Made by a program: the position numbers and the translations under genes. Below the pieces are notes generated by a model. That model ran no database searches, was not told the origin of the DNA, and saw only the letters and a list, made by a program, of their open reading frames with translations. This document shows, one piece after another, positions 1-64,000 of a DNA stretch of 64,000 nt. Source of the DNA: Allosphingosinicella vermicomposti (lineage in GTDB: Bacteria > Pseudomonadota > Alphaproteobacteria > Sphingomonadales > Sphingomonadaceae); NCBI RefSeq assembly GCF_003012815.1, contig NZ_PXYJ01000001.1, forward strand, positions 682,001 through 746,000, read 5' to 3'. Positions within the stretch are counted from its first letter, which is position 1. Each line of letters begins with the position of its first letter.

Positions 1-358
1 CGGTCAGATGGCATCGCCCGTCCGCCGTGTCCGGCGCGGGCGACACGGTGGCGGCATTGGCGGCCCACATGGCCGACGCTGAAAAGGCCGCGGGACGGAT
101 GCTGTCCGGCGCGTTCTCCACATCAGTGCCGAGCGCGGCCAGCCAGCCGCGATTGGGGCGGGGCAGGGGCATAAAGGCGCCTTGCGCAAGGCCGAGGCGC
201 AGATTGTGCCGCATCTTTTCGACGCCCTGCAGCGCGGCGGCACGCGGCTGCGACACCAAACGGGCGTTGCGCGCAGAGGCAAGGTTGCCCTGGCTCAGCC
301 CGGCATAATTGTGGCTTGGCCCGATAATGCCGTCGAAATTGATCTCGCGCAGCGTCAT
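1..358 (-). CDS. astB: N-succinylarginine dihydrolase, N-terminal part (cut by window edge)
   Basis: This is the second enzyme of the arginine succinyltransferase pathway; it hydrolyses N2-succinylarginine to succinylornithine, CO2 and ammonia. Reading the minus strand from the ATG at 358 gives [20 protein letters not shown] followed by GNLAS and [12 protein letters not shown], the typical AstB amino terminus. The frame stays open to base 1, so about 119 of roughly 440 residues are present and the rest lies outside the window. The start is 4 nt downstream of the astA stop, consistent with one transcript. Identity is clear; the catalytic cysteine lies in the missing part. Confidence 0.93.
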
Positions 359-362
359 GGCA

Positions 363-1379
363 TCAGCGCCCGATTGCGAGGAAGGGGGCGCCTGGTTTGA
401 TTTCAAGCAGTTCGGCCGCTTTCGGATCCAGCATGGCCGTGCCGTCGCGGGTGCTGACATAGCCATAGCAGGCGCGGAACTTGCCGAGCCGCCCGGTCGA
501 GATCATGCGCTGTTCGCCGTCCCAATCCTCGCTCGTGCCGGCAAAGACATACTCCGCGGCGTCGCGCACCGTCCGCACCTTGTCGACCTGCGCGATCATC
601 GTCGGGCCACCGTCGAAAATGTCGATATAGGATTCAAAGGCGAAGCCCTCGCGCTCCAGCATCTTCATCGCGGCGCGGCCTGACGGGTGGGGGAGGCCCA
701 TGACGCCGCGCGCGCTTTCGGGCAGCATGGCGGTATAGACCGGCGTCTTGGGCATCAGGTCCGCGATGAACTGCGTGCCGTGCGTGCCGTTGAATTCGTC
801 GGCTTCCTGGAATCCCATGCCGAAGAAGCGGCCCGCAATCGCATCCCAGAAAGCCGATCCGCCCGCTTCGTCGATCACACCGCGAAGCTCGGCGATCAGC
901 CGGTTGCCGAAACGCTGCCGGTGCTGACGAATGAACAAATAGCGGCTCCGCGCAAGGAGGAGGCCAAGGCCGCCTGCCCGTTCGCCGGGATGGAGGAACA
1001 GTCCGCCCACCTCGGACGAACCCTCCATGTCTGTCACAAGGGTCAGCATCTCGGCGCGGAAGGTGCGGCCGAGTTCCTTCGACGTCTGGGTCAGCGTGCT
1101 GATGCGGTAACTGTAGAAAGGCTGCTGCGTGCCCACCATGCCGAACATCTGGCAGGTGCCGCGAATCTGCCCGGTTTCGGCATTTTCCAGCACCATCATG
1201 AAGCAGTCGTTCGTCTGTAATTCTTCGGTCCGCGCAAAGGCCTCTTCGGACCGGATGATCTTTTCGACCAAAGCGCCGCGATCGGGCGGCAGGTTGGTAA
1301 ACCCCCCTCCGGTCAGCTTGGCCATTTCATAAATGGCTTTGAAATCTTCATTGGTGACGGGACGAATGCGAAAGCTCAC
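363..1379 (-). CDS. astA: Arginine N-succinyltransferase
   Basis: AstA transfers succinyl from succinyl-CoA to the alpha-amino group of arginine, the first step of the AST arginine catabolic route. The 338-residue product starts [13 protein letters not shown], and carries the family segments [38 protein letters not shown] and [17 protein letters not shown]; the length fits the family. The start is a GTG at 1377-1379 that overlaps the TGA of the upstream M20 hydrolase (GTGA overlap), implying translational coupling. astB follows after 4 nt. The order hydrolase-astA-astB forms a compact operon. No astC or astD is visible within the window. Confidence 0.95.
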
Positions 1380-2587
1380 GCAAGGGCTCCGGTAACGAGG
1401 CGCAGGATAGAAAGGGCGGACAGCTGGGCGCGCTCGGCCAGGCTGTCCACGATCAGATATTCCTGATCGGAATGAATGGCGCCGCCGCGCACGCCCATCG
1501 TGTCAACGACGGGGACGCCGCAGGCCGCGATATTATTGCCGTCGCACACGCCTCCGGACGGCTGCCAACGAATATCCTGGCCAAGGTCGAGGCCGCAGCG
1601 GCGGACAAGGCCGAACAGTTTCTCGGCTTCGGGATCGAGCGGCTTGGGCGGGCGCCCGAAACCGCCATGAACATGGATCGTCACGTCATGTTCGGCCGCG
1701 ACCATCGCAACCGCTGCATCGAGCTGGGCGCGGGCGCGGTCCTGATCCTCGGTCGTGAAAGGGCGCATGTTGACGCGCAAAATAGCGTGGTCGGGCACGA
1801 CATTGTTGGGGCTTCCCCCCTCGATCCGTGCCGGGTTGACGGACAGGCGCGGCCCCTTGGCCTTGGCAAGGCGCAGGGCGAGGTCGGCGGCGGCGACGAC
1901 GGCGTTGCGGCCATCCTCCGGATTGCGTCCGGCATGGGCGCTCTTGCCCTTGATCAGGATCGAGAAATTGCCGCTGCCCGGACGCGCTCCCGCGAGCGTG
2001 CCGTCGGGGAGGGCGGCGGGTTCATAGGTGAAGGCAGCGTTCTTCCCCCGCGCGGCCTGCGCAAGCAGCGCGGCGGAGCCCGGCGAGCCGACTTCTTCGT
2101 CGCTGTTGAGCACGATTTCGTAGCCAAAGGCCTTGGCCTCCGGTGCGGCCTCCAGCGCTTTCAGCGCCGCAAGCATGACCGCGATCCCGCCCTTCATGTC
2201 GGCAACGCCGGGGCCGCCAAGCACGCCGTCCTCGCGCCACGTCAAATCCTGGAACGGGTGATCGATGCCGAACACGGTGTCCATATGGCCGGTGAAGAGC
2301 AATTGCACCGGCGCGCTGGGGCGCACCTTCAAATGCAGATTTTGCCCATAATGAAGCGCGTTCAGCGACCCGTCCGATGCCATCGCGTCAACCGGTGCCG
2401 GGTCGCGGAGATGAAGTTCACCCGGCAGCACCGAAAATTCGTCGGCCAATACCGCCGCCATCGTCGCGAGGCCGAGCATGTTCGACGACCCGCTATTGAT
2501 CGCGGCCCACCGCTCCACCTTGTCGAGCATAGGGTCCGCCCCGGCGCGCTCCACAGCCGCCGCTTCATGTCGGGAAAGCCTCTCCAT
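1376..2587 (-). CDS. M20 family metallohydrolase of the ast operon
   Basis: This is a dizinc amidohydrolase of the M20/carboxypeptidase G2 type. Visible metal-site motifs are FTGHMDTVFG (His, Asp), GGPGVADMKGG (bridging Asp), NSDEEVGSPGS (Glu-Glu), a YEPA segment and AIHSDQEY near the end (His); the dimerisation domain sits in the middle. I chose the ATG at 2587 (403 aa, MERLSRHEA); an in-frame ATG at 2629 would add 14 residues. It is coupled to astA by a 4-nt overlap. Inference: it may cleave an acylated amino acid of the AST pathway, for example as a stand-in for the unrelated AstE desuccinylase. The substrate cannot be read from sequence. Confidence 0.85.
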   Translation of the reverse strand: MERLSRHEAAAVERAGADPMLDKVERWAAINSGSSNMLGLATMAAVLADEFSVLPGELHLRDPAPVDAMASDGSLNALHYGQNLHLKVRPSAPVQLLFTGHMDTVFGIDHPFQDLTWREDGVLGGPGVADMKGGIAVMLAALKALEAAPEAKAFGYEIVLNSDEEVGSPGSAALLAQAARGKNAAFTYEPAALPDGTLAGARPGSGNFSILIKGKSAHAGRNPEDGRNAVVAAADLALRLAKAKGPRLSVNPARIEGGSPNNVVPDHAILRVNMRPFTTEDQDRARAQLDAAVAMVAAEHDVTIHVHGGFGRPPKPLDPEAEKLFGLVRRCGLDLGQDIRWQPSGGVCDGNNIAACGVPVVDTMGVRGGAIHSDQEYLIVDSLAERAQLSALSILRLVTGALA

Positions 2588-2640
2588 GTGGGGGTGTGTA
2601 GCTGGGGTTTGCGCTGAATGCCAACGCATGGCGGCATATC

Positions 2641-2723
2641 GTCATGCTGAACTTGTTTCAGCATCCATGTCGATGACAATTTGGCAGCTTGAATCATGGA
2701 CCCTGAAACAAGTTCAGGGTGAC
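2641..2723. repeat. Intergenic inverted repeat, family R1
   Basis: An imperfect palindrome whose left arm reads GTCATGCTGAACTTGTTTCA and whose right arm ends in GAAACAAGTTCAGGGTGAC. A second copy lies at 8623-8704. The arms are each about 27 nt and can form a long hairpin in the gap between the M20 hydrolase and rppH. Confidence 0.9.
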
Positions 2724-2735
2724 GTTAGAGCGAGA

Positions 2736-3203
2736 TCAAAGCCACCCCCGAAATGCCGCCAGCACATCCTCGTACAATTTCCTCTTGAACGGGACGATCA
2801 TCGCCGGAAGCTCCTCCGGATCGGCCCATTTCCATGCGCGGAATTCCGGTTCCGCGGTTTCCAGATCGACGTCCTCGTCGCGTCCCAGGAAGCGGCACAG
2901 GAACCAGGCCTGACGCTGTCCGCGCCACTTGCCGCCCCACATTTTGCCGATCAGGTCGTCCGGCAGGTCGTAGAGCAATTCCCCCGGGGCCCGCGCGATC
3001 ACTTCGACGAGTTCAGGCGCAATGCCGGTTTCCTCTTCCAGTTCGCGCAGGGCGCCGGCCTTGGCATCCTCGCCATCGTCGAGCCCACCCTGCGGCATCT
3101 GCCAGGCTTCGAGCGTGCTATCCAAACGCTGGGCCACGAACACCTGTCCGTCGCGATTGAGGAGCATCACGCCAGCGGCGGGGCGGTAGGGGAGGTCGAT
3201 CAC
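2736..3203 (-). CDS. rppH: RNA pyrophosphohydrolase (Nudix)
   Basis: RppH removes pyrophosphate from triphosphorylated mRNA 5' ends and so triggers decay. The Nudix box reads [20 protein letters not shown] followed by TGI, matching GX5EX7REUXEEXGU. Flanking segments [23 protein letters not shown] and [10 protein letters not shown] are typical of the RppH/YgdP subgroup. I chose the GTG at 3203 (155 aa, starting [11 protein letters not shown]) because AGAAAGG lies 6-7 nt upstream; an upstream GTG at 3260 would add an unconserved 19-residue leader. It is a single gene on the minus strand, flanked by palindromic repeats on both sides. Confidence 0.9.
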
Positions 3204-3261
3204 GAACGGCCTTTCTGAAAAATGGCTTGTACGCGCCCCGATTATCGCGGCCTCCTCCACC

Positions 3262-3330
3262 CCGCTAGTCCTGAGCTTGTCGAAGGACGGAACGAGATGA
3301 CACGTCCTTCGACAGGCTCAGGACTAGCGG
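3262..3330. repeat. Intergenic inverted repeat, family R2 short form
   Basis: The left arm holds CGCTAGTCCTGAGCTTGTCG and the right arm holds TTCGACAGGCTCAGGACTAG, giving a hairpin of about 28-bp arms with a short loop. The same sequence recurs at 18355, 38674 and 42506, and in a longer form at 49454, 50564, 57513 and 59457. It lies in the divergent gap between rppH and korA. Confidence 0.9.
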
Positions 3331-3425
3331 CGGCGGGATGACAGAGATCGTAATGCCATCTTGAGCGTTGAAGCATGGACGCTTGAAGCGTAGGGGAACG
3401 CGCAAGACTATTCGAAGGATCGTAG

Positions 3426-5309
3426 ATGGCAACCGCCACCCATATCGTGACCCCTGAGGAATCCGAGCCGCATGGCCCGCTGGAGGCGGTTGTCGTCCGC
3501 TTCGCGGGCGATAGCGGCGACGGCATGCAATTGACGGGCGGGCAATTCACGCTCTCCACCGCGCTCGCGGGGAACGACCTTGCGACCTTCCCGGATTTCC
3601 CGGCGGAAATTCGCGCGCCGCAGGGCACGACGTTCGGCGTTTCGGCCTTCCAGATCAATTTCGGCTCCTCTGCCATCGAGACGGCGGGCGATGCGCCCGA
3701 CGTGCTGGTCGCGATGAACCCGGCGGCCTTGAAGGTGAATGTCGCCTCGCTGAAGCCCGGGGGCCTCATCATCGCCGACGAGGGTGAATTCGGCGCGCGC
3801 AACCTTGCCAAGGCGGGTTATGATGCGAACCCGCTGGACGATGGCAGCCTCGCCAAATGGCAGCTCATCAAGTTCAATATCTCGCAGCTCACCCTCGATG
3901 CCGTGAAGCCCTTCGGCCTCGGCAATAAGGAGGCCCTGCGCTGCAAGAATATGTGGACGCTCGGCCTCGCGCTCTGGATGTTCGATCGTGATCGCGGGCC
4001 GATCGAAGATTGGCTGAAGACGAAGTTCGCCAAGGCGCCGGAGCTGGCCGAAGCCAATATCGCTGCGCTGAATGCGGGTCACGCCTTTGGTGAAACCGCC
4101 GAAATCGGGGGACCGCTCAAGCAGCACCATATCGATCCCGCGCCCGCCGAGCCGGGCCTTTATCGCACGATCACCGGCGCCGAGAGCATTTCGCTTGGTC
4201 TCGTCGCTGGCACGCAGCTTGCGGGCCTCAAGATGTTCTTCGGCGGCTATCCGATCACCCCGGCGTCCGCGATCCTTCACCATCTGTCGCGGCTCAAGGA
4301 ATATGACGTCACGACTTTCCAGGCAGAGGACGAAATCGCGGCCATCGCCAGCGCGATCGGCGCGAGCTTTGCCGGATCGCTCGGCGTTACCTCTTCGTCC
4401 GGGCCGGGGATTGCATTGAAAGGCGAGGCGATGGGCCTCGCGATCATGACCGAGCTTCCGCTCGTCATCGTCAATTCGCAGCGCGGCGGGCCGTCGACCG
4501 GCTTGCCCACCAAGACCGAGCAGTCGGACCTTTATCAGGCCGTCTATGGCCGCAATGGCGACGCGCCGATGCCGGTCATTTCTGCCCGCTCGCCCGCCGA
4601 CGCCTTCGATTGCGCGATCGAGGCGGTGCGCATCGCCGTCCAATATATGACGCCGGTCATGCTGCTCACCGACGGCTATATCGCCAATGCCGCCGAGCCG
4701 TGGAAGGTGCCGGACATGGGCGGATATGCGCCGTTCCCCGTGACGTTCCACGATGAAAGGCCGGCCGAGGGCGAGCAGGTGCTGGCCTATAAGCGCGACG
4801 ACAAGCGCGCCCGCGTCTGGATCAAGCCGGGCAGCGAAGGCCTGATGCATCGTATCGGCGGCATCGAAAAGAATGTGAAGACCGGCCACATCGACTATAA
4901 CCCCGACAACCATCAGGCGATGACCGATATGCGCGCCGCCAAGGTGATGGGCGTCGCCGATACGATCCCGGATCAGGACGTGACGCTGGGCGAAGCGGGA
5001 TCGAAGCTCGCCGTGGTCGGCTGGGGCTCGACCTTCGGCCCGATCCACCAGGCCGTCCGCCGCGCGCGGAAGCAAGGATTGGACGTCTCCCACGTCCATA
5101 TCCGCCATATCTGGCCGCTGCCGAAGAATTTGGGTGAGCTCCTCGCCACTTATGACCGGATCATCATTCCGGAAATGAACAATGGGCAGCTCAAGACCCT
5201 GCTGCGCGACCAATATCTGGTGGACGCGAAGCCGGTCCTCAAAGTGTCCGGCCAGCCCTTTATGATCGCCGAAATCGAAGCGGCGATCGACGAGGCTTTG
5301 AACGCTTGA
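3426..5309 (+). CDS. korA: 2-oxoacid:ferredoxin oxidoreductase, fused gamma-alpha subunit
   Basis: This is the large subunit of a thiamine-pyrophosphate 2-oxoacid (probably 2-oxoglutarate) ferredoxin oxidoreductase. The 627-residue chain has an N-terminal gamma domain (FAGDSGDGMQLTGGQF near residues 25-40) followed from about residue 200 by the alpha/pyrimidine-binding domain (KMFFGGYPITPAS, SSSGPGIALKGEAMGLA, QRGGPSTGLPTKTEQ). It is followed at 94 nt by korB. The ATG at 3426 is preceded by GAAGGA about 8 nt upstream. In aerobic alphaproteobacteria such KorAB enzymes run beside or instead of the 2-oxoglutarate dehydrogenase complex; substrate preference is inferred from the family. Confidence 0.93.
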   Translation: MATATHIVTPEESEPHGPLEAVVVRFAGDSGDGMQLTGGQFTLSTALAGNDLATFPDFPAEIRAPQGTTFGVSAFQINFGSSAIETAGDAPDVLVAMNPAALKVNVASLKPGGLIIADEGEFGARNLAKAGYDANPLDDGSLAKWQLIKFNISQLTLDAVKPFGLGNKEALRCKNMWTLGLALWMFDRDRGPIEDWLKTKFAKAPELAEANIAALNAGHAFGETAEIGGPLKQHHIDPAPAEPGLYRTITGAESISLGLVAGTQLAGLKMFFGGYPITPASAILHHLSRLKEYDVTTFQAEDEIAAIASAIGASFAGSLGVTSSSGPGIALKGEAMGLAIMTELPLVIVNSQRGGPSTGLPTKTEQSDLYQAVYGRNGDAPMPVISARSPADAFDCAIEAVRIAVQYMTPVMLLTDGYIANAAEPWKVPDMGGYAPFPVTFHDERPAEGEQVLAYKRDDKRARVWIKPGSEGLMHRIGGIEKNVKTGHIDYNPDNHQAMTDMRAAKVMGVADTIPDQDVTLGEAGSKLAVVGWGSTFGPIHQAVRRARKQGLDVSHVHIRHIWPLPKNLGELLATYDRIIIPEMNNGQLKTLLRDQYLVDAKPVLKVSGQPFMIAEIEAAIDEALNA

Positions 5310-5390
5310 CCGTCATCCCGGCGCAAGCCGGGATGACGGGACGAAAATGCACCTGATGACACGGAGATTCCGGCTTTCGCCGGAATGACG
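5310..5390. repeat. Intergenic inverted repeats, family R3 (two hairpins)
   Basis: Two adjacent perfect or near-perfect hairpins, CGTCATCCCGGCGCAAGCCG with its complement at 5311-5338 and CCGGCTTTCGCCGG at 5366-5390, sit between korA and korB. Related copies occur at 21232, 21374 and 42413. The position inside an operon suggests mRNA processing or differential stability rather than complete termination. Confidence 0.9.
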
Positions 5391-5402
5391 TGGAGAGATG
5401 AA

Positions 5403-6425
5403 ATGAACGAACTGACGAAACTCACGGCCAAGGATTTCGCGACCGACCAGGAAGTGCGCTGGTGTCCGGGCTGCGGCGACTATGCGGTGCTGAAGGCCGT
5501 GCAGCGGACCATGCCGGAACTTGGCGCGAAGCCGGAAAATACCGTGTTCATCTCCGGCATCGGCTGCTCGTCGCGTTTCCCTTATTATATGGAAACCTAC
5601 GGCTTCCACACGATCCACGGCCGCGCGCCCGCGATTGCCACCGGTGTAAAACTCGCCAATCCGGACCTCGACGTGTGGATCATTACCGGCGACGGCGATG
5701 CGCTTTCGATCGGCGGCAACCACACGATGCACGTGCTGCGCCGCAACCTCGATTGCCAGATTCTGCTGTTCAACAACGAGATTTACGGTCTCACCAAGGG
5801 CCAATATTCGCCGACCAGCCGCGCGGGCACGCGTTCGCCCTCGACGCCTTACGGCTCGGTCGATCGCCCGGCCAACCCCTGCGCTTTTGCCCTCGGTTCG
5901 GGCGCCCGCTTCGTCGCGCGCGGTATCGACGTCAGCAAACATCTACCGGACGTGCTGAAGGCCGCTTATGCCCACAAGGGCGCGGCCTTCGTCGAAATCT
6001 ACCAGAATTGCATCGTCTATAATGACGACGTCTTCGCGCCCTTCACCGCGAAGGAAAATGCCGGAAAGCAGCTTTGGCTGAAGACCGGCGAGCCGATGCT
6101 GTTCGACGGCGGTGCCAAGGGCATCGCGCTCGATGTCGAAACGCTCTCGCTCCGTGTCGTCGACGTGACCGACGGCGACTGGCAGAGTGCGGGCGTCCTC
6201 GTCCACAACCCGCAGAACAAGGCGCTCGCCCAAATGCTGGTCGAAATGCCGTCCGACATCTTCCCCGTCGCATTGGGCGTCATCTTCGACAGCCCCGCGC
6301 CGACCTTCGAAAGCGCGGTCGTCGAGCAGAATAAGGCGGCGGCCGCAGGCAAGGCGCCGAACCTCCAGGCCCTCGTCTCCAAGGGGCAAAGCTGGCAAGT
6401 CGAGAAAGAGCCCCGGGCGGAATAA
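5403..6425 (+). CDS. korB: 2-oxoacid:ferredoxin oxidoreductase, beta subunit
   Basis: The beta subunit binds thiamine pyrophosphate and a 4Fe-4S cluster. Visible family motifs in the 340-residue product are RWCPGCGDYAVL (cluster cysteines near residues 25-28), SGIGCSSRFPYY, the TPP signature segment WIITGDGDALSIGGNH and NNEIYGLTKGQYSPTS. I chose the ATG at 5403 (MNELTKL) because TGGAGAG precedes it; an ATG at 5385 lies inside the upstream repeat. It forms an operon with korA. No dedicated ferredoxin gene is adjacent. Confidence 0.94.
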   Translation: MNELTKLTAKDFATDQEVRWCPGCGDYAVLKAVQRTMPELGAKPENTVFISGIGCSSRFPYYMETYGFHTIHGRAPAIATGVKLANPDLDVWIITGDGDALSIGGNHTMHVLRRNLDCQILLFNNEIYGLTKGQYSPTSRAGTRSPSTPYGSVDRPANPCAFALGSGARFVARGIDVSKHLPDVLKAAYAHKGAAFVEIYQNCIVYNDDVFAPFTAKENAGKQLWLKTGEPMLFDGGAKGIALDVETLSLRVVDVTDGDWQSAGVLVHNPQNKALAQMLVEMPSDIFPVALGVIFDSPAPTFESAVVEQNKAAAAGKAPNLQALVSKGQSWQVEKEPRAE

Positions 6426-6427
6426 AA

Positions 6428-6536
6428 GCCCTCCCCCTCGATGGGGGAGGGTTGGGTGGGGGTGATGCTGGGGAGTTCACTGACCTACGTCGAACATCAC
6501 CCCACCCCAACCCCTCCCCATCGAGGGGAGGGGCTA
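6428..6536. repeat. Intergenic long inverted repeat, family R6
   Basis: The left arm runs through CCCTCCCCCTCGATGGGGGA and GGGTTGGGTGGGGGTGATG; the right arm is its approximate reverse complement, CATCACCCCACCCCAACCCC followed by TCCCCATCGAGGGGAGGGG. Each arm is itself partly palindromic, so a cruciform or branched hairpin is possible. It is the only copy of this type in the window and separates korB from cfa. Confidence 0.88.
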
Positions 6537-6572
6537 TTGGCATCGGAGCTCGTGAAACCTAAGCAGCCCACT

Positions 6573-7826
6573 ATGGCAACTCGCGGCAAACATCTCACTC
6601 AGGCCGACCGCTCCTTTGCGACAGGCGGTGGTCTGCTCGCCAAAGCGTTTAGTCGCGGCTTCTCAAAGATCCTCGACCGGATCGATGCGGGCCTTCTCGA
6701 AGGCGGGATCGATACCACCCTGCCCGATGGCAGCAAGCGTCTGATCGGTGGCCGCGCGCCCGGGCCGATGCCGGTCGTCCGCCTCCACAGCTGGAACGCG
6801 CTCGTCCGTCTCGCCACCTCCGGCTCGGTCGGCTGGTACAAGGCCTGGGAGCGTGGCGAATGGTCCAGCCCCGATCCCGTGCCTCTCTTCGATCTCTTCA
6901 TGCGCAATGGCGAGAGCCTGGGCGATGCCGCCCGTGCCAAGGGCCTGTGGCGCGCCGTCAACAAGGCCGCGCATCTGCTCCGCCGCAACAGCAAGGATCA
7001 GGCGCGCAAGAATATCGCCTTCCACTACGATCTCGGCAACGATTTCTACGCGGCTTGGCTCGATGCCACGATGGCTTATTCCAGCGCCCTGTTCGACGAT
7101 TTCGCGGAACCGCTGGAAGCGGCACAGGAGCGGAAGGTTCGCGCGCTGCTCGACCGGCTCGACCTGAAACCGGGCCAGCGCCTGTTGGAAATCGGTTGCG
7201 GTTGGGGCGGCCTGATGGAAATCGCCGCGCGCGATTATGGCGTCGAGGTGGTCGGCATCACCCTTTCGGCCGAGCAAAAAGCCTATGCCGAAGCGCGTCT
7301 CGCCAATGCGGGGCTAGCGGGCCGCACGTCCATACAGCTGACCGACTATCGCGATGTTCAGGGCACATTCGATGCCGTCGCCAGCGTCGAGATGGTGGAA
7401 GCGGTGGGGCAGGAATATTGGCCCGCTTACCTCCAAAGCATCGCCCGCGCGCTGAAGCCCGGGGGCAAGGCCGCGATCCAGCTCATCTCGATCAAGCACG
7501 CCTTGTTCGACAGCTATGCCGGCAGCGCGGACTTCATCCAGACCTACATCTTCCCCGGCGGCCTGCTGATCGACGAGCCTCGGTTCGAAGTCGAAGCCGG
7601 GAAGGCGGGCCTATCCTGGCAGGACCGCGAGGGCTTTGGCCTTCACTATGCCGAGACGCTGAAGCGCTGGCGGCAGCGTTACGATGCGGCGGTCGCGGAA
7701 GGCCGCCTGCCGGATGGCTTTGACGACGCCTTCCACAATCTGTGGCGCTATTACCTCATGTATTGCGAGGGAGGATTTCGCGGCGGCGGAATCGACGTCG
7801 CGCAGGTGACTTTGCTGAAAGCCTAG
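6573..7826 (+). CDS. cfa: Cyclopropane-fatty-acyl-phospholipid synthase
   Basis: This SAM-dependent enzyme methylenates unsaturated acyl chains of membrane phospholipids. The 417-residue product shows NIAFHYDLGNDFYAAWLD, the SAM-binding loop LLEIGCGWGGLMEIAA, GITLSAEQKAYA, SVEMVEAVGQEYW and YIFPGGLLIDEP, all characteristic of the Cfa family. I chose the ATG at 6573 (MATRGKHLTQ); upstream in-frame starts fall within repeat R6 and encode low-complexity sequence. It stands alone between two repeats, with an SDR gene convergent downstream. Confidence 0.92.
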   Translation: MATRGKHLTQADRSFATGGGLLAKAFSRGFSKILDRIDAGLLEGGIDTTLPDGSKRLIGGRAPGPMPVVRLHSWNALVRLATSGSVGWYKAWERGEWSSPDPVPLFDLFMRNGESLGDAARAKGLWRAVNKAAHLLRRNSKDQARKNIAFHYDLGNDFYAAWLDATMAYSSALFDDFAEPLEAAQERKVRALLDRLDLKPGQRLLEIGCGWGGLMEIAARDYGVEVVGITLSAEQKAYAEARLANAGLAGRTSIQLTDYRDVQGTFDAVASVEMVEAVGQEYWPAYLQSIARALKPGGKAAIQLISIKHALFDSYAGSADFIQTYIFPGGLLIDEPRFEVEAGKAGLSWQDREGFGLHYAETLKRWRQRYDAAVAEGRLPDGFDDAFHNLWRYYLMYCEGGFRGGGIDVAQVTLLKA

Positions 7827-7827
7827 T

Positions 7828-7895
7828 GTTCCTGCGAAAGCAGGAACCCAGCAGCGCCGCACCCCTCAACTGGGCTCCTGCTTTCGCAGGAGCAC
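7828..7895. repeat. Intergenic inverted repeat, family R4
   Basis: The arms GTTCCTGCGAAAGCAGGAAC and CTCCTGCTTTCGCAGGAGCA are each palindromic, and the flanks CCCAG/CTGGG also pair. A second copy is at 29521-29582. It sits 1-2 nt after the cfa stop between convergent genes, so it probably acts as a bidirectional transcript end. Confidence 0.9.
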
Positions 7896-7902
7896 AAGGA
7901 GG

Positions 7903-8610
7903 TTAGCGGACTTCCAGCCGGTGTCCGGTTTCGAAGTCGGAGCGCAACAGTTCGACGATCGCGTCGGCGACCGCAGAGGGCTGCTTCAGCTTGCTGGCGT
8001 CCTCGCCCGGATAGGCCTTGGCACGCATCAGGGTCGCGGTGGCGCCGGGATCGAGGATCGCGGCGCGGACGGGGGCGAGGTTCTTCACTTCATCGGCATA
8101 GCTCAGCACGAGATTTTCGAACGCCGCCTTGGACGCGCCATAGGCACCCCAGAAGGCACGCGGATCGCTGGCAACGCTGGAGGTGACGCCGATCACCCGG
8201 CCCGCATCGCTGTTGCGGAGGAGAGGATCGAAAGCCGCGATCAGCGCCTGCTGGGCGATCACGTTCAGGGTCAGGATCTTGTTGAATTCCTTCCCGTCCA
8301 TCTGCGCGACCGGCATCAGGTTGCCGAGCATGGCGGCATTGAGGACGAGGATGTCGAGCTTCCCCCAACGCTCCGCCACGGCCGAGGAAAGGCGAGCCAC
8401 GCTATCATTTTCCGTGAGGTTCAGGGGCGCGATCGTCGCGCTGCCGCCCGATTGGTAGATGCGGTCCTCAACCTCTTCGAGGCCCGCCACGGTCTGCGCG
8501 GTCAGGACCACATGCGCGCCCTGCGCGGCAAGCGCCTCCGCCGTCGCGGCGCCGATGCCGCGGCTGGCGCCGGTTACGACCGCGATTTTTCCGTCGAGAA
8601 ACTGGCTCAT
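7903..8610 (-). CDS. SDR family NAD(P)-dependent oxidoreductase
   Basis: A classical short-chain dehydrogenase of 235 residues. It has the Rossmann motif VVTGASRGIGAATAEAL near the N-terminus, LDILVLNAAMLGN in place of the usual NNAG, and the catalytic Ser...Tyr-x-x-x-Lys set (VTSSVAS then YGASKAAFENL). The end (ETGHRLEVR) is short, as in YciK-like SDRs. I chose the ATG at 8610 (MSQFLDGKIAVV); 12 more in-frame codons upstream lie in repeat R1. The substrate is unknown. It lies downstream of purF on the same strand but is separated from it by the repeat. Confidence 0.85.
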   Translation of the reverse strand: MSQFLDGKIAVVTGASRGIGAATAEALAAQGAHVVLTAQTVAGLEEVEDRIYQSGGSATIAPLNLTENDSVARLSSAVAERWGKLDILVLNAAMLGNLMPVAQMDGKEFNKILTLNVIAQQALIAAFDPLLRNSDAGRVIGVTSSVASDPRAFWGAYGASKAAFENLVLSYADEVKNLAPVRAAILDPGATATLMRAKAYPGEDASKLKQPSAVADAIVELLRSDFETGHRLEVR

Positions 8611-8622
8611 AATATCCCCATT

Positions 8623-8704
8623 GTCATGCTGAACTTGTTTCAGCATCCATTTTGTTGAACGGCGCGATGCGCCAAGATGGACCCTGAAACAAGTTCAGGG
8701 TGAC
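8623..8704. repeat. Intergenic inverted repeat, family R1 (second copy)
   Basis: The arms GTCATGCTGAACTTGTTTCA and TGAAACAAGTTCAGGGTGAC match the copy at 2641-2723, with a different loop (GTTGAACGGCGCGATGCG region). It lies between purF and the SDR gene, both on the minus strand. Confidence 0.9.
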
Positions 8705-8720
8705 GGCTTTGTGTTTAATG

Positions 8721-10172
8721 TCAGGCGAAGGTTTCGACCCGCTCGGGCTCGGCCGCGTGCGCTTCCGTGAAATCGGTGAGGCTGGTCGGATAGTCGCCCG
8801 TGAAGCAGGCGTCGCAATATTGCGGACGAGCGGCTTCCCGGGCCTGTTCGCCTACCGCGCGGTAAAGGCCGTCCACGGAAATGAAGGCGAGGCTGTCGGC
8901 CTGGATATAATCCGTCATTTCCTGAAGGTTCATGCGTCCGGCCAGCAGCTTGCTGCGCTCCGGCGTATCGACGCCGTAAAAGCAGCTATGCGCCGTCGGC
9001 GGCGAAGCGATCCGCATATGGACCTCCGCCGCGCCCGCGTCGCGGAGCATCTGCACGATCTTGAGGCTGGTGGTGCCGCGCACGATCGAATCGTCGATCA
9101 GGACGATGCGCTTGCCCTTGATGAGCGCGCTGTTCGCATTGTGCTTCAGCTTCACGCCGAGGTGGCGAACCTGATCGCCCGGCTGGATGAACGTCCGGCC
9201 GACATAATGCGAGCGGATGATGCCGAGTTCGAACGGAATGCCCGCTTCCTGGGCATAGCCAATAGCGGCAGGGACACCGGAATCCGGCACCGGCACGACA
9301 TAATCGGCATCGACCGGCATTTCGCGGGCGAGCTCCGCACCGATCTGCTTGCGCACCGAATAAACGGAGGTGCCGTCCATGATGGAATCGGGCCGGGCGA
9401 AATAGATATGTTCGAAGATGCAGGGCCGGGCGGACACGCTGCCGAAGGGGCGCAGCGACTTCACGTCCGTTCCGTTGACGAGCACCAATTCGCCCGGATC
9501 GACCGAGCGGATGAAAGTCGCGCCGACGACGTCCAGCGCCACCGTTTCCGACGCGAAGATGATCGCATCGCCAAGGCGGCCCATGACGAGGGGGCGGATG
9601 CCAAGCGGGTCGCGGCAGGCCATCATGCCTTCGGCGGTGAGGCAGATGAGGGAATAGGCACCCTCCACCTGCTTCAGCGCATCGATGAAGCGATCGACGA
9701 GACCGGTTTTGGTCGAGGTCGCGACGAGGTGGATGATCACTTCGGTATCGGACGTCGACTGGAAGATCGACCCGCGCGCATTCAGTTCGCGGCGGAGCTT
9801 CATCGCGTTCGAGATGTTGCCGTTATGCGCGACCGCGAAACCGCCCAGGGAGAGCTCGGCGAAAAGCGGCTGGACGTTGCGGAGTGAGGTTTCGCCCGTC
9901 GTCGAATAGCGGACATGACCGACGGCCGCGCTGCCGGCGAGGGCGCGGATCACATCGTCCTTATCGAAATTGCCCGCAACATGGCCTTGGGCGCGATGGC
10001 TGTGAAAGCGATGACCGTCGAAACTGGTGATCCCGGCCGCTTCCTGTCCGCGATGCTGGAGGGCATGGAGGCCGAGGGCGACCACGGCGGAAGACGTCTC
10101 CGCATTCCAAATGCCGAAAACGCCGCACTCCTCGCGCAGCTTGTCGTTGTCGAAAGGATTGGTGGTCAACAT
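8721..10172 (-). CDS. purF: Amidophosphoribosyltransferase
   Basis: PurF makes phosphoribosylamine from PRPP and glutamine, the first committed step of purine synthesis. From the ATG at 10172 (483 aa) the chain begins MLTTNPFDNDKLREECGVFG, so Cys16 is the N-terminal nucleophile after removal of a 15-residue propeptide. The glutaminase domain shows GHVRYSTTGE and AHNGNISNA; the phosphoribosyltransferase domain shows VLIDDSIVRGTTSLKIV. The C-terminal CDACFTGDYP includes cysteines usual for the Fe-S/B. subtilis-type enzyme. An upstream in-frame ATG at 10205 would add 11 residues and is less likely. Confidence 0.95.
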   Translation of the reverse strand: MLTTNPFDNDKLREECGVFGIWNAETSSAVVALGLHALQHRGQEAAGITSFDGHRFHSHRAQGHVAGNFDKDDVIRALAGSAAVGHVRYSTTGETSLRNVQPLFAELSLGGFAVAHNGNISNAMKLRRELNARGSIFQSTSDTEVIIHLVATSTKTGLVDRFIDALKQVEGAYSLICLTAEGMMACRDPLGIRPLVMGRLGDAIIFASETVALDVVGATFIRSVDPGELVLVNGTDVKSLRPFGSVSARPCIFEHIYFARPDSIMDGTSVYSVRKQIGAELAREMPVDADYVVPVPDSGVPAAIGYAQEAGIPFELGIIRSHYVGRTFIQPGDQVRHLGVKLKHNANSALIKGKRIVLIDDSIVRGTTSLKIVQMLRDAGAAEVHMRIASPPTAHSCFYGVDTPERSKLLAGRMNLQEMTDYIQADSLAFISVDGLYRAVGEQAREAARPQYCDACFTGDYPTSLTDFTEAHAAEPERVETFA

Positions 10173-10322
10173 GTCTCTAGCCCGTTGCCCCTGTTCGCGC
10201 GTCATATAGGAAGCCGGATCGGCTTTGTCGCCCCATCTCTTGGCCCGCGCACGCTTTTCTGTTGGAACCCAAGCGCCCCTAACGCCGCTTGGCTGAACGG
10301 AAGATGGTTACGGAGAGGCAAT

Positions 10323-10838
10323 GTGCGTGCAGTTCTAATCGCCCTGCTGCTGCTATCCGCCTGCGGGCGGGAAGGGGAGGAAGCGAAGCAGGCTGATGGA
10401 GAGGCCTCTAGCGAGAGGGCGAAAACGCCGCCGGTGCTGCGCGCGGACGGCCAACCCGGCAGCCTTACCGGCCTCTATGAAAGCGGTCAGGGAATTGGGA
10501 CGAGCCAGCTCTGCGCCATTGAAAAATCAGGGCAGCCGACGCGCTTCGCCCTTGTCCTGCGCGGTGCTGGCGATCGAAGCTGCAGCGGCGGCGGCACATT
10601 GCGCCGGGAAGGGCGTGACTTGCATTTCACCATGGCCGGTGAATCGACCTGCACGTTCGACGCGCGTCTTGAAGGGCGCAGGCTCGTGATTTCGAACGCG
10701 GTTCCCAGCGGCTGTTCCTATTATTGTACAGCAGGGACGAGCCTTGCGGGTGCCGGCTTCACGATGGTTGCCCCCTCGGTGGAGGATGCCCTGCGCGCCC
10801 GCGATCTGGTGGGCGAGCCTTTATGCGGAACGCGGTAG
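10323..10838 (+). CDS. Small putative lipoprotein
   Basis: A 171-residue protein I do not recognise. It starts at a GTG (10323) preceded by GGAGAGG 4 nt upstream, and begins VRAVLIALLLLSACGRE, a lipoprotein signal peptide with lipobox LSAC. The rest is a hydrophilic linker followed by a compact domain with several cysteines (TSQLCAIE, GDRSCSGGG, STCTF, SGCSYYCTAG, EPLCGTR) that could form disulfides in the periplasm. It is divergent from purF and 45 nt upstream of the MerR gene. Function unknown. Confidence 0.75.
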   Translation: MRAVLIALLLLSACGREGEEAKQADGEASSERAKTPPVLRADGQPGSLTGLYESGQGIGTSQLCAIEKSGQPTRFALVLRGAGDRSCSGGGTLRREGRDLHFTMAGESTCTFDARLEGRRLVISNAVPSGCSYYCTAGTSLAGAGFTMVAPSVEDALRARDLVGEPLCGTR

Positions 10839-10845
10839 CGTGGGT

Positions 10846-10870
10846 CGTTGACGTTGACGTGAACGTAAAG
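10846..10870. promoter_or_regulatory. Palindromic operator upstream of the MerR/acyl-CoA dehydrogenase operon
   Basis: The core ACGTTGACGTGAACGT (10851-10866) is palindromic at 14 of 16 positions and extends outward as TTGACG...AACGTAAAG. It ends 17 nt before the MerR start. ACGT-rich palindromes of this kind are known operators of LiuR/AtuR-like MerR regulators of branched-chain and acyl-CoA catabolism, so autoregulation of the downstream operon is the likely role (inference). The first TTGACG could also act as a -35 element. Confidence 0.6.
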
Positions 10871-10883
10871 TAGCAATGCCTTT

Positions 10884-11306
10884 ATGCCGAACACCGCGCT
10901 TCATTCCGACTTTCAATCGGCGGATGCCGCCGACCGCACCTACACGATCACGGATTTGTGCGACGAATTCGCTGTCACAGCCCGGGCGCTGCGTTTCTAT
11001 GAGGATGAGGGCCTGATCTCGCCGGAGCGGCAGGGATTGTCCCGCGTCTACAGTTGGCGCGACCGGGCGCGGCTCGCCTGGATTCTGCGCGGCAAGAGGG
11101 TGGGCTTCAGTCTCGCCGACATTCGCGAAATGATCGACCTCTACGACCTTGGCGATAACCGGCAGGCACAGCGCCGTGTGACGCTCGATAAGTGCAAGGC
11201 GCGGGTTGATCTGTTGAAGAAGCAGAAGGTCGATATCGATGCGACTATCCACGAGCTGGAAGGGTTCATCCAGCTTGTCGAAGGCGTGGATACCAACGGA
11301 AAATAA
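10884..11306 (+). CDS. MerR family transcriptional regulator (LiuR-like)
   Basis: A 140-residue regulator with the MerR winged helix at about residues 20-90 ([20 protein letters not shown], then [21 protein letters not shown]) and a C-terminal coiled-coil dimerisation helix ([23 protein letters not shown]). No cysteine metal or redox ligands follow, so it fits the subgroup controlling acyl-CoA catabolism. It lies directly downstream of an ACGT palindrome and 17 nt upstream of an acyl-CoA dehydrogenase gene, presumably its target. A small-molecule ligand such as an acyl-CoA is inferred, not seen. Confidence 0.88.
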
Positions 11307-11323
11307 GAACTTTAGGAGCGAGC

Positions 11324-13120
11324 ATGCCAGTTTATTCCGCCCCCGTGCGCGATACGCGCTATGTTCTCGATCACGTCGTCTGCCTCGACCGTTATTCGAA
11401 CGTCCCGGGCTTCGAGAATGCGACCGCCGACATGGTGGAAGCCGTCCTCACCGAAGGCGCGCGCTTTTGCGAGGAAGTGATCTTCCCATTGAACCGCTCG
11501 GGCGATGAGGAAGGCTGCACCCGCCACGACGATGGATCGGTGACGACGCCGAAGGGCTTCAAGGATGCCTATAAGCAGTTCGAGGAAGCGGGCTGGGGCA
11601 CGCTGTCCGCGCCAGTCGAATATGGCGGCCAGGGCCTGCCGCAGGTGATTGCCACGGCGTTCAGCGAATATCTGCTTTCGGCCAACCAATCCTTCGAAAT
11701 GTATCACGGCCTTACCGCCGGTGCGATCGCGGCGATTCTGGTCAAAGGATCGGACGAGCAGAAGCAAACCTATCTGCCCAAGATGATCGCGGGCGAGTGG
11801 ACCGGCACGATGAACCTCACCGAGCCGCATTGCGGCACGGACCTTGGCCTGCTCCGCACCAAGGCCGAGCCGCAGGATGATGGCAGCTACAAGATCACCG
11901 GCACGAAAATCTTCATCTCGTCCGGCGAACATGACCTTGCCGACAACATCATCCACCTCGTCCTCGCCAAGCGGACCGGCGCGCCGGACAATGTGAAGGG
12001 CATCTCGCTCTTCATCGTGCCGAAGTTCCTGGTGAATGAGGACGGATCGGTTGGCGCGCGCAACGGCGTCGTCTGCGGCTCGATCGAGCACAAGATGGGC
12101 ATTCACGGCAATTCGACCTGCGTCCTGAACTATGACGATGCGACCGGCTATCTGATCGGCGAGCCTGAAAAGGGCATGGCCGCGATGTTCATCATGATGA
12201 ATGCGGCACGCCTTGGCGTCGGCCTCCAGGGCCTCGCGCAGGGCGAGGTCGCCTATCAGAACGCCGTCCAATATGCGAAGGATCGCCGCCAGGGCAGGGC
12301 GCTCGTCCCCGAACTGCGCGATCCCGAAGCGAAGGCCGATACCTTGTTCGTCCACCCGGATGTCCGCCGCATGCTGATGGAAGCCCGCGCTTATAATGAA
12401 GGCGCCCGCGCGCTCATACTGTGGGGCGCACTGCAGGTCGATCTCACCCGCAAGGCTGCGACCGAAGAAGAACGGCTCGCGGCCGATGACCTCATTTCGC
12501 TGCTCACCCCGGTCATCAAGGGTTATGTTACCGACATCGGCTTTGCGAATGCGGTGAATTGCCAGCAGGTGTTTGGTGGCCACGGCTATATCCGCGAATG
12601 GGGCATGGAGCAGTTCGTCCGCGACGCCCGCATCGCCCAGATTTACGAAGGCACGAACGGCATCCAGGCCATGGATCTGGTCGGTCGCAAGCTCGGCAAG
12701 GATGGCGGCCGCGCGATCCAGGCCTTCTTCAAGCTCGTCGGCACCGAAGTCGCCGAAGCCAAGGGCAGTGATGCCACAAAGGACTTCGCCGCCGCTCTCG
12801 AAAAGGCCAATGGCGAATTGCAGACCGCGACAATGTGGCTGATGCAGAACGGCATGGCGAACCCGAACAATGCGGGCGCCGCCGCTTACCCTTACATGAC
12901 CTTGATGGGCATTGTGTCGCTCGGCCTCATGTGGCTCCGCATGGTGAAGGCGTCGAGCGAACTGCTTGCGTCGGGGACGGACGACAAGGCGTTTCACGAA
13001 GCCAAGCTGATCACCGCCCGCTTCTTCGCGGAACGGATCATGCCGGATGCTGGTGCGCTCCGCCGCAAGATCGAGGGCGGGGCGGACGCTCTGATGGCGC
13101 TGCCGGTGGAGGCCTTTTAA
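11324..13120 (+). CDS. Acyl-CoA dehydrogenase with C-terminal extension
   Basis: An FAD enzyme that introduces the alpha-beta double bond in acyl-CoA during beta-oxidation. The 598-residue length, the N-terminal [19 protein letters not shown] and the C-terminal extension ([22 protein letters not shown]) match the long AcdA-like group. Visible are [36 protein letters not shown] and the catalytic-base motif IYEGTNGIQ (Glu). A GGAG lies 7 nt before the ATG. It is co-transcribed with the MerR gene upstream. Chain-length preference is not predictable here. Confidence 0.92.
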
Positions 13121-13139
13121 GGGCGCGTATTAACTCTTC

Positions 13140-13209
13140 CTCATTGCGAACAAAGCGAAGCGATCCATCTGGTGAGGACTGGATTGCTTCGCTGCGCTCG
13201 CAATGACGA
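13140..13209. repeat. Intergenic inverted repeat, family R5
   Basis: The left arm TCATTGCGAACAAAGCGAAG and right arm CTTCGCTGCGCTCGCAATGA pair across an approximately 20-nt loop. It lies between the convergent acyl-CoA dehydrogenase and lipoprotein genes. A possible half-copy is seen at 35476-35500 near tRNA-Arg. Confidence 0.85.
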
Positions 13210-13215
13210 GGATCG

Positions 13216-14214
13216 TCAATTCTTTGAGAAGGACAGGTTCGCGCCCTTGTCGCCGCTCAGCGTAAAGCCGTTGTCCTTGGCAGCGAACACATAGTCGGCC
13301 TTGTCGATCTTCAGCTTTTCCATCTTGCCCTTGCCGCATTGCTGGCGAACGTCGGCGACGGCGAAGATCGTCTTACCAGCTTCCTGCCGGACATGGCCGA
13401 ACCGCTCTTCGCGCACCGGCGTGCACTTGCCCGTGCGACGTTCCATCTGGGCGACCATGTGGAAAGTGCCGTCGGGCGCGACGTCGAGGGACGTCGTCCG
13501 CTTCACCTTAACGGGCTTGTATGAATAAGTGATCGTTGTGTTGGTCGGCGATCCAGCGCCAAAGGTGCCGCCCAAATTGGTGCCGAAACCCCCGGTAGCA
13601 ATCGCGGCCTGGAATTTAATTTCCGGACCCCAGACCAGCTCCGTCCCAAAGGATTGCTGCGACCATTTGCCGGCAATTCCGGCGTTCTTGACGGCGTCGG
13701 CCGCGGCTGCCGGATTGCCCATGCGATAGGGTATGCCACCGGGATTCCTATCCACCTTCTTGTCGCCTTTCGGGTCGACGATAAGCGTCAGTGGGGTCAG
13801 TTTTTCCCCGGACGGAATGGCGTCCATATTGTTTGCGAAGGCCATAAGATCGCCGTCATCAAGCGACGTATTCTCGTTTACGTCCTTCCACATCAGAACG
13901 TGATAATCACCTTTTTGCGGAACAACGATTTCGTAGGTGCCGACGCCGTTTTCGACTTTCACAGGGACTTCGGCCTCTTTCAGGCAGGTCTCCTGCGGCG
14001 TCAGACAGGCAAGGGCCTTGGTGCCATCCAGCGAGTGTCCATCGGGCGCGGTCACCATTCCCTGAATGACAAGAGCCGGATCGACCTTCGGCGCCTCGGC
14101 GACCTCTTCGCTTTTATTGGTCGTGGTCTGCGCATCATTTCCACCGCATCCCGAGAGTGCGGCAAGCGCGACGGACGCGACGAGATAGCGATGCAATTGC
14201 GTGCGTAAGATCAT
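13216..14214 (-). CDS. Putative lipoprotein with a calcium-loop-like motif
   Basis: A 332-residue protein that I cannot assign. From the ATG at 14214 (GGGAGGA 7 nt upstream decides the start) it reads MILRTQLHRYLVASVALAAL then SGCGGN, a lipoprotein signal with lipobox LSGC. An early domain looks like an immunoglobulin-type or carboxypeptidase-regulatory fold and contains DVNENTSLDDGD, which resembles a dockerin/EF-hand calcium loop (DxNxNxxxDxGD). A glycine-rich stretch follows (TGGFGTNLGGTFGAG), then a beta-rich C-terminus. It is probably periplasmic or outer-membrane anchored. No partner is evident. Confidence 0.75.
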   Translation of the reverse strand: MILRTQLHRYLVASVALAALSGCGGNDAQTTTNKSEEVAEAPKVDPALVIQGMVTAPDGHSLDGTKALACLTPQETCLKEAEVPVKVENGVGTYEIVVPQKGDYHVLMWKDVNENTSLDDGDLMAFANNMDAIPSGEKLTPLTLIVDPKGDKKVDRNPGGIPYRMGNPAAAADAVKNAGIAGKWSQQSFGTELVWGPEIKFQAAIATGGFGTNLGGTFGAGSPTNTTITYSYKPVKVKRTTSLDVAPDGTFHMVAQMERRTGKCTPVREERFGHVRQEAGKTIFAVADVRQQCGKGKMEKLKIDKADYVFAAKDNGFTLSGDKGANLSFSKN

Positions 14215-14348
14215 GATGTTCCTCCCATTCGGTCCGCAGCCGAATCCCCGGCTATTGCCTAACATGGCTATTTGAAGTGGGACAAGGCGGGGTCTCTCTT
14301 GGCGGGCGTATTCCGCTGTTTTAGGGTGGCGGAGGTGAGGGAGGTATT

Positions 14349-15413
14349 ATGGTGCATGAAACGACGGACGCTTTAGGGCAAAGCAAGCGACGGAATTGGC
14401 CTCTCTACCTTCTGGGCGGCATCCTGCTGCTTGGCGTCGCGGCGCTGTTCGCCTGGCCCAAGGACAATGGCGCTCCTGCGGACAATGCCGCCACCACCAC
14501 ACTGCCGGATACCGACCTGACGAATGTTGTGCAGGCAGAGGAGGCGGCGCAGCAAATCGCGGCGGGCACCTTCGTTGAATGGAGCGCGGCGAAATATCCG
14601 GAGCCCGTGACGTTCCAGTCCGGCGAAATTCGGGTCAGGGTGTCATCTGTCGTGGAGGACGATCTGGCCGCTCCGGAGGTGACGGTCAGCGCGCCCGGTA
14701 TGAACGATCATGTGATGAGAGGCGAAGCCGCCCAACCGACCGCCACACACCGCATAGGGATCGGCCGCCTCAATCCACAGGCGCGGATCGATCATGTCAT
14801 CCTCGCAAGCTATTCGGGCGGCGCGCATTGCTGTACCGCCATCCAGGTCGCGGTCCCGTCCGGCGACAGCTTCGTGACGGCGGACCTGGGGGAATGGGAC
14901 GGCGAGGGGATCAGCGAGTTTCCGCGCGACCTTTCGGGCGACGGGACGGCCGATTTCATTCTCTATGACAATGCATTTCTCTACGCTTTCACGGCCTATG
15001 CCTTTAGCGAGGCGCCGCCTGCCGTTTACAACCTGGTGGGCGCGAAGTTCGCTGACGTATCCCGTGCGCCCGCTTTCCGCCCGCTTTTTGCTAAGCGGAT
15101 GACGGAGAGCGGAGAGAGGTGCCGTCCGGACGGTGAAAGCCCGCGCAATGGCGCCTGTGCCGCCTTCGTTGCATCGGCGGCCCGCATCGGCCGGTTCGAT
15201 GAGGCCTGGGCGCAAATGCTGCGGTCTTATGAGAATGACGCCGAATGGGATTTGCCAACCGGTTGCCGGGTCAGCACGAAAGGTGAATGTCCCGAAGACC
15301 AATTGATCGAATATTCGAGCTATCCCGAGGCTTTGCGCGCGTTCCTGATCGAACGGGGCTATCTGCCGACAAGCGCGGCGGCCCCGTCGCCGGAGCCGCC
15401 CGGAATTGAATGA
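14349..15413 (+). CDS. Membrane-anchored hypothetical protein
   Basis: A 354-residue protein of unknown function. A single transmembrane helix (WPLYLLGGILLLGVAALFAW, residues 17-36) follows a short cytoplasmic tail, placing the remainder in the periplasm. The distal part contains SYSGGAHCCTAIQVAVPSGD and DLSGDGTADFILYDNAFLY, resembling FG-GAP/VCBS-like calcium-loop or integrin-type repeats, and a cysteine-bearing C-terminal region (GERCRPDGES, GCRVSTKGECPEDQ). GGAGG lies 5 nt upstream of the ATG. It converges with the next gene with only 4 nt between stops. Confidence 0.75.
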   Translation: MVHETTDALGQSKRRNWPLYLLGGILLLGVAALFAWPKDNGAPADNAATTTLPDTDLTNVVQAEEAAQQIAAGTFVEWSAAKYPEPVTFQSGEIRVRVSSVVEDDLAAPEVTVSAPGMNDHVMRGEAAQPTATHRIGIGRLNPQARIDHVILASYSGGAHCCTAIQVAVPSGDSFVTADLGEWDGEGISEFPRDLSGDGTADFILYDNAFLYAFTAYAFSEAPPAVYNLVGAKFADVSRAPAFRPLFAKRMTESGERCRPDGESPRNGACAAFVASAARIGRFDEAWAQMLRSYENDAEWDLPTGCRVSTKGECPEDQLIEYSSYPEALRAFLIERGYLPTSAAAPSPEPPGIE

Positions 15414-15417
15414 GACG

Positions 15418-16659
15418 TCAGGCGGGCGAACTTGCACCTGACTGCGTTAAAATGGCCGCGTTAAGCGCGCCGTTGCCAAAGAAGGTGATGTTGTTGCCGA
15501 CTCGGTGTGCTTCCAGCCGGAGTTGCAGGTTGCGGTCGTAGCGGCCGAGTTTCATCAGGCCGTCGTTGAACCAGCCGGTGCCGCTCCCTGAACCGTCGAC
15601 GTGAGATGCGAATTGCCCCGCTGCCGGCCAGATCGCCTTGTCGAGGGTTGCGACGAACTTTCTGATGTCGTCGTCCGTCCACTCCATTCCGGCGTCGTGC
15701 GCTTCCACGATGAACGAGATGACGCCGTTCGCGTGGGCGACATCCTGGCCGGGGCGGGCGATCGAGCCCCAGATATCGCTCCAATAATAAGCGTCCGGCG
15801 CTCCAAATCCTGGCTGCATCTGTTCGCGGAGAGACGAGGGGTGGTTCGGCATGTCGCGATTGATGTTGTTGAAGACGGCAAGATAAGCCGCCTTTCGAGC
15901 CGGGTCCGCAGTCATCCGCGACAGGTCCATGGCGATAAACGCCCAATGCGCGGCCATATGCGTGCGGTTGCGATAGATATAGGAATTGGCGCCGCGCGTG
16001 GCCCATTTATCGAAAATGTGCATCTCGGTGAAGGCCAACAGCCTGTCGTAATGGGCGCGATAGACGGGATCGTTGTAGAGGGTAGGCGTTTCCGCGATGA
16101 CGCGCAGCAATCGCGTCACGTATCGCCAGCAATAGCTTTCGTAGAGCGGCACTTCCTGCCCCGCAGTGTCGGAAGCTGCCGACGCCCAGCCAAGATAACC
16201 GTCCTTAAACACACTGCCCGGCAGGGACGATGAGGGGCGGACATTGGCGACGACATTGTTCACATAAAGAAGGGCGCGGTCGAGATACTCCGCCTTGCCG
16301 GTTGCCCGGTACATCGCCGTGTTGCCATCGATCGCGTAGGCAAGATTGTAATATTGCGCGCTGTCGAAAGACTGGCTGCGAGGCAGATAATCGCCTTCAT
16401 GCTCCTGATTCCACACATTCAGAAACAGCGCCTCCCAGGCCGCGACGCTGCGCAGCGGTTGGGCGGGAGGCGGGTCGGGCGGGGGAGGAGGCGTCGGAAC
16501 GGGCGGAGGCACGGGCGGCGCCGGAACCTGTCCACCACCATTTGGACTGGAGCCTTGACCGTTTCCACCGCCACATGCGGAAAGGCTGCTCAGGACAAAG
16601 ACGCTTAAAGCCGACGAGGTGGCAAGGCCACGGGCACGCCGAAGACGGGATGAGAACAT
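15418..16659 (-). CDS. Secreted lipoprotein with alpha-helical barrel-like domain, function unknown
   Basis: A 413-residue protein. It opens with a Tat- or Sec-like basic signal and lipobox (MFSSRLRRARGLATSSALSV, then SSLSACGGG), followed by a proline-rich linker (QVPAPPVPPPVPTPPPPPDP) that would carry the domain off the membrane. The domain from about residue 70 has repeated helical units rich in aromatics (YYNLAYAIDGNTAMYRATGK, YLDRALLYVNNVV, YESYCWRYVTRLLRVIAE, HMAAHWAFIAMDL), reminiscent of the (alpha/alpha) toroids of polysaccharide lyases and unsaturated glucuronyl hydrolases. Enzyme activity is only a guess. GGGAGG precedes the ATG by 8 nt. Confidence 0.75.
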   Translation of the reverse strand: MFSSRLRRARGLATSSALSVFVLSSLSACGGGNGQGSSPNGGGQVPAPPVPPPVPTPPPPPDPPPAQPLRSVAAWEALFLNVWNQEHEGDYLPRSQSFDSAQYYNLAYAIDGNTAMYRATGKAEYLDRALLYVNNVVANVRPSSSLPGSVFKDGYLGWASAASDTAGQEVPLYESYCWRYVTRLLRVIAETPTLYNDPVYRAHYDRLLAFTEMHIFDKWATRGANSYIYRNRTHMAAHWAFIAMDLSRMTADPARKAAYLAVFNNINRDMPNHPSSLREQMQPGFGAPDAYYWSDIWGSIARPGQDVAHANGVISFIVEAHDAGMEWTDDDIRKFVATLDKAIWPAAGQFASHVDGSGSGTGWFNDGLMKLGRYDRNLQLRLEAHRVGNNITFFGNGALNAAILTQSGASSPA

Positions 16660-16782
16660 CAGACTAGCCTCCCCATTTACGCACGCGGTTTAATGCGTGG
16701 GATCATTATCCGGCTCTGTCGGCCCGGATGGAGATTTACCAGCTTGGTGAGAACGGAACAAGCAACGCGGCGCGTGCGGCTT

Positions 16783-17517
16783 TTAGACCTCGAACAAGGC
16801 GTAAGGCTTGCCCGCTTCTGCCTGCACGACAAACTGCGCGCAATTGTACACGGGGACGCCGCGCGGCGTCGCGCCCTTAAACGCGCCGCGGTGGGCGTGA
16901 CCGTGAAGCGCCACCTTCACGTTGTCGAAACGGTCGATGGCATTGGCCAGCCGCGACGAGCCCAGGAACGGAAAAATTTCCGGGGGCTCGCCCTCCACCG
17001 TTTCGGGAATGGGCGAATAATGGGTGATCGCGACGACGCGCTCGGTACGCAGTGATCGCAGCGCATTTTCCAGCTTCCGCGCTTCGTTCCTGGATTCGTC
17101 GACGAACACCTTGATCGCCTCTTCGCCAAAGGCGCCAAGCTCGCCGCGTCCAAAGCCGCCGATAAAGCCTTTGACGCCCGCGAAGCCGACGCCTTCGATC
17201 ATGGCGGCTTGTTCGTCCAGCACCTTCATGCCTGCCTGATGGAGGATTTCGACGACCTTCTCCGGCTGTCCGCATTCATAGTCGTGATTGCCGAGCACGC
17301 CTACGATCGGGACGGTGCAGTGGCGCATATCCTCTGCGAGGATTTCGGCTTCGCTCGCTTTGCCGAAATTGGTGAGGTCTCCGCACAGGGCGACCACGTC
17401 CGCTTTCTCGGCCATTTCCTCGAAAAGCGCGCGATAGCGGTTGTGGCTATCGTCATTGACGTGGAGGTCGCCGATCGCGGCGAGCGTGATCGTCTCAGTG
17501 GTGCTTTGGTCGTTCAT
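16783..17517 (-). CDS. Metallophosphoesterase
   Basis: A 244-residue calcineurin-like phosphoesterase. All metal-site motifs are visible: GDLHVN (Asp17, His19), CGDLTNFG, LGNHDYECG, ITHYSP and HGHAHRG. No signal peptide is present, so it is cytoplasmic. Its start overlaps the end of the upstream nucleotidyltransferase gene by 23 nt, so the two are almost certainly co-translated. The substrate is unknown; small family members act on phosphodiesters or nucleotides. See the finding on this pair. Confidence 0.88.
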   Translation of the reverse strand: MNDQSTTETITLAAIGDLHVNDDSHNRYRALFEEMAEKADVVALCGDLTNFGKASEAEILAEDMRHCTVPIVGVLGNHDYECGQPEKVVEILHQAGMKVLDEQAAMIEGVGFAGVKGFIGGFGRGELGAFGEEAIKVFVDESRNEARKLENALRSLRTERVVAITHYSPIPETVEGEPPEIFPFLGSSRLANAIDRFDNVKVALHGHAHRGAFKGATPRGVPVYNCAQFVVQAEAGKPYALFEV

Positions 17518-18289
17518 GCTTCTCGTCGATTCCCTTGCCCACGATATCGGCGAAGCCCCACTCGCTGATGTCGATCACGAAATCGCGGGGGGAGAGGAGG
17601 CGGCCGCGGCAGATCTTGATCCCCGCCGGCGGAAGCTCCGCCTGTGCCTTCACTCTGTCGATCAGCTCATCGAACAACCAGCGCGGGATCATCTCGCGCT
17701 CGGTCGGGTAGATGAAGCGGAAGTTCAACATCTGGATGAGCAGCACTTCCCAATAGAGCTCCATCGACGAGAGCAGCCAATGCCAGTCGATGTCCTTATG
17801 CTGTTTCAAGATGGTGTGCGCGACGTCCGCTCCGTCATAGCGGTAGCGGGTCTGCAGGAAGATTTTCGACAGCACGAATTCGGTCGGCGGCGTGATGCGG
17901 ACGGTGGTGCCGTAAACCTGCGCCTCATAGACTTTCGTGAACCATTCGTCGGTGATCGGGATGCTGGCTGACGAAATGTTGAAAATCACGTCGAAGAAAT
18001 TCTCGCCCTTCCAGACCTTGCCGATCCAGCGTTCGTCCTCGACCTCGATTTCATATCCCTTCTCCTTGAAGAAGGCCAAGATCTTGGGGGCATCCGATGG
18101 CTTGCAGAAGACGTCCAGATCCTTGGTCGGACGGACGATTCCGGTGAAGCAGCTCAAGGCATAAGTGCCGGACAGAAGAAACGGGATGCCCGATTCTTTC
18201 AGCAGCGCCAGGCTGTCGCGGTAAAAATCCACCGCTTCGGGCGGCGGTTCGAAGCTGGCTTCGTCCAGAATTTGGAGGGTGTCGCTCAT
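17495..18289 (-). CDS. Nucleotidyltransferase-fold protein
   Basis: A 264-residue protein from the ATG at 18289. It has the nucleotidyltransferase signature LLSGTYALSCFTGIVRPTKD then LDVF, with the catalytic-type Asp57 and Asp59, though the usual GG before the helix is SGT. The C-terminal half is helical with conserved-looking aromatics (DIDWHWLLSSMELYWEVLL). It resembles stand-alone members of the Pol-beta nucleotidyltransferase superfamily related to AbiEii and DUF6036 types. It overlaps the metallophosphoesterase gene downstream by 23 nt. Start upstream of 18289 is possible but runs into repeat R2. Confidence 0.75.
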   Translation of the reverse strand: MSDTLQILDEASFEPPPEAVDFYRDSLALLKESGIPFLLSGTYALSCFTGIVRPTKDLDVFCKPSDAPKILAFFKEKGYEIEVEDERWIGKVWKGENFFDVIFNISSASIPITDEWFTKVYEAQVYGTTVRITPPTEFVLSKIFLQTRYRYDGADVAHTILKQHKDIDWHWLLSSMELYWEVLLIQMLNFRFIYPTEREMIPRWLFDELIDRVKAQAELPPAGIKICRGRLLSPRDFVIDISEWGFADIVGKGIDEKHERPKHH

Positions 18290-18354
18290 TGGACAGCCGT
18301 AACGGCGGGTAGGGCGATTGCGTTCCCGCAAGCCCGTTTTAAGATCTCTGCCCA

Positions 18355-18450
18355 TTCGCCCTGAGCTTGTCGAAGGGCTGTCCTTCCCTATTTCCATTAT
18401 AGAAGGGCAGGGCTTCGATCTTTCGACAAAGCTCAGGATCAGCCCGAACG
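18355..18450. repeat. Intergenic inverted repeat, family R2
   Basis: The left arm CGCCCTGAGCTTGTCGAAGG and right arm CTTTCGACAAAGCTCAGGAT then CAGCCCGAACG flank a loop. It is slightly degenerate (an extra A in GACAAAGC). It lies in the divergent gap between the nucleotidyltransferase and msrB genes. Confidence 0.82.
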
Positions 18451-18474
18451 GTGCTTGTGTGGAAGGCTATTGAG

Positions 18475-18915
18475 ATGACGACATCTGCTTCAGGATATGA
18501 CGTGACCCCTTTGGCGCCGGAGGAGCGGGAGCGGCTCGCCGCGAAACTTACCCCTGAAGAACGACAGGTGATCTTGGAGCACGGCACGGAACGCCCGTTC
18601 TGCGGCACTTTGCTCAACAACAAGGCAGGCGGGGTCTATGCCTGTCGCCTCTGCGGGCTTCCGCTGTTTAAATCCGGCACCAAGTTCGAATCCGGCACTG
18701 GCTGGCCAAGCTTTACCGAGCCGTTCGATCCCGATCATATTCGCGAGATTAGCGATAGTAGCTACGGAATGGTCCGCACCGAAATACGCTGTGCCCGCTG
18801 CGACGGGCATCTGGGCCACGTTTTCCCGGACGGCCCGCCGCCGACAGGCCTTCGCTACTGCCTCAATTCCATAGCGATGGAATTTCAGGAAACTCCGGAA
18901 AGGGAAGGGGCTTAA
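18475..18915 (+). CDS. msrB: Peptide-methionine (R)-S-oxide reductase
   Basis: MsrB reduces methionine-R-sulfoxide in proteins. From the ATG at 18475 (146 aa) it has the zinc-site pairs CRLC (57/60) and CARC (106/109), the substrate loop [23 protein letters not shown] and the catalytic Cys129 in [11 protein letters not shown]. The canonical resolving cysteine position after GWPS is Phe; Cys43 (PFCGTLL) may resolve instead. GGAAGG lies upstream. It is monocistronic, convergent with cysK. Confidence 0.94.
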
Positions 18916-19832
18916 TTTTCCGGCAGGAAATCCGGCACCGACAGATAGCGCTCGCCAGTATCGTAATTGAACCCGAGTACGCGCTTGCCTTCACCCACTT
19001 CCGCCAGCTTCTGCCGGATCGCGGCGAGGGTGGCGCCCGATGAGATACCGACAAGCAAGCCTTCCTCGCGTGCGGCGCGGCGGGCCATGTCCTTGGCGTC
19101 ATTGGGGTCGACCTGGATCACGCCGTCGAGCAGATCGGTGTGGAGGTTTTTCGGCACGAAGCCCGCACCGATGCCCTGGATCGGGTGCGGCCCCGGCTGG
19201 CCCCCGGAAATGACGGGCGACAAGGTCGGTTCGACCGCGAAAACCTGCAGGTTCGGCCATTCCTTCTTCAACACTTGCGCGCAGGCGGTGATGTGGCCGC
19301 CCGTGCCGACGCCGGTGATTAGAACGTCTATCGGGCTGTCGCGAAAATCGTTCAGGATTTCCTGGGCGGTCGTGCGGGCATGCACATCGATATTCGCAGG
19401 GTTTTCGAACTGCTGCGGCATCCACGATCCCTCGATCTCGCCCAGCAATTCGGTCGCACGGGCGATGGCGCCATTCATGCCCTTTTCCTTCGGCGTCAGG
19501 TCGAAGCTCGCGCCATAAGCCAGCATCAACCGGCGGCGCTCCAGGCTCATGCTTTCCGGCATGACGAGGATCAGTTTATACCCCTTAACCGCCGCGACCA
19601 TGGCGAGGCCGATCCCGGTATTGCCGCTTGTCGGTTCGATAATGGTGCCGCCGGGCTTCAGCGCGCCGGATCTCTCCGCATCCTCGATCATCGCAAGGGC
19701 GATGCGATCTTTGATCGATCCGCCGGGGTTTGAGCGCTCCGACTTCACCCACACTTCGGCTTGCCCAAACAGGCGGTTGATGCGGATGTGCGGCGTGTTG
19801 CCGATTGTTTCGAGAATATTGGCGGCTTTCAT
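18912..19832 (-). CDS. cysK: Cysteine synthase A (O-acetylserine sulfhydrylase)
   Basis: This PLP enzyme makes cysteine from O-acetylserine and sulfide. The 306-residue product starts [20 protein letters not shown], has the PLP lysine Lys41 in [12 protein letters not shown], the substrate loop [10 protein letters not shown], and the phosphate loop TGVGTGGHI. It overlaps the upstream MFS gene by 4 nt (ATGA) and overlaps the msrB 3' end by 4 nt on the opposite strand. Coupling to an MFS exporter is notable but the link is unexplained. Confidence 0.94.
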
Positions 19833-21181
19833 GGCTGTCCTTTCTCGGCTTTCGGGTTGAGACCCGCAACCATTGGGGGAATTGGGAAGTCGGGTCGGTC
19901 CTTTCCAGAGGCTTCGGCAAGAACAGCTTCGTCGGGCGCGACAAAACGGTCGGCCTTGCGAAGGCTGGGGAAGGCCCAGGCGCAAAAACCGGTGACTGCC
20001 ACCGCTAGCGCGCCGCCGCCCACGACAGCCACGACGGGCCCGAACGCCGAGCCCGCAAGCCCGGCGCGGAATTCCCCGAGTTCGTTGGATGCGGAGATGA
20101 AGAGGCCCGACACCGCCGACACCCGTCCGCGCATGGCGTCCGGCGTGTGAAGCTGAATGAGCGAGGAGCGCACATAGACGCTCACCATATCCGCAGCGCC
20201 AAGCACGACGAGGCTGGCAAGCGACAGCCACATGACGCGACTTTCCCCAAACACGACGGTCGCGAGGCCGAATATGCCGACGCAGACAAACATCTTAATG
20301 CCGACATGCCGCTTTAGCGGACGGCGGGCGAGGATGAGCGCGGTGAGCGCGGCACCCACCGCGGGCGCCGCGCGGAGTGCGCCGAGGCCTTCGGAGCCGA
20401 CGTGGAGAACGTCGCGCGCATAAACCGGCAGCATCGCGGTCGCCCCGCCGAGCAACACCGCGAATAGGTCGAGCGTGATGGCGCCGAGCACGATCTTGTT
20501 GTTTCGCACATAGGCGAGACCTTCGATCACGGCACGAAGCGGGTGCCTGTCCCCTGCATTGCCGAGCGGAATTGGCCGGATCATCAGCATTGCGCCAAGC
20601 GAAATGGCGAAGAGGATCGCGGATGCTTCGTAGGGAAGGGCGGTATAGACTGCGTAGGTCGCGCCGCCGATCAGTGGCCCGGCGACCGCGCCCGCCTGCC
20701 AGGCAATGGAATTGAGCGCGATGGCGCTCGGCAACAGTTCGGCGGGCACCAGATTGGGCGCGAAGGATGAAAGAGCAGGCCCGGCAAATGCGCGGCCGAT
20801 GCCGAGCGCGACCGCCACGATGAAAAGTGGGACGAGCGACATGGCATCGAACCATACAAGCACAGCCAGCGCCGCAGCACAGATCAACTCGAGCGCCAGA
20901 CTTGCACGGACGATCCAGCGTCTGTCGACACGATCCGCGACATAGCCCGCAACGAGGGTGAGGAGGAACAATGGCAGGAATTGCGCGAGGCCGACCATTC
21001 CGAGCCAAAATGAGGCTTCGGCAATGCTCATCGTCTCACGCGCAATGTCGTAAACGTGGATGCCGATGACGACGACCAGCATCGTGCTTGCGATCGTCGA
21101 GGCCAGCCGCGCGGCCCAGAAGGCGCGGTAGTCGCGATAGTGAAATGGGGACGTCGGGGGAGTAGAAGCGGATGCGGGCAT
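19829..21181 (-). CDS. MFS transporter (EntS/MFS_3-like)
   Basis: A 12-helix major facilitator of about 450 residues. It opens [20 protein letters not shown] and has the loop motif [11 protein letters not shown] between helices 2 and 3; later stretches such as [20 protein letters not shown] and [20 protein letters not shown] are typical of the MFS_3/enterobactin-exporter-like group. I chose the ATG at 21181, with a TAGG 7-10 nt upstream; a GTG at 21190 adds three residues. It lies directly upstream of and overlaps cysK. The substrate is unknown; the cysK coupling could suggest cysteine-related efflux (inference). Confidence 0.85.
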
Positions 21182-21231
21182 GAAAGGCACCTAGGCCGGG
21201 ACAATGTTCATCGCAACTGGTTCGGCCTACT

Positions 21232-21314
21232 GCGTCAGCCCGGCGAAAGCCGGGGTCTCAGGACGGCAGAGGCGCGTTCTCGTCGCGAGCTCCCGGCTTT
21301 CGCCGGGATGACGC
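21232..21314. repeat. Intergenic inverted repeat, family R3
   Basis: The arms GCGTCAGCCCGGCGAAAGCC and CCGGCTTTCGCCGGGATGAC form a hairpin with an approximately 35-nt loop. It is followed 60 nt later by another copy, so the two elements form a loose tandem upstream of the MFS gene. Confidence 0.9.
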
Positions 21315-21373
21315 TGGAACTCAGCACGCTGGATCTCAGGTGCGCTCGAACTCAGGCACGCTCGAAGTCAGCA

Positions 21374-21454
21374 CGTCACCCCGGCGAAAGCCGGGGTCTC
21401 AGGACGAAGGAGGCGCATTATCGTCACAAGATCCCGACCTTCGCCGGGATGACG
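21374..21454. repeat. Intergenic inverted repeat, family R3 (tandem neighbour)
   Basis: The arms CGTCACCCCGGCGAAAGCCG and CGACCTTCGCCGGGATGACG repeat the element at 21232. Between the two copies is a short stretch with a thrice-repeated direct motif close to CTGGAACTCAGCACGCT (CTCAGCACGCTGGA, CTCAGGCACGCTCGAA, GTCAGCACG). Confidence 0.88.
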
Positions 21455-21456
21455 GC

Positions 21457-21675
21457 TCAATCTCCCTTCGCGGGCGCGTTGGCGTTCTCGGTGTTTTCGA
21501 TATCCTGCTCACCAAGCTGGCCGTGGCCGTGATAGGCCTTGCCTGACTGGCCGCCATCATAATCCTTCTGTGCATCCGGTTTGCCGTCGTGCGGGTTGGG
21601 ATAGTGGCCGCCCTGGGACTCGCCGCCTGCCTGATCGCGGCCGCCCGGCGAGCCGCTCTTTCCATTCTGCGTCAT
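21457..21675 (-). CDS. Small glycine-rich hydrophilic protein
   Basis: A 72-residue protein starting MTQNGKSGSPGGRDQAGGES with later GGHYPNPHDGKPDAQKD and YHGHGQLGEQDIEN. It is rich in Gly, Asp, Gln, Asn and His, has no hydrophobic core and is probably disordered. AAGGA lies about 9 nt upstream of the ATG at 21675. Its composition recalls small stress-associated hydrophilins and KGG-type proteins, but I cannot assign a family. It is divergent from the scaffold-protein gene. The reading frame is supported by codon usage and ribosome site rather than homology. Confidence 0.62.
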   Translation of the reverse strand: MTQNGKSGSPGGRDQAGGESQGGHYPNPHDGKPDAQKDYDGGQSGKAYHGHGQLGEQDIENTENANAPAKGD

Positions 21676-21776
21676 CGGGGTGATCCTTGCTGGAGATGCG
21701 GGTCAACGCGGCGCGATCGGCGCTCGTTCCTTTCCTGCATTGGCGCAGCTGTGTGAGCGCGCCTATATGACCGGTT

Positions 21777-22247
21777 ATGACGACGGCGCTCTACAATCGC
21801 GACATTCTCCGCCTTGCCGCATCTATCCCGCATCTCGGCCAGCTGGAGCGGCCCGACGCGCGTGTGGAGAAGCGCTCGGTCGTATGCGGCAGCCGTATAG
21901 CAGTGGACGTAATCCTCGGCGCGGATTGCCGTGTCGCTGCTCTGGGCCAAGAGGTAAAGGCCTGTGCCCTTGGCCAGGCATCGGCTTCCCTGATGGGTGC
22001 GGCCGCAGTCGGGCGAACGGCGGCTGAGCTTGCTGAGGCACGCGACGCTCTAAAGGGGTTCCTTGGCGGAACCAGAGCCGATCCCGGCGACTGGCCCGGA
22101 ATAGAAATTCTGCGCCCCGCTCAGCCCTTTGCCGCGCGTCATCCTTCGATCCTGCTCCCTTTCGAGGCTGTCGCAGAGGCTGCGGCCAATGCCGTCAGCT
22201 TGCATGTTTCAGGCGTGTCCGGCACGAGCCGGCAAATTAGCGCGTGA
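21777..22247 (+). CDS. IscU/NifU-like iron-sulfur scaffold homologue
   Basis: A 156-residue protein resembling the scaffold on which Fe-S clusters are built. Motifs are RSVVCGSRIAVD (equivalent of CGD), a second segment KACALGQASASLM (equivalent of GCxxxxAS), and a third, AARHPSILLPFEAV, where the family normally has a cysteine (K/H-C-x-x-L) but Pro is found here. The Asp of the CGD motif is Ser. So two of the usual cluster ligands are changed. It starts 30 nt before the end-to-end junction with a Kef antiporter gene region and precedes that gene by 13 nt. No isc or suf genes are nearby. Confidence 0.75.
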   Translation: MTTALYNRDILRLAASIPHLGQLERPDARVEKRSVVCGSRIAVDVILGADCRVAALGQEVKACALGQASASLMGAAAVGRTAAELAEARDALKGFLGGTRADPGDWPGIEILRPAQPFAARHPSILLPFEAVAEAAANAVSLHVSGVSGTSRQISA

Positions 22248-22260
22248 AAGGAACAGGCTG

Positions 22261-24024
22261 ATGGACGGTCACGGTACGACGGCCTTTCTGCTAAGAGACG
22301 GCGTCCTCCTTCTCGGCGCGGCTTTGGTATTCGTTACCTTGTTCCGGCGCTTCGGCCTTGGCGCCGTACTTGGCTATCTGGTGGCTGGCGCGGTGGTGGG
22401 GCCGCACGGCTTCGGGTTTTTCGGAGGCGAGGCAGGCCAGATATTGGCGATTGCCGACCTCGGCATCGTCCTCCTCCTCTTCCTTGTCGGCATGGAACTT
22501 AACCCGAGCCGCCTCTGGCGCTTGCGCCGCGATATGTTCGGCCTTGGTACGCTACAGGTGACGTTGAGCGGCCTCGCGATCACCGCGCTTGTTTACTTCA
22601 CCACCGGCTTCAGTCTTGAGGCGTCCCTTGCCATCGGCCTGCCGCTTGCCCTGTCCTCAACCGCGCAGGTGCTCCCGAGCCTTCGTCCCGATGCTATCAA
22701 TACCCCGACGGGGGAGCGAGCCTTCTCGATCCTGCTGTTCCAGGATTTGTCGATCGTCCCGCTTATCGCGATTATCGCGGCTATGTCGCGGGTGCCGGAC
22801 CCATCGGCGCCTCCAGGTTGGCAGCAGGCTTTAGTGACGGTCGCCGCGATTGCGGGCCTCGTCCTTGCCGGGCGCTTCATCATCAATCCGCTCTTCCGCA
22901 TCATCGGCCGGGTGAGCGAACGCGAACTGTTCGTCGTCGCGGGCCTCTTCACGGTCGCGGCTGCGGCGGTCATCATGCAGTCGCTACATCTGTCGACCGC
23001 GCTCGGCGCTTTTGTCGCGGGCGTGATGCTGGCCGACTCGCCCTATCGGCATGAGCTGGAGGCGGACATCGACCCCTTCCGCTCCATCCTGCTCGGTTTC
23101 TTCTTCCTTGCCGTCGGCATGTTGCTGGACCTCAACGTCATCGCCGATCGACCCTTCTTCGTTGTCGGTCTCACCATTGGCTTGATCGCGGTGAAGGCGA
23201 CGGTCCTCTACGGTCTGGCGCGCCTGTTCGGGATGGACGGGCGGAAGGCGGTGATGCTCGGCCTGCTGCTGAGCCAGGGCGGCGAATTTGCCTTTGTCCT
23301 GTTTGGCGAAGCGCAGCGCGCGATGCTGGTGGCGCCGGAAGCCGCGAGCCTGTTCAGCGCGATCGTGACCCTGTCCATGGCCACCACGCCTTTCCTGATG
23401 ATGTTCAACCGATGGCGCGAGCGAAGAGCGCCTCCACGCGCGGTCGCGCTCGACGGGCCGGAGCTGTCGCCCGTCACCAAGGCGATCGTCATCGGCTATG
23501 GCCGCTATGGTCAGACCGTGGCGCAAATGTTGATGGCGAAGGAGATTGGCGTCACCATCATCGACCGCAAGCCAAGCCAGATCGAAATTGCCGGGACGTT
23601 CGGACAGAAGGTTTATTATGGCGACGGCACCCGGCTCGATCTCCTTCGTCAGGCGGGGGCGGGCGAGGCGCAGGCCTTGTTTTTCTGCACCGACGGTAAC
23701 GCCCTGACGGCGGGCCGACTAGAACCCATCCTCGAAGCCTTTCCGCAGGCTGCGGTGCACGTCCGCGCTTATGATCGCCTGCATGTCATGGCGATAGACG
23801 GCGTGGATCTCGCAGGCGTTTATCGCGAAGTATTCGAGTCCGCGGTGCTGATGGGACGGAGGGCACTGGTCGGCTTCGGCTTCAGCGAGGAGGAGGCGGC
23901 GGAAGTCGAACAGGCCTATCGGGATCGCGACGCCGAGCGGTTGGAGCGTCAATCCAAGTCGGGCGACCTGCATGCCGCCAAGGAGCGGATGTTCACACCG
24001 GCCAATTCGATGGGCGAGGGTTGA
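22261..24024 (+). CDS. CPA2 family monovalent cation:proton antiporter (Kef-like)
   Basis: A 587-residue inner-membrane protein. Residues 1-380 form a Na+/H+-exchanger-type bundle of about 12 helices (FRRFGLGAVLGYLVAGAVVG, LPLALSSTAQVLPSL, LSQGGEFAFVLFGEAQ), followed by a cytosolic RCK/TrkA-N domain with the nucleotide loop IVIGYGRYGQTVAQML. It is close to KefB/KefC glutathione-gated potassium efflux systems; no KefF/KefG-type flavoprotein gene is adjacent. AAGGA lies 8 nt upstream of the ATG. It follows the scaffold homologue by 13 nt and converges with aroB. Confidence 0.9.
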   Translation: MDGHGTTAFLLRDGVLLLGAALVFVTLFRRFGLGAVLGYLVAGAVVGPHGFGFFGGEAGQILAIADLGIVLLLFLVGMELNPSRLWRLRRDMFGLGTLQVTLSGLAITALVYFTTGFSLEASLAIGLPLALSSTAQVLPSLRPDAINTPTGERAFSILLFQDLSIVPLIAIIAAMSRVPDPSAPPGWQQALVTVAAIAGLVLAGRFIINPLFRIIGRVSERELFVVAGLFTVAAAAVIMQSLHLSTALGAFVAGVMLADSPYRHELEADIDPFRSILLGFFFLAVGMLLDLNVIADRPFFVVGLTIGLIAVKATVLYGLARLFGMDGRKAVMLGLLLSQGGEFAFVLFGEAQRAMLVAPEAASLFSAIVTLSMATTPFLMMFNRWRERRAPPRAVALDGPELSPVTKAIVIGYGRYGQTVAQMLMAKEIGVTIIDRKPSQIEIAGTFGQKVYYGDGTRLDLLRQAGAGEAQALFFCTDGNALTAGRLEPILEAFPQAAVHVRAYDRLHVMAIDGVDLAGVYREVFESAVLMGRRALVGFGFSEEEAAEVEQAYRDRDAERLERQSKSGDLHAAKERMFTPANSMGEG

Positions 24025-24033
24025 GCTGAAGGG

Positions 24034-25128
24034 TCAGCTATATGCACATTCCTGGCCGAGGAAGATAAGCAGCTGCTGCTCGGAAATCGTATCCGTTTGA
24101 AAAGTCCCGCCAATTCCGCGCGATAGAATGAGGTGGATGCAGCCATTCCGGTTCTTTTTGTCCTGCCGCATATGGGCAAGGAGGCGTTCGGGGTTTTGGC
24201 CCGGAATGGTGGTGGGGAGCCCCATGACGCGGAGATGCCCGGCTACCCGCATCGCGTCCTCGTCCGGGCACAGGCCTTCGGCAACCGACAGGCGCATGGC
24301 GAGGGACATGCCCGCGGCAACCGCCTCGCCGTGGAGAAGCGCGCCGGAATAGCCCGCTTCGGCCTCCAAGGCGTGAGCGAAGCTGTGCCCGAAATTAAGG
24401 AGGGCGCGCTGCCCTTTCGTTTCCCGCTCATCCGCGCCGACGATCCGCGCTTTGGCCCGCACGGAGGTTTCGATAGCGTGCAACTGCGCCGCCTGATCCC
24501 CGGCGAGCAGCGCCGCGCCATTATATTCGCACCAGACGAAGAAATCAGCATCGTCGATCAGGCCGTATTTCACCACCTCCGCATAGCCCGCCGTCAGTTC
24601 GCGGGGGGGAAGGGTGGTGAGCAGTGCGGGATCGATCAGCACCAGGCTGGGTTGGTGAAACGCCCCGGCGAGGTTCTTGCCCGCCGCCATATTCACCGCC
24701 GTCTTGCCGCCCACAGAGGAGTCGACCTGGGCGAGCATCGTCGTCGGAATCTGGATCAGGCCGCAGCCGCGTTTCAGCAGCGAGGCTGCGAGCCCCGCCA
24801 GATCGCCGATCATACCGCCGCCAAAAGCGATGATGCGATCGCCGCGTTCGATGCCAAGGGCGAGCAGCCGTTCGAGAAGCTGGCCGAGCATCTCCCAGCT
24901 TTTGCTCCCTTCACCCGCCGGGATGATCACAGGCAATGGTTCGATTCCCACGCCGCGCAATGTATCGGACAGCCGCGCGCCCCATATTTCCCAGACGCGA
25001 TCTTCGCTCACGATTGCAATGCGTCTCCGCGCATAGGGCGCGATCAGCGGTCCGGCGCGGTCGATCAGTCCCGCCTCGATCAGCACATCGTAACCGCCGT
25101 CCGCAAACTCCACCCGCACCTGGCTCAT
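24034..25128 (-). CDS. aroB: 3-dehydroquinate synthase
   Basis: AroB converts DAHP to 3-dehydroquinate, the second shikimate-pathway step. The 364-residue chain shows IPAGEGSKSWE, RGDRIIAFGGGMIGDLAGLA, QIPTTMLAQVDSSVGGKTAVN, EVVKYGLI, LLNFGHSFAHALEAE and LLHGEAVAAGM, covering the NAD site and the zinc ligands (Glu and two His). It overlaps aroK by 4 nt (ATGA), the classic aroK-aroB operon. Confidence 0.96.
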   Translation of the reverse strand: MSQVRVEFADGGYDVLIEAGLIDRAGPLIAPYARRRIAIVSEDRVWEIWGARLSDTLRGVGIEPLPVIIPAGEGSKSWEMLGQLLERLLALGIERGDRIIAFGGGMIGDLAGLAASLLKRGCGLIQIPTTMLAQVDSSVGGKTAVNMAAGKNLAGAFHQPSLVLIDPALLTTLPPRELTAGYAEVVKYGLIDDADFFVWCEYNGAALLAGDQAAQLHAIETSVRAKARIVGADERETKGQRALLNFGHSFAHALEAEAGYSGALLHGEAVAAGMSLAMRLSVAEGLCPDEDAMRVAGHLRVMGLPTTIPGQNPERLLAHMRQDKKNRNGCIHLILSRGIGGTFQTDTISEQQLLIFLGQECAYS

Positions 25129-25667
25129 GCCGTCTCCACCATTGCGCGGAGGGCTCTGACGATCTCACCCACCGCACGGTCGTGGGGCAAGGGTTCGGTA
25201 TGGATGCGGATATGCGCCTGCGCATAAATCGGATTGCGCATTTCGGCGAGGTCGCGGAGGAAGGGCAGCGCTTCCTTGTCCTTGAGCAACGGCCGGGTAT
25301 CGCGGCGCGACACGCGCTCGGCAAGGATGGCGGGATCGGCGTCCAGCCACACGGCGATGCAGCGGGACAGGATGAGCGCCCGCGTCCGATCGTTCATGAA
25401 GGCGCCGCCACCTGTGGCGATCACCTTCGGGCGCCCCTCGATCAACCGCGCGATCACCCGCCTTTCGCCGTCGCGGAAGCTTTCCTCGCCATATTGTTCG
25501 AAAATTTCGGCGATGCTGCGGTCCGCCGCATCCTCAATCTCCGCATCGGAATCGACGAAAGGCATACGCAGCCTTTTTGCGAGGCGCCGCCCCACGGTCG
25601 ACTTGCCCGCGCCCATGAGGCCCACGAGCACGATCGATCGATCGGGAGAAGAGATTGGTCTCGTCAT
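25125..25667 (-). CDS. aroK: Shikimate kinase
   Basis: AroK phosphorylates shikimate at O3. From the ATG at 25667 (180 aa) it has the Walker A loop LVGLMGAGKSTVGRRLAKRL, the shikimate-binding DSDAEIE, the GGGAF motif (VIATGGGAFMNDRTR) and the lid region RDTRPLL. Upstream in-frame ATGs at 25685 and 25736 exist but lack conserved sequence. It is translationally coupled to aroB downstream. Confidence 0.94.
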   Translation of the reverse strand: MTRPISSPDRSIVLVGLMGAGKSTVGRRLAKRLRMPFVDSDAEIEDAADRSIAEIFEQYGEESFRDGERRVIARLIEGRPKVIATGGGAFMNDRTRALILSRCIAVWLDADPAILAERVSRRDTRPLLKDKEALPFLRDLAEMRNPIYAQAHIRIHTEPLPHDRAVGEIVRALRAMVETA

Positions 25668-25753
25668 GCCGCCGGGGCTATACATAGGGCGGCATCGTGG
25701 GGCAAAAGGCGGCCATCGTCCAATCCCTTGTGCCATTATTTACGGGAAAGCTG

Positions 25754-25891
25754 ATGTCGCGATCCGCCCTTATATTGATCATCCTCGCCGTCATTATCAT
25801 CGGCGGGGCCGTCTATCTGTCGAACAGCGCTACCGAGGTTCCGACAACGCGGATGGAGCAGGACGTCACGAATGAAGCCCTGGCGCAATAA
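25754..25891 (+). CDS. Small single-pass membrane protein
   Basis: A 45-residue protein, MSRSALILIILAVIIIGGAV then YLSNSATEVPTT. It consists of one N-terminal transmembrane helix and a short hydrophilic tail. The start is preceded by GGGAAAG. The stop overlaps the start of the 595-residue downstream gene by 20 nt, so the two are likely translated together. No family recognised; the overlap and a plausible ribosome site argue that it is real. Confidence 0.65.
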   Translation: MSRSALILIILAVIIIGGAVYLSNSATEVPTTRMEQDVTNEALAQ

Positions 25892-27659
25892 GGGCCTGAT
25901 CCTCGCGGGGGCCGCGCTCGCCGCCATCGCGATTCCGGCCTTGAGCCAGGAAACGCCCGAATCGATTCTGCCGCCCGGCTTCAACGACCCGGAAACTCTG
26001 CCGCCGCCGGTCCAGACGCCGCCGCCCGCCCCGCCGCGTGCGCCCGTTGCTCCGGTGGCCGCGCCGACCGATACGGTGATCACCGATGCGGCGGAGGAAG
26101 ACCTCGCCGCCATTGCCGCCGCTCAGCCGCGCCGCCAGCCCGGCGCGTTCGATCTTCCCGACGATGCGCGGCGCGATCCGTCGGTCGTCGGCGTGATCGG
26201 CCCGGCCGATTGGGGGCTTGCTCCCGATGCTTTTGGCGCCGCCAATGGCCGCTTCTTGTCCAGCCTGATGCGGCGCATGGACGCCCCCTTGCCGTCGCGT
26301 TGGGCGTCGATCCTGCTTCGCCGCGCACTGATCAGCCGCACGGCCGCGCCGGGCGCGGTCCAGCCAGTCGATTGGGTTGCCGAACGGGCGTGGCTGCTGT
26401 TGCGCATGGGTGAGGCGGATGCCGCCCGCATGCTCGTCCAGCAGGTCGACGTCGACCTCTATACGCCCAAGATGATGGAGGTGGCGGCGCAGACGGCCCT
26501 CGCCACCGCCGATCCCGCCGCGCTCTGCCCTCTCGTCGAGCCGGGCAAGGCCATGTCGAGCGAACGGATCTGGCCGCTCGCCGACGCGATGTGCGCCGCG
26601 CTGGCTGGAGAACCGGCACGGGCGAGCAGCCTTGTCGATCAGGCGCGGGGTAAGAGCGGCAATGCCGATTTCGACCTGCTGCTCGCTGAAAAGATCGTGG
26701 GTGCCGGGTCGGACACGCGCCGTGCCGTCAATCTGCAATGGGACGGCGTCGACGGCCTTAACGCCTGGCGCTTCGGCATGGCCGCAGCGGCTGGCGTGGA
26801 TATTCCAGGCGCACTGATGGATCGCGCCAGCCCCCACATCTGGGCGTGGCAGGCCCGCGCGCCGATGATCCCGCTGGATCGCCGGGTTGCGGCTGCCCAT
26901 GTCGCCGCATCGCTTGGTGTGTTTTCGAGTAGCGCGCTTGTCGAAATGCACAGCCTGCTCGCCGACCGGATGGACCCTTCGGAACGCGGCGGCACGATCG
27001 CCGAGCGTCTTGGCCGCGCTTATGCGGGCGGCTTTGACGAGCGGCTGGCGGCGCTTAACGACCTTTGGGACGATGAAGGCAGCGCGGCGGAACGCCATGC
27101 CCGCCTCATCATGACCGCCGGCGCGGCGGCCCGCATCGCGCCGTCCGCCGAGCGGGAAGCCGCTTCAGGCCGGATCGTCGCGGCGATGCTGGCGGCAGGC
27201 ATGGATCGTCGCGCGGCACGCTGGCTTCCGGTCTCGCGGGGTTTCGACGAAGAGAGCGGCCTTCTCGCCTGGTCGCTTCTTGCCGTGGGCGCGCCGGACG
27301 GGGGTGCGGCTGATCGCGGGCGTCTCAACGATGCCATCGACGCGAATGAGAGCCGCGGGCGGCTGCTCATCGCGGCGCTTGCGGGGCTTGGCCGTCTCGA
27401 CATGAATGCCGCGAGCGATCTTGCGAGTGACTACGGTTTCGCCCTTGATGAACGCAATCTTTGGACCGACGCCCTGGATCGTGCGGTGTCGCGCCGTCAG
27501 GCAGGCGCTGTCGCGATCCTGGCCGCTGCCGGAATGCAAACGGGCGACTGGCGGGGGGTTCCGCCGCAGCATCTTTACCGCATCACGCGGGCGCTTCATG
27601 CCGTTGGCCTCGACTTTGAAGCGCGGATGATCGCGGCCGAGGCGCTGTATCGGGTCTGA
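25872..27659 (+). CDS. Exported helical-repeat protein of unknown function
   Basis: A 595-residue protein with a Sec signal peptide (MKPWRNKGLILAGAALAAIA, cleaved near ALSQ), then a proline/alanine-rich linker (LPPPVQTPPPAPPRAP) and a long alpha-helical, alanine-rich body from about residue 90 to the end that reads like TPR/solenoid-type repeats (EAASGRIVAAMLAAGMDRRA, GRLLIAALAGLGRLD). It is flanked by a 45-residue membrane protein (20-nt overlap) and xerD (3 nt downstream). I know of no assigned role. Its place between aroK-aroB and xerD suggests a conserved sphingomonad locus (inference). Confidence 0.8.
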   Translation: MKPWRNKGLILAGAALAAIAIPALSQETPESILPPGFNDPETLPPPVQTPPPAPPRAPVAPVAAPTDTVITDAAEEDLAAIAAAQPRRQPGAFDLPDDARRDPSVVGVIGPADWGLAPDAFGAANGRFLSSLMRRMDAPLPSRWASILLRRALISRTAAPGAVQPVDWVAERAWLLLRMGEADAARMLVQQVDVDLYTPKMMEVAAQTALATADPAALCPLVEPGKAMSSERIWPLADAMCAALAGEPARASSLVDQARGKSGNADFDLLLAEKIVGAGSDTRRAVNLQWDGVDGLNAWRFGMAAAAGVDIPGALMDRASPHIWAWQARAPMIPLDRRVAAAHVAASLGVFSSSALVEMHSLLADRMDPSERGGTIAERLGRAYAGGFDERLAALNDLWDDEGSAAERHARLIMTAGAAARIAPSAEREAASGRIVAAMLAAGMDRRAARWLPVSRGFDEESGLLAWSLLAVGAPDGGAADRGRLNDAIDANESRGRLLIAALAGLGRLDMNAASDLASDYGFALDERNLWTDALDRAVSRRQAGAVAILAAAGMQTGDWRGVPPQHLYRITRALHAVGLDFEARMIAAEALYRV

Positions 27660-27662
27660 CGA

Positions 27663-28559
27663 ATGAACGAGGATCGTCAGGCCATCGCCGCCTTCCTCGA
27701 AATGCTGGCGGCCGAGGCGGGGGCGGCGCGCAATACATTGCTCGCCTATGAGCGGGATTTGCGCGGGGCATCGGAATTGCTTGGCGGGCGGCTGGTCATG
27801 GCGGGCGTGGACGCATTATCCGGCCTCGGCGCCGAATGGATGGATTTGAAGCGCGCGACGGTTGCCCGCAAGTCGGCGGCGCTGCGGCGTTTCTACGCTT
27901 TTCTGCAGGATGAAGGATATCGCACGGACGATCCCTCCACCGCCTTGCCGCGCCCGGTCAGTGAACGGGCCCTGCCAAAAATATTGGATCATCAGGCGGT
28001 CGACGCGCTCTTCGCCGAACTCGCCCGGCAGAAGGCCGAGATCAGTGGAACGGGCCCTGTCCGCCTGATCGCGCTCATGGAACTGCTTTACGGTTCGGGG
28101 CTCCGCGCGACGGAACTGGTGTCCTTGCCCCGCGCCGCCATATCGCCGGACAAGCCGTTCCTCATCCTGAAGGGGAAAGGGGGCAAGGAGCGGCTCGTTC
28201 CCATTTCCGACCGCGCCCGCGCGGCCGTGGCCGAATGGAGCGCCTTCGTGCCGAGGGATTCGCTCTGGCTCTTCCCATCGGGCAAGAGCCATTTGAGCCG
28301 CGTGCGCCTGTATCAGCTCATCAAGGCGTTGGCCGCCAATGCGGGGATTCCGCCCGAGCGGGTGAGCCCGCACGTTCTGCGCCACGCCTTTGCAACGCAT
28401 CTGCTGGAGGGTGGGGCGGACCTTCGCGCTTTGCAGATGCTGCTTGGCCATGCGGACATCGCCACGACGCAAATCTACACCCATGTCGACAGCCGCCGCC
28501 TCGTCGAACTCGTCAACAGCCGCCATCCGCTCGTTGACGTCCGGGCAAAGCGCACGTAA
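27663..28559 (+). CDS. xerD: Tyrosine recombinase XerD
   Basis: XerD acts with XerC at dif to resolve chromosome dimers. The 298-residue chain has an N-terminal SAM-like core-binding domain and the catalytic set Arg148 (GSGLRATEL), Lys172 ([11 protein letters not shown]), His237 and Arg240 ([16 protein letters not shown]), His263 ([10 protein letters not shown]) and the nucleophile Tyr272 (IYTHV). It follows the unknown gene by 3 nt and precedes accA by 10 nt. There is no sign of an integrated element, so it is the housekeeping recombinase rather than a phage integrase. Confidence 0.92.
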
Positions 28560-28569
28560 CCCGCGGGCC

Positions 28570-29511
28570 ATGGCGACCTATCTCGATTTCGAAAAGCCGA
28601 TCGCGGAGCTGGAAGCGCGCGTGGCGGAACTGCGCGACACGGCGGCCGCTGGCTCGCTCAACATCGACGCGGAAGTGGACAAGCTTGAAGCGAAGGCCGA
28701 AAAGCTGCTGCGCGATACTTATGGCAAGCTGACCCCCTGGCAGAAGACCCAGGTTGCGCGTCACCCCGAGCGGCCGCATTTCAAGGATTATATCGCGGCG
28801 CTGATCAATGATTTCGTGCCGCTTGCGGGCGACCGCGCCTTTGCCGACGATCAGGCGATCATTGGCGGTCTTGGCACGCTGAGCGGTCGCAAGGTGATGG
28901 TGATCGGCCATGAAAAGGGCGACGATACCGCAAGCCGCATCAAGCATAATTTCGGCATGGCGAAGCCCGAAGGCTATCGGAAGGCGATCCGCCTGATGCA
29001 GCTGGCCGACCGCTTCGGCATTCCTGTCGTGACGTTGGTCGACACGCCGGGCGCCTTTCCGGGCGTGCAGGCCGAAGAGCGCGGGCAGGCCGAAGCCATC
29101 GCCCGCTCGACCGAAGAGTGCCTTGCCTTGTCCGTGCCGATCGTCGCGGTGATCGTGGGCGAGGGCGGATCGGGCGGCGCGATCGCGCTTGCGGCGGCGA
29201 ACCGCGTGCTGATGCTCGAGCATTCCGTTTACGCGGTTATCTCGCCCGAAGGCTGCGCGTCGATTCTGTGGCGCACGGCGGAAAAAGCCGCCGATGCCGC
29301 TGAAGCGATGCGGGTGACGGCGGACCATTTGAAGGAACTCGGGGTCATCGATCGGATCGTCGCGGAACCGGTTGGCGGTGCCCATCGCCAGCGCGAAGCG
29401 GCGATTGCAACGCTTGGCGCTGCGATTGGCGAAGAGCTGGATCGTTATGCGGGCATGACCGGAGCGCAAATCCGTTCCGAGCGCCGCCAGAAATTCCTGT
29501 CGATCGCATAG
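28570..29511 (+). CDS. accA: Acetyl-CoA carboxylase carboxyltransferase subunit alpha
   Basis: AccA together with AccD transfers the carboxyl from biotin to acetyl-CoA to start fatty acid synthesis. The 313-residue product opens [20 protein letters not shown] and contains [11 protein letters not shown], the oxyanion and acyl-CoA segments [12 protein letters not shown] and [13 protein letters not shown], and [12 protein letters not shown] chose the ATG at 28570 from homology. xerD ends 10 nt upstream; a palindromic repeat follows the stop. accD is not in the window. Confidence 0.96.
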
Positions 29512-29520
29512 TTTAATCGT

Positions 29521-29582
29521 GTTCCTGCGAAAGCAGGAACCCAGCGGCTCGACTGTCTGGGCTCCTGCTTTCGCAGGAGCAC
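29521..29582. repeat. Intergenic inverted repeat, family R4 (second copy)
   Basis: The arms GTTCCTGCGAAAGCAGGAAC and CTCCTGCTTTCGCAGGAGCA, flanked by CCCAG/CTGGG, match the copy after cfa at 7828-7895. It lies 9 nt after the accA stop. Confidence 0.9.
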
Positions 29583-29653
29583 TAAGTGCGACGGAACCTC
29601 ACCTAACCTCCGGTGTTCATTTCGGAACTCTATCGTTCTGAAGTGCCGGGAGT

Positions 29654-31123
29654 ATGTCCATGAAGGTGAGGATTCTCGCAGCCCTGTCCCTGTCGGCTGC
29701 CGTTATCGGTTGTGCATCGGGAGGACTGACCGGGGAGGGGGCGGGCCGCCAAATCTCGCAAGGAGCGGCGCAAACCGCCGCGCAGCAGCACCCTAAGATC
29801 ATCGAGGAATTTGGCGGCGCAGAAACCGGCGCGCGCGGCGCCTATGTCACCACCGTCGGCCGCAAGGTTGCCGCACAATCCGGCGTTCAGGGCGGCGGCA
29901 ATGGGGCCTATACCATCACGACACTCAACTCGCCGGTGTTGAACGCCTTCGCGGTTCCGGGCGGCTATGTTTATATCACGCGGCAATTGCTCAGTCTGAT
30001 GGATGATGAGGCGGAGCTTGCCTCGGTGCTCGGCCACGAAGTCGGCCATATCGCCGCGGATCATAGCAAGCAGCGCAGCAACCGGTCTCAGCTGAGCCAG
30101 ATCGTATCCGTCCTGGCGGGCGTCGTCACCGGATCGAGCGAAGTGGCGCAGATCGCCAACCAGATCAGTACCGGCCTTGTGCTCAGCTATTCTCGCAGCC
30201 AGGAGTTCGAGGCGGACGACCTCGGCATTCGCTACATGGCGGGGGCGGGCTATGATCCCGCCGCATCGCCCTCGCTGCTCCGCTCACTCGGTGAAGCGAC
30301 GTCTCTCGATACGCGCGTTTCGGGCGGGCCGGACGAGCGGGCCATCCCGTCCTGGGCGCGCACCCATCCGCTCAGCGCCGACCGTGTGACGCGCGCGACG
30401 CAGCGGGCGAGCCAGAGCGGCATGTCGGGGCGCGGCGCCCGCAACCGCGACGCGTTCCTTGCCCAGATCGATGGGATGCTGGTCGACGACGATCCCGCAC
30501 AAGGCGTGGTCGAAGGCCGCAATTTCTTCCACCCGGACCTGCGGCTGCGCTTCACCGTGCCCAATGGCTACGGCATCCAGAATGGCACGCGGGCAGTGAC
30601 GATTTCCGGATCGAACGGCCAGGCGATGTTTGCGGGCGGGCGTTATAGCGGCGACCTCGGCAGCTATATCGCACAGGTTTTCCGTGGCCTTGGCGGGCAG
30701 AGCCAGATCAATTTCGCCCAGCCGCGCGGAACGACGGTGAACGGCATCCCCGCGGCTTATTCAACGGCGCGGGTCGCGACGCAGCAGGGGCAGTTGGATG
30801 TGACGGTCTTCGCCTATCAATGGGACGTGAACACGGCCTATCATTTCGTCACACTGACGCGGGCGGGAAGCGGTCTGGGGCCGTTCAGTTCGCTGGTGAG
30901 CTCGACGGCGCGGCTTAGCGCGTCGGAAGAGTCGGCAATCCGCCCGCGTGTGATTGATGTGGTGACGGTGCGGCCCGGCGATACGGTGCAGAGCCTGGCG
31001 AGCCGGATGGCCTATAACGACCTGAAGCTCGAACGCTTCCTGGTGCTGAATTCGCTGGCGTCGAACAGCCAGCTCCGCGCGGGCGACAAGGTGAAGATCG
31101 TCGTCTACGGCAATCGCGCTTAG
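29654..31123 (+). CDS. M48 family metalloprotease, lipoprotein, with C-terminal LysM-like domain
   Basis: A 489-residue zinc protease of the BepA/YfgC-like M48 group. It has a lipoprotein signal (MSMKVRILAALSLSAAVIGC, lipobox VIGC), the zinc motif SVLGHEVGHIAADH near residue 130, and a third-ligand region SRSQEFEADDLGIRYM. A middle beta-rich domain follows, and the C-terminal 50 residues (TVRPGDTVQSLASRM...RAGDKVKIVVYG) resemble a LysM peptidoglycan-binding module. It probably clips misfolded outer-membrane proteins in the periplasm. A rho-independent terminator follows 6 nt after the stop. Confidence 0.9.
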   Translation: MSMKVRILAALSLSAAVIGCASGGLTGEGAGRQISQGAAQTAAQQHPKIIEEFGGAETGARGAYVTTVGRKVAAQSGVQGGGNGAYTITTLNSPVLNAFAVPGGYVYITRQLLSLMDDEAELASVLGHEVGHIAADHSKQRSNRSQLSQIVSVLAGVVTGSSEVAQIANQISTGLVLSYSRSQEFEADDLGIRYMAGAGYDPAASPSLLRSLGEATSLDTRVSGGPDERAIPSWARTHPLSADRVTRATQRASQSGMSGRGARNRDAFLAQIDGMLVDDDPAQGVVEGRNFFHPDLRLRFTVPNGYGIQNGTRAVTISGSNGQAMFAGGRYSGDLGSYIAQVFRGLGGQSQINFAQPRGTTVNGIPAAYSTARVATQQGQLDVTVFAYQWDVNTAYHFVTLTRAGSGLGPFSSLVSSTARLSASEESAIRPRVIDVVTVRPGDTVQSLASRMAYNDLKLERFLVLNSLASNSQLRAGDKVKIVVYGNRA

Positions 31124-31129
31124 GAATTA

Positions 31130-31168
31130 AAAAAAGACGGCGGACCTGATGGCCCGCCGTCTCTTTTA
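31130..31168 (+). terminator. Rho-independent terminator after the M48 protease gene
   Basis: The stem GACGGCGG (31136-31143) pairs with CCGCCGTC (31154-31161), flanked by a run of A upstream and TCTTTT downstream. The A run on the left also makes it usable for the minus-strand Flp pilin gene that ends at 31185, so it is probably bidirectional. Confidence 0.9.
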
Positions 31169-31184
31169 ACTTCGAAGAGAAGGC

Positions 31185-31352
31185 TTATTCGCCCTTCAGT
31201 TCGCTTTCGACGTTGCCGAACGTGCTGTTCAGCTGTTCGCCGATGCCACCGAGCGCGCCGATGGCGGCGACTGCGATGAGGGCTGCGATCAGGCCATATT
31301 CAATGGCGGTCGCGGCCTTGACGTCCTTCAAAAGATTACGAAACTTGTTCAT
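31185..31352 (-). CDS. Flp family type IVb pilin, copy 1
   Basis: A 55-residue prepilin: MNKFRNLLKDVKAATAIEYG then LIAALIAVAAIGALGGIGEQ. It has the short basic leader, the Flp signature ATAIEYGLIAALIA and a single hydrophobic helix. The residue before the ATAIEY cleavage site is Ala where many Flp pilins have Gly. Start ATG at 31352 has AGGAGAT upstream (minus strand). It is paired with a second copy 98 nt upstream. No tad/cpa assembly genes are visible in the window. Confidence 0.92.
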   Translation of the reverse strand: MNKFRNLLKDVKAATAIEYGLIAALIAVAAIGALGGIGEQLNSTFGNVESELKGE

Positions 31353-31450
31353 GTCCGATCTCCTTGTTCGTAGGAAGTGTCCACTCTTCCTGCTTTCCTA
31401 GTCGGCAAGCTCGTCCGGTTTATTCTGAAGAAGTTGCAAAAGATTTAACG

Positions 31451-31621
31451 TCACGACATTGCGTCGGTGACTTTATCTTCCACGCCTTTGAACATCCCGG
31501 TCGACCCGCTTCCCAATTGGGAGATGGCCCCCACGGCCGCCAAGGCGATGAGCGCTGCAATGAGGCCATATTCTATGGCCGTCGCGGCCTTGCGGCTGCG
31601 ATATAGCTTTGCAATGAACAT
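31451..31621 (-). CDS. Flp family type IVb pilin, copy 2
   Basis: A 56-residue prepilin: MFIAKLYRSRKAATAIEYGL then IAALIALAAVGAISQLGSGS, with GMFKGVEDKVTDAMS at the C-terminus. The hydrophobic signature is near-identical to copy 1 at 31185, the tails differ, so the two are diverged tandem duplicates. The start at 31621 is chosen by the leader pattern; longer in-frame starts upstream are not pilin-like. Regulation is not evident; copies are on the same strand and may have separate promoters. Confidence 0.9.
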   Translation of the reverse strand: MFIAKLYRSRKAATAIEYGLIAALIALAAVGAISQLGSGSTGMFKGVEDKVTDAMS

Positions 31622-31709
31622 CGTTGCTTGTTCCCCCGCGCGAATATTTGCCTGTTTCCTGCGCAAATATCCATAGGGAGAGTTAAGAAAGTTTAAGGAC
31701 CCCGATTTG

Positions 31710-32114
31710 ATGCAAGATAATCTTTTGGTGGTGGTCGCTGTTGCCCTGGTCGACAATGACGGGCGAATATTACTGCAGCAGCGCTCCGCTCATCGCCAAA
31801 TGGCTGGATTATGGGAATTTCCTGGCGGCAAGGTCGAGGCTGGCGAGCGGCCGGAAGAGGCGCTGATCCGCGAATTAAGGGAAGAATTGGGCATCGATAC
31901 GGATGCCGCTTGTCTTGCACCCTCAACCTTTGCGAGTGCCCCGCTGGACGACAAACACCTCCTGCTTCTTCTCTACATTTGCCGGAAATGGCGGGGCACG
32001 CCCCAGGCGCTCGATTCGGATGGGCTGAAATGGGTGCGGCCGCACGAAATGTTCGCGCTTCCGATGCCGCCCGCCGACAAGCCGCTGATCGGGTTGCTCG
32101 ACGCCTTGATCTAG
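31710..32114 (+). CDS. mutT: 8-oxo-dGTP diphosphatase (MutT)
   Basis: MutT hydrolyses 8-oxo-dGTP to prevent oxidative mutations. The 134-residue product starts MQDNLLVVVAVALVDNDGRI, has the Nudix box GGKVEAGERPEEALIRELRE followed by ELGID, and LWEFPGGK immediately before it, which is typical of MutT. AAGGA lies about 9 nt upstream of the ATG. It is divergent from the Flp genes and converges with the methyltransferase gene, the stops overlapping by 4 nt. Confidence 0.9.
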   Translation: MQDNLLVVVAVALVDNDGRILLQQRSAHRQMAGLWEFPGGKVEAGERPEEALIRELREELGIDTDAACLAPSTFASAPLDDKHLLLLLYICRKWRGTPQALDSDGLKWVRPHEMFALPMPPADKPLIGLLDALI

Positions 32115-32962
32115 CTCTTCAGAACTTCGGACAAGGACACGCGCCCGCTGCCGCGCCGCGCGGGCTTGGGCTGATCGGGCGAGGGCGCCCAGCCCGACAG
32201 ATAGACGATTTCGAATCGCTCCGCCGTGCGGCCGTCAGCATCCGCGTGCGACGCGAAGTCGGCGATGGCGGCAGCGAGGCCGGCGCGGAGAACGGGGCGC
32301 CGGGCGCGCGAGGCGAGAATATTGGTCCCGCCCATCGCACGTAAATCGCCAATCAGCCGCAACAGATGCCGGAAGCGGACCGTGATGTCCTGACTGTCGA
32401 CGACCGGCAGCGCAAAGCCTGCACGGGCTAGCAAATCCCCGGCGGAGCGGAGGTCGATCTGGGGATGGATATGCGGCGACATGGCGCCCGCGACTTCATC
32501 CGCCGCCATCATCGCGGCGCGGAGGGCGGGAAGGCTTCCTGCGCCAAGGAACGCGCCCAGGAACAAGCCGTCGGGGCGCAATAGCCGCCGGATCTGGACC
32601 AGGGCGCCGGGCAGGTCGTTCACCGTGTCGAGTACGCCCACGGACATGATAAGATCGAAGGATTGCGGCGTGAAAGGCAGTTGATCTTCCTCAGCCTGAA
32701 CGCCCCTCGTCAATTCGGCAAACCGCGCACCCGCGTCGACGGACGTCACCGCCATCCCCTGATCGCGCAGGCGGGAGGCCAGGTAGCCGCCGCCCGAGCC
32801 GAGATCGAGCACGTCATGGAAACTCCGTTGAACGAGATCCAGCCGATCGAGCAACTCCTCCGCCGCCAGCCGGTGTAGATAATCGGCATCCGCGAAGGTG
32901 CGGGCGGCGCGGTCGCGGCGCTGGCGGCGGAGCGCGCGGTCGAAGGGCGTGTCGATGCTCAC
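32111..32962 (-). CDS. SAM-dependent methyltransferase (BioC/NDUFAF5-like)
   Basis: A 283-residue class I methyltransferase. Motif I is VLDLGSGGGYLASRL, with motif II-like AVTSVDAG and the motif IV segment FDLIMSVGVLDTVNDLPG; later RRLLRPDGLFLGAFLG. The N-terminus DTPFDRALRRQRRDRAARTF and the gene neighbourhood (divergent comF, then grxC) match the alphaproteobacterial homologue of the mitochondrial complex I assembly hydroxylase/methyltransferase NDUFAF5. I chose the GTG at 32962; no better ATG lies near. The true substrate is unproven. Confidence 0.82.
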   Translation of the reverse strand: MSIDTPFDRALRRQRRDRAARTFADADYLHRLAAEELLDRLDLVQRSFHDVLDLGSGGGYLASRLRDQGMAVTSVDAGARFAELTRGVQAEEDQLPFTPQSFDLIMSVGVLDTVNDLPGALVQIRRLLRPDGLFLGAFLGAGSLPALRAAMMAADEVAGAMSPHIHPQIDLRSAGDLLARAGFALPVVDSQDITVRFRHLLRLIGDLRAMGGTNILASRARRPVLRAGLAAAIADFASHADADGRTAERFEIVYLSGWAPSPDQPKPARRGSGRVSLSEVLKS

Positions 32963-33005
32963 GGCCGGGCTTGTGCCGCGCCCGTCGCTGGATGACAAGG
33001 ACGCC

Positions 33006-33749
33006 ATGCAGGGGGTGCTTTCAAAGATTGGATGGCCGGTGCGGGCGATCGTCGATTTCGCGCTCCCGCCGCGTTGCGCGGGGTGCGGCGTCGTGACTGA
33101 CGGTCCGCACCGTTTCTGCATGAGCTGCTGGCAATCGCTTCAATTTCTCGGCGATCCTTGTTGCGCGCGCTGCGGCTTTCCGTTCGAAGTCGCGATGCCG
33201 GGCGCAAGCGAGTGCGGCGCCTGCCTTGCCGATCCGCCGCCCTTCGCGCGGCTGCGCGCTGCCGTCGCTTATGGCGACATCGCCCGGAAAGTGGCGCTGA
33301 AGCTCAAATATAGCCGCCGCCCGGGCATCGCCGAAACGCTAGCCCGCTTCATGAACCGTCACGCCGGGCTGTTCCCGCCCAATGCCATCATCGTGCCGGT
33401 GCCGCTCCACCGCTGGCGCATCTGGTCGCGCGGCTATAATCAGGCGGCGCTGATCGCCACCGCGCTCTCGCGCATGAGCGGCCGGGACGCGGACCTCCAC
33501 CTTCTACATCGGGTCAAGGCAACGCCCGTGTTGCGCGGCCTTGGACGCAGCGCCCGCGCGAGAGCGATGCGCGGCGCCTTTGCGGTGGACGCGAAGGGAA
33601 AGGCGAGGCTCGCCGGCCGTCCCGTCATCTTGGTCGACGACATTTATACGAGCGGCGCGACGGCACAGGCCTGCGCCGCCGCCTTGATTCGTGCCGGAGC
33701 GGAGGAGGTTGGCATCCTGTGCTGGGCGCGGGTGATCCGCGACGATTGA
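33006..33749 (+). CDS. comF: ComF family phosphoribosyltransferase-like protein
   Basis: ComF family proteins take part in DNA uptake in competent bacteria, though their biochemistry in others is unsettled. The product has two N-terminal zinc-finger pairs (CAGCGVV...CMSCW and CCARCGFPF...CGACL) and a C-terminal PRTase fold with VPVPLHRWRIWSRGYNQAAL and the PRPP loop VILVDDIYTSGATAQAC. I chose the ATG at 33006 (247 aa), preceded by AAGGA; an earlier in-frame ATG at 32955 would overlap the divergent methyltransferase start. dprA, another competence gene, is at 62.4 kb. Confidence 0.88.
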   Translation: MQGVLSKIGWPVRAIVDFALPPRCAGCGVVTDGPHRFCMSCWQSLQFLGDPCCARCGFPFEVAMPGASECGACLADPPPFARLRAAVAYGDIARKVALKLKYSRRPGIAETLARFMNRHAGLFPPNAIIVPVPLHRWRIWSRGYNQAALIATALSRMSGRDADLHLLHRVKATPVLRGLGRSARARAMRGAFAVDAKGKARLAGRPVILVDDIYTSGATAQACAAALIRAGAEEVGILCWARVIRDD

Positions 33750-33802
33750 CAAGCGGGAACCCGCGCCTCACTTCGCACCTTGTATGCGTTAAGGAGTGAC
33801 CC

Positions 33803-34060
33803 ATGGCCCGTATCGAAATCTATACCAAGATGCTCTGCCCTTATTGCGTGCGCGCGAAGAAATTGCTCACTGAAAAGGGCGCGGATTTCGATGAATATGA
33901 CATCACCATGGGCGGACCCAAGCGGCAGGAAATGCTGGGGCGCGCCAATGGCCGGACCACGGTGCCGCAAATCTTCATCGACGATTATCATGTCGGGGGA
34001 TCGGACGATCTCCATGCCCTAGACCGCGACGGAAAGCTCGACCCGCTTCTCGCCCGCTAA
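33803..34060 (+). CDS. grxC: Glutaredoxin 3
   Basis: An 85-residue dithiol glutaredoxin with the active site CPYC (Cys12, Cys15) in YTKMLCPYCVRAKKLL, the cis-proline segment TTVPQIFIDDYHVGGSDDL and the glutathione-binding Gly-Gly-Ser-Asp. It reduces protein disulfides and ribonucleotide reductase using glutathione. AAGGAG lies 8 nt before the ATG. The nitrilase gene begins immediately after its stop. Confidence 0.96.
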   Translation: MARIEIYTKMLCPYCVRAKKLLTEKGADFDEYDITMGGPKRQEMLGRANGRTTVPQIFIDDYHVGGSDDLHALDRDGKLDPLLAR

Positions 34061-34891
34061 ATGAAAATCGCCCTCTACCAGGCGCGGACCGGCATCGATC
34101 CCGACGCCAATGCGCAGGACCTCGTCGCAGCCATTAAGGAAGCGGCGGAGGGCGGCGCGGGCATGCTGTTCACCCCGGAAATGAGCGGCCTGCTCGACCG
34201 GGATAGGGAACGCGCGCAGGCCGCGATGCAGGATGAGGCAGGAGATCGTGTGCTTGCATCGGTGCGGGCTGCGGCGGCAGAGGCGGGCATCTGGGTCCAC
34301 CTCGGCTCGCTGGCGCTGAAGGGGGAGCGGCCTGATGGGCGCTTCGTCAACCGCGGCTTCGTGATCGATGATCGCTGCGAAATCCGTGCGCGCTATGACA
34401 AGATACATTTGTTCGACGTTGATCTCGCAACCGGGGAAAGCTGGCGCGAATCTGCCGTTTATGGCGCGGGCGAGCGGGCGGTTGCCGTATCGACGCCTGC
34501 GGGAATGATGGGCGTCACCATCTGCTATGATTTGCGTTTCCCCGATCTCTACCGGGCGCTGACCGATGCGGGCGCCACCATCCTGTCGGTCCCCGCCGCC
34601 TTCACCGTGCCGACAGGGGAGGCCCATTGGCACATCCTCCTCCGCGCTCGCGCGATCGAGGCGGGCGCCTTCGTGATCGCCGCCGCGCAAAGCGGGACGC
34701 ATCAGGATGGGCGAAAGACCTATGGCCACTCGCTCGTCGTCGATCCATGGGGCAAGGTGCTGTTCGACATGGGCGAAGGCAATGGCGTTGGTTTCGCCGA
34801 GATCGACCTGGAAGAGGTGAGCCGCGTCCGCTCGCGCTTACCCGCTATCCGGCATCGCCGTCCCATCGCGGCGCCGGACGTCACCCAATGA
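34061..34891 (+). CDS. Carbon-nitrogen hydrolase (Nit2/omega-amidase-like)
   Basis: A 276-residue nitrilase-superfamily amidase with the catalytic triad Glu40 (LFTPEMSG), Lys114 (RYDKIHLFDVD) and Cys155 (GVTICYDLRFPDLYR). This motif set, notably DLATGESWRESAVY, matches the Nit2/NitFhit clade, which hydrolyses deaminated glutathione or omega-amidates. It starts directly after grxC (adjacent codon) and overlaps DUF1178 by 4 nt (ATGA), so three genes share a transcript with glutathione-linked logic. Confidence 0.92.
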   Translation: MKIALYQARTGIDPDANAQDLVAAIKEAAEGGAGMLFTPEMSGLLDRDRERAQAAMQDEAGDRVLASVRAAAAEAGIWVHLGSLALKGERPDGRFVNRGFVIDDRCEIRARYDKIHLFDVDLATGESWRESAVYGAGERAVAVSTPAGMMGVTICYDLRFPDLYRALTDAGATILSVPAAFTVPTGEAHWHILLRARAIEAGAFVIAAAQSGTHQDGRKTYGHSLVVDPWGKVLFDMGEGNGVGFAEIDLEEVSRVRSRLPAIRHRRPIAAPDVTQ

Positions 34892-35334
34892 TCGTTTTCG
34901 ACCTGCGCTGCGAAAGCGCCCACATTTTCGAAATCTGGTTCGGATCGACCCGCGATTATGAGGACCAGAAGGCGCGCGGCTTGGTCTCCTGTCCCTATTG
35001 CGGTTCAAGTGAAGTTGAAAAGGCCGTGATGGCGCCGCGCATATCGGCCAAGGGTGACCGGCCCATCGCCGGCACCGATGTGGCGCTGCCGGAGCCGGAA
35101 GGGATGAAGGAAATGGTTGCGGCCATGGCGGCGCTCCAGAAGAAACTCCTCAACGGATCGACCTATGTCGGCGAACGCTTCGCCGAAGAAGCGCGTGCCA
35201 TCTACCACGGCGATAAGGACGAGCGCCCGATCCACGGGAAGGCGACGCCGGATGAAACCCGAACCCTGATCGAAGAAGGCATCGCCATCGCGCCCTTGCC
35301 ATTCCCCGTCACCGATCCCCGCGACGAGAATTGA
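34888..35334 (+). CDS. DUF1178 family protein
   Basis: A 148-residue protein of a conserved alphaproteobacterial family of unknown function. It begins MIVFDLRCESAHIFEIWFGS, with a zinc-ribbon-like half site CPYCGSSEVEKAVMAP and a helical C-terminal half (YVGERFAEEARAIYHGDKDE then PIHGKATPDE), the family's hallmark. The ATG overlaps the nitrilase stop. The tRNA-Arg promoter overlaps its stop codon. Confidence 0.92.
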   Translation: MIVFDLRCESAHIFEIWFGSTRDYEDQKARGLVSCPYCGSSEVEKAVMAPRISAKGDRPIAGTDVALPEPEGMKEMVAAMAALQKKLLNGSTYVGERFAEEARAIYHGDKDERPIHGKATPDETRTLIEEGIAIAPLPFPVTDPRDEN

Positions 35335-35359
35335 CCCGCAAGCGCCCGCAGCCTAATCC
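35331..35359 (+). promoter_or_regulatory. Promoter of tRNA-Arg
   Basis: TTGACC (35331-35336) and TAATCC (35354-35359) are separated by 17 nt, 10 nt before the mature tRNA 5' end. The -35 overlaps the DUF1178 stop codon. This is sequence reading only. Confidence 0.6.
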
Positions 35360-35369
35360 GCGAGGCGGA

Positions 35370-35446
35370 GACCCCGTAGCTCAGCAGGATAGAGCATCAG
35401 ATTCCTAATCTGAGGGCCACTGGTTCGAATCCAGTCGGGGTCACCA
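35370..35446 (+). tRNA. tRNA-Arg (anticodon CCT)
   Basis: A 77-nt cloverleaf with acceptor stem GACCCCG/CGGGGTC, D-arm GTAGCTCAGCAGGATAGAGC, anticodon stem TCAGA/TCTGA with loop TTCCTAA (anticodon CCT, reads AGG), T-arm ending TTCGAATCC, and genomically encoded CCA. The discriminator base is A. Confidence 0.95.
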
Positions 35447-35475
35447 AATTCCAACGCGGCGCGTTAGATTGGATC

Positions 35476-35500
35476 GTCATTGCGGGCCGGAAAGCGATCG
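35476..35500. repeat. Half-copy of repeat family R5
   Basis: GTCATTGCGGGCCGGAAAGC resembles one arm of the R5 element at 13140-13209, without a matching second arm. It lies just after tRNA-Arg. It may be a decayed element. Confidence 0.4.
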
Positions 35501-35508
35501 GCGCTTCT

Positions 35509-36480
35509 TCAGGTTTGCCGCGCCAACGGCATCGTCAGGCAATGCACGCCCCCGCCGCAGCGGGTGAATTGGCTAAGGTCAGCTTCGATCACCGTATTGC
35601 CGAGGGAGCGGAGTGTGTCGTTCACGCGCGTGTTTTCGCGGGTGGACAGGATACGTTTTGCGCCAAGGCTCAGCACGTTGCAGCCGAGCTTTCGGGCTTC
35701 CTTGTAACTGACCGGAATGATGTCGATGCCGAGCGCCGCGAGCTGGAGCAGGAGGCCGTCGTCGAGGACGTCGATGCAGGCGAGGGCGCTATTCTCCCCG
35801 GCCATGCAGAAGATGGTGTCGAGGTGCAGGAAGTGGGGGTCGTAGCGATAGATGATCGCGCGCCATCCTTTTTCCTCGAACATGCGTGCAAGGGCCGTGG
35901 CGCCGGTTTCGTCGGTGCGCTCTCCAGAACATCCGATGATGACGAGGCCGGGCCGCACGATGCTGATATCACCGCCCTCGATCGACCCGTCCTCGATCCG
36001 GCCGTGAATCGGGAAGCCATGGTCTTTTACGATGCTCGCGACATAAGGCGCTTCGGCCCGACGGTGATGGGCGGCAGGCCGAAGCTCGACCAGTCCCCAG
36101 GGCGTCATCAAAGTGGTGTCGCGCGTGAAGGCAAGGTCGGGCAAGCCGGGCTTTGCGGGCACGATATGCGTGCGCACCCCATGGTCATTCAGCAGTTCCG
36201 CAAGCCTACGATGTTCGGATCGCGCCAGCCGGGTCGAGCAGCAGAGGCCATTGCGCAGGCTTTCGCGGCTGACCGAATTGGCGGGAACGATCGCCAGATG
36301 ACAGGGCGCGGCGAGGAGGACGGTGTCGAGTACACCGGTTTCCGAACTGACCCCGGAAGCCGTTTTCGGCTGCCCGCCGCCACCCATTTGATCGCCGAAA
36401 AGCGGCTGCTCGCGGCGAATAATGAGGTCGCGGCGCCCTTCTTCATAAGCGTGAGAAAACATCAGGGTCTCGCTCACCAC
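35509..36480 (-). CDS. Arginine deiminase-like guanidine-modifying enzyme
   Basis: A 323-residue member of the guanidino-group modifying superfamily with its catalytic set intact: FTRDTTLMTPWG (Asp121), EGGDIS (Glu168, Asp171), FLHLDTIF (His219) and GGGVHCLTMPLA (nucleophile Cys314). The motifs are closest to arginine deiminase, but the extra helical domain of ArcA is absent and the length is shorter. An N-terminal Gly-rich stretch (GGGGQPKT) is unusual. The gene overlaps the stop of the upstream diiron oxidase gene; starts at GTG 36480 or 36477 (the latter in a GTGA overlap) or ATG 36462 are possible. The product could be citrulline-type; the substrate is unknown. Confidence 0.8.
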   Translation of the reverse strand: MVSETLMFSHAYEEGRRDLIIRREQPLFGDQMGGGGQPKTASGVSSETGVLDTVLLAAPCHLAIVPANSVSRESLRNGLCCSTRLARSEHRRLAELLNDHGVRTHIVPAKPGLPDLAFTRDTTLMTPWGLVELRPAAHHRRAEAPYVASIVKDHGFPIHGRIEDGSIEGGDISIVRPGLVIIGCSGERTDETGATALARMFEEKGWRAIIYRYDPHFLHLDTIFCMAGENSALACIDVLDDGLLLQLAALGIDIIPVSYKEARKLGCNVLSLGAKRILSTRENTRVNDTLRSLGNTVIEADLSQFTRCGGGVHCLTMPLARQT

Positions 36481-37370
36481 AATTCCGCCCGATAGCGTTC
36501 GAAGCAGCGCTCGCCACAGCGCAGGCGGATGAGGGCGCCCTCGGCAATCGCGGTCGCGCGGCGGGGATCTTCCGACACGAGCGGCCGCAATGCTTCCTTG
36601 TTCCAGGCCTCGCTATGTTTGACGTCCAGTACGGCGTGGAGATCGAAATAGCGGCGCTCGTCGGCCGAGAAGCCGAGGCGGCGCAGGCCCTTTGCGGTAG
36701 CGGCCGATCGGCCCGGCGCAGTGAGTTCGATCGCACCCAGCGCACCGACGCTGTGCCAGGCATAACGGCGGTTCGTCGCCATCGCGGTCATCGCATTGGC
36801 GAGCGCGAGGCTTTCCCACACGGTATTGTCGATCCGCGCGTCGAGTTGCAGCGCTTTGATGAGGCCGTCGAGCATCGGGCCGTGCATCCCCTTGGGATTG
36901 CCGCGGCCCATTTCGTCCCAGTAATTGCGGGCGAGTTCGAGCTTCGCCTGCTTGGGCAGCTTTACCTGCGTATAAGCGACGAGGTCGTCGAAACCCGCTT
37001 CGCCAGCCGCTTCCTGTTCCAGGAACCAGGTCAGGTCCTCGCGCGTCGCGTGTTCGGCAATCCAGGGGAAGAGGGGGTCGCCTTGCCCCGGGCCATCGTC
37101 CTGAAGCGCTTCGAACCAGGCGATGAAGCCTTCGACATCGGTGGGCGCTTGCGCCGCCTCGTCCATGATTTCGGCACGAAGGCTCTCAAGGAAAGCGCCC
37201 TCCAGCCGTAGCATCCGCGTGTCGCGGTCGAGCGTCTGCTGCCAATCCGCCTCCGGAAAGGCTGGGTCGAGGCGTTCGTGATTCCAGTGGGCAAGTCCGC
37301 GTTGAAAGGAGTCGGTCAGGAATTGCGACGATGACGCGGCTTGCGCCGCGTCCTTCGGCAAGGTGGCCAT
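36474..37370 (-). CDS. Haem-oxygenase-like diiron oxidase (iron-containing redox enzyme family)
   Basis: A 298-residue protein of the haem-oxygenase-like diiron oxidase family, which includes SznF, UndA and RohS. Candidate iron ligands are Glu153 and His163 (RNYWDEMGRGNPKGMHGP), Glu215 (LGAIELTAPG) and His245, Asp249, His252 (YFDLHAVLDVKHSE). The HxxxDxxH pattern, the 30-residue gap from Glu215 to His245 and the 10-residue gap from Glu153 to His163 match the spacing I recall for SznF. No signal peptide is visible. It overlaps the deiminase-like gene downstream, so the pair is translationally coupled. Substrate unknown; N-oxygenation of a guanidine is an attractive guess. Confidence 0.85.
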   Translation of the reverse strand: MATLPKDAAQAASSSQFLTDSFQRGLAHWNHERLDPAFPEADWQQTLDRDTRMLRLEGAFLESLRAEIMDEAAQAPTDVEGFIAWFEALQDDGPGQGDPLFPWIAEHATREDLTWFLEQEAAGEAGFDDLVAYTQVKLPKQAKLELARNYWDEMGRGNPKGMHGPMLDGLIKALQLDARIDNTVWESLALANAMTAMATNRRYAWHSVGALGAIELTAPGRSAATAKGLRRLGFSADERRYFDLHAVLDVKHSEAWNKEALRPLVSEDPRRATAIAEGALIRLRCGERCFERYRAELW

Positions 37371-37469
37371 GGTGTTTCCCAGATATGATTATGGATGTTT
37401 CGGTGAAGAACCGTTGGTGTGGGCCCGTTGTTCCGCCGCAAACCATGCCAAGCGGGCTTCGCGCCGGGC

Positions 37470-38123
37470 ATGACCCTGTGTATCAGGGGGCAAATTCCTT
37501 ATCGCGAGATACCGGCCTTGATCCAAATCAGTGAAAAAGACGAATCTGCCACTCCAAAAATCCCGGTGCCCGATGTGGTAGCGGAGGCAGTGCGCACGAT
37601 CATCCGCTGGGCGGGCGACGATCCCGATCGCGAGGGGCTGCTCGACACGCCCGCCCGCGTCGCGCGCGCGTGGAAGGAATATGCGAAGGGCTATGACGAG
37701 GACCCTTCCCATCACCTGTCGCGCACGTTCGAGGAAGTGGGCGGCTATGACGAGATCGTGCTACTGAAAGACATTCCGTTTCAGTCCCATTGCGAACATC
37801 ACATGGCGCCGATCATCGGCAAGGCAGCCATCGCCTATTTGCCGGGCGACCGGGTGGTTGGCATTTCGAAACTCGCCCGCGTCCTCCACGGCTTTGCGCG
37901 GCGGCTGCAGGTACAGGAGCGGTTGACCGCGCAGGTTGCCGACTGCGTCTGGGAGCAGTTGCAGCCCAAGGGAGTCGCGGTTGTGATCGAGGCCAGCCAT
38001 GCCTGCATGAGCGCTCGCGGCGTCAACACGCCGGGCGTCATGATGACCACCAGCCGGATGATGGGCGTGTTCAGACAGGACGAACGCAGCCGCCGCGAAG
38101 TTCTTGCCTTGATGGGCTATTGA
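37470..38123 (+). CDS. folE: GTP cyclohydrolase I
   Basis: FolE opens GTP to 7,8-dihydroneopterin triphosphate for folate synthesis. The product shows [20 protein letters not shown], the zinc motif [41 protein letters not shown] and TTSRMMGVF. The start is uncertain: ATG 37470 (217 aa), TTG 37518 and a GTG upstream at 37419 are in frame. It is divergent from the diiron oxidase gene with 100 nt between, and immediately followed (1 nt) by a lipoprotein gene. Confidence 0.92.
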
Positions 38124-38124
38124 G

Positions 38125-38631
38125 ATGCGGTGCCTATTGATCGCCTCCACCCTGGTCCTGACGGCATGCGGCGGAAGCGGCGAGGAGGAGAGGGGAGCTC
38201 TGAACGTCGAAGACCGTGCCCTTGCCAATCGCATCGAGGATCTGGCGGCTCTGGAAAAGAATGAAGCCGAGGCTGCCGTACCGGAACCTGCATCCCCGCT
38301 GGAGCCGATCAGCTATGAGGACGTGGCGAAGGAGTTGAAACCCGGTGCAGGCTGCGATCTGTCAGTCGATGGCCGCTTCCTGCTTGTTGCAGTTACAGGC
38401 GATGCCATCGTCAAAACGCGCGGCAGGATTGTCCATCTGAAGCAAGACGGAAGTCCTGCCGAAACCGGCGGATTCTTCCGGGGCGAAGGATTGTCGGTCA
38501 GTGTCGGCCGGATCGGCGCGGATCGTATCATCGTCGATGAGACCGCCCGCTGGCCCGCCGAAGCGGCTGTGCGGCGCGCAGGAGACGAAAAGCCGGTGAC
38601 GATCGCCGGAACCTGGCGGTGCGGCGCCTGA
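38125..38631 (+). CDS. Putative lipoprotein downstream of folE
   Basis: A 168-residue protein starting MRCLLIASTLVLTACGGSGE, a lipoprotein signal with lipobox LTAC. After a Glu-rich linker it has a small beta-rich domain (LSVDGRFLLVAVTGDAIVKT, RGRIVHLKQDGSPAETGG) and C-terminal TIAGTWRCGA with a cysteine. It follows folE after one base and probably shares its transcript. Function unknown. Confidence 0.75.
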   Translation: MRCLLIASTLVLTACGGSGEEERGALNVEDRALANRIEDLAALEKNEAEAAVPEPASPLEPISYEDVAKELKPGAGCDLSVDGRFLLVAVTGDAIVKTRGRIVHLKQDGSPAETGGFFRGEGLSVSVGRIGADRIIVDETARWPAEAAVRRAGDEKPVTIAGTWRCGA

Positions 38632-38673
38632 TTCTGCGTTGTTTGGACTGGATAATGCTCGCCCCCTCATTTC

Positions 38674-38742
38674 CCGCTAGCCCTGAGTCCGTCGAAGGAC
38701 GGTTCCAGCTGGAACGGGCTTCGACAAGCTCAGTCCTAGCGG
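38674..38742. repeat. Intergenic inverted repeat, family R2 short form
   Basis: The left arm CGCTAGCCCTGAGTCCGTCG and right arm TTCGACAAGCTCAGTCCTAG form a hairpin whose apex is GGTTCCAGCTGGAACG, itself palindromic. It lies between the convergent lipoprotein and DUF4163-like genes. Confidence 0.88.
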
Positions 38743-38779
38743 TGTTTGGGTGGCGGGCATTGAAGAAGGCAGTTCGGCC

Positions 38780-39640
38780 TCAGAACGCTTCCCGATGCTC
38801 GGGCCTTATCATTGCTTTCACCCGATCGTCGACCGGCACGTCCACCTCATAGGTGCCTTCTGCATAAGGCCCGGCCTCATAGGGTGGCAGCAAGACGCGC
38901 AGCCGATCGAAACGGCCGTCCCCATTCGCATCGACTGGCGCGATCGGATATTTCGATGCATCGGGACATTCGACCTGCCAGCCTTCACCCTGAAGCGGTA
39001 GCGCTTCCTCGCGTTTTTCGGCTCGCTGTGCATCGAGAAGCGGGCAATAAGTGGCGTTGATATGCAGGGTCGCAGCCGCGCGGTCCGCGAACAGGTCGAG
39101 CGCGGAGCGTTTGGTCGACGCGCCCTTATCCCACAACAGAATGTCATAATGCGTGTTGCCATGCGCGCCGCCCGTAAATTCATATACTTTCGCAGCGAGA
39201 CTGAGGAAGCGGCTGTTCTCACCCACCGCCTTCCAATCGGCATCGAAGGCAAAGGGTGTTATCGGCAGGTCCGACCCGGCGCGGACCTTTTGCTCTTCCC
39301 GCGATCCCTCCCGCGCCTTTTTAAGGTGTTCGGTGGCATGAGCGCGCATTTCCGCATCGATCGCGGGAATGGCGGCGGCTGCAGCGGGCCAGGCGAATTT
39401 GAATTCGACGAGGTCGTCTTTCTCAGTGATCGTGACGCCCTGTGGTCTGGTGGGTGAGCCGGGCGGTGTTTCCGGTTGAGACGCCGGGCGAGGGGAGGCA
39501 TCCCGCGTCGGCGGATCGGCGGCCTCCGGGTTGCAGGCGATCAACAATGGTGCTCCGGCGAGAACCAGAGCCCAGTGGCGCCGGAACAGAAAACTCAGCT
39601 CCGGCCTTCGCTGGAGCACGACAGTTGATGCGTCATCCAT
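38780..39640 (-). CDS. DUF4163/RsiV-like lipoprotein
   Basis: A 286-residue exported protein. After a basic N-terminus it has a hydrophobic signal (ALVLAGAPLLIACNPE) with lipobox LIAC and a Ser/Pro-rich linker (ASPRPASQPETPPGSPTRPQ). The core KVYEFTGGAHGNTHYDILLW is the DUF4163/PdaC motif, followed by a DUF3298-like region with the catalogue motif AFVD-type end (PIAPVDANGDGRFDRLRVLL). Such proteins resemble RsiV, a lysozyme-sensing anti-sigma factor, but no sigma gene is adjacent; the role may be peptidoglycan binding. Start assumed at 39640. Confidence 0.78.
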   Translation of the reverse strand: MDDASTVVLQRRPELSFLFRRHWALVLAGAPLLIACNPEAADPPTRDASPRPASQPETPPGSPTRPQGVTITEKDDLVEFKFAWPAAAAAIPAIDAEMRAHATEHLKKAREGSREEQKVRAGSDLPITPFAFDADWKAVGENSRFLSLAAKVYEFTGGAHGNTHYDILLWDKGASTKRSALDLFADRAAATLHINATYCPLLDAQRAEKREEALPLQGEGWQVECPDASKYPIAPVDANGDGRFDRLRVLLPPYEAGPYAEGTYEVDVPVDDRVKAMIRPEHREAF

Positions 39641-39702
39641 AAGGCGAACCTAACGCACCGCTGGAAGACAGTCTACGCTTGCCTGAGCTGCGAGGCCCGC
39701 TG

Positions 39703-39731
39703 TTGACTTCAAGCGCACCCCTTCCTAAAGG
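39703..39731 (+). promoter_or_regulatory. Putative promoter of the F0 ATP synthase operon
   Basis: TTGACT (39703-39708), a 17-nt spacer and TAAAGG (39726-39731), about 90 nt before the atpI start. It is a sigma-70-like match by eye only. Confidence 0.42.
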
Positions 39732-39821
39732 GCCCGTGCCTTGGCGGGTTCGTTCGCCGGCATGTTTCACGCCCTTGTCGCCCCGCTTTTAAAGGCGCGG
39801 CGCCGCACTCGGGAGACTGGC

Positions 39822-40142
39822 ATGACGGAAGACGAATCCGGGCAGGACCGAAAGCCTCCGATGGATGCGCGCCTTGAATCGCTCGACGAGCGGCTCCGGC
39901 AGGCGCAGCTGGACGAAGCGGTGCGGACCGGCATGGCGCGGAAGCCCGGTGATGATGATTACCAGAAGGGCAACCGCGTGCTTGCCGACCTCATCGGCGG
40001 TCTTGTCGGCGGCGCCGTGATCGGCTGGGCCCTGGACCAGTGGTTCGAAACGACGCCGTTGCTCCTGCTCGTCTTCCTGTTCCTTGGGATCGGGGTGGCG
40101 TTCAGGAACATCATACGGAATTCAAGTCGGCGTCCGGACTGA
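39822..40142 (+). CDS. atpI: F0F1 ATP synthase assembly protein I (AtpI)
   Basis: AtpI helps build the c-ring and exports Mg or c-subunits into the membrane. The 106-residue protein starts MTEDESGQDRKPPMDARLES with a charged coil, then two hydrophobic helices (LADLIGGLVGGAVIGWALDQ and TTPLLLLVFLFLGIGVAFRN), the AtpI/AtpZ layout. GGGAGA lies 6 nt before the ATG at 39822. It leads the atp operon. Confidence 0.86.
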   Translation: MTEDESGQDRKPPMDARLESLDERLRQAQLDEAVRTGMARKPGDDDYQKGNRVLADLIGGLVGGAVIGWALDQWFETTPLLLLVFLFLGIGVAFRNIIRNSSRRPD

Positions 40143-40204
40143 TCTTCGGGCGCTTCGCTTTATCCGCCGGATTTTTCCGGCTTTAGAATTGGGGAAGACG
40201 CGAC

Positions 40205-40987
40205 GTGGCGGCCGAAGAAGGCAGGATCGACCCGATGCACCAGTTCCAGGTGCAGAGCATCTGGGACGGCTTTGAAATTGGTGGGCACCAGATCGCCTTC
40301 ACCAATTCGGCCTTGTTCATGGTACTCACCGCCGTTGCCCTGTGGGTGTTCATGCTCGGCGGCATGAAGCGCGAGCTCGTGCCCGGCCGCTGGCAGGCCG
40401 CGGTCGAAGGCTTCACCGGCTTCATCGCCTCGATGGTCGACGCGAATATCGGGCCGAAGGGCAAGACATTCGTGCCCTACGTCTTCTCGCTCTTCATGTT
40501 CATCCTGATCGCCAATCTGCTCGGCATGATGCCGTTCGGCGTGATCGGCGTGCATCCCTTCACGGTGACGAGCCACATCACCGTCACCGGCATCCTTGCG
40601 ATCATTTCCTTCGGCATCGTGCTGCTGGTCGGTTTCGCGAAACATGGCTTCCACTTCTTTAGCCTGTTCGTGCCCCACGGTACGCCGTTCGTGATGATCC
40701 CACTCATCTTCCTGATTGAGCTTTTTAGCTTCATGATCCGCCCGTTCAGCCTCGCGCTCCGACTGTTTGTCGCGATGACGGCTGGTCATATCCTGATGAA
40801 GGTATTGGCTGGTTTCGTGATCAACGGTGCGAACGCGGGTCTTGGCTTCGCGGCTCTTGTCAGCGTGCCCAGCTTCGCATTGATGATCGGCATCACCGTG
40901 CTCGAGCTGCTGGTGTGCGCGATCCAGGCCTATGTTTTCGCTCTGCTCACGTCGCTGTACCTCAACGACGCGATCAATCTTCACTAA
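40205..40987 (+). CDS. atpB: ATP synthase F0 subunit a
   Basis: Subunit a carries the proton half-channels. The 260-residue chain has about five to six helices, with the essential arginine in FSLALRLFVAMTAGHILMKV and the C-terminal segment VLELLVCAIQAYVFALLTSL. The likely start is the GTG at 40205, preceded by GGAAG; an ATG at 40235 (MHQFQVQ) is an alternative. It is followed by atpE after 31 nt. Confidence 0.95.
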   Translation: MAAEEGRIDPMHQFQVQSIWDGFEIGGHQIAFTNSALFMVLTAVALWVFMLGGMKRELVPGRWQAAVEGFTGFIASMVDANIGPKGKTFVPYVFSLFMFILIANLLGMMPFGVIGVHPFTVTSHITVTGILAIISFGIVLLVGFAKHGFHFFSLFVPHGTPFVMIPLIFLIELFSFMIRPFSLALRLFVAMTAGHILMKVLAGFVINGANAGLGFAALVSVPSFALMIGITVLELLVCAIQAYVFALLTSLYLNDAINLH

Positions 40988-41018
40988 GTTTCAATCGTTT
41001 AATCCAGGGAGTTCCAAA

Positions 41019-41246
41019 ATGGACGCAGAAGCAGCAAAATTCATCGGCGCCGGTCTTGCCGCAGTCGGTCTCGGCCTCGCCGCGCTTGGCGTTGGTAATG
41101 TCTTCGCTCAGTTCCTCGCCGGCGCGCTCCGCAACCCGGGTGCAGCCGACAGCCAGCAGGGCCGTCTCTTCATCGGCTTCGCGGCCGCCGAACTTCTCGG
41201 CCTGCTCGCGTTCGTCGTCGCGATGATCCTGCTCTTCGTCGCCTAA
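41019..41246 (+). CDS. atpE: ATP synthase F0 subunit c
   Basis: The 75-residue proteolipid forms the rotor ring. It has two helices (FIGAGLAAVGLGLAALGVGN and a second one with Glu58 as the proton-carrying carboxylate in GFAAAELLGLLAFVVAMI). The polar loop ALRNPGAADSQQG is typical. A GGGAG lies upstream of the ATG. Located between atpB and atpF'. Confidence 0.96.
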   Translation: MDAEAAKFIGAGLAAVGLGLAALGVGNVFAQFLAGALRNPGAADSQQGRLFIGFAAAELLGLLAFVVAMILLFVA

Positions 41247-41277
41247 CCACTCCTCCTCTTAAGGGACGTTCGGAACC

Positions 41278-41772
41278 ATGCCTCAACTAGACCAGATCGC
41301 GAGTACTTACGGCTCGCAGATTTTCTGGCTTCTTGTGACCTTCGGCCTGATTTTCATCACGGTCGGACTGGGCATGGTTCCGAAAATCGGTGCGACCGTC
41401 GAGGCGCGCGACAAGCGCATCGCCGACGATCTCGCCGCGGCCCAGGCGGCGCGCGAAAATGCAACCTCGACCGAGGAGGCCTATCGCGCCCGAACCGAGG
41501 AAAATCGCGCCGAGGCGCTCAAAGTGACGCAGGCGGCCAAAGACAAGTCCGCCCGCGATGCCGAGAAGAAGCTCGCCAAGGCCGATGCGGCGCTCGCCGA
41601 AAAGACGGCGGCCGCCGAAGCCCAGCTCCGCTCCGCCAAGGATGCGGCGCTGGCCGAAGTTGAAGCCGTGGCCGTCGAGGCCGCGCAGGACATGGTCGCC
41701 AAGCTGTCGGGGGCGAAAGTCACCGCGGCCAAGGCGCAAAAGGCAGTGAAGGCGGCTCTGGCCAATGGCTAA
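41278..41772 (+). CDS. ATP synthase F0 subunit b'
   Basis: A 164-residue peripheral stalk protein: one N-terminal membrane helix (YGSQIFWLLVTFGLIFITVG) then a long charged coiled coil (KSARDAEKKLAKADAALAEK). It is the divergent b' copy found in photosynthetic bacteria and many alphaproteobacteria. Its stop overlaps the b gene by 8 nt, so b' and b are coupled and form a heterodimeric stalk. Confidence 0.93.
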   Translation: MPQLDQIASTYGSQIFWLLVTFGLIFITVGLGMVPKIGATVEARDKRIADDLAAAQAARENATSTEEAYRARTEENRAEALKVTQAAKDKSARDAEKKLAKADAALAEKTAAAEAQLRSAKDAALAEVEAVAVEAAQDMVAKLSGAKVTAAKAQKAVKAALANG

Positions 41773-42403
41773 TGCAACCCATCAGGACGCCACCACCGTG
41801 GCCAATGCGCTCGACACGACTGTTGAGGGCGCGCCGGAACAGGGCCTTCCCCAGACCGGCGAGCATGCCGTGACCACGCACGCCGCCGAGGGCGCGGAGC
41901 ATCATGCGGAACCCAAGGCGCTCGGCATGGATGCCACCGTCTGGGTCTCGTTGGCGATGATCGCGGTCATCGCGATCATGATCTGGAAAAAGGTGCCCGC
42001 CGCGATCGGCAAGGCGCTGGACAAAAAGATCGCTCACATCCGTGAGCAGCTTGACGAGGCCGCCGAGCTTCGCGCCGAAGCCGAAGCGCTGAAGGCCGAA
42101 TATGAAGCAAAGTCGGCCCAGGCCAATGCCGAAGCCGCAACGATGCTCGAACGCGCCAAGCACGAAGCCGATGCCATCGTGGCCCAGGCGAAGACGGACG
42201 CCGCCGCCCTCGTCGAACGCCGCACCCGCATGGCGGAAGACAAGATTGCCGCCGCCGAGCGCTCAGCCATCGCCGAAGTCCGCGCCAAGGCTGCTGCCGC
42301 CGCTTCGGCTGCTGCCGCTGCGCTGATTGCCGAAGCGCATGACGCGGCTGCGGACAAGGGCCTTGTCGACAAGACCATCTCGGGTCTCAGTCGCCCGAAC
42401 TGA
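41765..42403 (+). CDS. atpF: ATP synthase F0 subunit b
   Basis: A 212-residue stalk subunit with an unusually long N-terminal hydrophilic, His- and Glu-rich extension (EHAVTTHAAEGAEHHAEPKA) before the membrane helix (TVWVSLAMIAVIAIMIW) and a coiled coil with Ala-rich repeats. It starts in the 8-nt overlap with b'. It ends the F0 operon; F1 genes are not here, as is normal for alphaproteobacteria, where atpHAGDC lie elsewhere. Confidence 0.93.
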   Translation: MANATHQDATTVANALDTTVEGAPEQGLPQTGEHAVTTHAAEGAEHHAEPKALGMDATVWVSLAMIAVIAIMIWKKVPAAIGKALDKKIAHIREQLDEAAELRAEAEALKAEYEAKSAQANAEAATMLERAKHEADAIVAQAKTDAAALVERRTRMAEDKIAAAERSAIAEVRAKAAAAASAAAAALIAEAHDAAADKGLVDKTISGLSRPN

Positions 42404-42412
42404 TCGCTAACA

Positions 42413-42492
42413 CGTCACCCCGGCGAAAGCCGGGGTCTCGTGACCATTAAACGCCTTTCCGTCCTGAGATTCCGGCTTTCGCCGGAATGACG
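42413..42492. repeat. Intergenic inverted repeat, family R3
   Basis: The arms CGTCACCCCGGCGAAAGCCG and CCGGCTTTCGCCGGAATGAC sit 9 nt after the atpF stop, followed by an R2 element. Together they probably end the atp transcript. Confidence 0.9.
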
Positions 42493-42505
42493 CTGCTCCC
42501 CTCAA

Positions 42506-42570
42506 CCGCTAGTCCTGAGCTTGTCGAAGGATGGTTCCAGCTGAAATGAGCTTCGACAAGCCTGCGGGTT
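42506..42570. repeat. Intergenic inverted repeat, family R2 short form
   Basis: The left arm ACCGCTAGTCCTGAGCTTGT and the apex GGTTCCAGCTGAAAT are kept, but the right arm (GCTTCGACAAGCCTGCGGGT) has lost its outer part. It follows an R3 element directly, between atpF and uvrC. Confidence 0.8.
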
Positions 42571-42621
42571 TGGTGTGACAAGAGGGTGGTGGTGAGAACC
42601 AACAACCCCTAAATCCCCGTT

Positions 42622-44538
42622 GTGACCAAGTCCTCCGACCGCTTCAACGAAGAGAAATCCGTTTACACTGTGCGCGGCAGCGATCAGCCGGACCTGGAGG
42701 TCGGCGTCGCGGTCATTCGCAGCACCGTGAAGACGCTGCCCGTCCGTCCAGGCGTTTACCGGATGCTCGATGCGAAGGGAGAGGTGCTCTACGTCGGCAA
42801 GGCGCGGGCGCTGAAGAATCGCGTCACCAACTACACGCAGGTTGCGCGGCTGACGAAGCGGCTGCAGCGTATGGTCGCGCAGACGCGGTCAATGCTGATC
42901 GTCACGACCAATACGGAGGCCGAGGCGCTGCTGCTCGAAGCGCAGCTCATCAAGCGCTACCGGCCGCCTTACAATGTCCTTCTCCGCGACGATAAGAGCT
43001 TCCCCTTCATCCTGCTCCGCGAGGACCATGGTTTTCCCCGCGTGCAGCTCCACCGCGGCGCGCGGCGGGCGAAGGGGCAATATTATGGGCCGTTCGCCAG
43101 CGCCGGATCGGTGCGCAATACGCTGAATGCGCTTCAGAAGTTGTTTCTGCTCAGGAGCTGCACGGACAGCTTCTTTGCCAATCGGTCGCGCCCCTGTCTG
43201 CTTTATCAAATTCGCCGCTGCTCTGCCCCTTGCGTCGGCCGGATCGACGAGGCGGGATATGACGAGCTGGTGCAGGACGCGAAGGACTTCCTCGGCGGCA
43301 AATCGACCAAGGTACAGGCGAAGCTTGGCAAGCTGATGAGCGAGGCCGCCGACAATATGGATTTCGAGCTGGCGGCGGTCTACCGCGACCGCCTGCGCGC
43401 GCTCACCTTCATCCAGGGCACGCAGACCATCCACGCCGAGGGGTTGGGGGATGCGGACATCTTCGCGCTCGCCTGCAAGGGCGGCAATATGTGCATCCAG
43501 GCCTTCTTCATCCGGGGCGGGCAGAATTGGGGTCATCGCAGCTTCTTCCCTTCCCACACCAATGAGGTGCCGGAAGAGGAAGTGCTGACCAGCTTCCTCA
43601 CCCAATTTTACGAGGAAGTGCCGCCGCCCAAGACGATCCTGCTCGACCGCACACTCGGCGAGGCCGCTCTTTTGGAGGAAGCCTTTGGCGAGCGGGCAGG
43701 GCGCAAGGTGACGCTCCGCCATCCCCAGCGCGGCGATCACGTGCGCATGGTGAAGCAGGCGAAGCGCAATGCAGAGGAGGCTCTTGACCGCCGTCTTGCG
43801 GAATCGGCGACCCAGAACCGTAATTTGAAGGCGCTTGCGGACCTGTTCGAACTGCCTGCTTCGCCCAATCGGATCGAGGTGTACGACAACAGCCACGTTC
43901 AGGGCACCAACGCGGTCGGCGCGATGATCGTCGCGGGGCCGGAGGGCTTCCGCAAGAATGCTTACCGCAAGTTCAACATCAAGCGCCCGGAAACAGCACC
44001 CGGCGACGATTTCGCGATGATGCGCGAGGTGCTGTCGCGCCGTTTCGCTCGCCTGGAAAAGGAAGATCCGGAGCGGACCAGCGGCGAATGGCCGGACCTG
44101 CTGCTGATCGACGGCGGCAAGGGGCAGCTCTCCGCCGTATGCGAGACGATGGAAGATGCGGGCGTTCACGACATCCCGGTCGTCGCCATTTCAAAGGGGC
44201 CGGACCGCAATGCTGGTCGAGAGGTCATGCACCTTCCCGGCGGCCGCGAAATCACGCTGCCGACCAACGATCCGACGCTCTTCTATCTCCAGCGTATCCG
44301 CGACGAAGCCCACCGCTTCGCAATCGGTGCGCATCGCCAGAAACGTGCGAAGAGCCTGGTCACCAGCCCACTGGACGATGTTCCCGGTATTGGTCCGGGA
44401 CGGAAGCGCGCTTTACTGATGCACTTTGGAACAGCGCGGGCGGTTAAGAATGCGGCGCTGGAGGATCTGGAGAGAGCACCCGGTATCTCCAGCGCTATGG
44501 CGCGCAGCATATACGACTATTTCCACCCGACAGGATGA
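42622..44538 (+). CDS. uvrC: Excinuclease ABC subunit C
   Basis: UvrC makes the two incisions in nucleotide excision repair. The 638-residue chain has an N-terminal GIY-YIG domain (RPGVYRMLDAKGEVLYVGKA), the UVR/coiled motif near residue 240 (MSEAADNMDFELAAVYRDRL), a C-terminal RNase H-like nuclease (EVYDNSHVQGTNAVGAMIVA, LLIDGGKGQLSAV) and a helix-hairpin-helix tail (DDVPGIGPGRKRALLMHFGT). The start is a GTG at 42622. Confidence 0.96.
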   Translation: MTKSSDRFNEEKSVYTVRGSDQPDLEVGVAVIRSTVKTLPVRPGVYRMLDAKGEVLYVGKARALKNRVTNYTQVARLTKRLQRMVAQTRSMLIVTTNTEAEALLLEAQLIKRYRPPYNVLLRDDKSFPFILLREDHGFPRVQLHRGARRAKGQYYGPFASAGSVRNTLNALQKLFLLRSCTDSFFANRSRPCLLYQIRRCSAPCVGRIDEAGYDELVQDAKDFLGGKSTKVQAKLGKLMSEAADNMDFELAAVYRDRLRALTFIQGTQTIHAEGLGDADIFALACKGGNMCIQAFFIRGGQNWGHRSFFPSHTNEVPEEEVLTSFLTQFYEEVPPPKTILLDRTLGEAALLEEAFGERAGRKVTLRHPQRGDHVRMVKQAKRNAEEALDRRLAESATQNRNLKALADLFELPASPNRIEVYDNSHVQGTNAVGAMIVAGPEGFRKNAYRKFNIKRPETAPGDDFAMMREVLSRRFARLEKEDPERTSGEWPDLLLIDGGKGQLSAVCETMEDAGVHDIPVVAISKGPDRNAGREVMHLPGGREITLPTNDPTLFYLQRIRDEAHRFAIGAHRQKRAKSLVTSPLDDVPGIGPGRKRALLMHFGTARAVKNAALEDLERAPGISSAMARSIYDYFHPTG

Positions 44539-44590
44539 GGGCGAAGATTACCCGCCTGCGTGTTGATCTGGTTGCCTATTGGAGGTTGGA

Positions 44591-45244
44591 ATGACGAATC
44601 CTGAACCTTTCACATTCGATGGCGCGGGGGAGGCACGGCGGTCTGCGCCCCATGTTGCCCGCAATGCCGATCCGATCACGGAGGTGCTGAGAGAAGTGCT
44701 TCCCGATGCCGGTCTGGTGCTGGAAATCGCGAGCGGGACGGGAGAGCATGCGCTGCATTTTGCGCGCGCATTCCCGCATCTTTTGTTTCAGCCGACCGAC
44801 GCTGACCCCGTCGCGCTGCGGTCGGTTGAGGCATGGCGGACGGCCGATGGGGCGCCCAATCTCCTCGCTCCGGTGCCGCTCGATGCCGCCGAGCCCGATC
44901 GCTGGCCGGTGGATCATGCCGATGCGATCCTGTGCATCAATATGGTGCATATCAGCCCGTGGGCGGCAACGCTTGGCTTGCTCAAAGGGGCTGGGAAACT
45001 GCTTCGGGAGGGTGGTGTGCTCTACGTCTACGGGGCTTATCGCCAGCGCGGCGTAGAGGCGGCGCCGAGCAACGAGGCGTTCGACCGGTCGCTGAAAGAC
45101 CGTAATCCGGAATGGGGCCTGCGGTACGTCGAAGATGTGGTCGCGGCGGCCGGGGCTGAAGGGCTCGCGCTCGACGATATAAAGGAAATGCCCGCGCACA
45201 ACCTGTCGCTGGTGTTTCGGAAGCGCGTCCCTTCCCGCCCATAA
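44591..45244 (+). CDS. DUF938 family SAM methyltransferase-like protein
   Basis: A 217-residue class I methyltransferase fold with VLEIASGTGEHALHFARAFP, INMVHISPWAATLGLL and LREGGVLYVYGAYRQRG, the DUF938 signature. GGAGG lies 5 nt before the ATG at 44591. It follows uvrC and converges with the PAP2 phosphatase gene. No substrate is known to me. Confidence 0.9.
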   Translation: MTNPEPFTFDGAGEARRSAPHVARNADPITEVLREVLPDAGLVLEIASGTGEHALHFARAFPHLLFQPTDADPVALRSVEAWRTADGAPNLLAPVPLDAAEPDRWPVDHADAILCINMVHISPWAATLGLLKGAGKLLREGGVLYVYGAYRQRGVEAAPSNEAFDRSLKDRNPEWGLRYVEDVVAAAGAEGLALDDIKEMPAHNLSLVFRKRVPSRP

Positions 45245-45275
45245 AGTGATCGGAGGAAAGGGGGCGGTCCTCTCT

Positions 45276-45878
45276 TTAAGATGGGCCCCGCGCTGATTTG
45301 CCGCGAATGATCGCAGCGAGGCCGCCCGTCCAGATCAGGCCGATGGCCCAGCCTGCAATGACGTCGCTGGGCCAATGGACGCCGAGCACGACGCGGCTAA
45401 GGCCGATAAGGAAGGCGAGAATGAGAGCTGCCGTGATCGCAACGGCGCGGCTTTTTCGAGGAATGAGCAGGGCAAGGGCCAGCCAGGTGATGAGGCCGTT
45501 CGCCCCATGGCCGCTCGGAAAGCTCGCGGATCCGACGGCGACGAGGTGATCCTCGAGCGCGGGGCGAGGTCGAGCGACAACCTCCTTCATGAGCCAGACC
45601 AGGAGACGGCCCCCCATGGTCATCGCGAGAAGGATAGCGGCGTCGCGGCGTCGGTGGGCCGCGAAGAGGGCGGCGCTACCCAGAAACGCGGCCGGAACGA
45701 GCATTTTCCAGCCACCCAATTCGGTGACGAAGCGTGCCGGCGCGGCGAGACGCGGGTCGCCATAGAGGAAGAGGTAGACGCCTTCGTCCCACCGCCAACC
45801 GGAACCACCCGCCAAGAGCATGGCAAGAAACAATGCGAGGGAGATACCCGTAACGGCAAGGCGGACTGGCAATGTCAT
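45276..45878 (-). CDS. PAP2 family lipid phosphatase
   Basis: A 200-residue inner-membrane phosphatase with six or so helices and the three PAP2 motifs: KEVVARPRPALED, ASFPSGHGANGL and SRVVLGVHWPSDVIAGWAIG. It probably dephosphorylates undecaprenyl diphosphate or phosphatidic acid; which one cannot be read. It is monocistronic and divergent from the glycine-zipper gene. Confidence 0.9.
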   Translation of the reverse strand: MTLPVRLAVTGISLALFLAMLLAGGSGWRWDEGVYLFLYGDPRLAAPARFVTELGGWKMLVPAAFLGSAALFAAHRRRDAAILLAMTMGGRLLVWLMKEVVARPRPALEDHLVAVGSASFPSGHGANGLITWLALALLIPRKSRAVAITAALILAFLIGLSRVVLGVHWPSDVIAGWAIGLIWTGGLAAIIRGKSARGPS

Positions 45879-46016
45879 TCCGGCTCCTTAACACACCCAT
45901 CCATCGCCTGTCCGGAACGAAGCGCGCCGAGTCCCCGTTTGACCGGCAAGGACTGCCCGCGGGCTCGCTGCCCTTCAACGCGAGCGGACGTCCGACTGAA
46001 AAGGACGAGGTGATTT

Positions 46017-46334
46017 ATGCGTAAAACTGGACTGGCCGGACTTGTGATCGCGGCTTCTGCGCTTGGCGCCTGTACGACTTATGGAGATACGGATCCGGCC
46101 TTGCGCGGCGGCGCGACGGGGGCGGCTATCGGCGCCGCAGTCGGCGCAGGCGTGGGTGCAGCGGTGGACGGCGTCAGCGTCGAGGAAGGCGTCGCGGCCG
46201 GCGCAGTCGGCGGCGCGATCGTCGGCGCGGTAACGTCGAACCAGCGGCGCTATTATTGGGATTATGACGGCCGCTGCTATTATACGGACGGCGATGGCGA
46301 CCGGCGCTACGTCGATCCCGATCGTTGTCGGTAA
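46017..46334 (+). CDS. Glycine-zipper lipoprotein
   Basis: A 105-residue protein: MRKTGLAGLVIAASALGACT with lipobox LGAC, followed by a glycine-zipper helix (GGATGAAIGAAVGAGVGAAV then EEGVAAGAVGGAIVGAVTSN) and a tyrosine/aspartate-rich tail (YYWDYDGRCYYTDGDGDRRY). It resembles YMGG/SlyB-like outer-membrane proteins. AAGGACGAGG precedes the ATG. Role unknown, probably envelope stability. Confidence 0.82.
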   Translation: MRKTGLAGLVIAASALGACTTYGDTDPALRGGATGAAIGAAVGAGVGAAVDGVSVEEGVAAGAVGGAIVGAVTSNQRRYYWDYDGRCYYTDGDGDRRYVDPDRCR

Positions 46335-46349
46335 AACAAATGGGAACTG

Positions 46350-46425
46350 TGGTGAGCCGTGCTGGATTCGAACCAGCGACCTACTGATTAAAAGTCAGTT
46401 GCTCTACCGACTGAGCTAACGGCCC
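46350..46425 (-). tRNA. tRNA-Lys (anticodon TTT)
   Basis: The minus strand gives GGGCCGTTAGCTCAGTCGGT... with anticodon stem CTGAC around CTTTTAA (anticodon TTT), T-arm TTCGAATCC and acceptor 3' ACGGCTC then ACCA. One G-T pair is present in the acceptor stem; CCA is encoded. Confidence 0.95.
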
Positions 46426-46438
46426 TAACCACGGGGTC

Positions 46439-46467
46439 CAACTAGGAGCGGGCGGCGTCCGGGTCAA
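46439..46467 (-). promoter_or_regulatory. Promoter of tRNA-Lys
   Basis: On the minus strand TTGACC (46467-46462), a 17-nt spacer and TAGTTG (46444-46439) lie 14 nt upstream of the tRNA 5' end. It overlaps the end of folK. Read by eye. Confidence 0.5.
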
Positions 46468-46948
46468 CAGGCCTTGGCGCCGTCAGCCGTTTTTGCAGCT
46501 GGCGGATGGTAAGGCCCGATATCGGATCGCGCCAATCGGGCGCGATTTCGGCGAGGGGGGCGAGCACGAAATGGCGGTGGCGAAGCTCGGCATGGGGGAT
46601 GACGAGGCCGGGGCTTTCCCACGCCCCTTCCGACCAGAGCAGAATGTCGAGATCAAGGACGCGCGGACCCCAGCGGCGACCCGCGCGGCGTCCAAAAGCG
46701 CGTTCGATCGCCTTGAGGCCTGCGAGGAGGGCTGGGGGTTCCATATCCGTGGCGAGTATGAGGGCCGCATTGGCAAAGCCGCGTCCTGCCGGGCCCAAAG
46801 CGGGAGTCGCGCGGATGGAAGAGATCACTTCGACCTGTCCGAATGCATCCAAAGCCGAGGCGGCGGCACGCAGGATAGCAGTTGGAGCGCCATGCTGTCC
46901 GTGGCGGCGATTGGAGCCGAGCGCGATGGCATAGAGATGCGAGCCCAT
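46442..46948 (-). CDS. folK: 2-amino-4-hydroxy-6-hydroxymethyldihydropteridine pyrophosphokinase
   Basis: FolK pyrophosphorylates the pterin in folate synthesis. The 168-residue product shows YAIALGSNRRHGQHGAPTA, TPALGPAGRGFANAAL, the signature RRWGPRVLDLDILLWSEGAW and IPHAELRHRHFVLAPL. It is divergent from the subtilase gene and convergent with the glycine-zipper region across tRNA-Lys. Confidence 0.95.
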   Translation of the reverse strand: MGSHLYAIALGSNRRHGQHGAPTAILRAAASALDAFGQVEVISSIRATPALGPAGRGFANAALILATDMEPPALLAGLKAIERAFGRRAGRRWGPRVLDLDILLWSEGAWESPGLVIPHAELRHRHFVLAPLAEIAPDWRDPISGLTIRQLQKRLTAPRPVDPDAARS

Positions 46949-47151
46949 GACAGGCGCCTAGCCGAGAGGGCGCACGGCGGCCACCCCGATCAACATTTCA
47001 TGCTGGATATTCCAGAACTTATGTTACGCATCAGCCTGTTAGCGGGATTCGTCCGGGGGGACATCCTGCCCGACAAGGCCGTCGCTGGGGGCGCGGCTGC
47101 GGGGAAAAGACGTCCCTCCATCGCCGATTCCGCCTGGGGTGGGGTGTGGCG

Positions 47152-47922
47152 ATGCGCGGGTTTTTCGGCTCTTTATGTTTCTTTTTTCTGACGGCGGGAT
47201 CGGAAGCTTATGCGGCGACCGATCGCCCGCTCGTCGCCGTAATCGACAGCGGCGTGGCGTTGACCGACGAGCTTAAGCCGCTGATGACGGCCGAATTCGA
47301 TATGGGATCCAATCGCGCGCGGCCGACCTTTCAGCCCACTTATGACCATGGCACGATGGTCGCGACGATCCTCGCACGGGAAGCGGAGCACGATCTTTCC
47401 ATCGTCTCTATCCGGATCGATGATGATGCCGGGTGTCCAGCGGGAGCGACACCGCCCTGCCAGCAGGATGCTGGAAAGGTCGCCCAGGCGATCTGGCACG
47501 CGGTTTATCTGGGCGTCGATGCGATCAATATTTCGCTCACTCTTTCCGACCATCCCCAGATCGTGGAGGCCGTCCGCGCGGCGGGGCGGCAGGGCATTCC
47601 GGTAATCCTGGCCGCAGGCAATGACGGGCTCGATCATCCGTTGAACCTCGTCTCGGCAAAAGCAGCCTTTCCGGCAGCCATATTGGTCGGCGCGCTGGAT
47701 GGAGGGGGGCATCCATGGAAAGGGACGAATCGGCCGACGGATAAACCAGGAAAATATGTCTATCGCTGGCAGCTGGGCGTTAACGTGCCGACCGTCATGG
47801 CAAGCGGGGCGGCCGCCACCGCGACGGGAACGTCCTTCGCCGCGCCGATCGAAACGGCGCGGATCGTAAAGGCGCGAAATGGGGCGATCGCGGTACGTGC
47901 TGCTTTGCCGGGTGCCAGCTGA
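47152..47922 (+). CDS. Minimal secreted S8 (subtilisin-like) serine protease
   Basis: A 256-residue secreted subtilase with a Sec signal peptide (MRGFFGSLCFFFLTAGSEAY, cut near AYA). The catalytic triad is complete: Asp in VAVIDSGVALT, His in DHGTMVATI and Ser in TGTSFAAPI, plus oxyanion Asn in ILAAGNDG. Oddities: there is no I9-type propeptide between the signal and the catalytic domain, and the region after the catalytic Ser is only about 30 residues. I chose the ATG at 47152 over a GTG at 47146. Divergent from folK. Confidence 0.85.
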   Translation: MRGFFGSLCFFFLTAGSEAYAATDRPLVAVIDSGVALTDELKPLMTAEFDMGSNRARPTFQPTYDHGTMVATILAREAEHDLSIVSIRIDDDAGCPAGATPPCQQDAGKVAQAIWHAVYLGVDAINISLTLSDHPQIVEAVRAAGRQGIPVILAAGNDGLDHPLNLVSAKAAFPAAILVGALDGGGHPWKGTNRPTDKPGKYVYRWQLGVNVPTVMASGAAATATGTSFAAPIETARIVKARNGAIAVRAALPGAS

Positions 47923-47946
47923 CGCCTGGGAAGCGCCAGTAGCGCG

Positions 47947-48234
47947 TCAGCTGCGGTCGGGGAGGCGAATCGCGATTTCCTCGCCAACCTGCGGATCGGT
48001 AAAGCCCCGGATGATGCGAAGCATGCCCTCTGTACCGAACAGCTGGTAAAGGGCGTGCAGCCCGTTGGCGAGCGCGCCATCGAACTGGAAGCTGAAGCTG
48101 CGGATCGTGCATTTCGACATGTTGAGATCGCCCCCCGCAAAGTGAAAGACGACGTCGTCAAACGTGCAATTTTCAAAATCATTGCCGTCGAGTTTCACCA
48201 TCACGCCGGTGAATGTTTCGTTCTCATATTTCAT
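47947..48234 (-). CDS. Small protein with pentapeptide-like repeats
   Basis: A 95-residue cytoplasmic protein, MKYENETFTGVMVKLDGNDF then ENCTFDDVVFHFAGGDLNMS. The N-terminal half has A(D/N)LXX-like periodicity (FENCTFDDVVF, FSFQFDGAL), reminiscent of a short right-handed beta helix as in pentapeptide-repeat proteins. The C-terminal half is a helix-rich tail (ALYQLFGTEGMLRIIRGFTD). No known family; it converges with the subtilase gene and is divergent from DUF6500. Start ATG at 48234 with AAGGAGG upstream. Confidence 0.72.
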   Translation of the reverse strand: MKYENETFTGVMVKLDGNDFENCTFDDVVFHFAGGDLNMSKCTIRSFSFQFDGALANGLHALYQLFGTEGMLRIIRGFTDPQVGEEIAIRLPDRS

Positions 48235-48345
48235 GCCGCGCCTCCTTAAGCTGCCGCGTGTTTAGACGAAGGGCGGGAAGAGTCCATGCGGCCTTCTACG
48301 CTTGGCGCGGGCGTGGTAGCGACGCACCCGCATATGGGGGGGATT

Positions 48346-48564
48346 ATGAGACAAAGCCTGAGAACCAAAGCCATCGCGGTGTGCGACGCGAAAATCGCTC
48401 AGAAGGGCGAGGGCGTCGGCCTGTCTTTCTACGCATTCTTCGCGAACCGGAACGATGATCCCAAACTGCTGATGGAAGCCGCCGAATGGTGGATCAAGAC
48501 CCACGCGCTGGATCATTTTGAGAAGGCGGTCAAAATCCGGGAAATGATCCGATCGGGAATTTAG
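48346..48564 (+). CDS. DUF6500 family small protein
   Basis: A 72-residue protein, MRQSLRTKAIAVCDAKIAQK followed by GEGVGLSFYAFFANRNDDPK, which matches my recollection of the DUF6500 family. It is hydrophilic and helical with no signal peptide. The start at 48346 is preceded by GGGGGG; an ATG at 48334 and a leader back to 48286 are alternatives. Function unknown. Confidence 0.75.
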   Translation: MRQSLRTKAIAVCDAKIAQKGEGVGLSFYAFFANRNDDPKLLMEAAEWWIKTHALDHFEKAVKIREMIRSGI

Positions 48565-48586
48565 GCGGCTGCGGCGGCGCTCCGGT

Positions 48587-49435
48587 TCAAATATCCTGGG
48601 TCAGGCGCGTATAGAGCTCAGGGCGGCGATCGCGGAAGAAGCCGAAGGCGGCACGGTGCTTCTTGGCCTGAACGGTATCCACCGTTGCGATGAGGACGCC
48701 GGTTTCGTTCGCGCCATATTCGGCCAAGAAATCGCCGCGTTCATCGCAAATGAAGCTGTGGCCATAGAAACGCTGGTCGCCTTCCATGCCGATGCGGTTG
48801 GCGGCGACGACTGGGACGACGTTCGACACGGCATGGCCGATCATCGCGCGGCGCCACAGGCGGCTGGTATCAAGATCGGGATCGTGCGGTTCGGTGCCGA
48901 TCGCAGTCGGATAGAGAAGGATATCGGCGCCCATCAGCATCATCGCGCGCGCGGTTTCGGGATACCATTGGTCCCAGCAGATGCCGACGCCGATGGTGCC
49001 GTATTTCGTCTTCCACACCTTGAAGCCGGTATTTCCGGGGCGGAAATAGAATTTCTCCGAATAGCCGGGGCCGTCGGGAATGTGGCTCTTGCGATAGACG
49101 CCCATGATCTCGCCTTCGTCATCGATCATGGCGAGGCTGTTATAATGATGATGGCCATCCGCCTCGAAGAAGCTGGTTGGGATGTAGACGCGCAGTTCCT
49201 TGGCGAGCCTCTGCATGGCGAGGACGACAGGATGCTCGTTCGTGGGCAGCGCGCGGGCGAAATGGCCCTCATCCTGCGTGCGGCAGAAATAGTGGCCTTC
49301 GAACAATTCGGGCGGCAGGATGATCTTAGCGCCCTTGGCGGCGGCTTCGCGCACCAGCTTTTCGACGGCGGCGATATTCTTCTCCACGCAATCGGTGAAG
49401 GCCAGTTGGAGGGCGGCGAGGGTTACTTTCGTCAT
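48587..49435 (-). CDS. aguB: N-carbamoylputrescine amidase
   Basis: AguB converts N-carbamoylputrescine to putrescine. The 282-residue nitrilase-fold enzyme has the triad Glu43 (PPELFEGHYFC), Lys116 (YRKSHIPDGPGY) and Cys153 (GVGICWDQWYPETAR), with the N-carbamoylputrescine-specific YFCRTQDE and GHSFICDERGDFLA segments. I chose ATG 49435 with GAGAG 7 nt upstream; 49441 is an alternative. It lies next to aguA, forming the agmatine-to-putrescine route. Confidence 0.92.
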   Translation of the reverse strand: MTKVTLAALQLAFTDCVEKNIAAVEKLVREAAAKGAKIILPPELFEGHYFCRTQDEGHFARALPTNEHPVVLAMQRLAKELRVYIPTSFFEADGHHHYNSLAMIDDEGEIMGVYRKSHIPDGPGYSEKFYFRPGNTGFKVWKTKYGTIGVGICWDQWYPETARAMMLMGADILLYPTAIGTEPHDPDLDTSRLWRRAMIGHAVSNVVPVVAANRIGMEGDQRFYGHSFICDERGDFLAEYGANETGVLIATVDTVQAKKHRAAFGFFRDRRPELYTRLTQDI

Positions 49436-49453
49436 CTGCATTCTCTCACTTTC

Positions 49454-49563
49454 CGTTCGCCCTGAGTAGCGGCTGAGCTTGTCGAAGACGCGTATCGAAG
49501 GGTTCCCCTCAGAGTGCTTCGATACAGGCCTTCGCCAAGCTCAGTCCCTACTCAGCACGAACG
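49454..49563. repeat. Intergenic inverted repeat, family R2 long form
   Basis: The outer arms CCGTTCGCCCTGAGTAGCGG and GTCCCTACTCAGCACGAACG, and inner GCTTGTCGAAGACGCGTATC with GATACAGGCCTTCGCCAAGC, form a long two-level hairpin. It sits between aguA and aguB (both minus strand). Confidence 0.88.
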
Positions 49564-49577
49564 GCGATGGTAAGGCC

Positions 49578-50558
49578 TTACTCCGGCACCTGCTGGCTGA
49601 TGCAGTGGAAGCTGCCGCCGCCCGTGAGGATGTGATCGGCCCGGAAACCCATGGCCTTGCGGCCGGGGAAAAGGGCGCCGATCGCCTCCACGGCGGCATC
49701 GTCGTTGGGCTGGCCGTAAACCGGCACCACCACCGCCGCATTGCCGATGTAGAAGTTCATATAGGAAGCCGGAATGATCTCGCCATCCACCTCGACCTTT
49801 CCAGGCGAGGGGACGGGGACCACGGTCAGGTCGAAGGCTTCGGCGCGGGCTTTGGCATCGGCATAGATCGCGGCATTGGGGTCGTCTTCACCCGCAGCGA
49901 CCGGGATCGCGATACGCCCTTCTCCGACGAAACGGGCGAGATTGTCGACATGGCCGTCCGTGTGGTCATTGAGCAGGCCGTCGCCCAGCCACAAGATGCG
50001 GTCGAGGCCGAGATCGGCTTTCAGCCGCGCTTCGATCTCTTGCTTTGACAAGCCCGGATTGCGGTTCGGGTTGAGGAGGCATTGTTCGGTCGTGACGGCA
50101 AGGCCGGTGCCGTCGATGTCGATCGCGCCGCCTTCCAGGATCCAGTCATGGCGCTGGGCTTCCGCATCCATCGTGTCGGCAAGGCGGAGGCCGATCGTAT
50201 CATCGCCCTCCAAGTCATATTTGCCGCCCCAGCCGTTGAAGCGGAAGCTGGCGGGAAGCCGGCTTTCCCCGGATTTCAGGATGATCGGCCCGGTATCGCG
50301 CAGCCAGATATCGCCGAAAATCTCCTCGATCACCGTGATGTCGGGACCGACAAGTTCCTGAGCACGTGCGACAGCTTTGGGATCGGCGGCGACGAGGCGC
50401 ACTTCCTCGCCATTGCCATCCGCGTGCACGGCACGGGCGAAGGCGGCGACCTCTTCCTGCGCGGCGTCGAGATCCTCGAGCCAAAGGTCGCCATGGCTCG
50501 GAAAGCCAATCCACACCCATTCGTGATGCGCCCATTCGGGCGGCTGGCGGTAGGTCAT
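49578..50558 (-). CDS. aguA: Agmatine deiminase
   Basis: AguA hydrolyses agmatine to N-carbamoylputrescine and ammonia. From the ATG at 50558 (326 aa) it reads MTYRQPPEWAHHEWVWIGFP, and has IWLRDTGPI, WILEGGAIDID, LNDHTDGHVDNLARFV and the nucleophile Cys319 in GGGSFHCISQQVPE, a complete guanidine-modifying active site. GGGAT lies 7 nt upstream. aguB follows after a repeat. Both genes are on the minus strand. Confidence 0.95.
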   Translation of the reverse strand: MTYRQPPEWAHHEWVWIGFPSHGDLWLEDLDAAQEEVAAFARAVHADGNGEEVRLVAADPKAVARAQELVGPDITVIEEIFGDIWLRDTGPIILKSGESRLPASFRFNGWGGKYDLEGDDTIGLRLADTMDAEAQRHDWILEGGAIDIDGTGLAVTTEQCLLNPNRNPGLSKQEIEARLKADLGLDRILWLGDGLLNDHTDGHVDNLARFVGEGRIAIPVAAGEDDPNAAIYADAKARAEAFDLTVVPVPSPGKVEVDGEIIPASYMNFYIGNAAVVVPVYGQPNDDAAVEAIGALFPGRKAMGFRADHILTGGGSFHCISQQVPE

Positions 50559-50563
50559 CAAAG

Positions 50564-50685
50564 AATCCCGTTCATCCTGAGTAGCCATTGAGCTTGTCGA
50601 AATGGCGTATCGAAGGACTCCACGCGGAGTGCTTCGATACGGGTCTTCGGCTTCGCTCAGCCCCTACTCAGCACGAACGGGATTG
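50564..50685. repeat. Intergenic inverted repeat, family R2 long form
   Basis: Outer arms AATCCCGTTCATCCTGAGTA and CTACTCAGCACGAACGGGAT, inner GAGCTTGTCGAAATGGCGTA with GTGCTTCGATACGGGTCTTC. It lies between the M28 peptidase stop and aguA start and provides part of the aguA leader. Confidence 0.88.
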
Positions 50686-50696
50686 TCACCAATAGC

Positions 50697-52358
50697 TTAT
50701 TGCCCGCCGCGCGACTTGTCCCGCGCCGCGCGGAATTCCGCGGTGGAGTACCAGTTCGGCCAGGCGTTGCTGTCGGCAAGCTCGCGGCCGATGCGGTAGA
50801 AGAGGGCGATGTCCTGGAGGCCGCCCGACCAATCCCAGTCGGAGCGATATTCGTCCTTCGGGCCGTGATAACGGTTGGTGGTGTAATCTTCAGCCGCCGC
50901 GGCGCCTGCGGCTTTGCCGCCGCTCACCAAATCCTCTCCGCTTTCGAAATAGATCATCGGCACGCCAAGCTTGGCGAAGCTGAAGTGATCCGAGCGGTAG
51001 AAGAAGCCCTTTTCCGGAGTCGGTTCGGGGACGATCACGCGGTTCTGGTCCGCCGCCGCCCGCTGGAGATAGGGTTCGAGTTCCGACTTGCCCGCGCCGA
51101 TCACCACGACATCTTTCGTCGCGCCGATGATGTTGATGCCGTCCATGTTCACACCACCAACGGTCTGATTGAGCGGGAAAACCGGGTTTTCGGCATAATA
51201 TTTGGAGCCGAGCAGGCCCGATTCCTCGGCCGTCACGGCCAGGAAGACGATCGAGCGATCAGGCTGGCCAGCCTTCTTATGCGCTTCGGCAAGGGCGACG
51301 AGCGCGGCGGTGCCGGTCGCATTGTCGAGCGCGCCGTTGCAGATGTCATCGCCGTCCGGGGCCGCGTCGCAGCGGCCGAGATGGTCCCAATGGGCCGAAT
51401 AGAGAACATATTCGTTGGGACGCGTCTTGCCGGGAAGGACGCCGATGACGTTCTTCGACTTCTGCCGCTTGATCTGGTTCTCAAGGCTGATGTTGGCCTT
51501 GAGGCCGAGCGACACGGCCTTGAAGCCCTTTTGCTTGGCGGCGGCGGTGAGGGCGGTGAGATCCTGGCCAGCCGAGGCCATCAGGCGCTTGGCCGCATCG
51601 TTCGTCAGCCAGCCGATCACCTTGGATTGATCCATATGATTGTTGGCGGCATCCATATTGTACTGCGCGCCAGTCCATGAGGATTGGACGACGTTCCAGC
51701 CATAAGCGGCCGGTTCGGTATCGTGGACGATGATCGCGGCGGCGGCACCCTGGCGCGCGGCTTCCTCATATTTATAGGTCCAGCGGCCATAATAGGTCAT
51801 GGCGCGGCCTTCGAAGGGGCCTTCCAGCCCCTGCGTTTCATAGTCGGGATCGTTGATGAGGATGACGACCGTCTTACCCTTCACGTCCACGCCCGCATAG
51901 TCGTTCCAGCCGCGCTCGGGCGCATTGATGCCATAGCCGACAAAGACGATGTCGCTGTTGGCAAGCTCGACCTTCGGCGCCACCTGATAGGTGTTCGCGA
52001 CCATGTCGGTGCGATAGTTGAAGGTGAGGGGCTCCTTGCCGCCGGTAATGGTGAGCGGCGTCGGCGTGGCGAGTGTTTCGACAAGCGGCACGTCCTGGAA
52101 CCAGCTGCCATTGTTGCCCGGCTGGAGCCCCGCAGCGCGGAAGCGTTCGGCGATGAGATTGACTGTCTTCTCCTCGCCCGCCGTGGTGGGCGCGCGGCCT
52201 TCGAAGGCGTCGGAGGAAAGCTGTTCGGTGACAGTCTTCAGGGTGTCGAGAGAGATTTGAGGAGATCCGGCGGAAGCGGGCGCCGTGTCGATATTCGCAG
52301 TTGTGCAGGCAGCGAGTGCGGTGCCGGCGGTCAGCAGGGCAATGAAACGAATGGTCAT
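50697..52358 (-). CDS. M28 family zinc aminopeptidase, lipoprotein
   Basis: A 553-residue exported peptidase. It has a lipoprotein signal (MTIRFIALLTAGTALAACTT), a PA-domain insert around residues 130-260 (YGINAPERGWNDYAG) and an M28 catalytic domain with metal ligands in SAHWDHLGR, NGALDNATGTAALV, VTAEESGLLGS, NMDGINI and NRYHGPKDEY. It resembles glutamate carboxypeptidase-like proteins with a periplasmic role in peptide scavenging. I chose ATG 52358 (codon 33 of the longer frame). Confidence 0.9.
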   Translation of the reverse strand: MTIRFIALLTAGTALAACTTANIDTAPASAGSPQISLDTLKTVTEQLSSDAFEGRAPTTAGEEKTVNLIAERFRAAGLQPGNNGSWFQDVPLVETLATPTPLTITGGKEPLTFNYRTDMVANTYQVAPKVELANSDIVFVGYGINAPERGWNDYAGVDVKGKTVVILINDPDYETQGLEGPFEGRAMTYYGRWTYKYEEAARQGAAAAIIVHDTEPAAYGWNVVQSSWTGAQYNMDAANNHMDQSKVIGWLTNDAAKRLMASAGQDLTALTAAAKQKGFKAVSLGLKANISLENQIKRQKSKNVIGVLPGKTRPNEYVLYSAHWDHLGRCDAAPDGDDICNGALDNATGTAALVALAEAHKKAGQPDRSIVFLAVTAEESGLLGSKYYAENPVFPLNQTVGGVNMDGINIIGATKDVVVIGAGKSELEPYLQRAAADQNRVIVPEPTPEKGFFYRSDHFSFAKLGVPMIYFESGEDLVSGGKAAGAAAAEDYTTNRYHGPKDEYRSDWDWSGGLQDIALFYRIGRELADSNAWPNWYSTAEFRAARDKSRGGQ

Positions 52359-52482
52359 GGGGCTTCTTTCAATAGGATCAGGATGCCTGTGTGACAGCTG
52401 AAAAAGGGGTGCGCAAGACGGGCACCGGCCACTTGCCAGCGATGGCCGGAGCATGCATCAAACGCTCAAAAGGGGGGATGTC

Positions 52483-54453
52483 ATGAGAATATTGCCTTTT
52501 GCCGGCCTGTCCGTTTCGCTTCTTTCGACAACGGCCTTGAGCGCAGAGCTACCCGACGCCGCCGCCTTGTTCGGATCTCGCGAGAGTATAGAACAGGCCA
52601 GCATTTCGCCTGATGGCACGAAATTCGCCTATCTCGCGCCTTTGACAGGACAGGGATCTGCCCTGTTTGTTACTCTGCTTAATGGTGGGGCCGAACCGAA
52701 GGCCATTCTCATCGCCAGCGGCAAGCCGGAGCGATTGAGCAATTGCAAATGGGCGGCGAACACACGCCTTGTCTGTTCGATATATGGCATAACCTTGGTC
52801 GAGGGCACGGAAATCGCCTACTTCTCGCGCCTCGTCGGTGTCGATGACGACGGCAAGAATGTCACGGTCCTCCATCGCAGCGGACAAGACCAACTTGGAT
52901 ATGATCTGATCGGCAGTTCCGTCATAGATTGGTTGCCAAGCGAAAATGGCACTGTGCTCATGGCCCGCAATTATATCCCCGAACGCTCGACAGGAAGAAT
53001 TTTGGCGTCGCGCAGGGACGGCCTCGGCGTCGATCGAGTGGATACGCGGACGCTTAAATCCTCCACCGTTGAGCAGCCGCGCGCAAGCGCCGTTGAATAT
53101 ATAACGGACAGCCATGGCAACGTCAGGATTATGGGCCTCAGGAAGACGGCCAGCTCCGGCTCTGACAAGGGGGTTATCGAATATCTGTATCGCCAGCCAG
53201 ACCAGCGCGATTGGGCTGCTCTAAGCATGGCCGAATATCGCGGTGAGGGTTTCAATCCCTATGCTGTCGATAAGAAACTCAACGTCGCTTATGGCCTCAA
53301 GAAGAAAGATGGCCGTTACGCCGCCTATACTGTGGACCTCGATGGATCGCTTAAAGAGAAAGAGATTTTTTCTCATCCCGATGTCGACGTAAGCGGCTTT
53401 GTTACTATCGGCAGGCGGGAACGGATCGTCGGCGCCCGCTACAGCACAGATAAAGCGGAAGTCGCCTATTTCGATCCGGAGCTGCAAAAACTTTCTGTGT
53501 CTCTGTCGAAAGCGATTCCGAATTTGCCGCTCATTCGCTTCGCCGATTCAAGCGTGGATGAGACCAAATTGCTGATTTGGGCGGGTAGCGATGTCGATCC
53601 GGGCCGCTATTACCTGCTCGATCGCAGCACAAAGAATATGTCGGAATTGCTGCCGGTTCGACCTCATCTCGACAAGGTGCCCCTGGCGAGCGTCCAGCAT
53701 ATCCAATATCCTGCTGCTGACGGCACGATGGTGCCTGGATATCTCACTCTGCCGCCGGGGAAGGAAAGCGCCAAGGGGCTGCCGGCGATCGTCATGCCGC
53801 ATGGCGGACCGGGTGCGCGCGATGAGTGGGGCTTTGACTGGCTTTCCCAATATTTCGCCAATCAGGGCTATGCGGTCCTGCAGCCCAATTTTCGCGGATC
53901 GGCCGGCTATGGCGACGCCTGGTTTCAGAAAAATGGCTTCCAGAATTGGCGAACCGCGATCGGGGATGTTGACGATGGCGGCCGCTGGCTGGTGAAGGAA
54001 GGGATTGCCGACCCTGCCAAGATGGCGATCGTCGGCTGGTCCTATGGCGGCTATGCAGCGCTGCAGTCAGCCGCGACGGAGCCGGGCCTCTTCAAGGCTG
54101 CGATTGCAATCGCGCCTGTTACCGATCTCGACTTATTGAAGGAAGAGCGGCGCGGCTGGTCTGATTTCAGTGTGGTCAGCGCCTTTGTGGGATCGGGGCC
54201 GCACATCAAGGAGGGCTCGCCGTCCCAGAATGCGGATAAAATCAAGGTGCCCGTGCTCATGTTTCATGGTTCGGTCGACCGCAATGTCGGGGTTGGCCAT
54301 GCCAAGCGGATGGCGTCGCGGTTAAAGGCGGCGAACGTCCCGTCCGACCTCGTCATCTACGACGACCTCGACCATTATCTCGAGGATTCGGCAGCCCGTA
54401 CGGACATGCTCCGGAAAAGCGCTGACTTCCTGAAGAAGGCATTGAAGCTTTAA
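52483..54453 (+). CDS. S9 family prolyl oligopeptidase-like peptidase
   Basis: A 656-residue exported serine peptidase with a Sec signal peptide (MRILPFAGLSVSLLSTTALS), a beta-propeller N-domain with WD-like segments, and a C-terminal alpha/beta-hydrolase with the nucleophile in IVGWSYGGYAALQSA, Asp in FHGSVDRNVGVGHAKRM and His in DDLDHYLEDS. It is divergent from the M28 gene; start chosen at ATG 52483 with GGGGGG about 8 nt upstream. A terminator hairpin follows. Confidence 0.92.
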   Translation: MRILPFAGLSVSLLSTTALSAELPDAAALFGSRESIEQASISPDGTKFAYLAPLTGQGSALFVTLLNGGAEPKAILIASGKPERLSNCKWAANTRLVCSIYGITLVEGTEIAYFSRLVGVDDDGKNVTVLHRSGQDQLGYDLIGSSVIDWLPSENGTVLMARNYIPERSTGRILASRRDGLGVDRVDTRTLKSSTVEQPRASAVEYITDSHGNVRIMGLRKTASSGSDKGVIEYLYRQPDQRDWAALSMAEYRGEGFNPYAVDKKLNVAYGLKKKDGRYAAYTVDLDGSLKEKEIFSHPDVDVSGFVTIGRRERIVGARYSTDKAEVAYFDPELQKLSVSLSKAIPNLPLIRFADSSVDETKLLIWAGSDVDPGRYYLLDRSTKNMSELLPVRPHLDKVPLASVQHIQYPAADGTMVPGYLTLPPGKESAKGLPAIVMPHGGPGARDEWGFDWLSQYFANQGYAVLQPNFRGSAGYGDAWFQKNGFQNWRTAIGDVDDGGRWLVKEGIADPAKMAIVGWSYGGYAALQSAATEPGLFKAAIAIAPVTDLDLLKEERRGWSDFSVVSAFVGSGPHIKEGSPSQNADKIKVPVLMFHGSVDRNVGVGHAKRMASRLKAANVPSDLVIYDDLDHYLEDSAARTDMLRKSADFLKKALKL

Positions 54454-54454
54454 G

Positions 54455-54486
54455 GCAAAAAAAGGGCGGCCACTGGCCGCCCTTTC
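54455..54486. terminator. Bidirectional rho-independent terminator
   Basis: GGGCGGCC (54464-54471) pairs with GGCCGCCC (54475-54482) around a 3-nt loop, with A7 on the left and TTTC on the right. It serves the S9 gene and the convergent rpsD. Confidence 0.9.
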
Positions 54487-54504
54487 AACATAATTTCAAA
54501 CCGA

Positions 54505-55119
54505 TCAGCGCGAATAGAATTCGACGACCAGGTTCGGTTCCATCTTCACCGGATAGGGCACTTCGTCGAGCGTCGGAACGCGCGTGAAGGTGACCTTGGT
54601 GTTACCGTCCTGAACGACATAATCGGGAATGTCGCGCTCGGCGAGGCTCTGGGCTTCCATGACCAGGGTCATTTCCTGCGCCTTCGAGCCCAGCGAGATT
54701 TCGTCGCCGACGTTGATACGACGCGACGCGATATTGCACTTCACGCCATTGACGCGAATGTGACCGTGATTGACGATCTGACGCGCGGCCCAGATGGTCG
54801 GCGCGAACTTGGCGCGATAGACGATCATGTCGAGGCGGCGCTCGAGCAGGCCGATGAGGTTCTGCGACGCGTCGCCCTTCATCTTGCTGGCTTCGGTGAA
54901 GGTGCGCTTGAACTGCTTTTCGGTGACGTCGCCGTAATAGCCCTTCAGCTTCTGCTTCGCGCGGAGCTGGATGCCGAAGTCGGACATCTTGCCCTTGCGG
55001 CGCTGACCGTGCTGACCGGGGCCATATTCACGCTTGTTGACGGGCGACTTCGGACGGCCGAAGACGTTTTCGCCCATACGGCGATCAAGTTTATACTTGG
55101 CGCTGGTGCGCTTCGACAT
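54505..55119 (-). CDS. rpsD: 30S ribosomal protein S4
   Basis: S4 nucleates 30S assembly. The 204-residue protein opens [20 protein letters not shown], with [20 protein letters not shown] (S4 RNA-binding domain start), [14 protein letters not shown] and the C-terminal VEFYSR. GGAG lies 8 nt upstream of the ATG. It is a stand-alone gene here, not in the alpha operon, as is common in alphaproteobacteria. Confidence 0.97.
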
Positions 55120-55226
55120 CAGTCATACTCCAATTTGCTGTTCAAAGTCCCTGGAACCGCACCGCCGGACAAGGTCCGACGCGGCTACCGCTTCACCAGG
55201 GGTGCGGAGCCAATTGCGAAGGCGCG

Positions 55227-55255
55227 CCTTTGGCAGAAGAGCGGTGAGAGGTCAA
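55227..55255 (-). promoter_or_regulatory. Putative promoter of rpsD
   Basis: On the minus strand TTGACC (55255-55250), 17-nt spacer, CAAAGG (55232-55227), leaving a leader of roughly 100 nt before the start codon. Read by eye; the -10 is weak. Confidence 0.4.
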
Positions 55256-55263
55256 GTATGCGA

Positions 55264-55551
55264 TCAGTTCAAGCCGTTGGACGGGCTGCCCGAATAGCTG
55301 TCGGTTTTCTGGCGAAGGCGGGCGACATCATCCTCGCCTTTTTTGCTCATCGCATCCCATTCGGCGCGTGTCCTGCAAACTTTCTTGCTCATGATCGTAC
55401 CCGTATCCACTTGATTGGCACGGCAAATCATCTTGTTCGGGTCTTTCTTTGCAGGCTTTTCGGCCAAGGCAGGTCCAGACAGAACGAGCAGGTTGCAAAG
55501 TATTGCGGCTGACAGGCTGATGCTGCGCAAAACGTCATCCTTTAATTGCAA
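55264..55551 (-). CDS. Small secreted cysteine-pair protein A
   Basis: A 95-residue protein with a signal peptide (MQLKDDVLRSISLSAAILCN then LLVLSGPALAEKP). The mature part has NKMICRANQVDTGTIMSKKV followed by CRTRAEWD, with two cysteines about 15 residues apart. The same pattern occurs in the protein at 56020, so they are a small family. It is downstream of rpsD, role unknown. Confidence 0.78.
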   Translation of the reverse strand: MQLKDDVLRSISLSAAILCNLLVLSGPALAEKPAKKDPNKMICRANQVDTGTIMSKKVCRTRAEWDAMSKKGEDDVARLRQKTDSYSGSPSNGLN

Positions 55552-55677
55552 GATTAATGGCTACGGCTGATCAAGCTTATTCCTAGCCGATCTGGTTTGA
55601 TGTTTAAAGTCCGCCTATCACGGAGCATCGACAGGGAATGCGATTGCTCCCCACGATCGATATGATAATTGGGCACC

Positions 55678-55980
55678 ATGGATCGAGTGAAGCCACAAGC
55701 CTGCCACACCATGGCAGAAGTACGCCACGGTGTGGATCGTCTGGATGAACAGATTACCGCGCTTATTGGGGAGCGTTTCCGCTATATGGACGCGGCGGCG
55801 CGGATTAAGCCGGATCGCGATGCTGTTCGGGACGAGGCACGGAAAGCCGAGGTTATTGCGAATGTCAGACGCCATGCGGCAAAAGCAGCTGTGCCGGATT
55901 TGGTGATTGCCGATCTTTACGAGCGACTGGTTGAAGCGTCGATCGCCTACGAATTTGACCGGTTCGACACCACGCGATGA
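55678..55980 (+). CDS. Chorismate mutase family protein (AroQ-type)
   Basis: A 100-residue all-helical protein. MAEVRHGVDRLDEQITALIG, ERFRYMDAAARIKPDRDAVR and DEARKAEVIANVRRHAAKAA show the AroQ/PchB-type chorismate mutase pattern (Arg in helix 1, Lys in the middle, and a helix-3 Glu). It may be a chorismate mutase or isochorismate pyruvate-lyase homologue. The ATG at 55678 was chosen; a TTG at 55669 is possible. It lies between two small cysteine-pair genes on the other strand. Confidence 0.8.
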   Translation: MDRVKPQACHTMAEVRHGVDRLDEQITALIGERFRYMDAAARIKPDRDAVRDEARKAEVIANVRRHAAKAAVPDLVIADLYERLVEASIAYEFDRFDTTR

Positions 55981-56019
55981 AAGCCGGAGCACCTATTTGT
56001 CATGCTCCGGTTCCCAAAC

Positions 56020-56232
56020 TTAATTGGACTGCCGCTTCCATTCAGCAGCAGTGAGGCAAACGCGCTTGCCGGCAAGGCGCGATTCTGACGCCTCGATCTT
56101 CTTACAGATTTTCCGCTCTTCCTTCGGAGCCTCCGTCGGAGCCGTCATGGCGCTGGTATTCGTCTCGGCCTTGACATCCGATCCGATCGGCATGGTCGCG
56201 AGCAGAGAAAGAGCAACAAACAAAATCGACAT
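56020..56232 (-). CDS. Small secreted cysteine-pair protein B
   Basis: A 70-residue protein: MSILFVALSLLATMPIGSDV (signal peptide), then a mature tail KICKKIEASESRLAGKRVCL then TAAEWKRQSN. The core ICxxxxxxxS/TGxxxxxKxVCxTxAEW matches protein A at 55264. It is a diverged paralogue, and both probably form one disulfide in the periplasm. Function unknown. Confidence 0.75.
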   Translation of the reverse strand: MSILFVALSLLATMPIGSDVKAETNTSAMTAPTEAPKEERKICKKIEASESRLAGKRVCLTAAEWKRQSN

Positions 56233-56311
56233 GGTTCCCCCGCTTGGTTTAGCGGCGCCGCTCTATATCGGCGCAGACGCAAGGCAATCACTTGTCGACT
56301 AATCGACGAAA

Positions 56312-57040
56312 TCAGCGCTGGCGAGGATTGACGAGCGAACGAAGCATACCGCGCAGAGCCTGGATTTCGCGGTTGGACCAGCCAGCCTTTGAAAGGATGG
56401 TGCGCATCGTCTTGCGGGTCGCGGGAACACGGTCCGGGGGGAAATAATAGCCGGCCTTGTCGAGGGCTTCGTCCATTTGGCCGATAAGGCCTTCGAGTTG
56501 TGCCTGGGTGGCGCGGGGTTCTGCGGGTTCGCCTCCGGTAGGGACGGCGAGTGTCTCATGCTTCGACCATTCATAGGCGATGAGGATCACCGCCTGGGCG
56601 AGATTGAGCGAGCGGAAATCCGGGTTGACCGGAACGGTGAGGATCTTTTGCGCAATCGCCACTTCCTCGGTTTCCAGCCCGGACCGTTCGGCCCCGAAGA
56701 GGATGGCGGATTGCTCCGCATGGCCGCGAACTTCCTGGGCTGCGACCTCAGGCGTTACGACGGGAATGACGAGCCCGCGTTTGCGAACGGTCGTGGCATA
56801 AACGTGCGGGCAATCGGCCACCGCCTCCGCCACGCTATCGAACACCCGCGCATTTTCGAGGACGATGTCCGCCCCCGATGCGGCAGGGCCGGCGGCGGGG
56901 TTCGGCCAGCCGTCACGCGGAGTGACGAGGCGCATGTCGGTGAGGCCGAAATTCAGCATGGCGCGCGCGGCCTTGCCGATATTTTCGCCGAGTTGCGGGC
57001 GGACGAGGACGATTGCGGGGGGAGGGGTGAGCGCGGTCAT
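56312..57040 (-). CDS. trmJ: tRNA (cytidine/uridine-32-2'-O-)-methyltransferase TrmJ
   Basis: TrmJ methylates the 2'-O of residue 32 of tRNA. The 242-residue SPOUT protein begins [20 protein letters not shown], and shows the knot segments [15 protein letters not shown] and [20 protein letters not shown]. Its start overlaps the nrdR stop by 4 nt (ATGA), so they form an operon. Confidence 0.9.
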
Positions 57041-57498
57041 TCCCGCCCCGCCTCAGCCACGGTGACGGCGAAATCCTCGAAATCCTTGGCTTCGCGGAAA
57101 TCCTTATAGACGCTGGCGAAGCGGATGTAGGCAACGGTGTCGAGCGCCTGAAGGCCGTTCATCACCATTTCACCGATCGCGCTTGAGGCGATTTCGCTCT
57201 CGCCGCTCGTTTCCACCTGACGCTGGATTGAGGAGACGAGCTTGTCGATCCGTTCTTGGGCAACGGGGCGCTTGCGGCAGGCGATGGCGACGGAGCGTTC
57301 GAGCTTCGTGCGGTCGAAGGTTTCGCGCCGGTCTTCGGACTTTACGACAATGAGGTCGCGCAACTGTACGCGCTCGAACGTCGTGAAGCGCGCGCCGCAA
57401 TCTTCGCATTGGCGACGGCGACGGATGGAGGAGCCGTCCTCGGACGGACGGCTGTCCTTCACCTGGCTATTGTCATGGGCGCAGAAAGGGCAGCGCAT
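57037..57498 (-). CDS. nrdR: Transcriptional repressor NrdR
   Basis: NrdR represses ribonucleotide reductase genes. The 153-residue protein has a zinc ribbon with Cys3, Cys6, Cys31 and Cys34 ([11 protein letters not shown]...[14 protein letters not shown]), and an ATP-cone with [20 protein letters not shown]. It is coupled to trmJ by a 4-nt overlap. No nrd gene or obvious NrdR box pair is within the window. Confidence 0.95.
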
Positions 57499-57512
57499 CA
57501 GTCAGGCTTTCT

Positions 57513-57623
57513 CCGTTCGCCCTGAGTAGCCGTTGAGCCTGTCGAAATGGCGTATCGAAGGGTCTTGTGCAGGCGCTTCGATACGAGCCCTCGACAGGCT
57601 CGGTCTTTACTCAGCACGAACGG
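57513..57623. repeat. Intergenic inverted repeat, family R2 long form
   Basis: Outer arms CCGTTCGCCCTGAGTAGCCG and CTTTACTCAGCACGAACGG, inner GAGCCTGTCGAAATGGCGTA and CGATACGAGCCCTCGACAGG. It is between glyA and nrdR on the minus strand. Confidence 0.88.
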
Positions 57624-57631
57624 ATATGGAC

Positions 57632-58918
57632 TCATTGATAGATCGGGAAGCGGGCGCAGAGGGCGCGGACGCGCGCCTTGACGTCGGCTTCCACGCTTGC
57701 GTCGCCATGCTCGCCCCTGGCAGCGAGGCCGTCGAGAACGTCGGCGATCATGTCGCCGATTTCCTCGAATTCCGCCACGCCGAAGCCGCGCGTAGTGCCT
57801 GCGGGCGAGCCCACGCGGATACCGCTGGTCTTCAAGGGCGGCAGCGGATCGAAGGGCACGCCATTCTTGTTGCAGGTGATGGACGAGCGCTCAAGCGCCT
57901 CGTCCGCATCCTTGCCGGTGATGCCGAGCGGACGAAGATCGACGAGGGCGAGGTGGGTGTCGGTTCCGCCCGCGACGAGATCGGCGCCGCGTGCCTTGAG
58001 GCGGGCGGCAAGGGCTTGGGCATTGGCGATGACCGCCTTGGCATAGGCCTTGAATTCGGGCTGGAGCGCTTCGCCGAACGCCACGGCCTTGGCGGCGATG
58101 ACGTGAACGAGCGGGCCGCCCTGGAGGCCCGGAAAGACCGCCGAATTGATCTTCTTGGCGATGGCTTCGTCGTCGGTGAGGATCATGCCGCCGCGCGGGC
58201 CGCGCAGGGTCTTGTGGGTCGTGGTCGTGACCACGTCGGCATGGCCGAAAGGCGTGGGATGCTCGCCCGCCGCGACCAGGCCCGCAAAGTGCGCCATGTC
58301 GACCATGAGGAGGGCGCCCACTTCATCCGAGATGGCACGGAAGCGGGCGAAATCGATGTGGCGCGGATAGGCCGAACCGCCCGCGATGATGAGGGTGGGC
58401 TTATGCTCCTTGGCGAGCCGCTCGACCTGATCATAGTCGATCTGATGATCGTCGGGACGGACGCCATATTGGACTGCATTATACCATTTGCCCGAGAGCG
58501 CAGGCTTTGCGCCATGGGTGAGGTGGCCGCCCGCATCGAGGCTGAGGCCCATGATCGTGTCACCGGGCTTGGTGAGCGCCAGCATAACGGCGCCGTTCGC
58601 CTGTGCGCCCGAGTGCGGCTGGACGTTGACGAAGCCGCAATTGAACAGCTGCTTGGCGCGTTCGATAGCGAGGGTTTCAACGGCGTCGGACGGGGCGCAG
58701 CCCTGATAGTAACGGCGGCCCGGATAGCCTTCGGCATATTTGTTGGTGAAGATCGAGCCCTGCGCTTCGAGCACGGCCTTCGAGACAATGTTTTCGGACG
58801 CGATCAGCTCGATCTGGTTCTGCTGGCGATCAAGCTCGGCCGCGATCGCATCGGCGACGGCGCTGTCGGCGGAGCCAAGATTTTCGGTGAAGAAACCGGC
58901 GTCGCGGATCTCGGTCAT
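57632..58918 (-). CDS. glyA: Serine hydroxymethyltransferase
   Basis: GlyA interconverts serine and glycine and supplies one-carbon units. The 428-residue chain has [43 protein letters not shown], the PLP-lysine motif [19 protein letters not shown] and [20 protein letters not shown]. Its start overlaps rpiB by 4 nt. Confidence 0.97.
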
Positions 58919-59373
58919 GCTTGGTCCTTGGCGAAAGAGGGATTGGAAAGCTGATCGACGCGGCGTTGATGCCGATCGCCTGCAAAATCGGTGGAGAAAA
59001 AGGCGTCTAGGCAGGCCTTGGCCATTTCCGGCCCGATAAGCCGCGCGCCCATGGCAATGACGTTTGCGTCATTGTGGGAGCGGGCGAAGGTCGCGGACAG
59101 CGGCTCCGACACGAGGGCGCAGCGGCAGGCGGGGCTGCGGTTGATCGCGATCGAGATGCCGATGCCGGACCCGCAGAGGGCGACGCCATAATCGGCCTCA
59201 CCGGACGCGATCACGTCCGCGAGCTTATACCCGTAGAGCGGGTAGTCGACGCTGTCGGTGGACGGCGGGCCGAGGTCGGAAACGTCATGCCCCTTTTCAC
59301 GCAGATAATCGGCGAGCGCGGCCTTCAAGTCCACGGCGGCGTGATCGGAAGCGATGGCGATGCGATGGGCCAT
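58915..59373 (-). CDS. rpiB: Ribose 5-phosphate isomerase B
   Basis: RpiB interconverts ribose 5-phosphate and ribulose 5-phosphate. The 152-residue product has [13 protein letters not shown], the catalytic Cys67 in [17 protein letters not shown], and [16 protein letters not shown]. The stop overlaps glyA by 4 nt (ATGA); the rpiB-glyA order is common in alphaproteobacteria. Confidence 0.95.
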
Positions 59374-59456
59374 GGCGTGCGTCTCCGTTTTGGTGAGCCA
59401 CAGCCTCTAGTGGAGAGAAGCGGGATTCGCCACCGGATAATGTGAGGAACCCCTTC

Positions 59457-59570
59457 CGCGTTCGTGCTGAGTAGGGGCTGAGCTTGCCAAAGACCCGTAT
59501 CGAAGCATTCCGCGCGGAGCCCTTCGATACACCGCTTCGACAGGCTCAGCGGCTACTCAGGGCGAACGGT
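59457..59570. repeat. Intergenic inverted repeat, family R2 long form
   Basis: Outer arms CGCGTTCGTGCTGAGTAGGG and CGGCTACTCAGGGCGAACGG, inner GAGCTTGCCAAAGACCCGTA and CGATACACCGCTTCGACAGG. It is between hemA and rpiB on the minus strand, in the reverse orientation relative to the copy at 57513. Confidence 0.88.
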
Positions 59571-59584
59571 AGGGAGGCCTCGCC

Positions 59585-60799
59585 TTACGCCGCCAGCCGG
59601 ATTTCCAGCCGATCCCAGATTTCGACCAGCGCGTTCGCCAATTCGCGCATCATCTCTTCCGTATGCGCGGGCCCCGGGGTGAAGCGGAGGCGTTCGGTGC
59701 CGCGCGGCACGGTGGGGTAGTTGATGGGTTGGACGTAGACGCCATATTCGGCGAGCAGGATGTCGCTGATCCGCTTCGCCTTTACCGGATCGCCGACCAT
59801 CAGCGGCACGATGTGCGTGGTGGAGGGGAGGGTGGGAAGGCCTGCTTCGGCGAAGATTCCCTTGAGCTTTTTCGCCGCGGCCTGCTGGGCGTCGCGTTCT
59901 TCGGATGAGGCCTTAAGATGCTTCACGCTGGCGAGGGCGCCCGCGACCAGGACCGGCGACAATGAGGTCGTGAAGATGAAACCCGGCGCGTAGCTGCGGA
60001 TCACATCGACGATGTTGCGATCGGCCGCGATATAGCCGCCCATGACACCGATCGCCTTGCCCAATGTGCCTTCCACGATGGTGAGGCGATGGGCGACATC
60101 GTCGCGCTCCGAAATGCCGCCCCCGCGCGCGCCATACATGCCGACGGCATGGACTTCGTCGAGATAGGTGAGGGCATTGTAGCGGTCAGCGAGATCGCAA
60201 ATCTCCGCGATCGGCGCGACGTCGCCGTCCATCGAATAGACGCTTTCGAAGGCGATGAGCTTCGGCGCGTCCGCAGGCGCGGCCGCGAGCAATTCTTCGA
60301 GATGGGCTACGTCATTGTGGCGGAACACGTGCTTCTCGCAGCCCGAATTGCGGATGCCCGCAATCATCGATGCGTGATTGAGCTCGTCGGAAAAGATGAT
60401 GCAGCCGGGCAGGATCTTCGCGATCGTCGACAATGTCGCTTCGTTCGAGACATAGCCCGAGGTGAAGAGGAGGGCCGCTTCCTTGCCGTGGAGATCCGCG
60501 AGTTCGGCTTCCAGCTCAACATGGTAATGCGTGTTGCCGCCGATATTCCGCGTGCCGCCCGAGCCCGCGCCGACATCGTGCAGCGCCTCTTCCATCGCGC
60601 CGACGACGGCGGGATGCTGGCCCATGGCGAGATAATCGTTGGAGCACCAAACGGTGATCGGCTTCGGCCCATTATGGCCGGCAAAGCAGCGGGCGTTCGG
60701 AAAGGCGCCCTTGTTGCGCAGGATATCGATGAACACGCGGTAGCGCCCTTCGGCGTGAAGCCGCTCGATCGCCTGTGCGAAAACCCGCTGATAATCCAA
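59585..60799 (-). CDS. hemA: 5-aminolevulinate synthase
   Basis: This PLP enzyme makes ALA from glycine and succinyl-CoA (Shemin pathway), the alphaproteobacterial route to tetrapyrroles. The 404-residue chain has [69 protein letters not shown] and the PLP lysine in [16 protein letters not shown]. It is monocistronic on the minus strand. Confidence 0.97.
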
Positions 60800-60905
60800 G
60801 ATACTTGTCCTCGGGAACGTGCCTTGCGCGCCCCTTACAATAAAGCGGTTTGAAAAGGCCAGTGCGAATAGATCGCAAAATATGCCCCTCCTTTTGGGGG
60901 GTGGA

Positions 60906-61697
60906 TTAGAGAGTTTCGATCCTGGCTAGCCCGAAATCGCGAAGAGCGACTGTATAAGCTTCGACTTCCGGCGCTCTGCGGGTGAAGACCGCGAAGCTGT
61001 CAGATGGAATATCGGGCCAAACATGCGCCCGCGTCAGCCAGGCGGTGCGGCGGGCGATACCTTCGCTGCCGTCCACGAAGCGGATGGGGCGCGTGGCGGT
61101 CTTTGCCAATTCTTCCTCGACCAGCGGAAAGTGTGTGCAGGAGAGGACGATCGTGTCGATCCGGTCGCCACCCGTTTGAGAGAAGAGGCCATCGAGGGCG
61201 CGGGCGAAGATAGCGGGATCGGGCGTTTCCCCCCGCAATTTCGCTTCGGCGGCGTCGACCAGCTCGGCCGAGCCGTGGCGGATCACCGTGCAATCGCTGG
61301 CGAATTCTGCGGAAAGGCGATCCACATAGGCCTGGCGCACCGTGGCGTTCGTGCCGAGGACGCCGATGGTGCGCGATTTCGAGAGCGCCGCCGCCGGTTT
61401 GATCGCGGGCACGGTGCCCACGATCGGCAGGTCGAGCGCGGCGCGGACGTGGTCGAGCGCAATGGTGGAGGCGGTGTTGCAGGCGATGACGATCAATTCG
61501 GGATCGAAGCGTTCGGAGAGGCGGCCAAGAAGGGCGGGAACGCGCGCCGCAATCTCCGCCTCGCTCTTCGTGCCGTAGGGATAGCCCGCATTGTCAGCGA
61601 CATAGACGATGGGCGCGGCCGGCATCAGCGCGCGGATCGGTTTCAGGACGGACAGGCCGCCAATTCCGGAATCGAAGATGAGGAGGGGTTTTGCCAT
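60906..61697 (-). CDS. murI: Glutamate racemase
   Basis: MurI makes D-glutamate for peptidoglycan. The 263-residue product has [29 protein letters not shown], and the two catalytic cysteines Cys73 ([15 protein letters not shown]) and Cys187 ([14 protein letters not shown]). It stands alone between hemA and the divergent plsY. Confidence 0.96.
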
Positions 61698-61772
61698 TTA
61701 TTGGCTGTGTAGCCTCTCATCCGTTCGCGAGTAAATGTTGCGCGTCCGAAGCGAGGCGCTAAACCCGGCGGC

Positions 61773-62375
61773 ATGTTGACGCCTGAAACCGCGCTTCCGC
61801 CGATCCTTGCCCTCCTGATCGGCTACTGTCTTGGCTCCATCCCTTTCGGTATCATTCTTACCCGCCTCACCGGTGCGGGCGACTTGCGGGCAATCGGTTC
61901 AGGTAATATCGGCGCGACCAATGTGCTGCGGACGGGGCGCAAGGGCCTCGCCGCGGCGACCTTGATCCTCGATATGCTGAAGGCGACGGCGGCGATCCTG
62001 ATCGTTCGGGCGCTGTTTCCGGGTCTTGAAGGCGTTGCGGCGATAGGCGCGCTGCTCGGGCATCTTTATCCAGTGTGGCTGCGCTTCCGGGGCGGCAAGG
62101 GCGTGGCGACCTTCCTCGGCATTCTCCTCGGGCTCGCACCCTTATTGGCGCTGATCTTTGCGACCGTGTGGATCGGCGCGTTGCTTTTAAGCCGCCGCTC
62201 TTCGGTGGGCGGCATGTCCGCATCGCTTTCCGCGCCCGTTGCTGCTTTCGCGACAGGCGAGGTTGCAATGGCCTCGCTCTTCCTCGGCATGGCCTTGCTC
62301 ATATTGTGGAAGCACCGTGAAAATATCGGGCGTCTCATCGCCGGGACGGAACCCAAAGTAGGGCAGAAAAAGTGA
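61773..62375 (+). CDS. plsY: Glycerol-3-phosphate acyltransferase PlsY
   Basis: PlsY uses acyl-phosphate to acylate glycerol-3-phosphate, the first step of phospholipid synthesis. The 200-residue membrane protein has five helices and motifs YCLGSIPFGIILTRL, GSGNIGATNVLRTGRKG, GHLYPVWLRFRGGKGVATF and ILWKHRENIGRLIAGTEPK. Its stop overlaps the dprA GTG by 4 nt. Confidence 0.95.
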   Translation: MLTPETALPPILALLIGYCLGSIPFGIILTRLTGAGDLRAIGSGNIGATNVLRTGRKGLAAATLILDMLKATAAILIVRALFPGLEGVAAIGALLGHLYPVWLRFRGGKGVATFLGILLGLAPLLALIFATVWIGALLLSRRSSVGGMSASLSAPVAAFATGEVAMASLFLGMALLILWKHRENIGRLIAGTEPKVGQKK

Positions 62376-63463
62376 CTGGCTTTTCAGAGGACCAGCTCGC
62401 CCGGCTTCGCCTCATCCGGTCTGACAATGTCGGGCCGGTCACTTACTTCCAGCTCCTTGCACGCTATGGATCGGCAAAGGCGGCGCTCGATGCCATTCCG
62501 GATCTTGCCGCGCGAGGGGGCGGCCGCCCGCCGCGTATCGCCCCGCGCGCGGCGATTGAGCGGGAGATGGAGCGGGTGGCGGCATTGGGTGCGCGCTACT
62601 TGTTCTTGGGGCAGGGTCTTTATCCCCCGCTGCTGGCCGAGCTCGACACGGCGCCGCCCGCGCTCATCGCCAAGGGACAATTCTCCCTGCTCGACATGCC
62701 CGCTATCGCGATGGTCGGCGCGCGCAATGCATCGGCCGCCGCCTGCCGCTTCGCCCGGCAATTGGCGCAGGATGTTGCGGGGGGCGGCGCTGTGGTCGTT
62801 TCCGGCCTTGCGCGCGGCATCGACACGGCGGTCCATGACGGCGCGCTGGAAGGCGGCACGATCGCCGTCATCGCGGGCGGTATCGATGTCTATTATCCGC
62901 CGGAAAACGAGGCGCGGCAGAAGGCGATATCCGAACGCGGCCTGCTGATCGCCGAGCAGCCGCCAGGCGTTCAGCCCCATGCGCGGCATTTCCCCTATCG
63001 CAACCGGATCATCGCTGGTCTCTCCCACGGTACGGTGGTGTTGGAGGCCGCGCCAAGATCCGGCTCGCTCATCACCGCGCGCTATGCCGCCGAATTCGGG
63101 CGCGACGTGATGGCGGTGCCTGGCTCCCCCATCGATCCGCGCGCGCAGGGCTGCAATGGCCTGATCCGCGACGGCGCGACCCTGATCCAGAATGCGGAGG
63201 ATGTCCTTGAAACAATCCGCCCCTTCCACCTTCGCCCCCTCGCGCAGGTAGGCCGCGATTACGCCGCTCCTGCCGCCGCCCCGGACGCAAGCGAGAAGGA
63301 ACGGCGGGTGGTGCTGGATCTCCTCAGTCCCACGGCGGTGTCCGTGGACGAAGTGATCCGCCAGGCCGAACTACCGCCCGCGATCGTGCACATGGTCTTG
63401 CTTGAGCTCGAGCTTGCCGGACGTCTGGAACGGCATGCGGGCGCAAAGGTCAGCCTCGCCTAG
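62372..63463 (+). CDS. dprA: DNA-processing protein DprA
   Basis: DprA loads RecA on incoming single-stranded DNA during transformation. The 363-residue chain has a SAM-like N-domain, a Rossmann-like fold with MVGARNASAAACRFARQLA, SGLARGIDTAVHDGALEGG, IAGGIDVYYPPEN, FPYRNRIIAGLSHGTVVLEA, SLITARYAAEFGRDVMAVPG and a C-terminal winged helix (LSPTAVSVDEVIRQAELPPA). Start GTG at 62372 overlaps plsY. Confidence 0.94.
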   Translation: MTGFSEDQLARLRLIRSDNVGPVTYFQLLARYGSAKAALDAIPDLAARGGGRPPRIAPRAAIEREMERVAALGARYLFLGQGLYPPLLAELDTAPPALIAKGQFSLLDMPAIAMVGARNASAAACRFARQLAQDVAGGGAVVVSGLARGIDTAVHDGALEGGTIAVIAGGIDVYYPPENEARQKAISERGLLIAEQPPGVQPHARHFPYRNRIIAGLSHGTVVLEAAPRSGSLITARYAAEFGRDVMAVPGSPIDPRAQGCNGLIRDGATLIQNAEDVLETIRPFHLRPLAQVGRDYAAPAAAPDASEKERRVVLDLLSPTAVSVDEVIRQAELPPAIVHMVLLELELAGRLERHAGAKVSLA

Positions 63464-63948
63464 AAATCCTTGCGGAAATAGACACTGTCGCACCAGCCGA
63501 TTTGGGTGAAGGCGGTGCGTTCGGTGCGGCCGGTTTCGTAAAATCCATATTTTTCGAGGAGGCGGATCGACGGGGCGTTGCGGGGGTCGACGTCGGCGGT
63601 GAGGTGCGTGACGTCCGGCCGCCTCGCGACATGGTCGAGGAAGGCGGCCAGTGCTTCGGTCGTCAGGCCCTGGCCCCAGTGATCCGGGTGGATGATGTAG
63701 CCAAGCTCTGGGAGGCGCCAGGCGCCGATCTTGCCGATCACCGCGCCGTCCCTTTCGATGATGAAGTCTTCGGACTGCTCGGGCGTGGAGGAGATCATGG
63801 ACTCCATCCACGCCGCCGTTACCTCCACGGTTTCATGCGGCGGCGTCGACCAGTAGAGCGTGGCGCGCGGGTCGCTCAGCACGCAATGCATGGCGGCAAG
63901 ATCGTCCATCGTCGCGCGACGCAAAAGTAGGCGCGGTGTACGGATCAT
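63460..63948 (-). CDS. GNAT family N-acetyltransferase (RimJ/RimL-like)
   Basis: A 162-residue acetyltransferase: MIRTPRLLLRRATMDDLAAM, ELGYIIHPDHWGQGLTTEAL with the acetyl-CoA loop HPDHWGQGLTTEA, and the C-terminal NAPSIRLLEKYGFYETGR. It resembles RimJ-type enzymes acting on protein or small-molecule amines. Its stop overlaps the dprA stop by 4 nt on the opposite strand. The 52 nt to the window end hold no recognisable feature. Confidence 0.9.
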   Translation of the reverse strand: MIRTPRLLLRRATMDDLAAMHCVLSDPRATLYWSTPPHETVEVTAAWMESMISSTPEQSEDFIIERDGAVIGKIGAWRLPELGYIIHPDHWGQGLTTEALAAFLDHVARRPDVTHLTADVDPRNAPSIRLLEKYGFYETGRTERTAFTQIGWCDSVYFRKDF

Positions 63949-64000
63949 CGCGAGCGCCCTTGACGAACCATATCGCCAGTCACCACCCTCGCGCGTACGT

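What the first reader, a model, noticed from the sequence alone, without database searches (positions are those of the whole stretch)
35509..37370. Coupled haem-oxygenase-like diiron oxidase and arginine-deiminase-like enzyme: a possible unexplored guanidine pathway
The two genes overlap and share a transcript. Both active sites look intact: HDO ligands Glu153/His163, Glu215 and His245/Asp249/His252 in the spacing I recall for SznF, and the deiminase set Asp121, Glu168/Asp171, His219, Cys314. SznF and RohS, the best-known members of the HDO family, N-oxygenate arginine-derived guanidines. Pairing an HDO with a guanidine hydrolase suggests oxidation of arginine, methylarginine or a related guanidine followed by hydrolysis, either as a catabolic or a signalling/natural product route. 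I know of no described function for this pairing.
Basis: partly seen in the sequence, partly recalled or inferred. Interest (0 to 1): 0.75.

Follow-up and report, generated by a model that had tools for sequence, protein, structure and literature searches.

The report
Oxygenase, methyltransferase and arginine-hydrolase gene set
Two overlapping bacterial genes encode an oxygen-using iron enzyme and an arginine-hydrolase-like enzyme; in relatives they often keep company with an N-methyltransferase, which suggests an unstudied pathway that modifies arginine or a similar amino acid.

Summary
In detail: a haem-oxygenase-like diiron oxidase (HDO, 36474-37370 -) overlaps by 7 nt an arginine-deiminase-like gene (ADI, 35509-36480 -), with both active sites intact. 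Read as a two-gene guanidine pathway it is incomplete. HDO is in 25 of 149 family genomes and is mostly not beside the ADI (1 of 80 named loci). The more constant partner is a HemK-like N-methyltransferase (MT), encoded elsewhere in this genome. HDO occurs in 17 of 19 MT genomes against 8 of 130 others. HDO, MT and ADI adjoin each other in several orders, including HDO-ADI-MT in one relative and an ADI-MT fusion beside an HDO on a Legionella plasmid. Cyanophycin (Asp-Arg polymer) genes flank the HDO in a few lineages. The HDO is closest to the lysine N-oxygenase HrmI, then RohS and SznF. Best reading: N-oxygenation plus N-methylation of arginine or a close relative, the ADI being an optional guanidine-trimming enzyme. 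The substrate is inferred. HDO+ADI pairing has a precedent, mangotoxin MboA/MboE. New variant of a known kind.

The parts
36474..37370 (-). Haem-oxygenase-like diiron oxidase (HDO), 298 aa, PF14518; ligands E153, H163, E215, H245, D249, H252
   Evidence: AlphaFold2 model pLDDT 90, Foldseek best match HrmI E=5.4e-12
35509..36480 (-). Arginine-deiminase/DDAH-like guanidine hydrolase (ADI), 323 aa from GTG; D121, E168, D171, H219, C314
36474..36480 (-). 7-nt overlap of the HDO stop and the ADI start; same overlap in the relative G053

Best explanation
The two window genes are the HDO and the ADI of a partly dispersed three-enzyme set whose core is HDO plus an N-methyltransferase (MT; in this genome at G000:C2:574806-575723, 53% identical to the MT beside an HDO on a Sphingobium plasmid). 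Most likely mechanism: the diiron HDO uses O2 to oxygenate a side-chain nitrogen of a free, arginine-like amino acid (inferred). The MT, of the NPP(Y/F) class that acts on nitrogens next to a planar group (class property recalled), methylates the same guanidino or ureido group before or after (inferred, parallel to the methylarginine that SznF uses). Where present, the ADI hydrolyses the guanidine, methylated or N-hydroxylated, to a ureido product (inferred). Shown here: gene overlap, intact active sites, HDO fold, co-occurrence of HDO and MT, repeated adjacency of HDO, MT and ADI, one ADI-MT fusion, and adjacency to cyanophycin genes and to a DctA/GltP-like transporter in some lineages. Whether the end product is a signal, a metal chelator, an antimetabolite or a nitrogen-recycling intermediate is open.
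For: HDO x MT in 149 family genomes: 17 both, 8 HDO only, 2 MT only, 122 neither, Fisher p=1.7e-14; by genus 12/7/2/75, p=6e-9. In the genus 20 of 21 HDO genomes have MT and 0 of 5 others, p=9e-5. ADI of at least 48% identity lies in an HDO+MT genome in 5 of 6 cases, p=6e-5; by genus 4 of 5, p=7e-4. Arrangements: HDO-ADI overlap (G000, G053); HDO-ADI-MT (G159); ADI-MT fusion then HDO; MT beside ADI (G114, G126); MT beside HDO in several orders. In 9 of 21 plasmid records with MT the HDO lies beside it. Arginine: cyanophycin genes beside HDO or HDO-MT in three kinds of arrangement (L199/L099/L101; L096/L174; G456). In 8 of 13 MT loci of a phylum sample a second, divergent HDO with the same E-x9-H motif precedes MT, and in G318 the neighbour is a YqcI/YcgG protein, a family that hydroxylates guanidine nitrogen (PMC12866846, abstract and passages). 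HDO fold matches begin with the N-oxygenases HrmI and RohS. MT fold matches begin with the gentamicin and aeronamide N-methyltransferases. ADI keeps the residues aligned with the DDAH active site (roles recalled). In the ADI tree 14 rows from HDO-bearing sphingomonads are split 94/96 from five others.
Against: No substrate was tested. The closest HDO acts on the lysine amine, not on a guanidine. Most HDO genomes lack the ADI; within HDO genomes its preference for MT genomes is not significant (p=0.12), and within the genus neither ADI x HDO (p=0.13) nor ADI x MT (p=0.08) is. None of these tests corrects for relatedness beyond counting by genus. In the window genome MT is unlinked and sits 3 nt behind a Mur-ligase gene. 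Eight of 25 HDO genomes lack MT; two MT genomes have no PF14518 gene. Only 7 of 80 named HDO loci hold MT and 4 of 80 cyanophycin genes, one of these about 6.7 kb off. The fusion is known from one record. The ADI of G160 lacks the catalytic Cys although HDO and MT are present. The YqcI/YcgG protein of G318 found no solved relative by sequence. The MT model rests on 7 sequences, TM-scores to its best matches are 0.50-0.63, and residues 222-236 just after the NPPY motif are below pLDDT 50.
Confidence: 0.48

Rival explanations
1. HrmI-like amine pathway: the HDO N-oxygenates the side-chain amine of lysine or ornithine to hydroxylamine or nitro; the ADI acts as an arginine dihydrolase/deiminase that feeds ornithine or citrulline, and MT methylates the N-oxygenated product.
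For: HrmI is by far the closest solved relative by sequence (profile E=2.6e-46, next 1.4e-6) and fold; the ADI has weak matches to NCBIfam's arginine dihydrolase models and to the cyanobacterial chains Sll1336 and Alr4995 (that these are such dihydrolases is recalled).
Against: The ADI-MT fusion, the YqcI/YcgG neighbour in G318 and the cyanophycin neighbours point to arginine; the ADI lies far below the arginine dihydrolase cut-off (68 of 450 bits).
Confidence: 0.25
2. Mangotoxin-like chemistry: the HDO oxidises carbon (desaturation) in an arginine residue of a peptide, possibly beta-Asp-Arg, and the ADI then converts Arg to Cit, as MboA and MboE do.
For: Published precedent for HDO then ADI on Leu-Ala-Arg (PMC13185094, section 8 read); HDO near cyanophycinase, which releases beta-Asp-Arg (PMC10206079, start of abstract in the listing; passages).
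Against: No ATP-grasp ligase or MboB-type reductase among the eight window neighbours scanned; metal-ligand spacing differs (E-x9-H here; Glu86 and His89 in MboA); HrmI and RohS lead the fold matches.
Confidence: 0.12
3. The HDO-MT set is real but the ADI is an ordinary arginine- or methylarginine-degrading enzyme that became translationally coupled to the HDO in one small clade (not exclusive of the other readings).
For: The overlap was seen in two species only; 1 of 80 named HDO loci holds the ADI; in the genus ADI shows no significant association with HDO or MT; in G169 the ADI follows a fumarase-type lyase gene, and G160 has the like nearby.
Against: Adjacency in several orders and an ADI-MT fusion; ADIs of HDO-bearing genomes group together, though taxonomy may explain part of that.
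Confidence: 0.25
4. Protective diiron protein: the HDO limits peroxide or oxidative damage, like DtpC of Acinetobacter, and its neighbours are incidental.
For: DtpC has a domain similar to HDOs needed for desiccation survival (PMC13232832, abstract and passages); the neighbours of the HDO vary between genomes.
Against: The recurring MT partner implies small-molecule chemistry; no catalase among the eight window neighbours scanned.
Confidence: 0.07

Closest known systems
HrmI / BelK (lysine N-oxygenases, hormaomycin / belactosin)
   Same: 27-28% identity over about 305 columns, TM-score 0.79-0.80 by query length, same E-x9-H spacing in the printed alignment
   Different: Those sit in nonribosomal-peptide clusters (recalled); here an N-methyltransferase, sometimes an ADI, are the partners
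SznE/SznF (N-methylarginine then N-oxygenation, streptozotocin)
   Same: SznF's HDO domain hydroxylates methylarginine (PMC13108848, section 8 read); here too a methyltransferase goes with an HDO (SznE's role recalled)
   Different: No cupin domain here; sequence match to SznF weak (E=9e-4); MT was not compared with SznE
RohS (N-oxygenase of azomycin biosynthesis)
   Same: Fold, Foldseek E=7.9e-6, TM-score 0.72
   Different: 17% identity; azomycin genes were not looked for beyond the eight window neighbours
MboA/MboE (mangotoxin)
   Same: HDO paired with an arginine-deiminase-like enzyme
   Different: No ATP-grasp ligase or MboB-like neighbour here; ligand spacing differs; the word methyltransferase does not occur in that paper's main text
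Bacterial DDAH, arginine deiminase, cyanobacterial arginine dihydrolase
   Same: Over the Pfam cut-offs of ADI and DDAH_eukar; catalytic residues
   Different: Below every curated NCBIfam cut-off it matched
DtpC of Acinetobacter
   Same: HDO-like domain
   Different: Its operon partner is a catalase

Membership tests
Haem-oxygenase-like diiron oxidases (HDO) | Six ligands, 3 His and 3 carboxylates | tested here: met
   26 of 26 aligned rows
Haem-oxygenase-like diiron oxidases (HDO) | Helical haem-oxygenase-like fold | tested here: met
   Model pLDDT 90; Foldseek HrmI, RohS, FlcD, SznF; the metal site itself was not measured in the model
Haem-oxygenase-like diiron oxidases (HDO) | Iron binding and O2 activation | not testable with these tools
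   needs purified protein
SznF type | C-terminal cupin domain | tested here: not met
   298 aa; PF14518 is the only Pfam match over its cut-off
SznF type | Seventh carboxylate ligand (3H/4C) | tested here: inconclusive
   E124 and D129 invariant but their place relative to the metals was not measured
HrmI/BelK group | Closest characterised relative by sequence and fold | tested here: met
HrmI/BelK group | Lysine-anchoring residues and lysine activity | not tested
   HrmI paper not held
Guanidine-modifying superfamily (ADI/DDAH) | Cys-His-acid active site | tested here: met
   window protein has all; 18 of 19 rows keep the Cys
Arginine deiminase ArcA, DDAH, arginine dihydrolase (NCBIfam equivalogs) | Curated score cut-off | tested here: not met
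   82 of 300 (DDAH), 74 of 489 (ArcA), 68 of 450 bits (arginine dihydrolase)
Mangotoxin mbo cluster | ATP-grasp ligases MboC/D and reductase MboB beside HDO and ADI | tested here: not met
   8 neighbours scanned, none of these; one of the 8 had no Pfam match

The most novel reading that the evidence does not exclude
A widespread, undescribed proteobacterial pathway in which one of at least two divergent diiron HDOs (or a YqcI/YcgG haem enzyme) and a dedicated N-methyltransferase turn arginine, in part drawn from cyanophycin, into a methylated N-oxy guanidine or, with the ADI, an N-oxy urea-type metabolite (precursor of N-nitroso or hydroxyurea chemistry), made outside classical biosynthetic clusters.
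Probability: 0.28. Interest if true: 0.82.

Novelty: new variant of a known kind. Interest (0 to 1): 0.6.

Why it matters
Approximately a dozen HDOs have a validated function (PMC13108848, section 4 read). A recurring HDO plus N-methyltransferase set in sphingomonads, acetic acid bacteria and other proteobacteria, with an arginine hydrolase as an occasional genetic partner, gives a short, testable list of substrates and partners for a class of HDOs that mining of recognised product clusters would miss.

Tried and rejected
A fixed HDO-ADI operon: rejected, since 1 of 80 named HDO loci carries the ADI and neighbours vary. rests's rough gene caller of my own, used again; it misplaced some genes (for example over the HDOs of L268 and L270). 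The adjacency claims rest on tblastn and on the genome search places. SznF orthology: rejected, no cupin and a weak match. Neighbours fumarase, guanylate kinase, DNA ligase, SerRS, TruB, Mur ligase and others: taken as local background. tRNA-Arg(CCT) at 35370-35446: taken as coincidence.

Rows dropped before counts: weaker ADI-family matches (9 of 15 matching genomes, identity 39% or less; 6 of 14, 35% or less) were left out of the ADI counts, which use identity of at least 47-48%. In one search, loci with identical HDO ends were collapsed, leaving 85. The genus MT count used one query at E<=1e-10; the family count used a profile at E<=1e-40. In the phylum searches at most 7 first-look candidates a genome were scored. 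A search for the ADI-MT fusion hit 18 of 398 genomes; every listed match begins at query residue 273 or later, that is in the MT half. The five MT genomes new in that call were not checked for neighbours. MT was not compared with SznE. HDO and MT were not sought on the chromosomes of the rhizobial and acetic acid bacteria whose plasmids gave ADI relatives.

Full report
Observation. They share 7 nt, as they do in G053, the closest relative found. Pfam gives PF14518 for the first and ADI/DDAH for the second. dN/dS between G000 and G053 is 0.08 for HDO, 0.23 for ADI and 0.21 for MT. Co-transcription is inferred only; one search shows no sigma-70-like site.

What the two proteins are. The HDO matches HrmI best by sequence (phmmer E=2.1e-33; profile E=2.6e-46). 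SznF (9e-4) and RohS (0.035) are far behind. The AlphaFold2 model (36 sequences, pLDDT 90) gives HrmI first (E=5.4e-12), then RohS (7.9e-6), the FlcD protein and SznF (1.5e-4), then CADD. It lacks SznF's cupin domain. The ADI matches DDAH, arginine deiminase and the cyanobacterial chains Sll1336/Alr4995, above Pfam cut-offs but far below each NCBIfam cut-off. Residues aligned with the DDAH active site are kept: R140 in 18 of 19 rows, E168, R188 and H219 in 19 of 19, C314 in 18 of 19 (the roles of the DDAH residues are recalled). This fits a substrate with a guanidine and a free carboxylate, which is inference.

How widespread. Of 149 genomes sampled from the family, 25 have the HDO and 6 an ADI of at least 48% identity; 9 more have only weaker ADI-family matches. 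Of 26 genus members, 21 have the HDO and 8 an ADI of at least 47%; 6 more have weaker matches only. In genome contigs, 436 stretches encode HDO relatives; the best 80 were kept, most of them titled as sphingomonads. One of these 80, from Sphingomonas montanisoli, has the ADI within its flanks, 1.5 kb away on the other strand. The neighbours of the HDO otherwise vary.

The missing partner. On a Sphingobium yanoikuyae plasmid the HDO follows cyanophycin synthetase, an isoaspartyl peptidase, cyanophycinase and a SAM methyltransferase, and precedes a dicarboxylate-symporter-like gene. On a Legionella plasmid the gene before the HDO encodes an ADI-like domain fused to a relative of that methyltransferase (36% identity). 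The MT was then found in the window genome on another contig, C2:574806-575723 (53%). In G159 the order is HDO, ADI, MT on one strand. Other loci have MT beside HDO or beside ADI in different orders. Among the 80 named loci, 7 hold MT with the HDO (L079, L080, L099, L101, L106, L123, L150) and 4 hold cyanophycin genes (L096, L099, L101, L126, the last about 6.7 kb off). In the plasmid collection MT is in 21 records and beside an HDO in 9: one S. yanoikuyae, six Komagataeibacter, one Variovorax, one Sphingomonas daechungensis (positions). The other 12 are eleven Sphingobium records without an HDO match (one search counts two Sphingobium records, both S. yanoikuyae) and one Novosphingobium whose HDO is on another plasmid.

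Co-occurrence. In the family, HDO and MT: 17 both, 8 HDO only, 2 MT only, 122 neither (p=1.7e-14); by genus 12, 7, 2, 75 (p=6e-9). In the genus: 20 both, 1 HDO only (an 81% complete genome), 0 MT only, 5 neither (p=9e-5). The ADI lies in an HDO+MT genome in 5 of 6 family cases (p=6e-5; by genus 4 of 5, p=7e-4). Against this, within HDO genomes its preference for MT genomes is not significant (p=0.12), and within the genus neither ADI x HDO (p=0.13) nor ADI x MT (p=0.08) is. All, whose sets were copied. None of these tests corrects for a tree.

Beyond the family. In 299 genomes drawn from the phylum MT is in 13 and this HDO subfamily in 5; both are in G000, G423 and G456. In G456 they are adjacent and divergent from cphA/cphB. 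In 8 of the 13 MT loci the gene before MT is another HDO, 439-557 aa as called, not found by the window HDO at E<=1e-5. Two of the eight were scanned and are PF14518; the others are their relatives (48-86% identity to one of the two). All eight have the same E-x9-H motif, but a longer last spacing (H-x3-D-x5-H). One of them found no solved relative by sequence. G457 has a PF14518 gene elsewhere and G318 has none; in G318 MT neighbours a YqcI/YcgG protein and an EgtD-like methyltransferase. YqcI/YcgG enzymes hydroxylate guanidine nitrogen (PMC12866846, abstract and passages); the G318 protein itself found no solved relative. Two MT genomes of the family, G013 and G125, have no PF14518 gene; in G125 MT still has the transporter beside it. 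The transporter lies near MT or HDO in 15 loci, 12 distinct places.

The methyltransferase. It has an NPP(Y/F) motif in 27 of 27 rows. Its catalytic domain matches RsmC, PrmC/HemK and N6AMT1. The model (7 sequences, pLDDT 82, residues 222-236 below 50) matches gentamicin and aeronamide N-methyltransferases best, with TM-scores of 0.50-0.63. From recalled knowledge of that class, the target is likely a nitrogen next to a planar group; a guanidine or ureido group fits, which is inference.

ADI tree. Of 19 ADIs, 14 from sphingomonads that also have the HDO (and MT, except that MT was not sought across the genome of S. montanisoli) stand on one side of a split with support 94/96, just short of the tool's own mark of 95. 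Five others stand on the other side: four from plasmids of rhizobia and acetic acid bacteria, whose chromosomes were not searched, and one from G085, which has neither HDO nor MT. Taxonomy may explain part of this. The root is a midpoint.

Mechanism and verdict. The best reading is an N-oxygenation plus N-methylation route on arginine or a close relative, with the ADI an optional last or side step. Linkage of HDO and MT is strong; linkage of ADI to them is fair, resting on adjacency and the fusion more than on counts; the arginine substrate is circumstantial. The HrmI-like lysine or ornithine reading remains a serious rival. The bare HDO+ADI pairing is not new (mangotoxin, PMC13185094, sections 8 and 10 read). 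No description of an HDO+MT+ADI set was seen in the listings of the searches, which cover open-licence papers only.

Noticed in passing
L263-L267, L271, L273, L274 (e.g. L264:7949-9400 -): A second, long HDO subfamily (439-557 aa as called) directly precedes the methyltransferase; no PDB sequence match at E<=0.1 for the one tested.
   Followed up: partly
L272:6005-8881: MT flanked by a YqcI/YcgG protein and an EgtD-like methyltransferase: a possible guanidine N-hydroxylation cluster without an HDO.
   Followed up: partly
L192, L194 (rhizobial plasmids): ADI relatives in a cluster annotated with amino-acid ABC transporter, amidase, aminotransferase and Zn-dependent hydrolase: looks like uptake and breakdown of a guanidino compound in plant-associated rhizobia.
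   Followed up: no
L225:6585-8924: In the window genome MT lies 3 nt behind a Mur-ligase-family gene; a similar-looking gene is 8 nt before MT in G053.
   Followed up: no
window 32111-33121 (-): A different SAM methyltransferase (Methyltransf_23/11), 2.4 kb from the ADI gene and next to a phosphoribosyltransferase-type gene; not of the MT family described here as far as its Pfam matches show.
   Followed up: no
L162 (G160 ADI): ADI copy with Arg in place of the catalytic Cys and a 3-residue gap at R140: probably inactive.
   Followed up: no
L240:2426-7736: G167 has two ADI copies on one strand, 2.8 kb apart, each followed by a gene of one cluster, scanned once as DUF4142.
   Followed up: no
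L197:5050-5915: The Komagataeibacter xylinus MT matches in two pieces in different frames beside an HDO.
   Followed up: no
window 35370-35446: tRNA-Arg (CCT) just downstream of the ADI gene, on the other strand.
   Followed up: no
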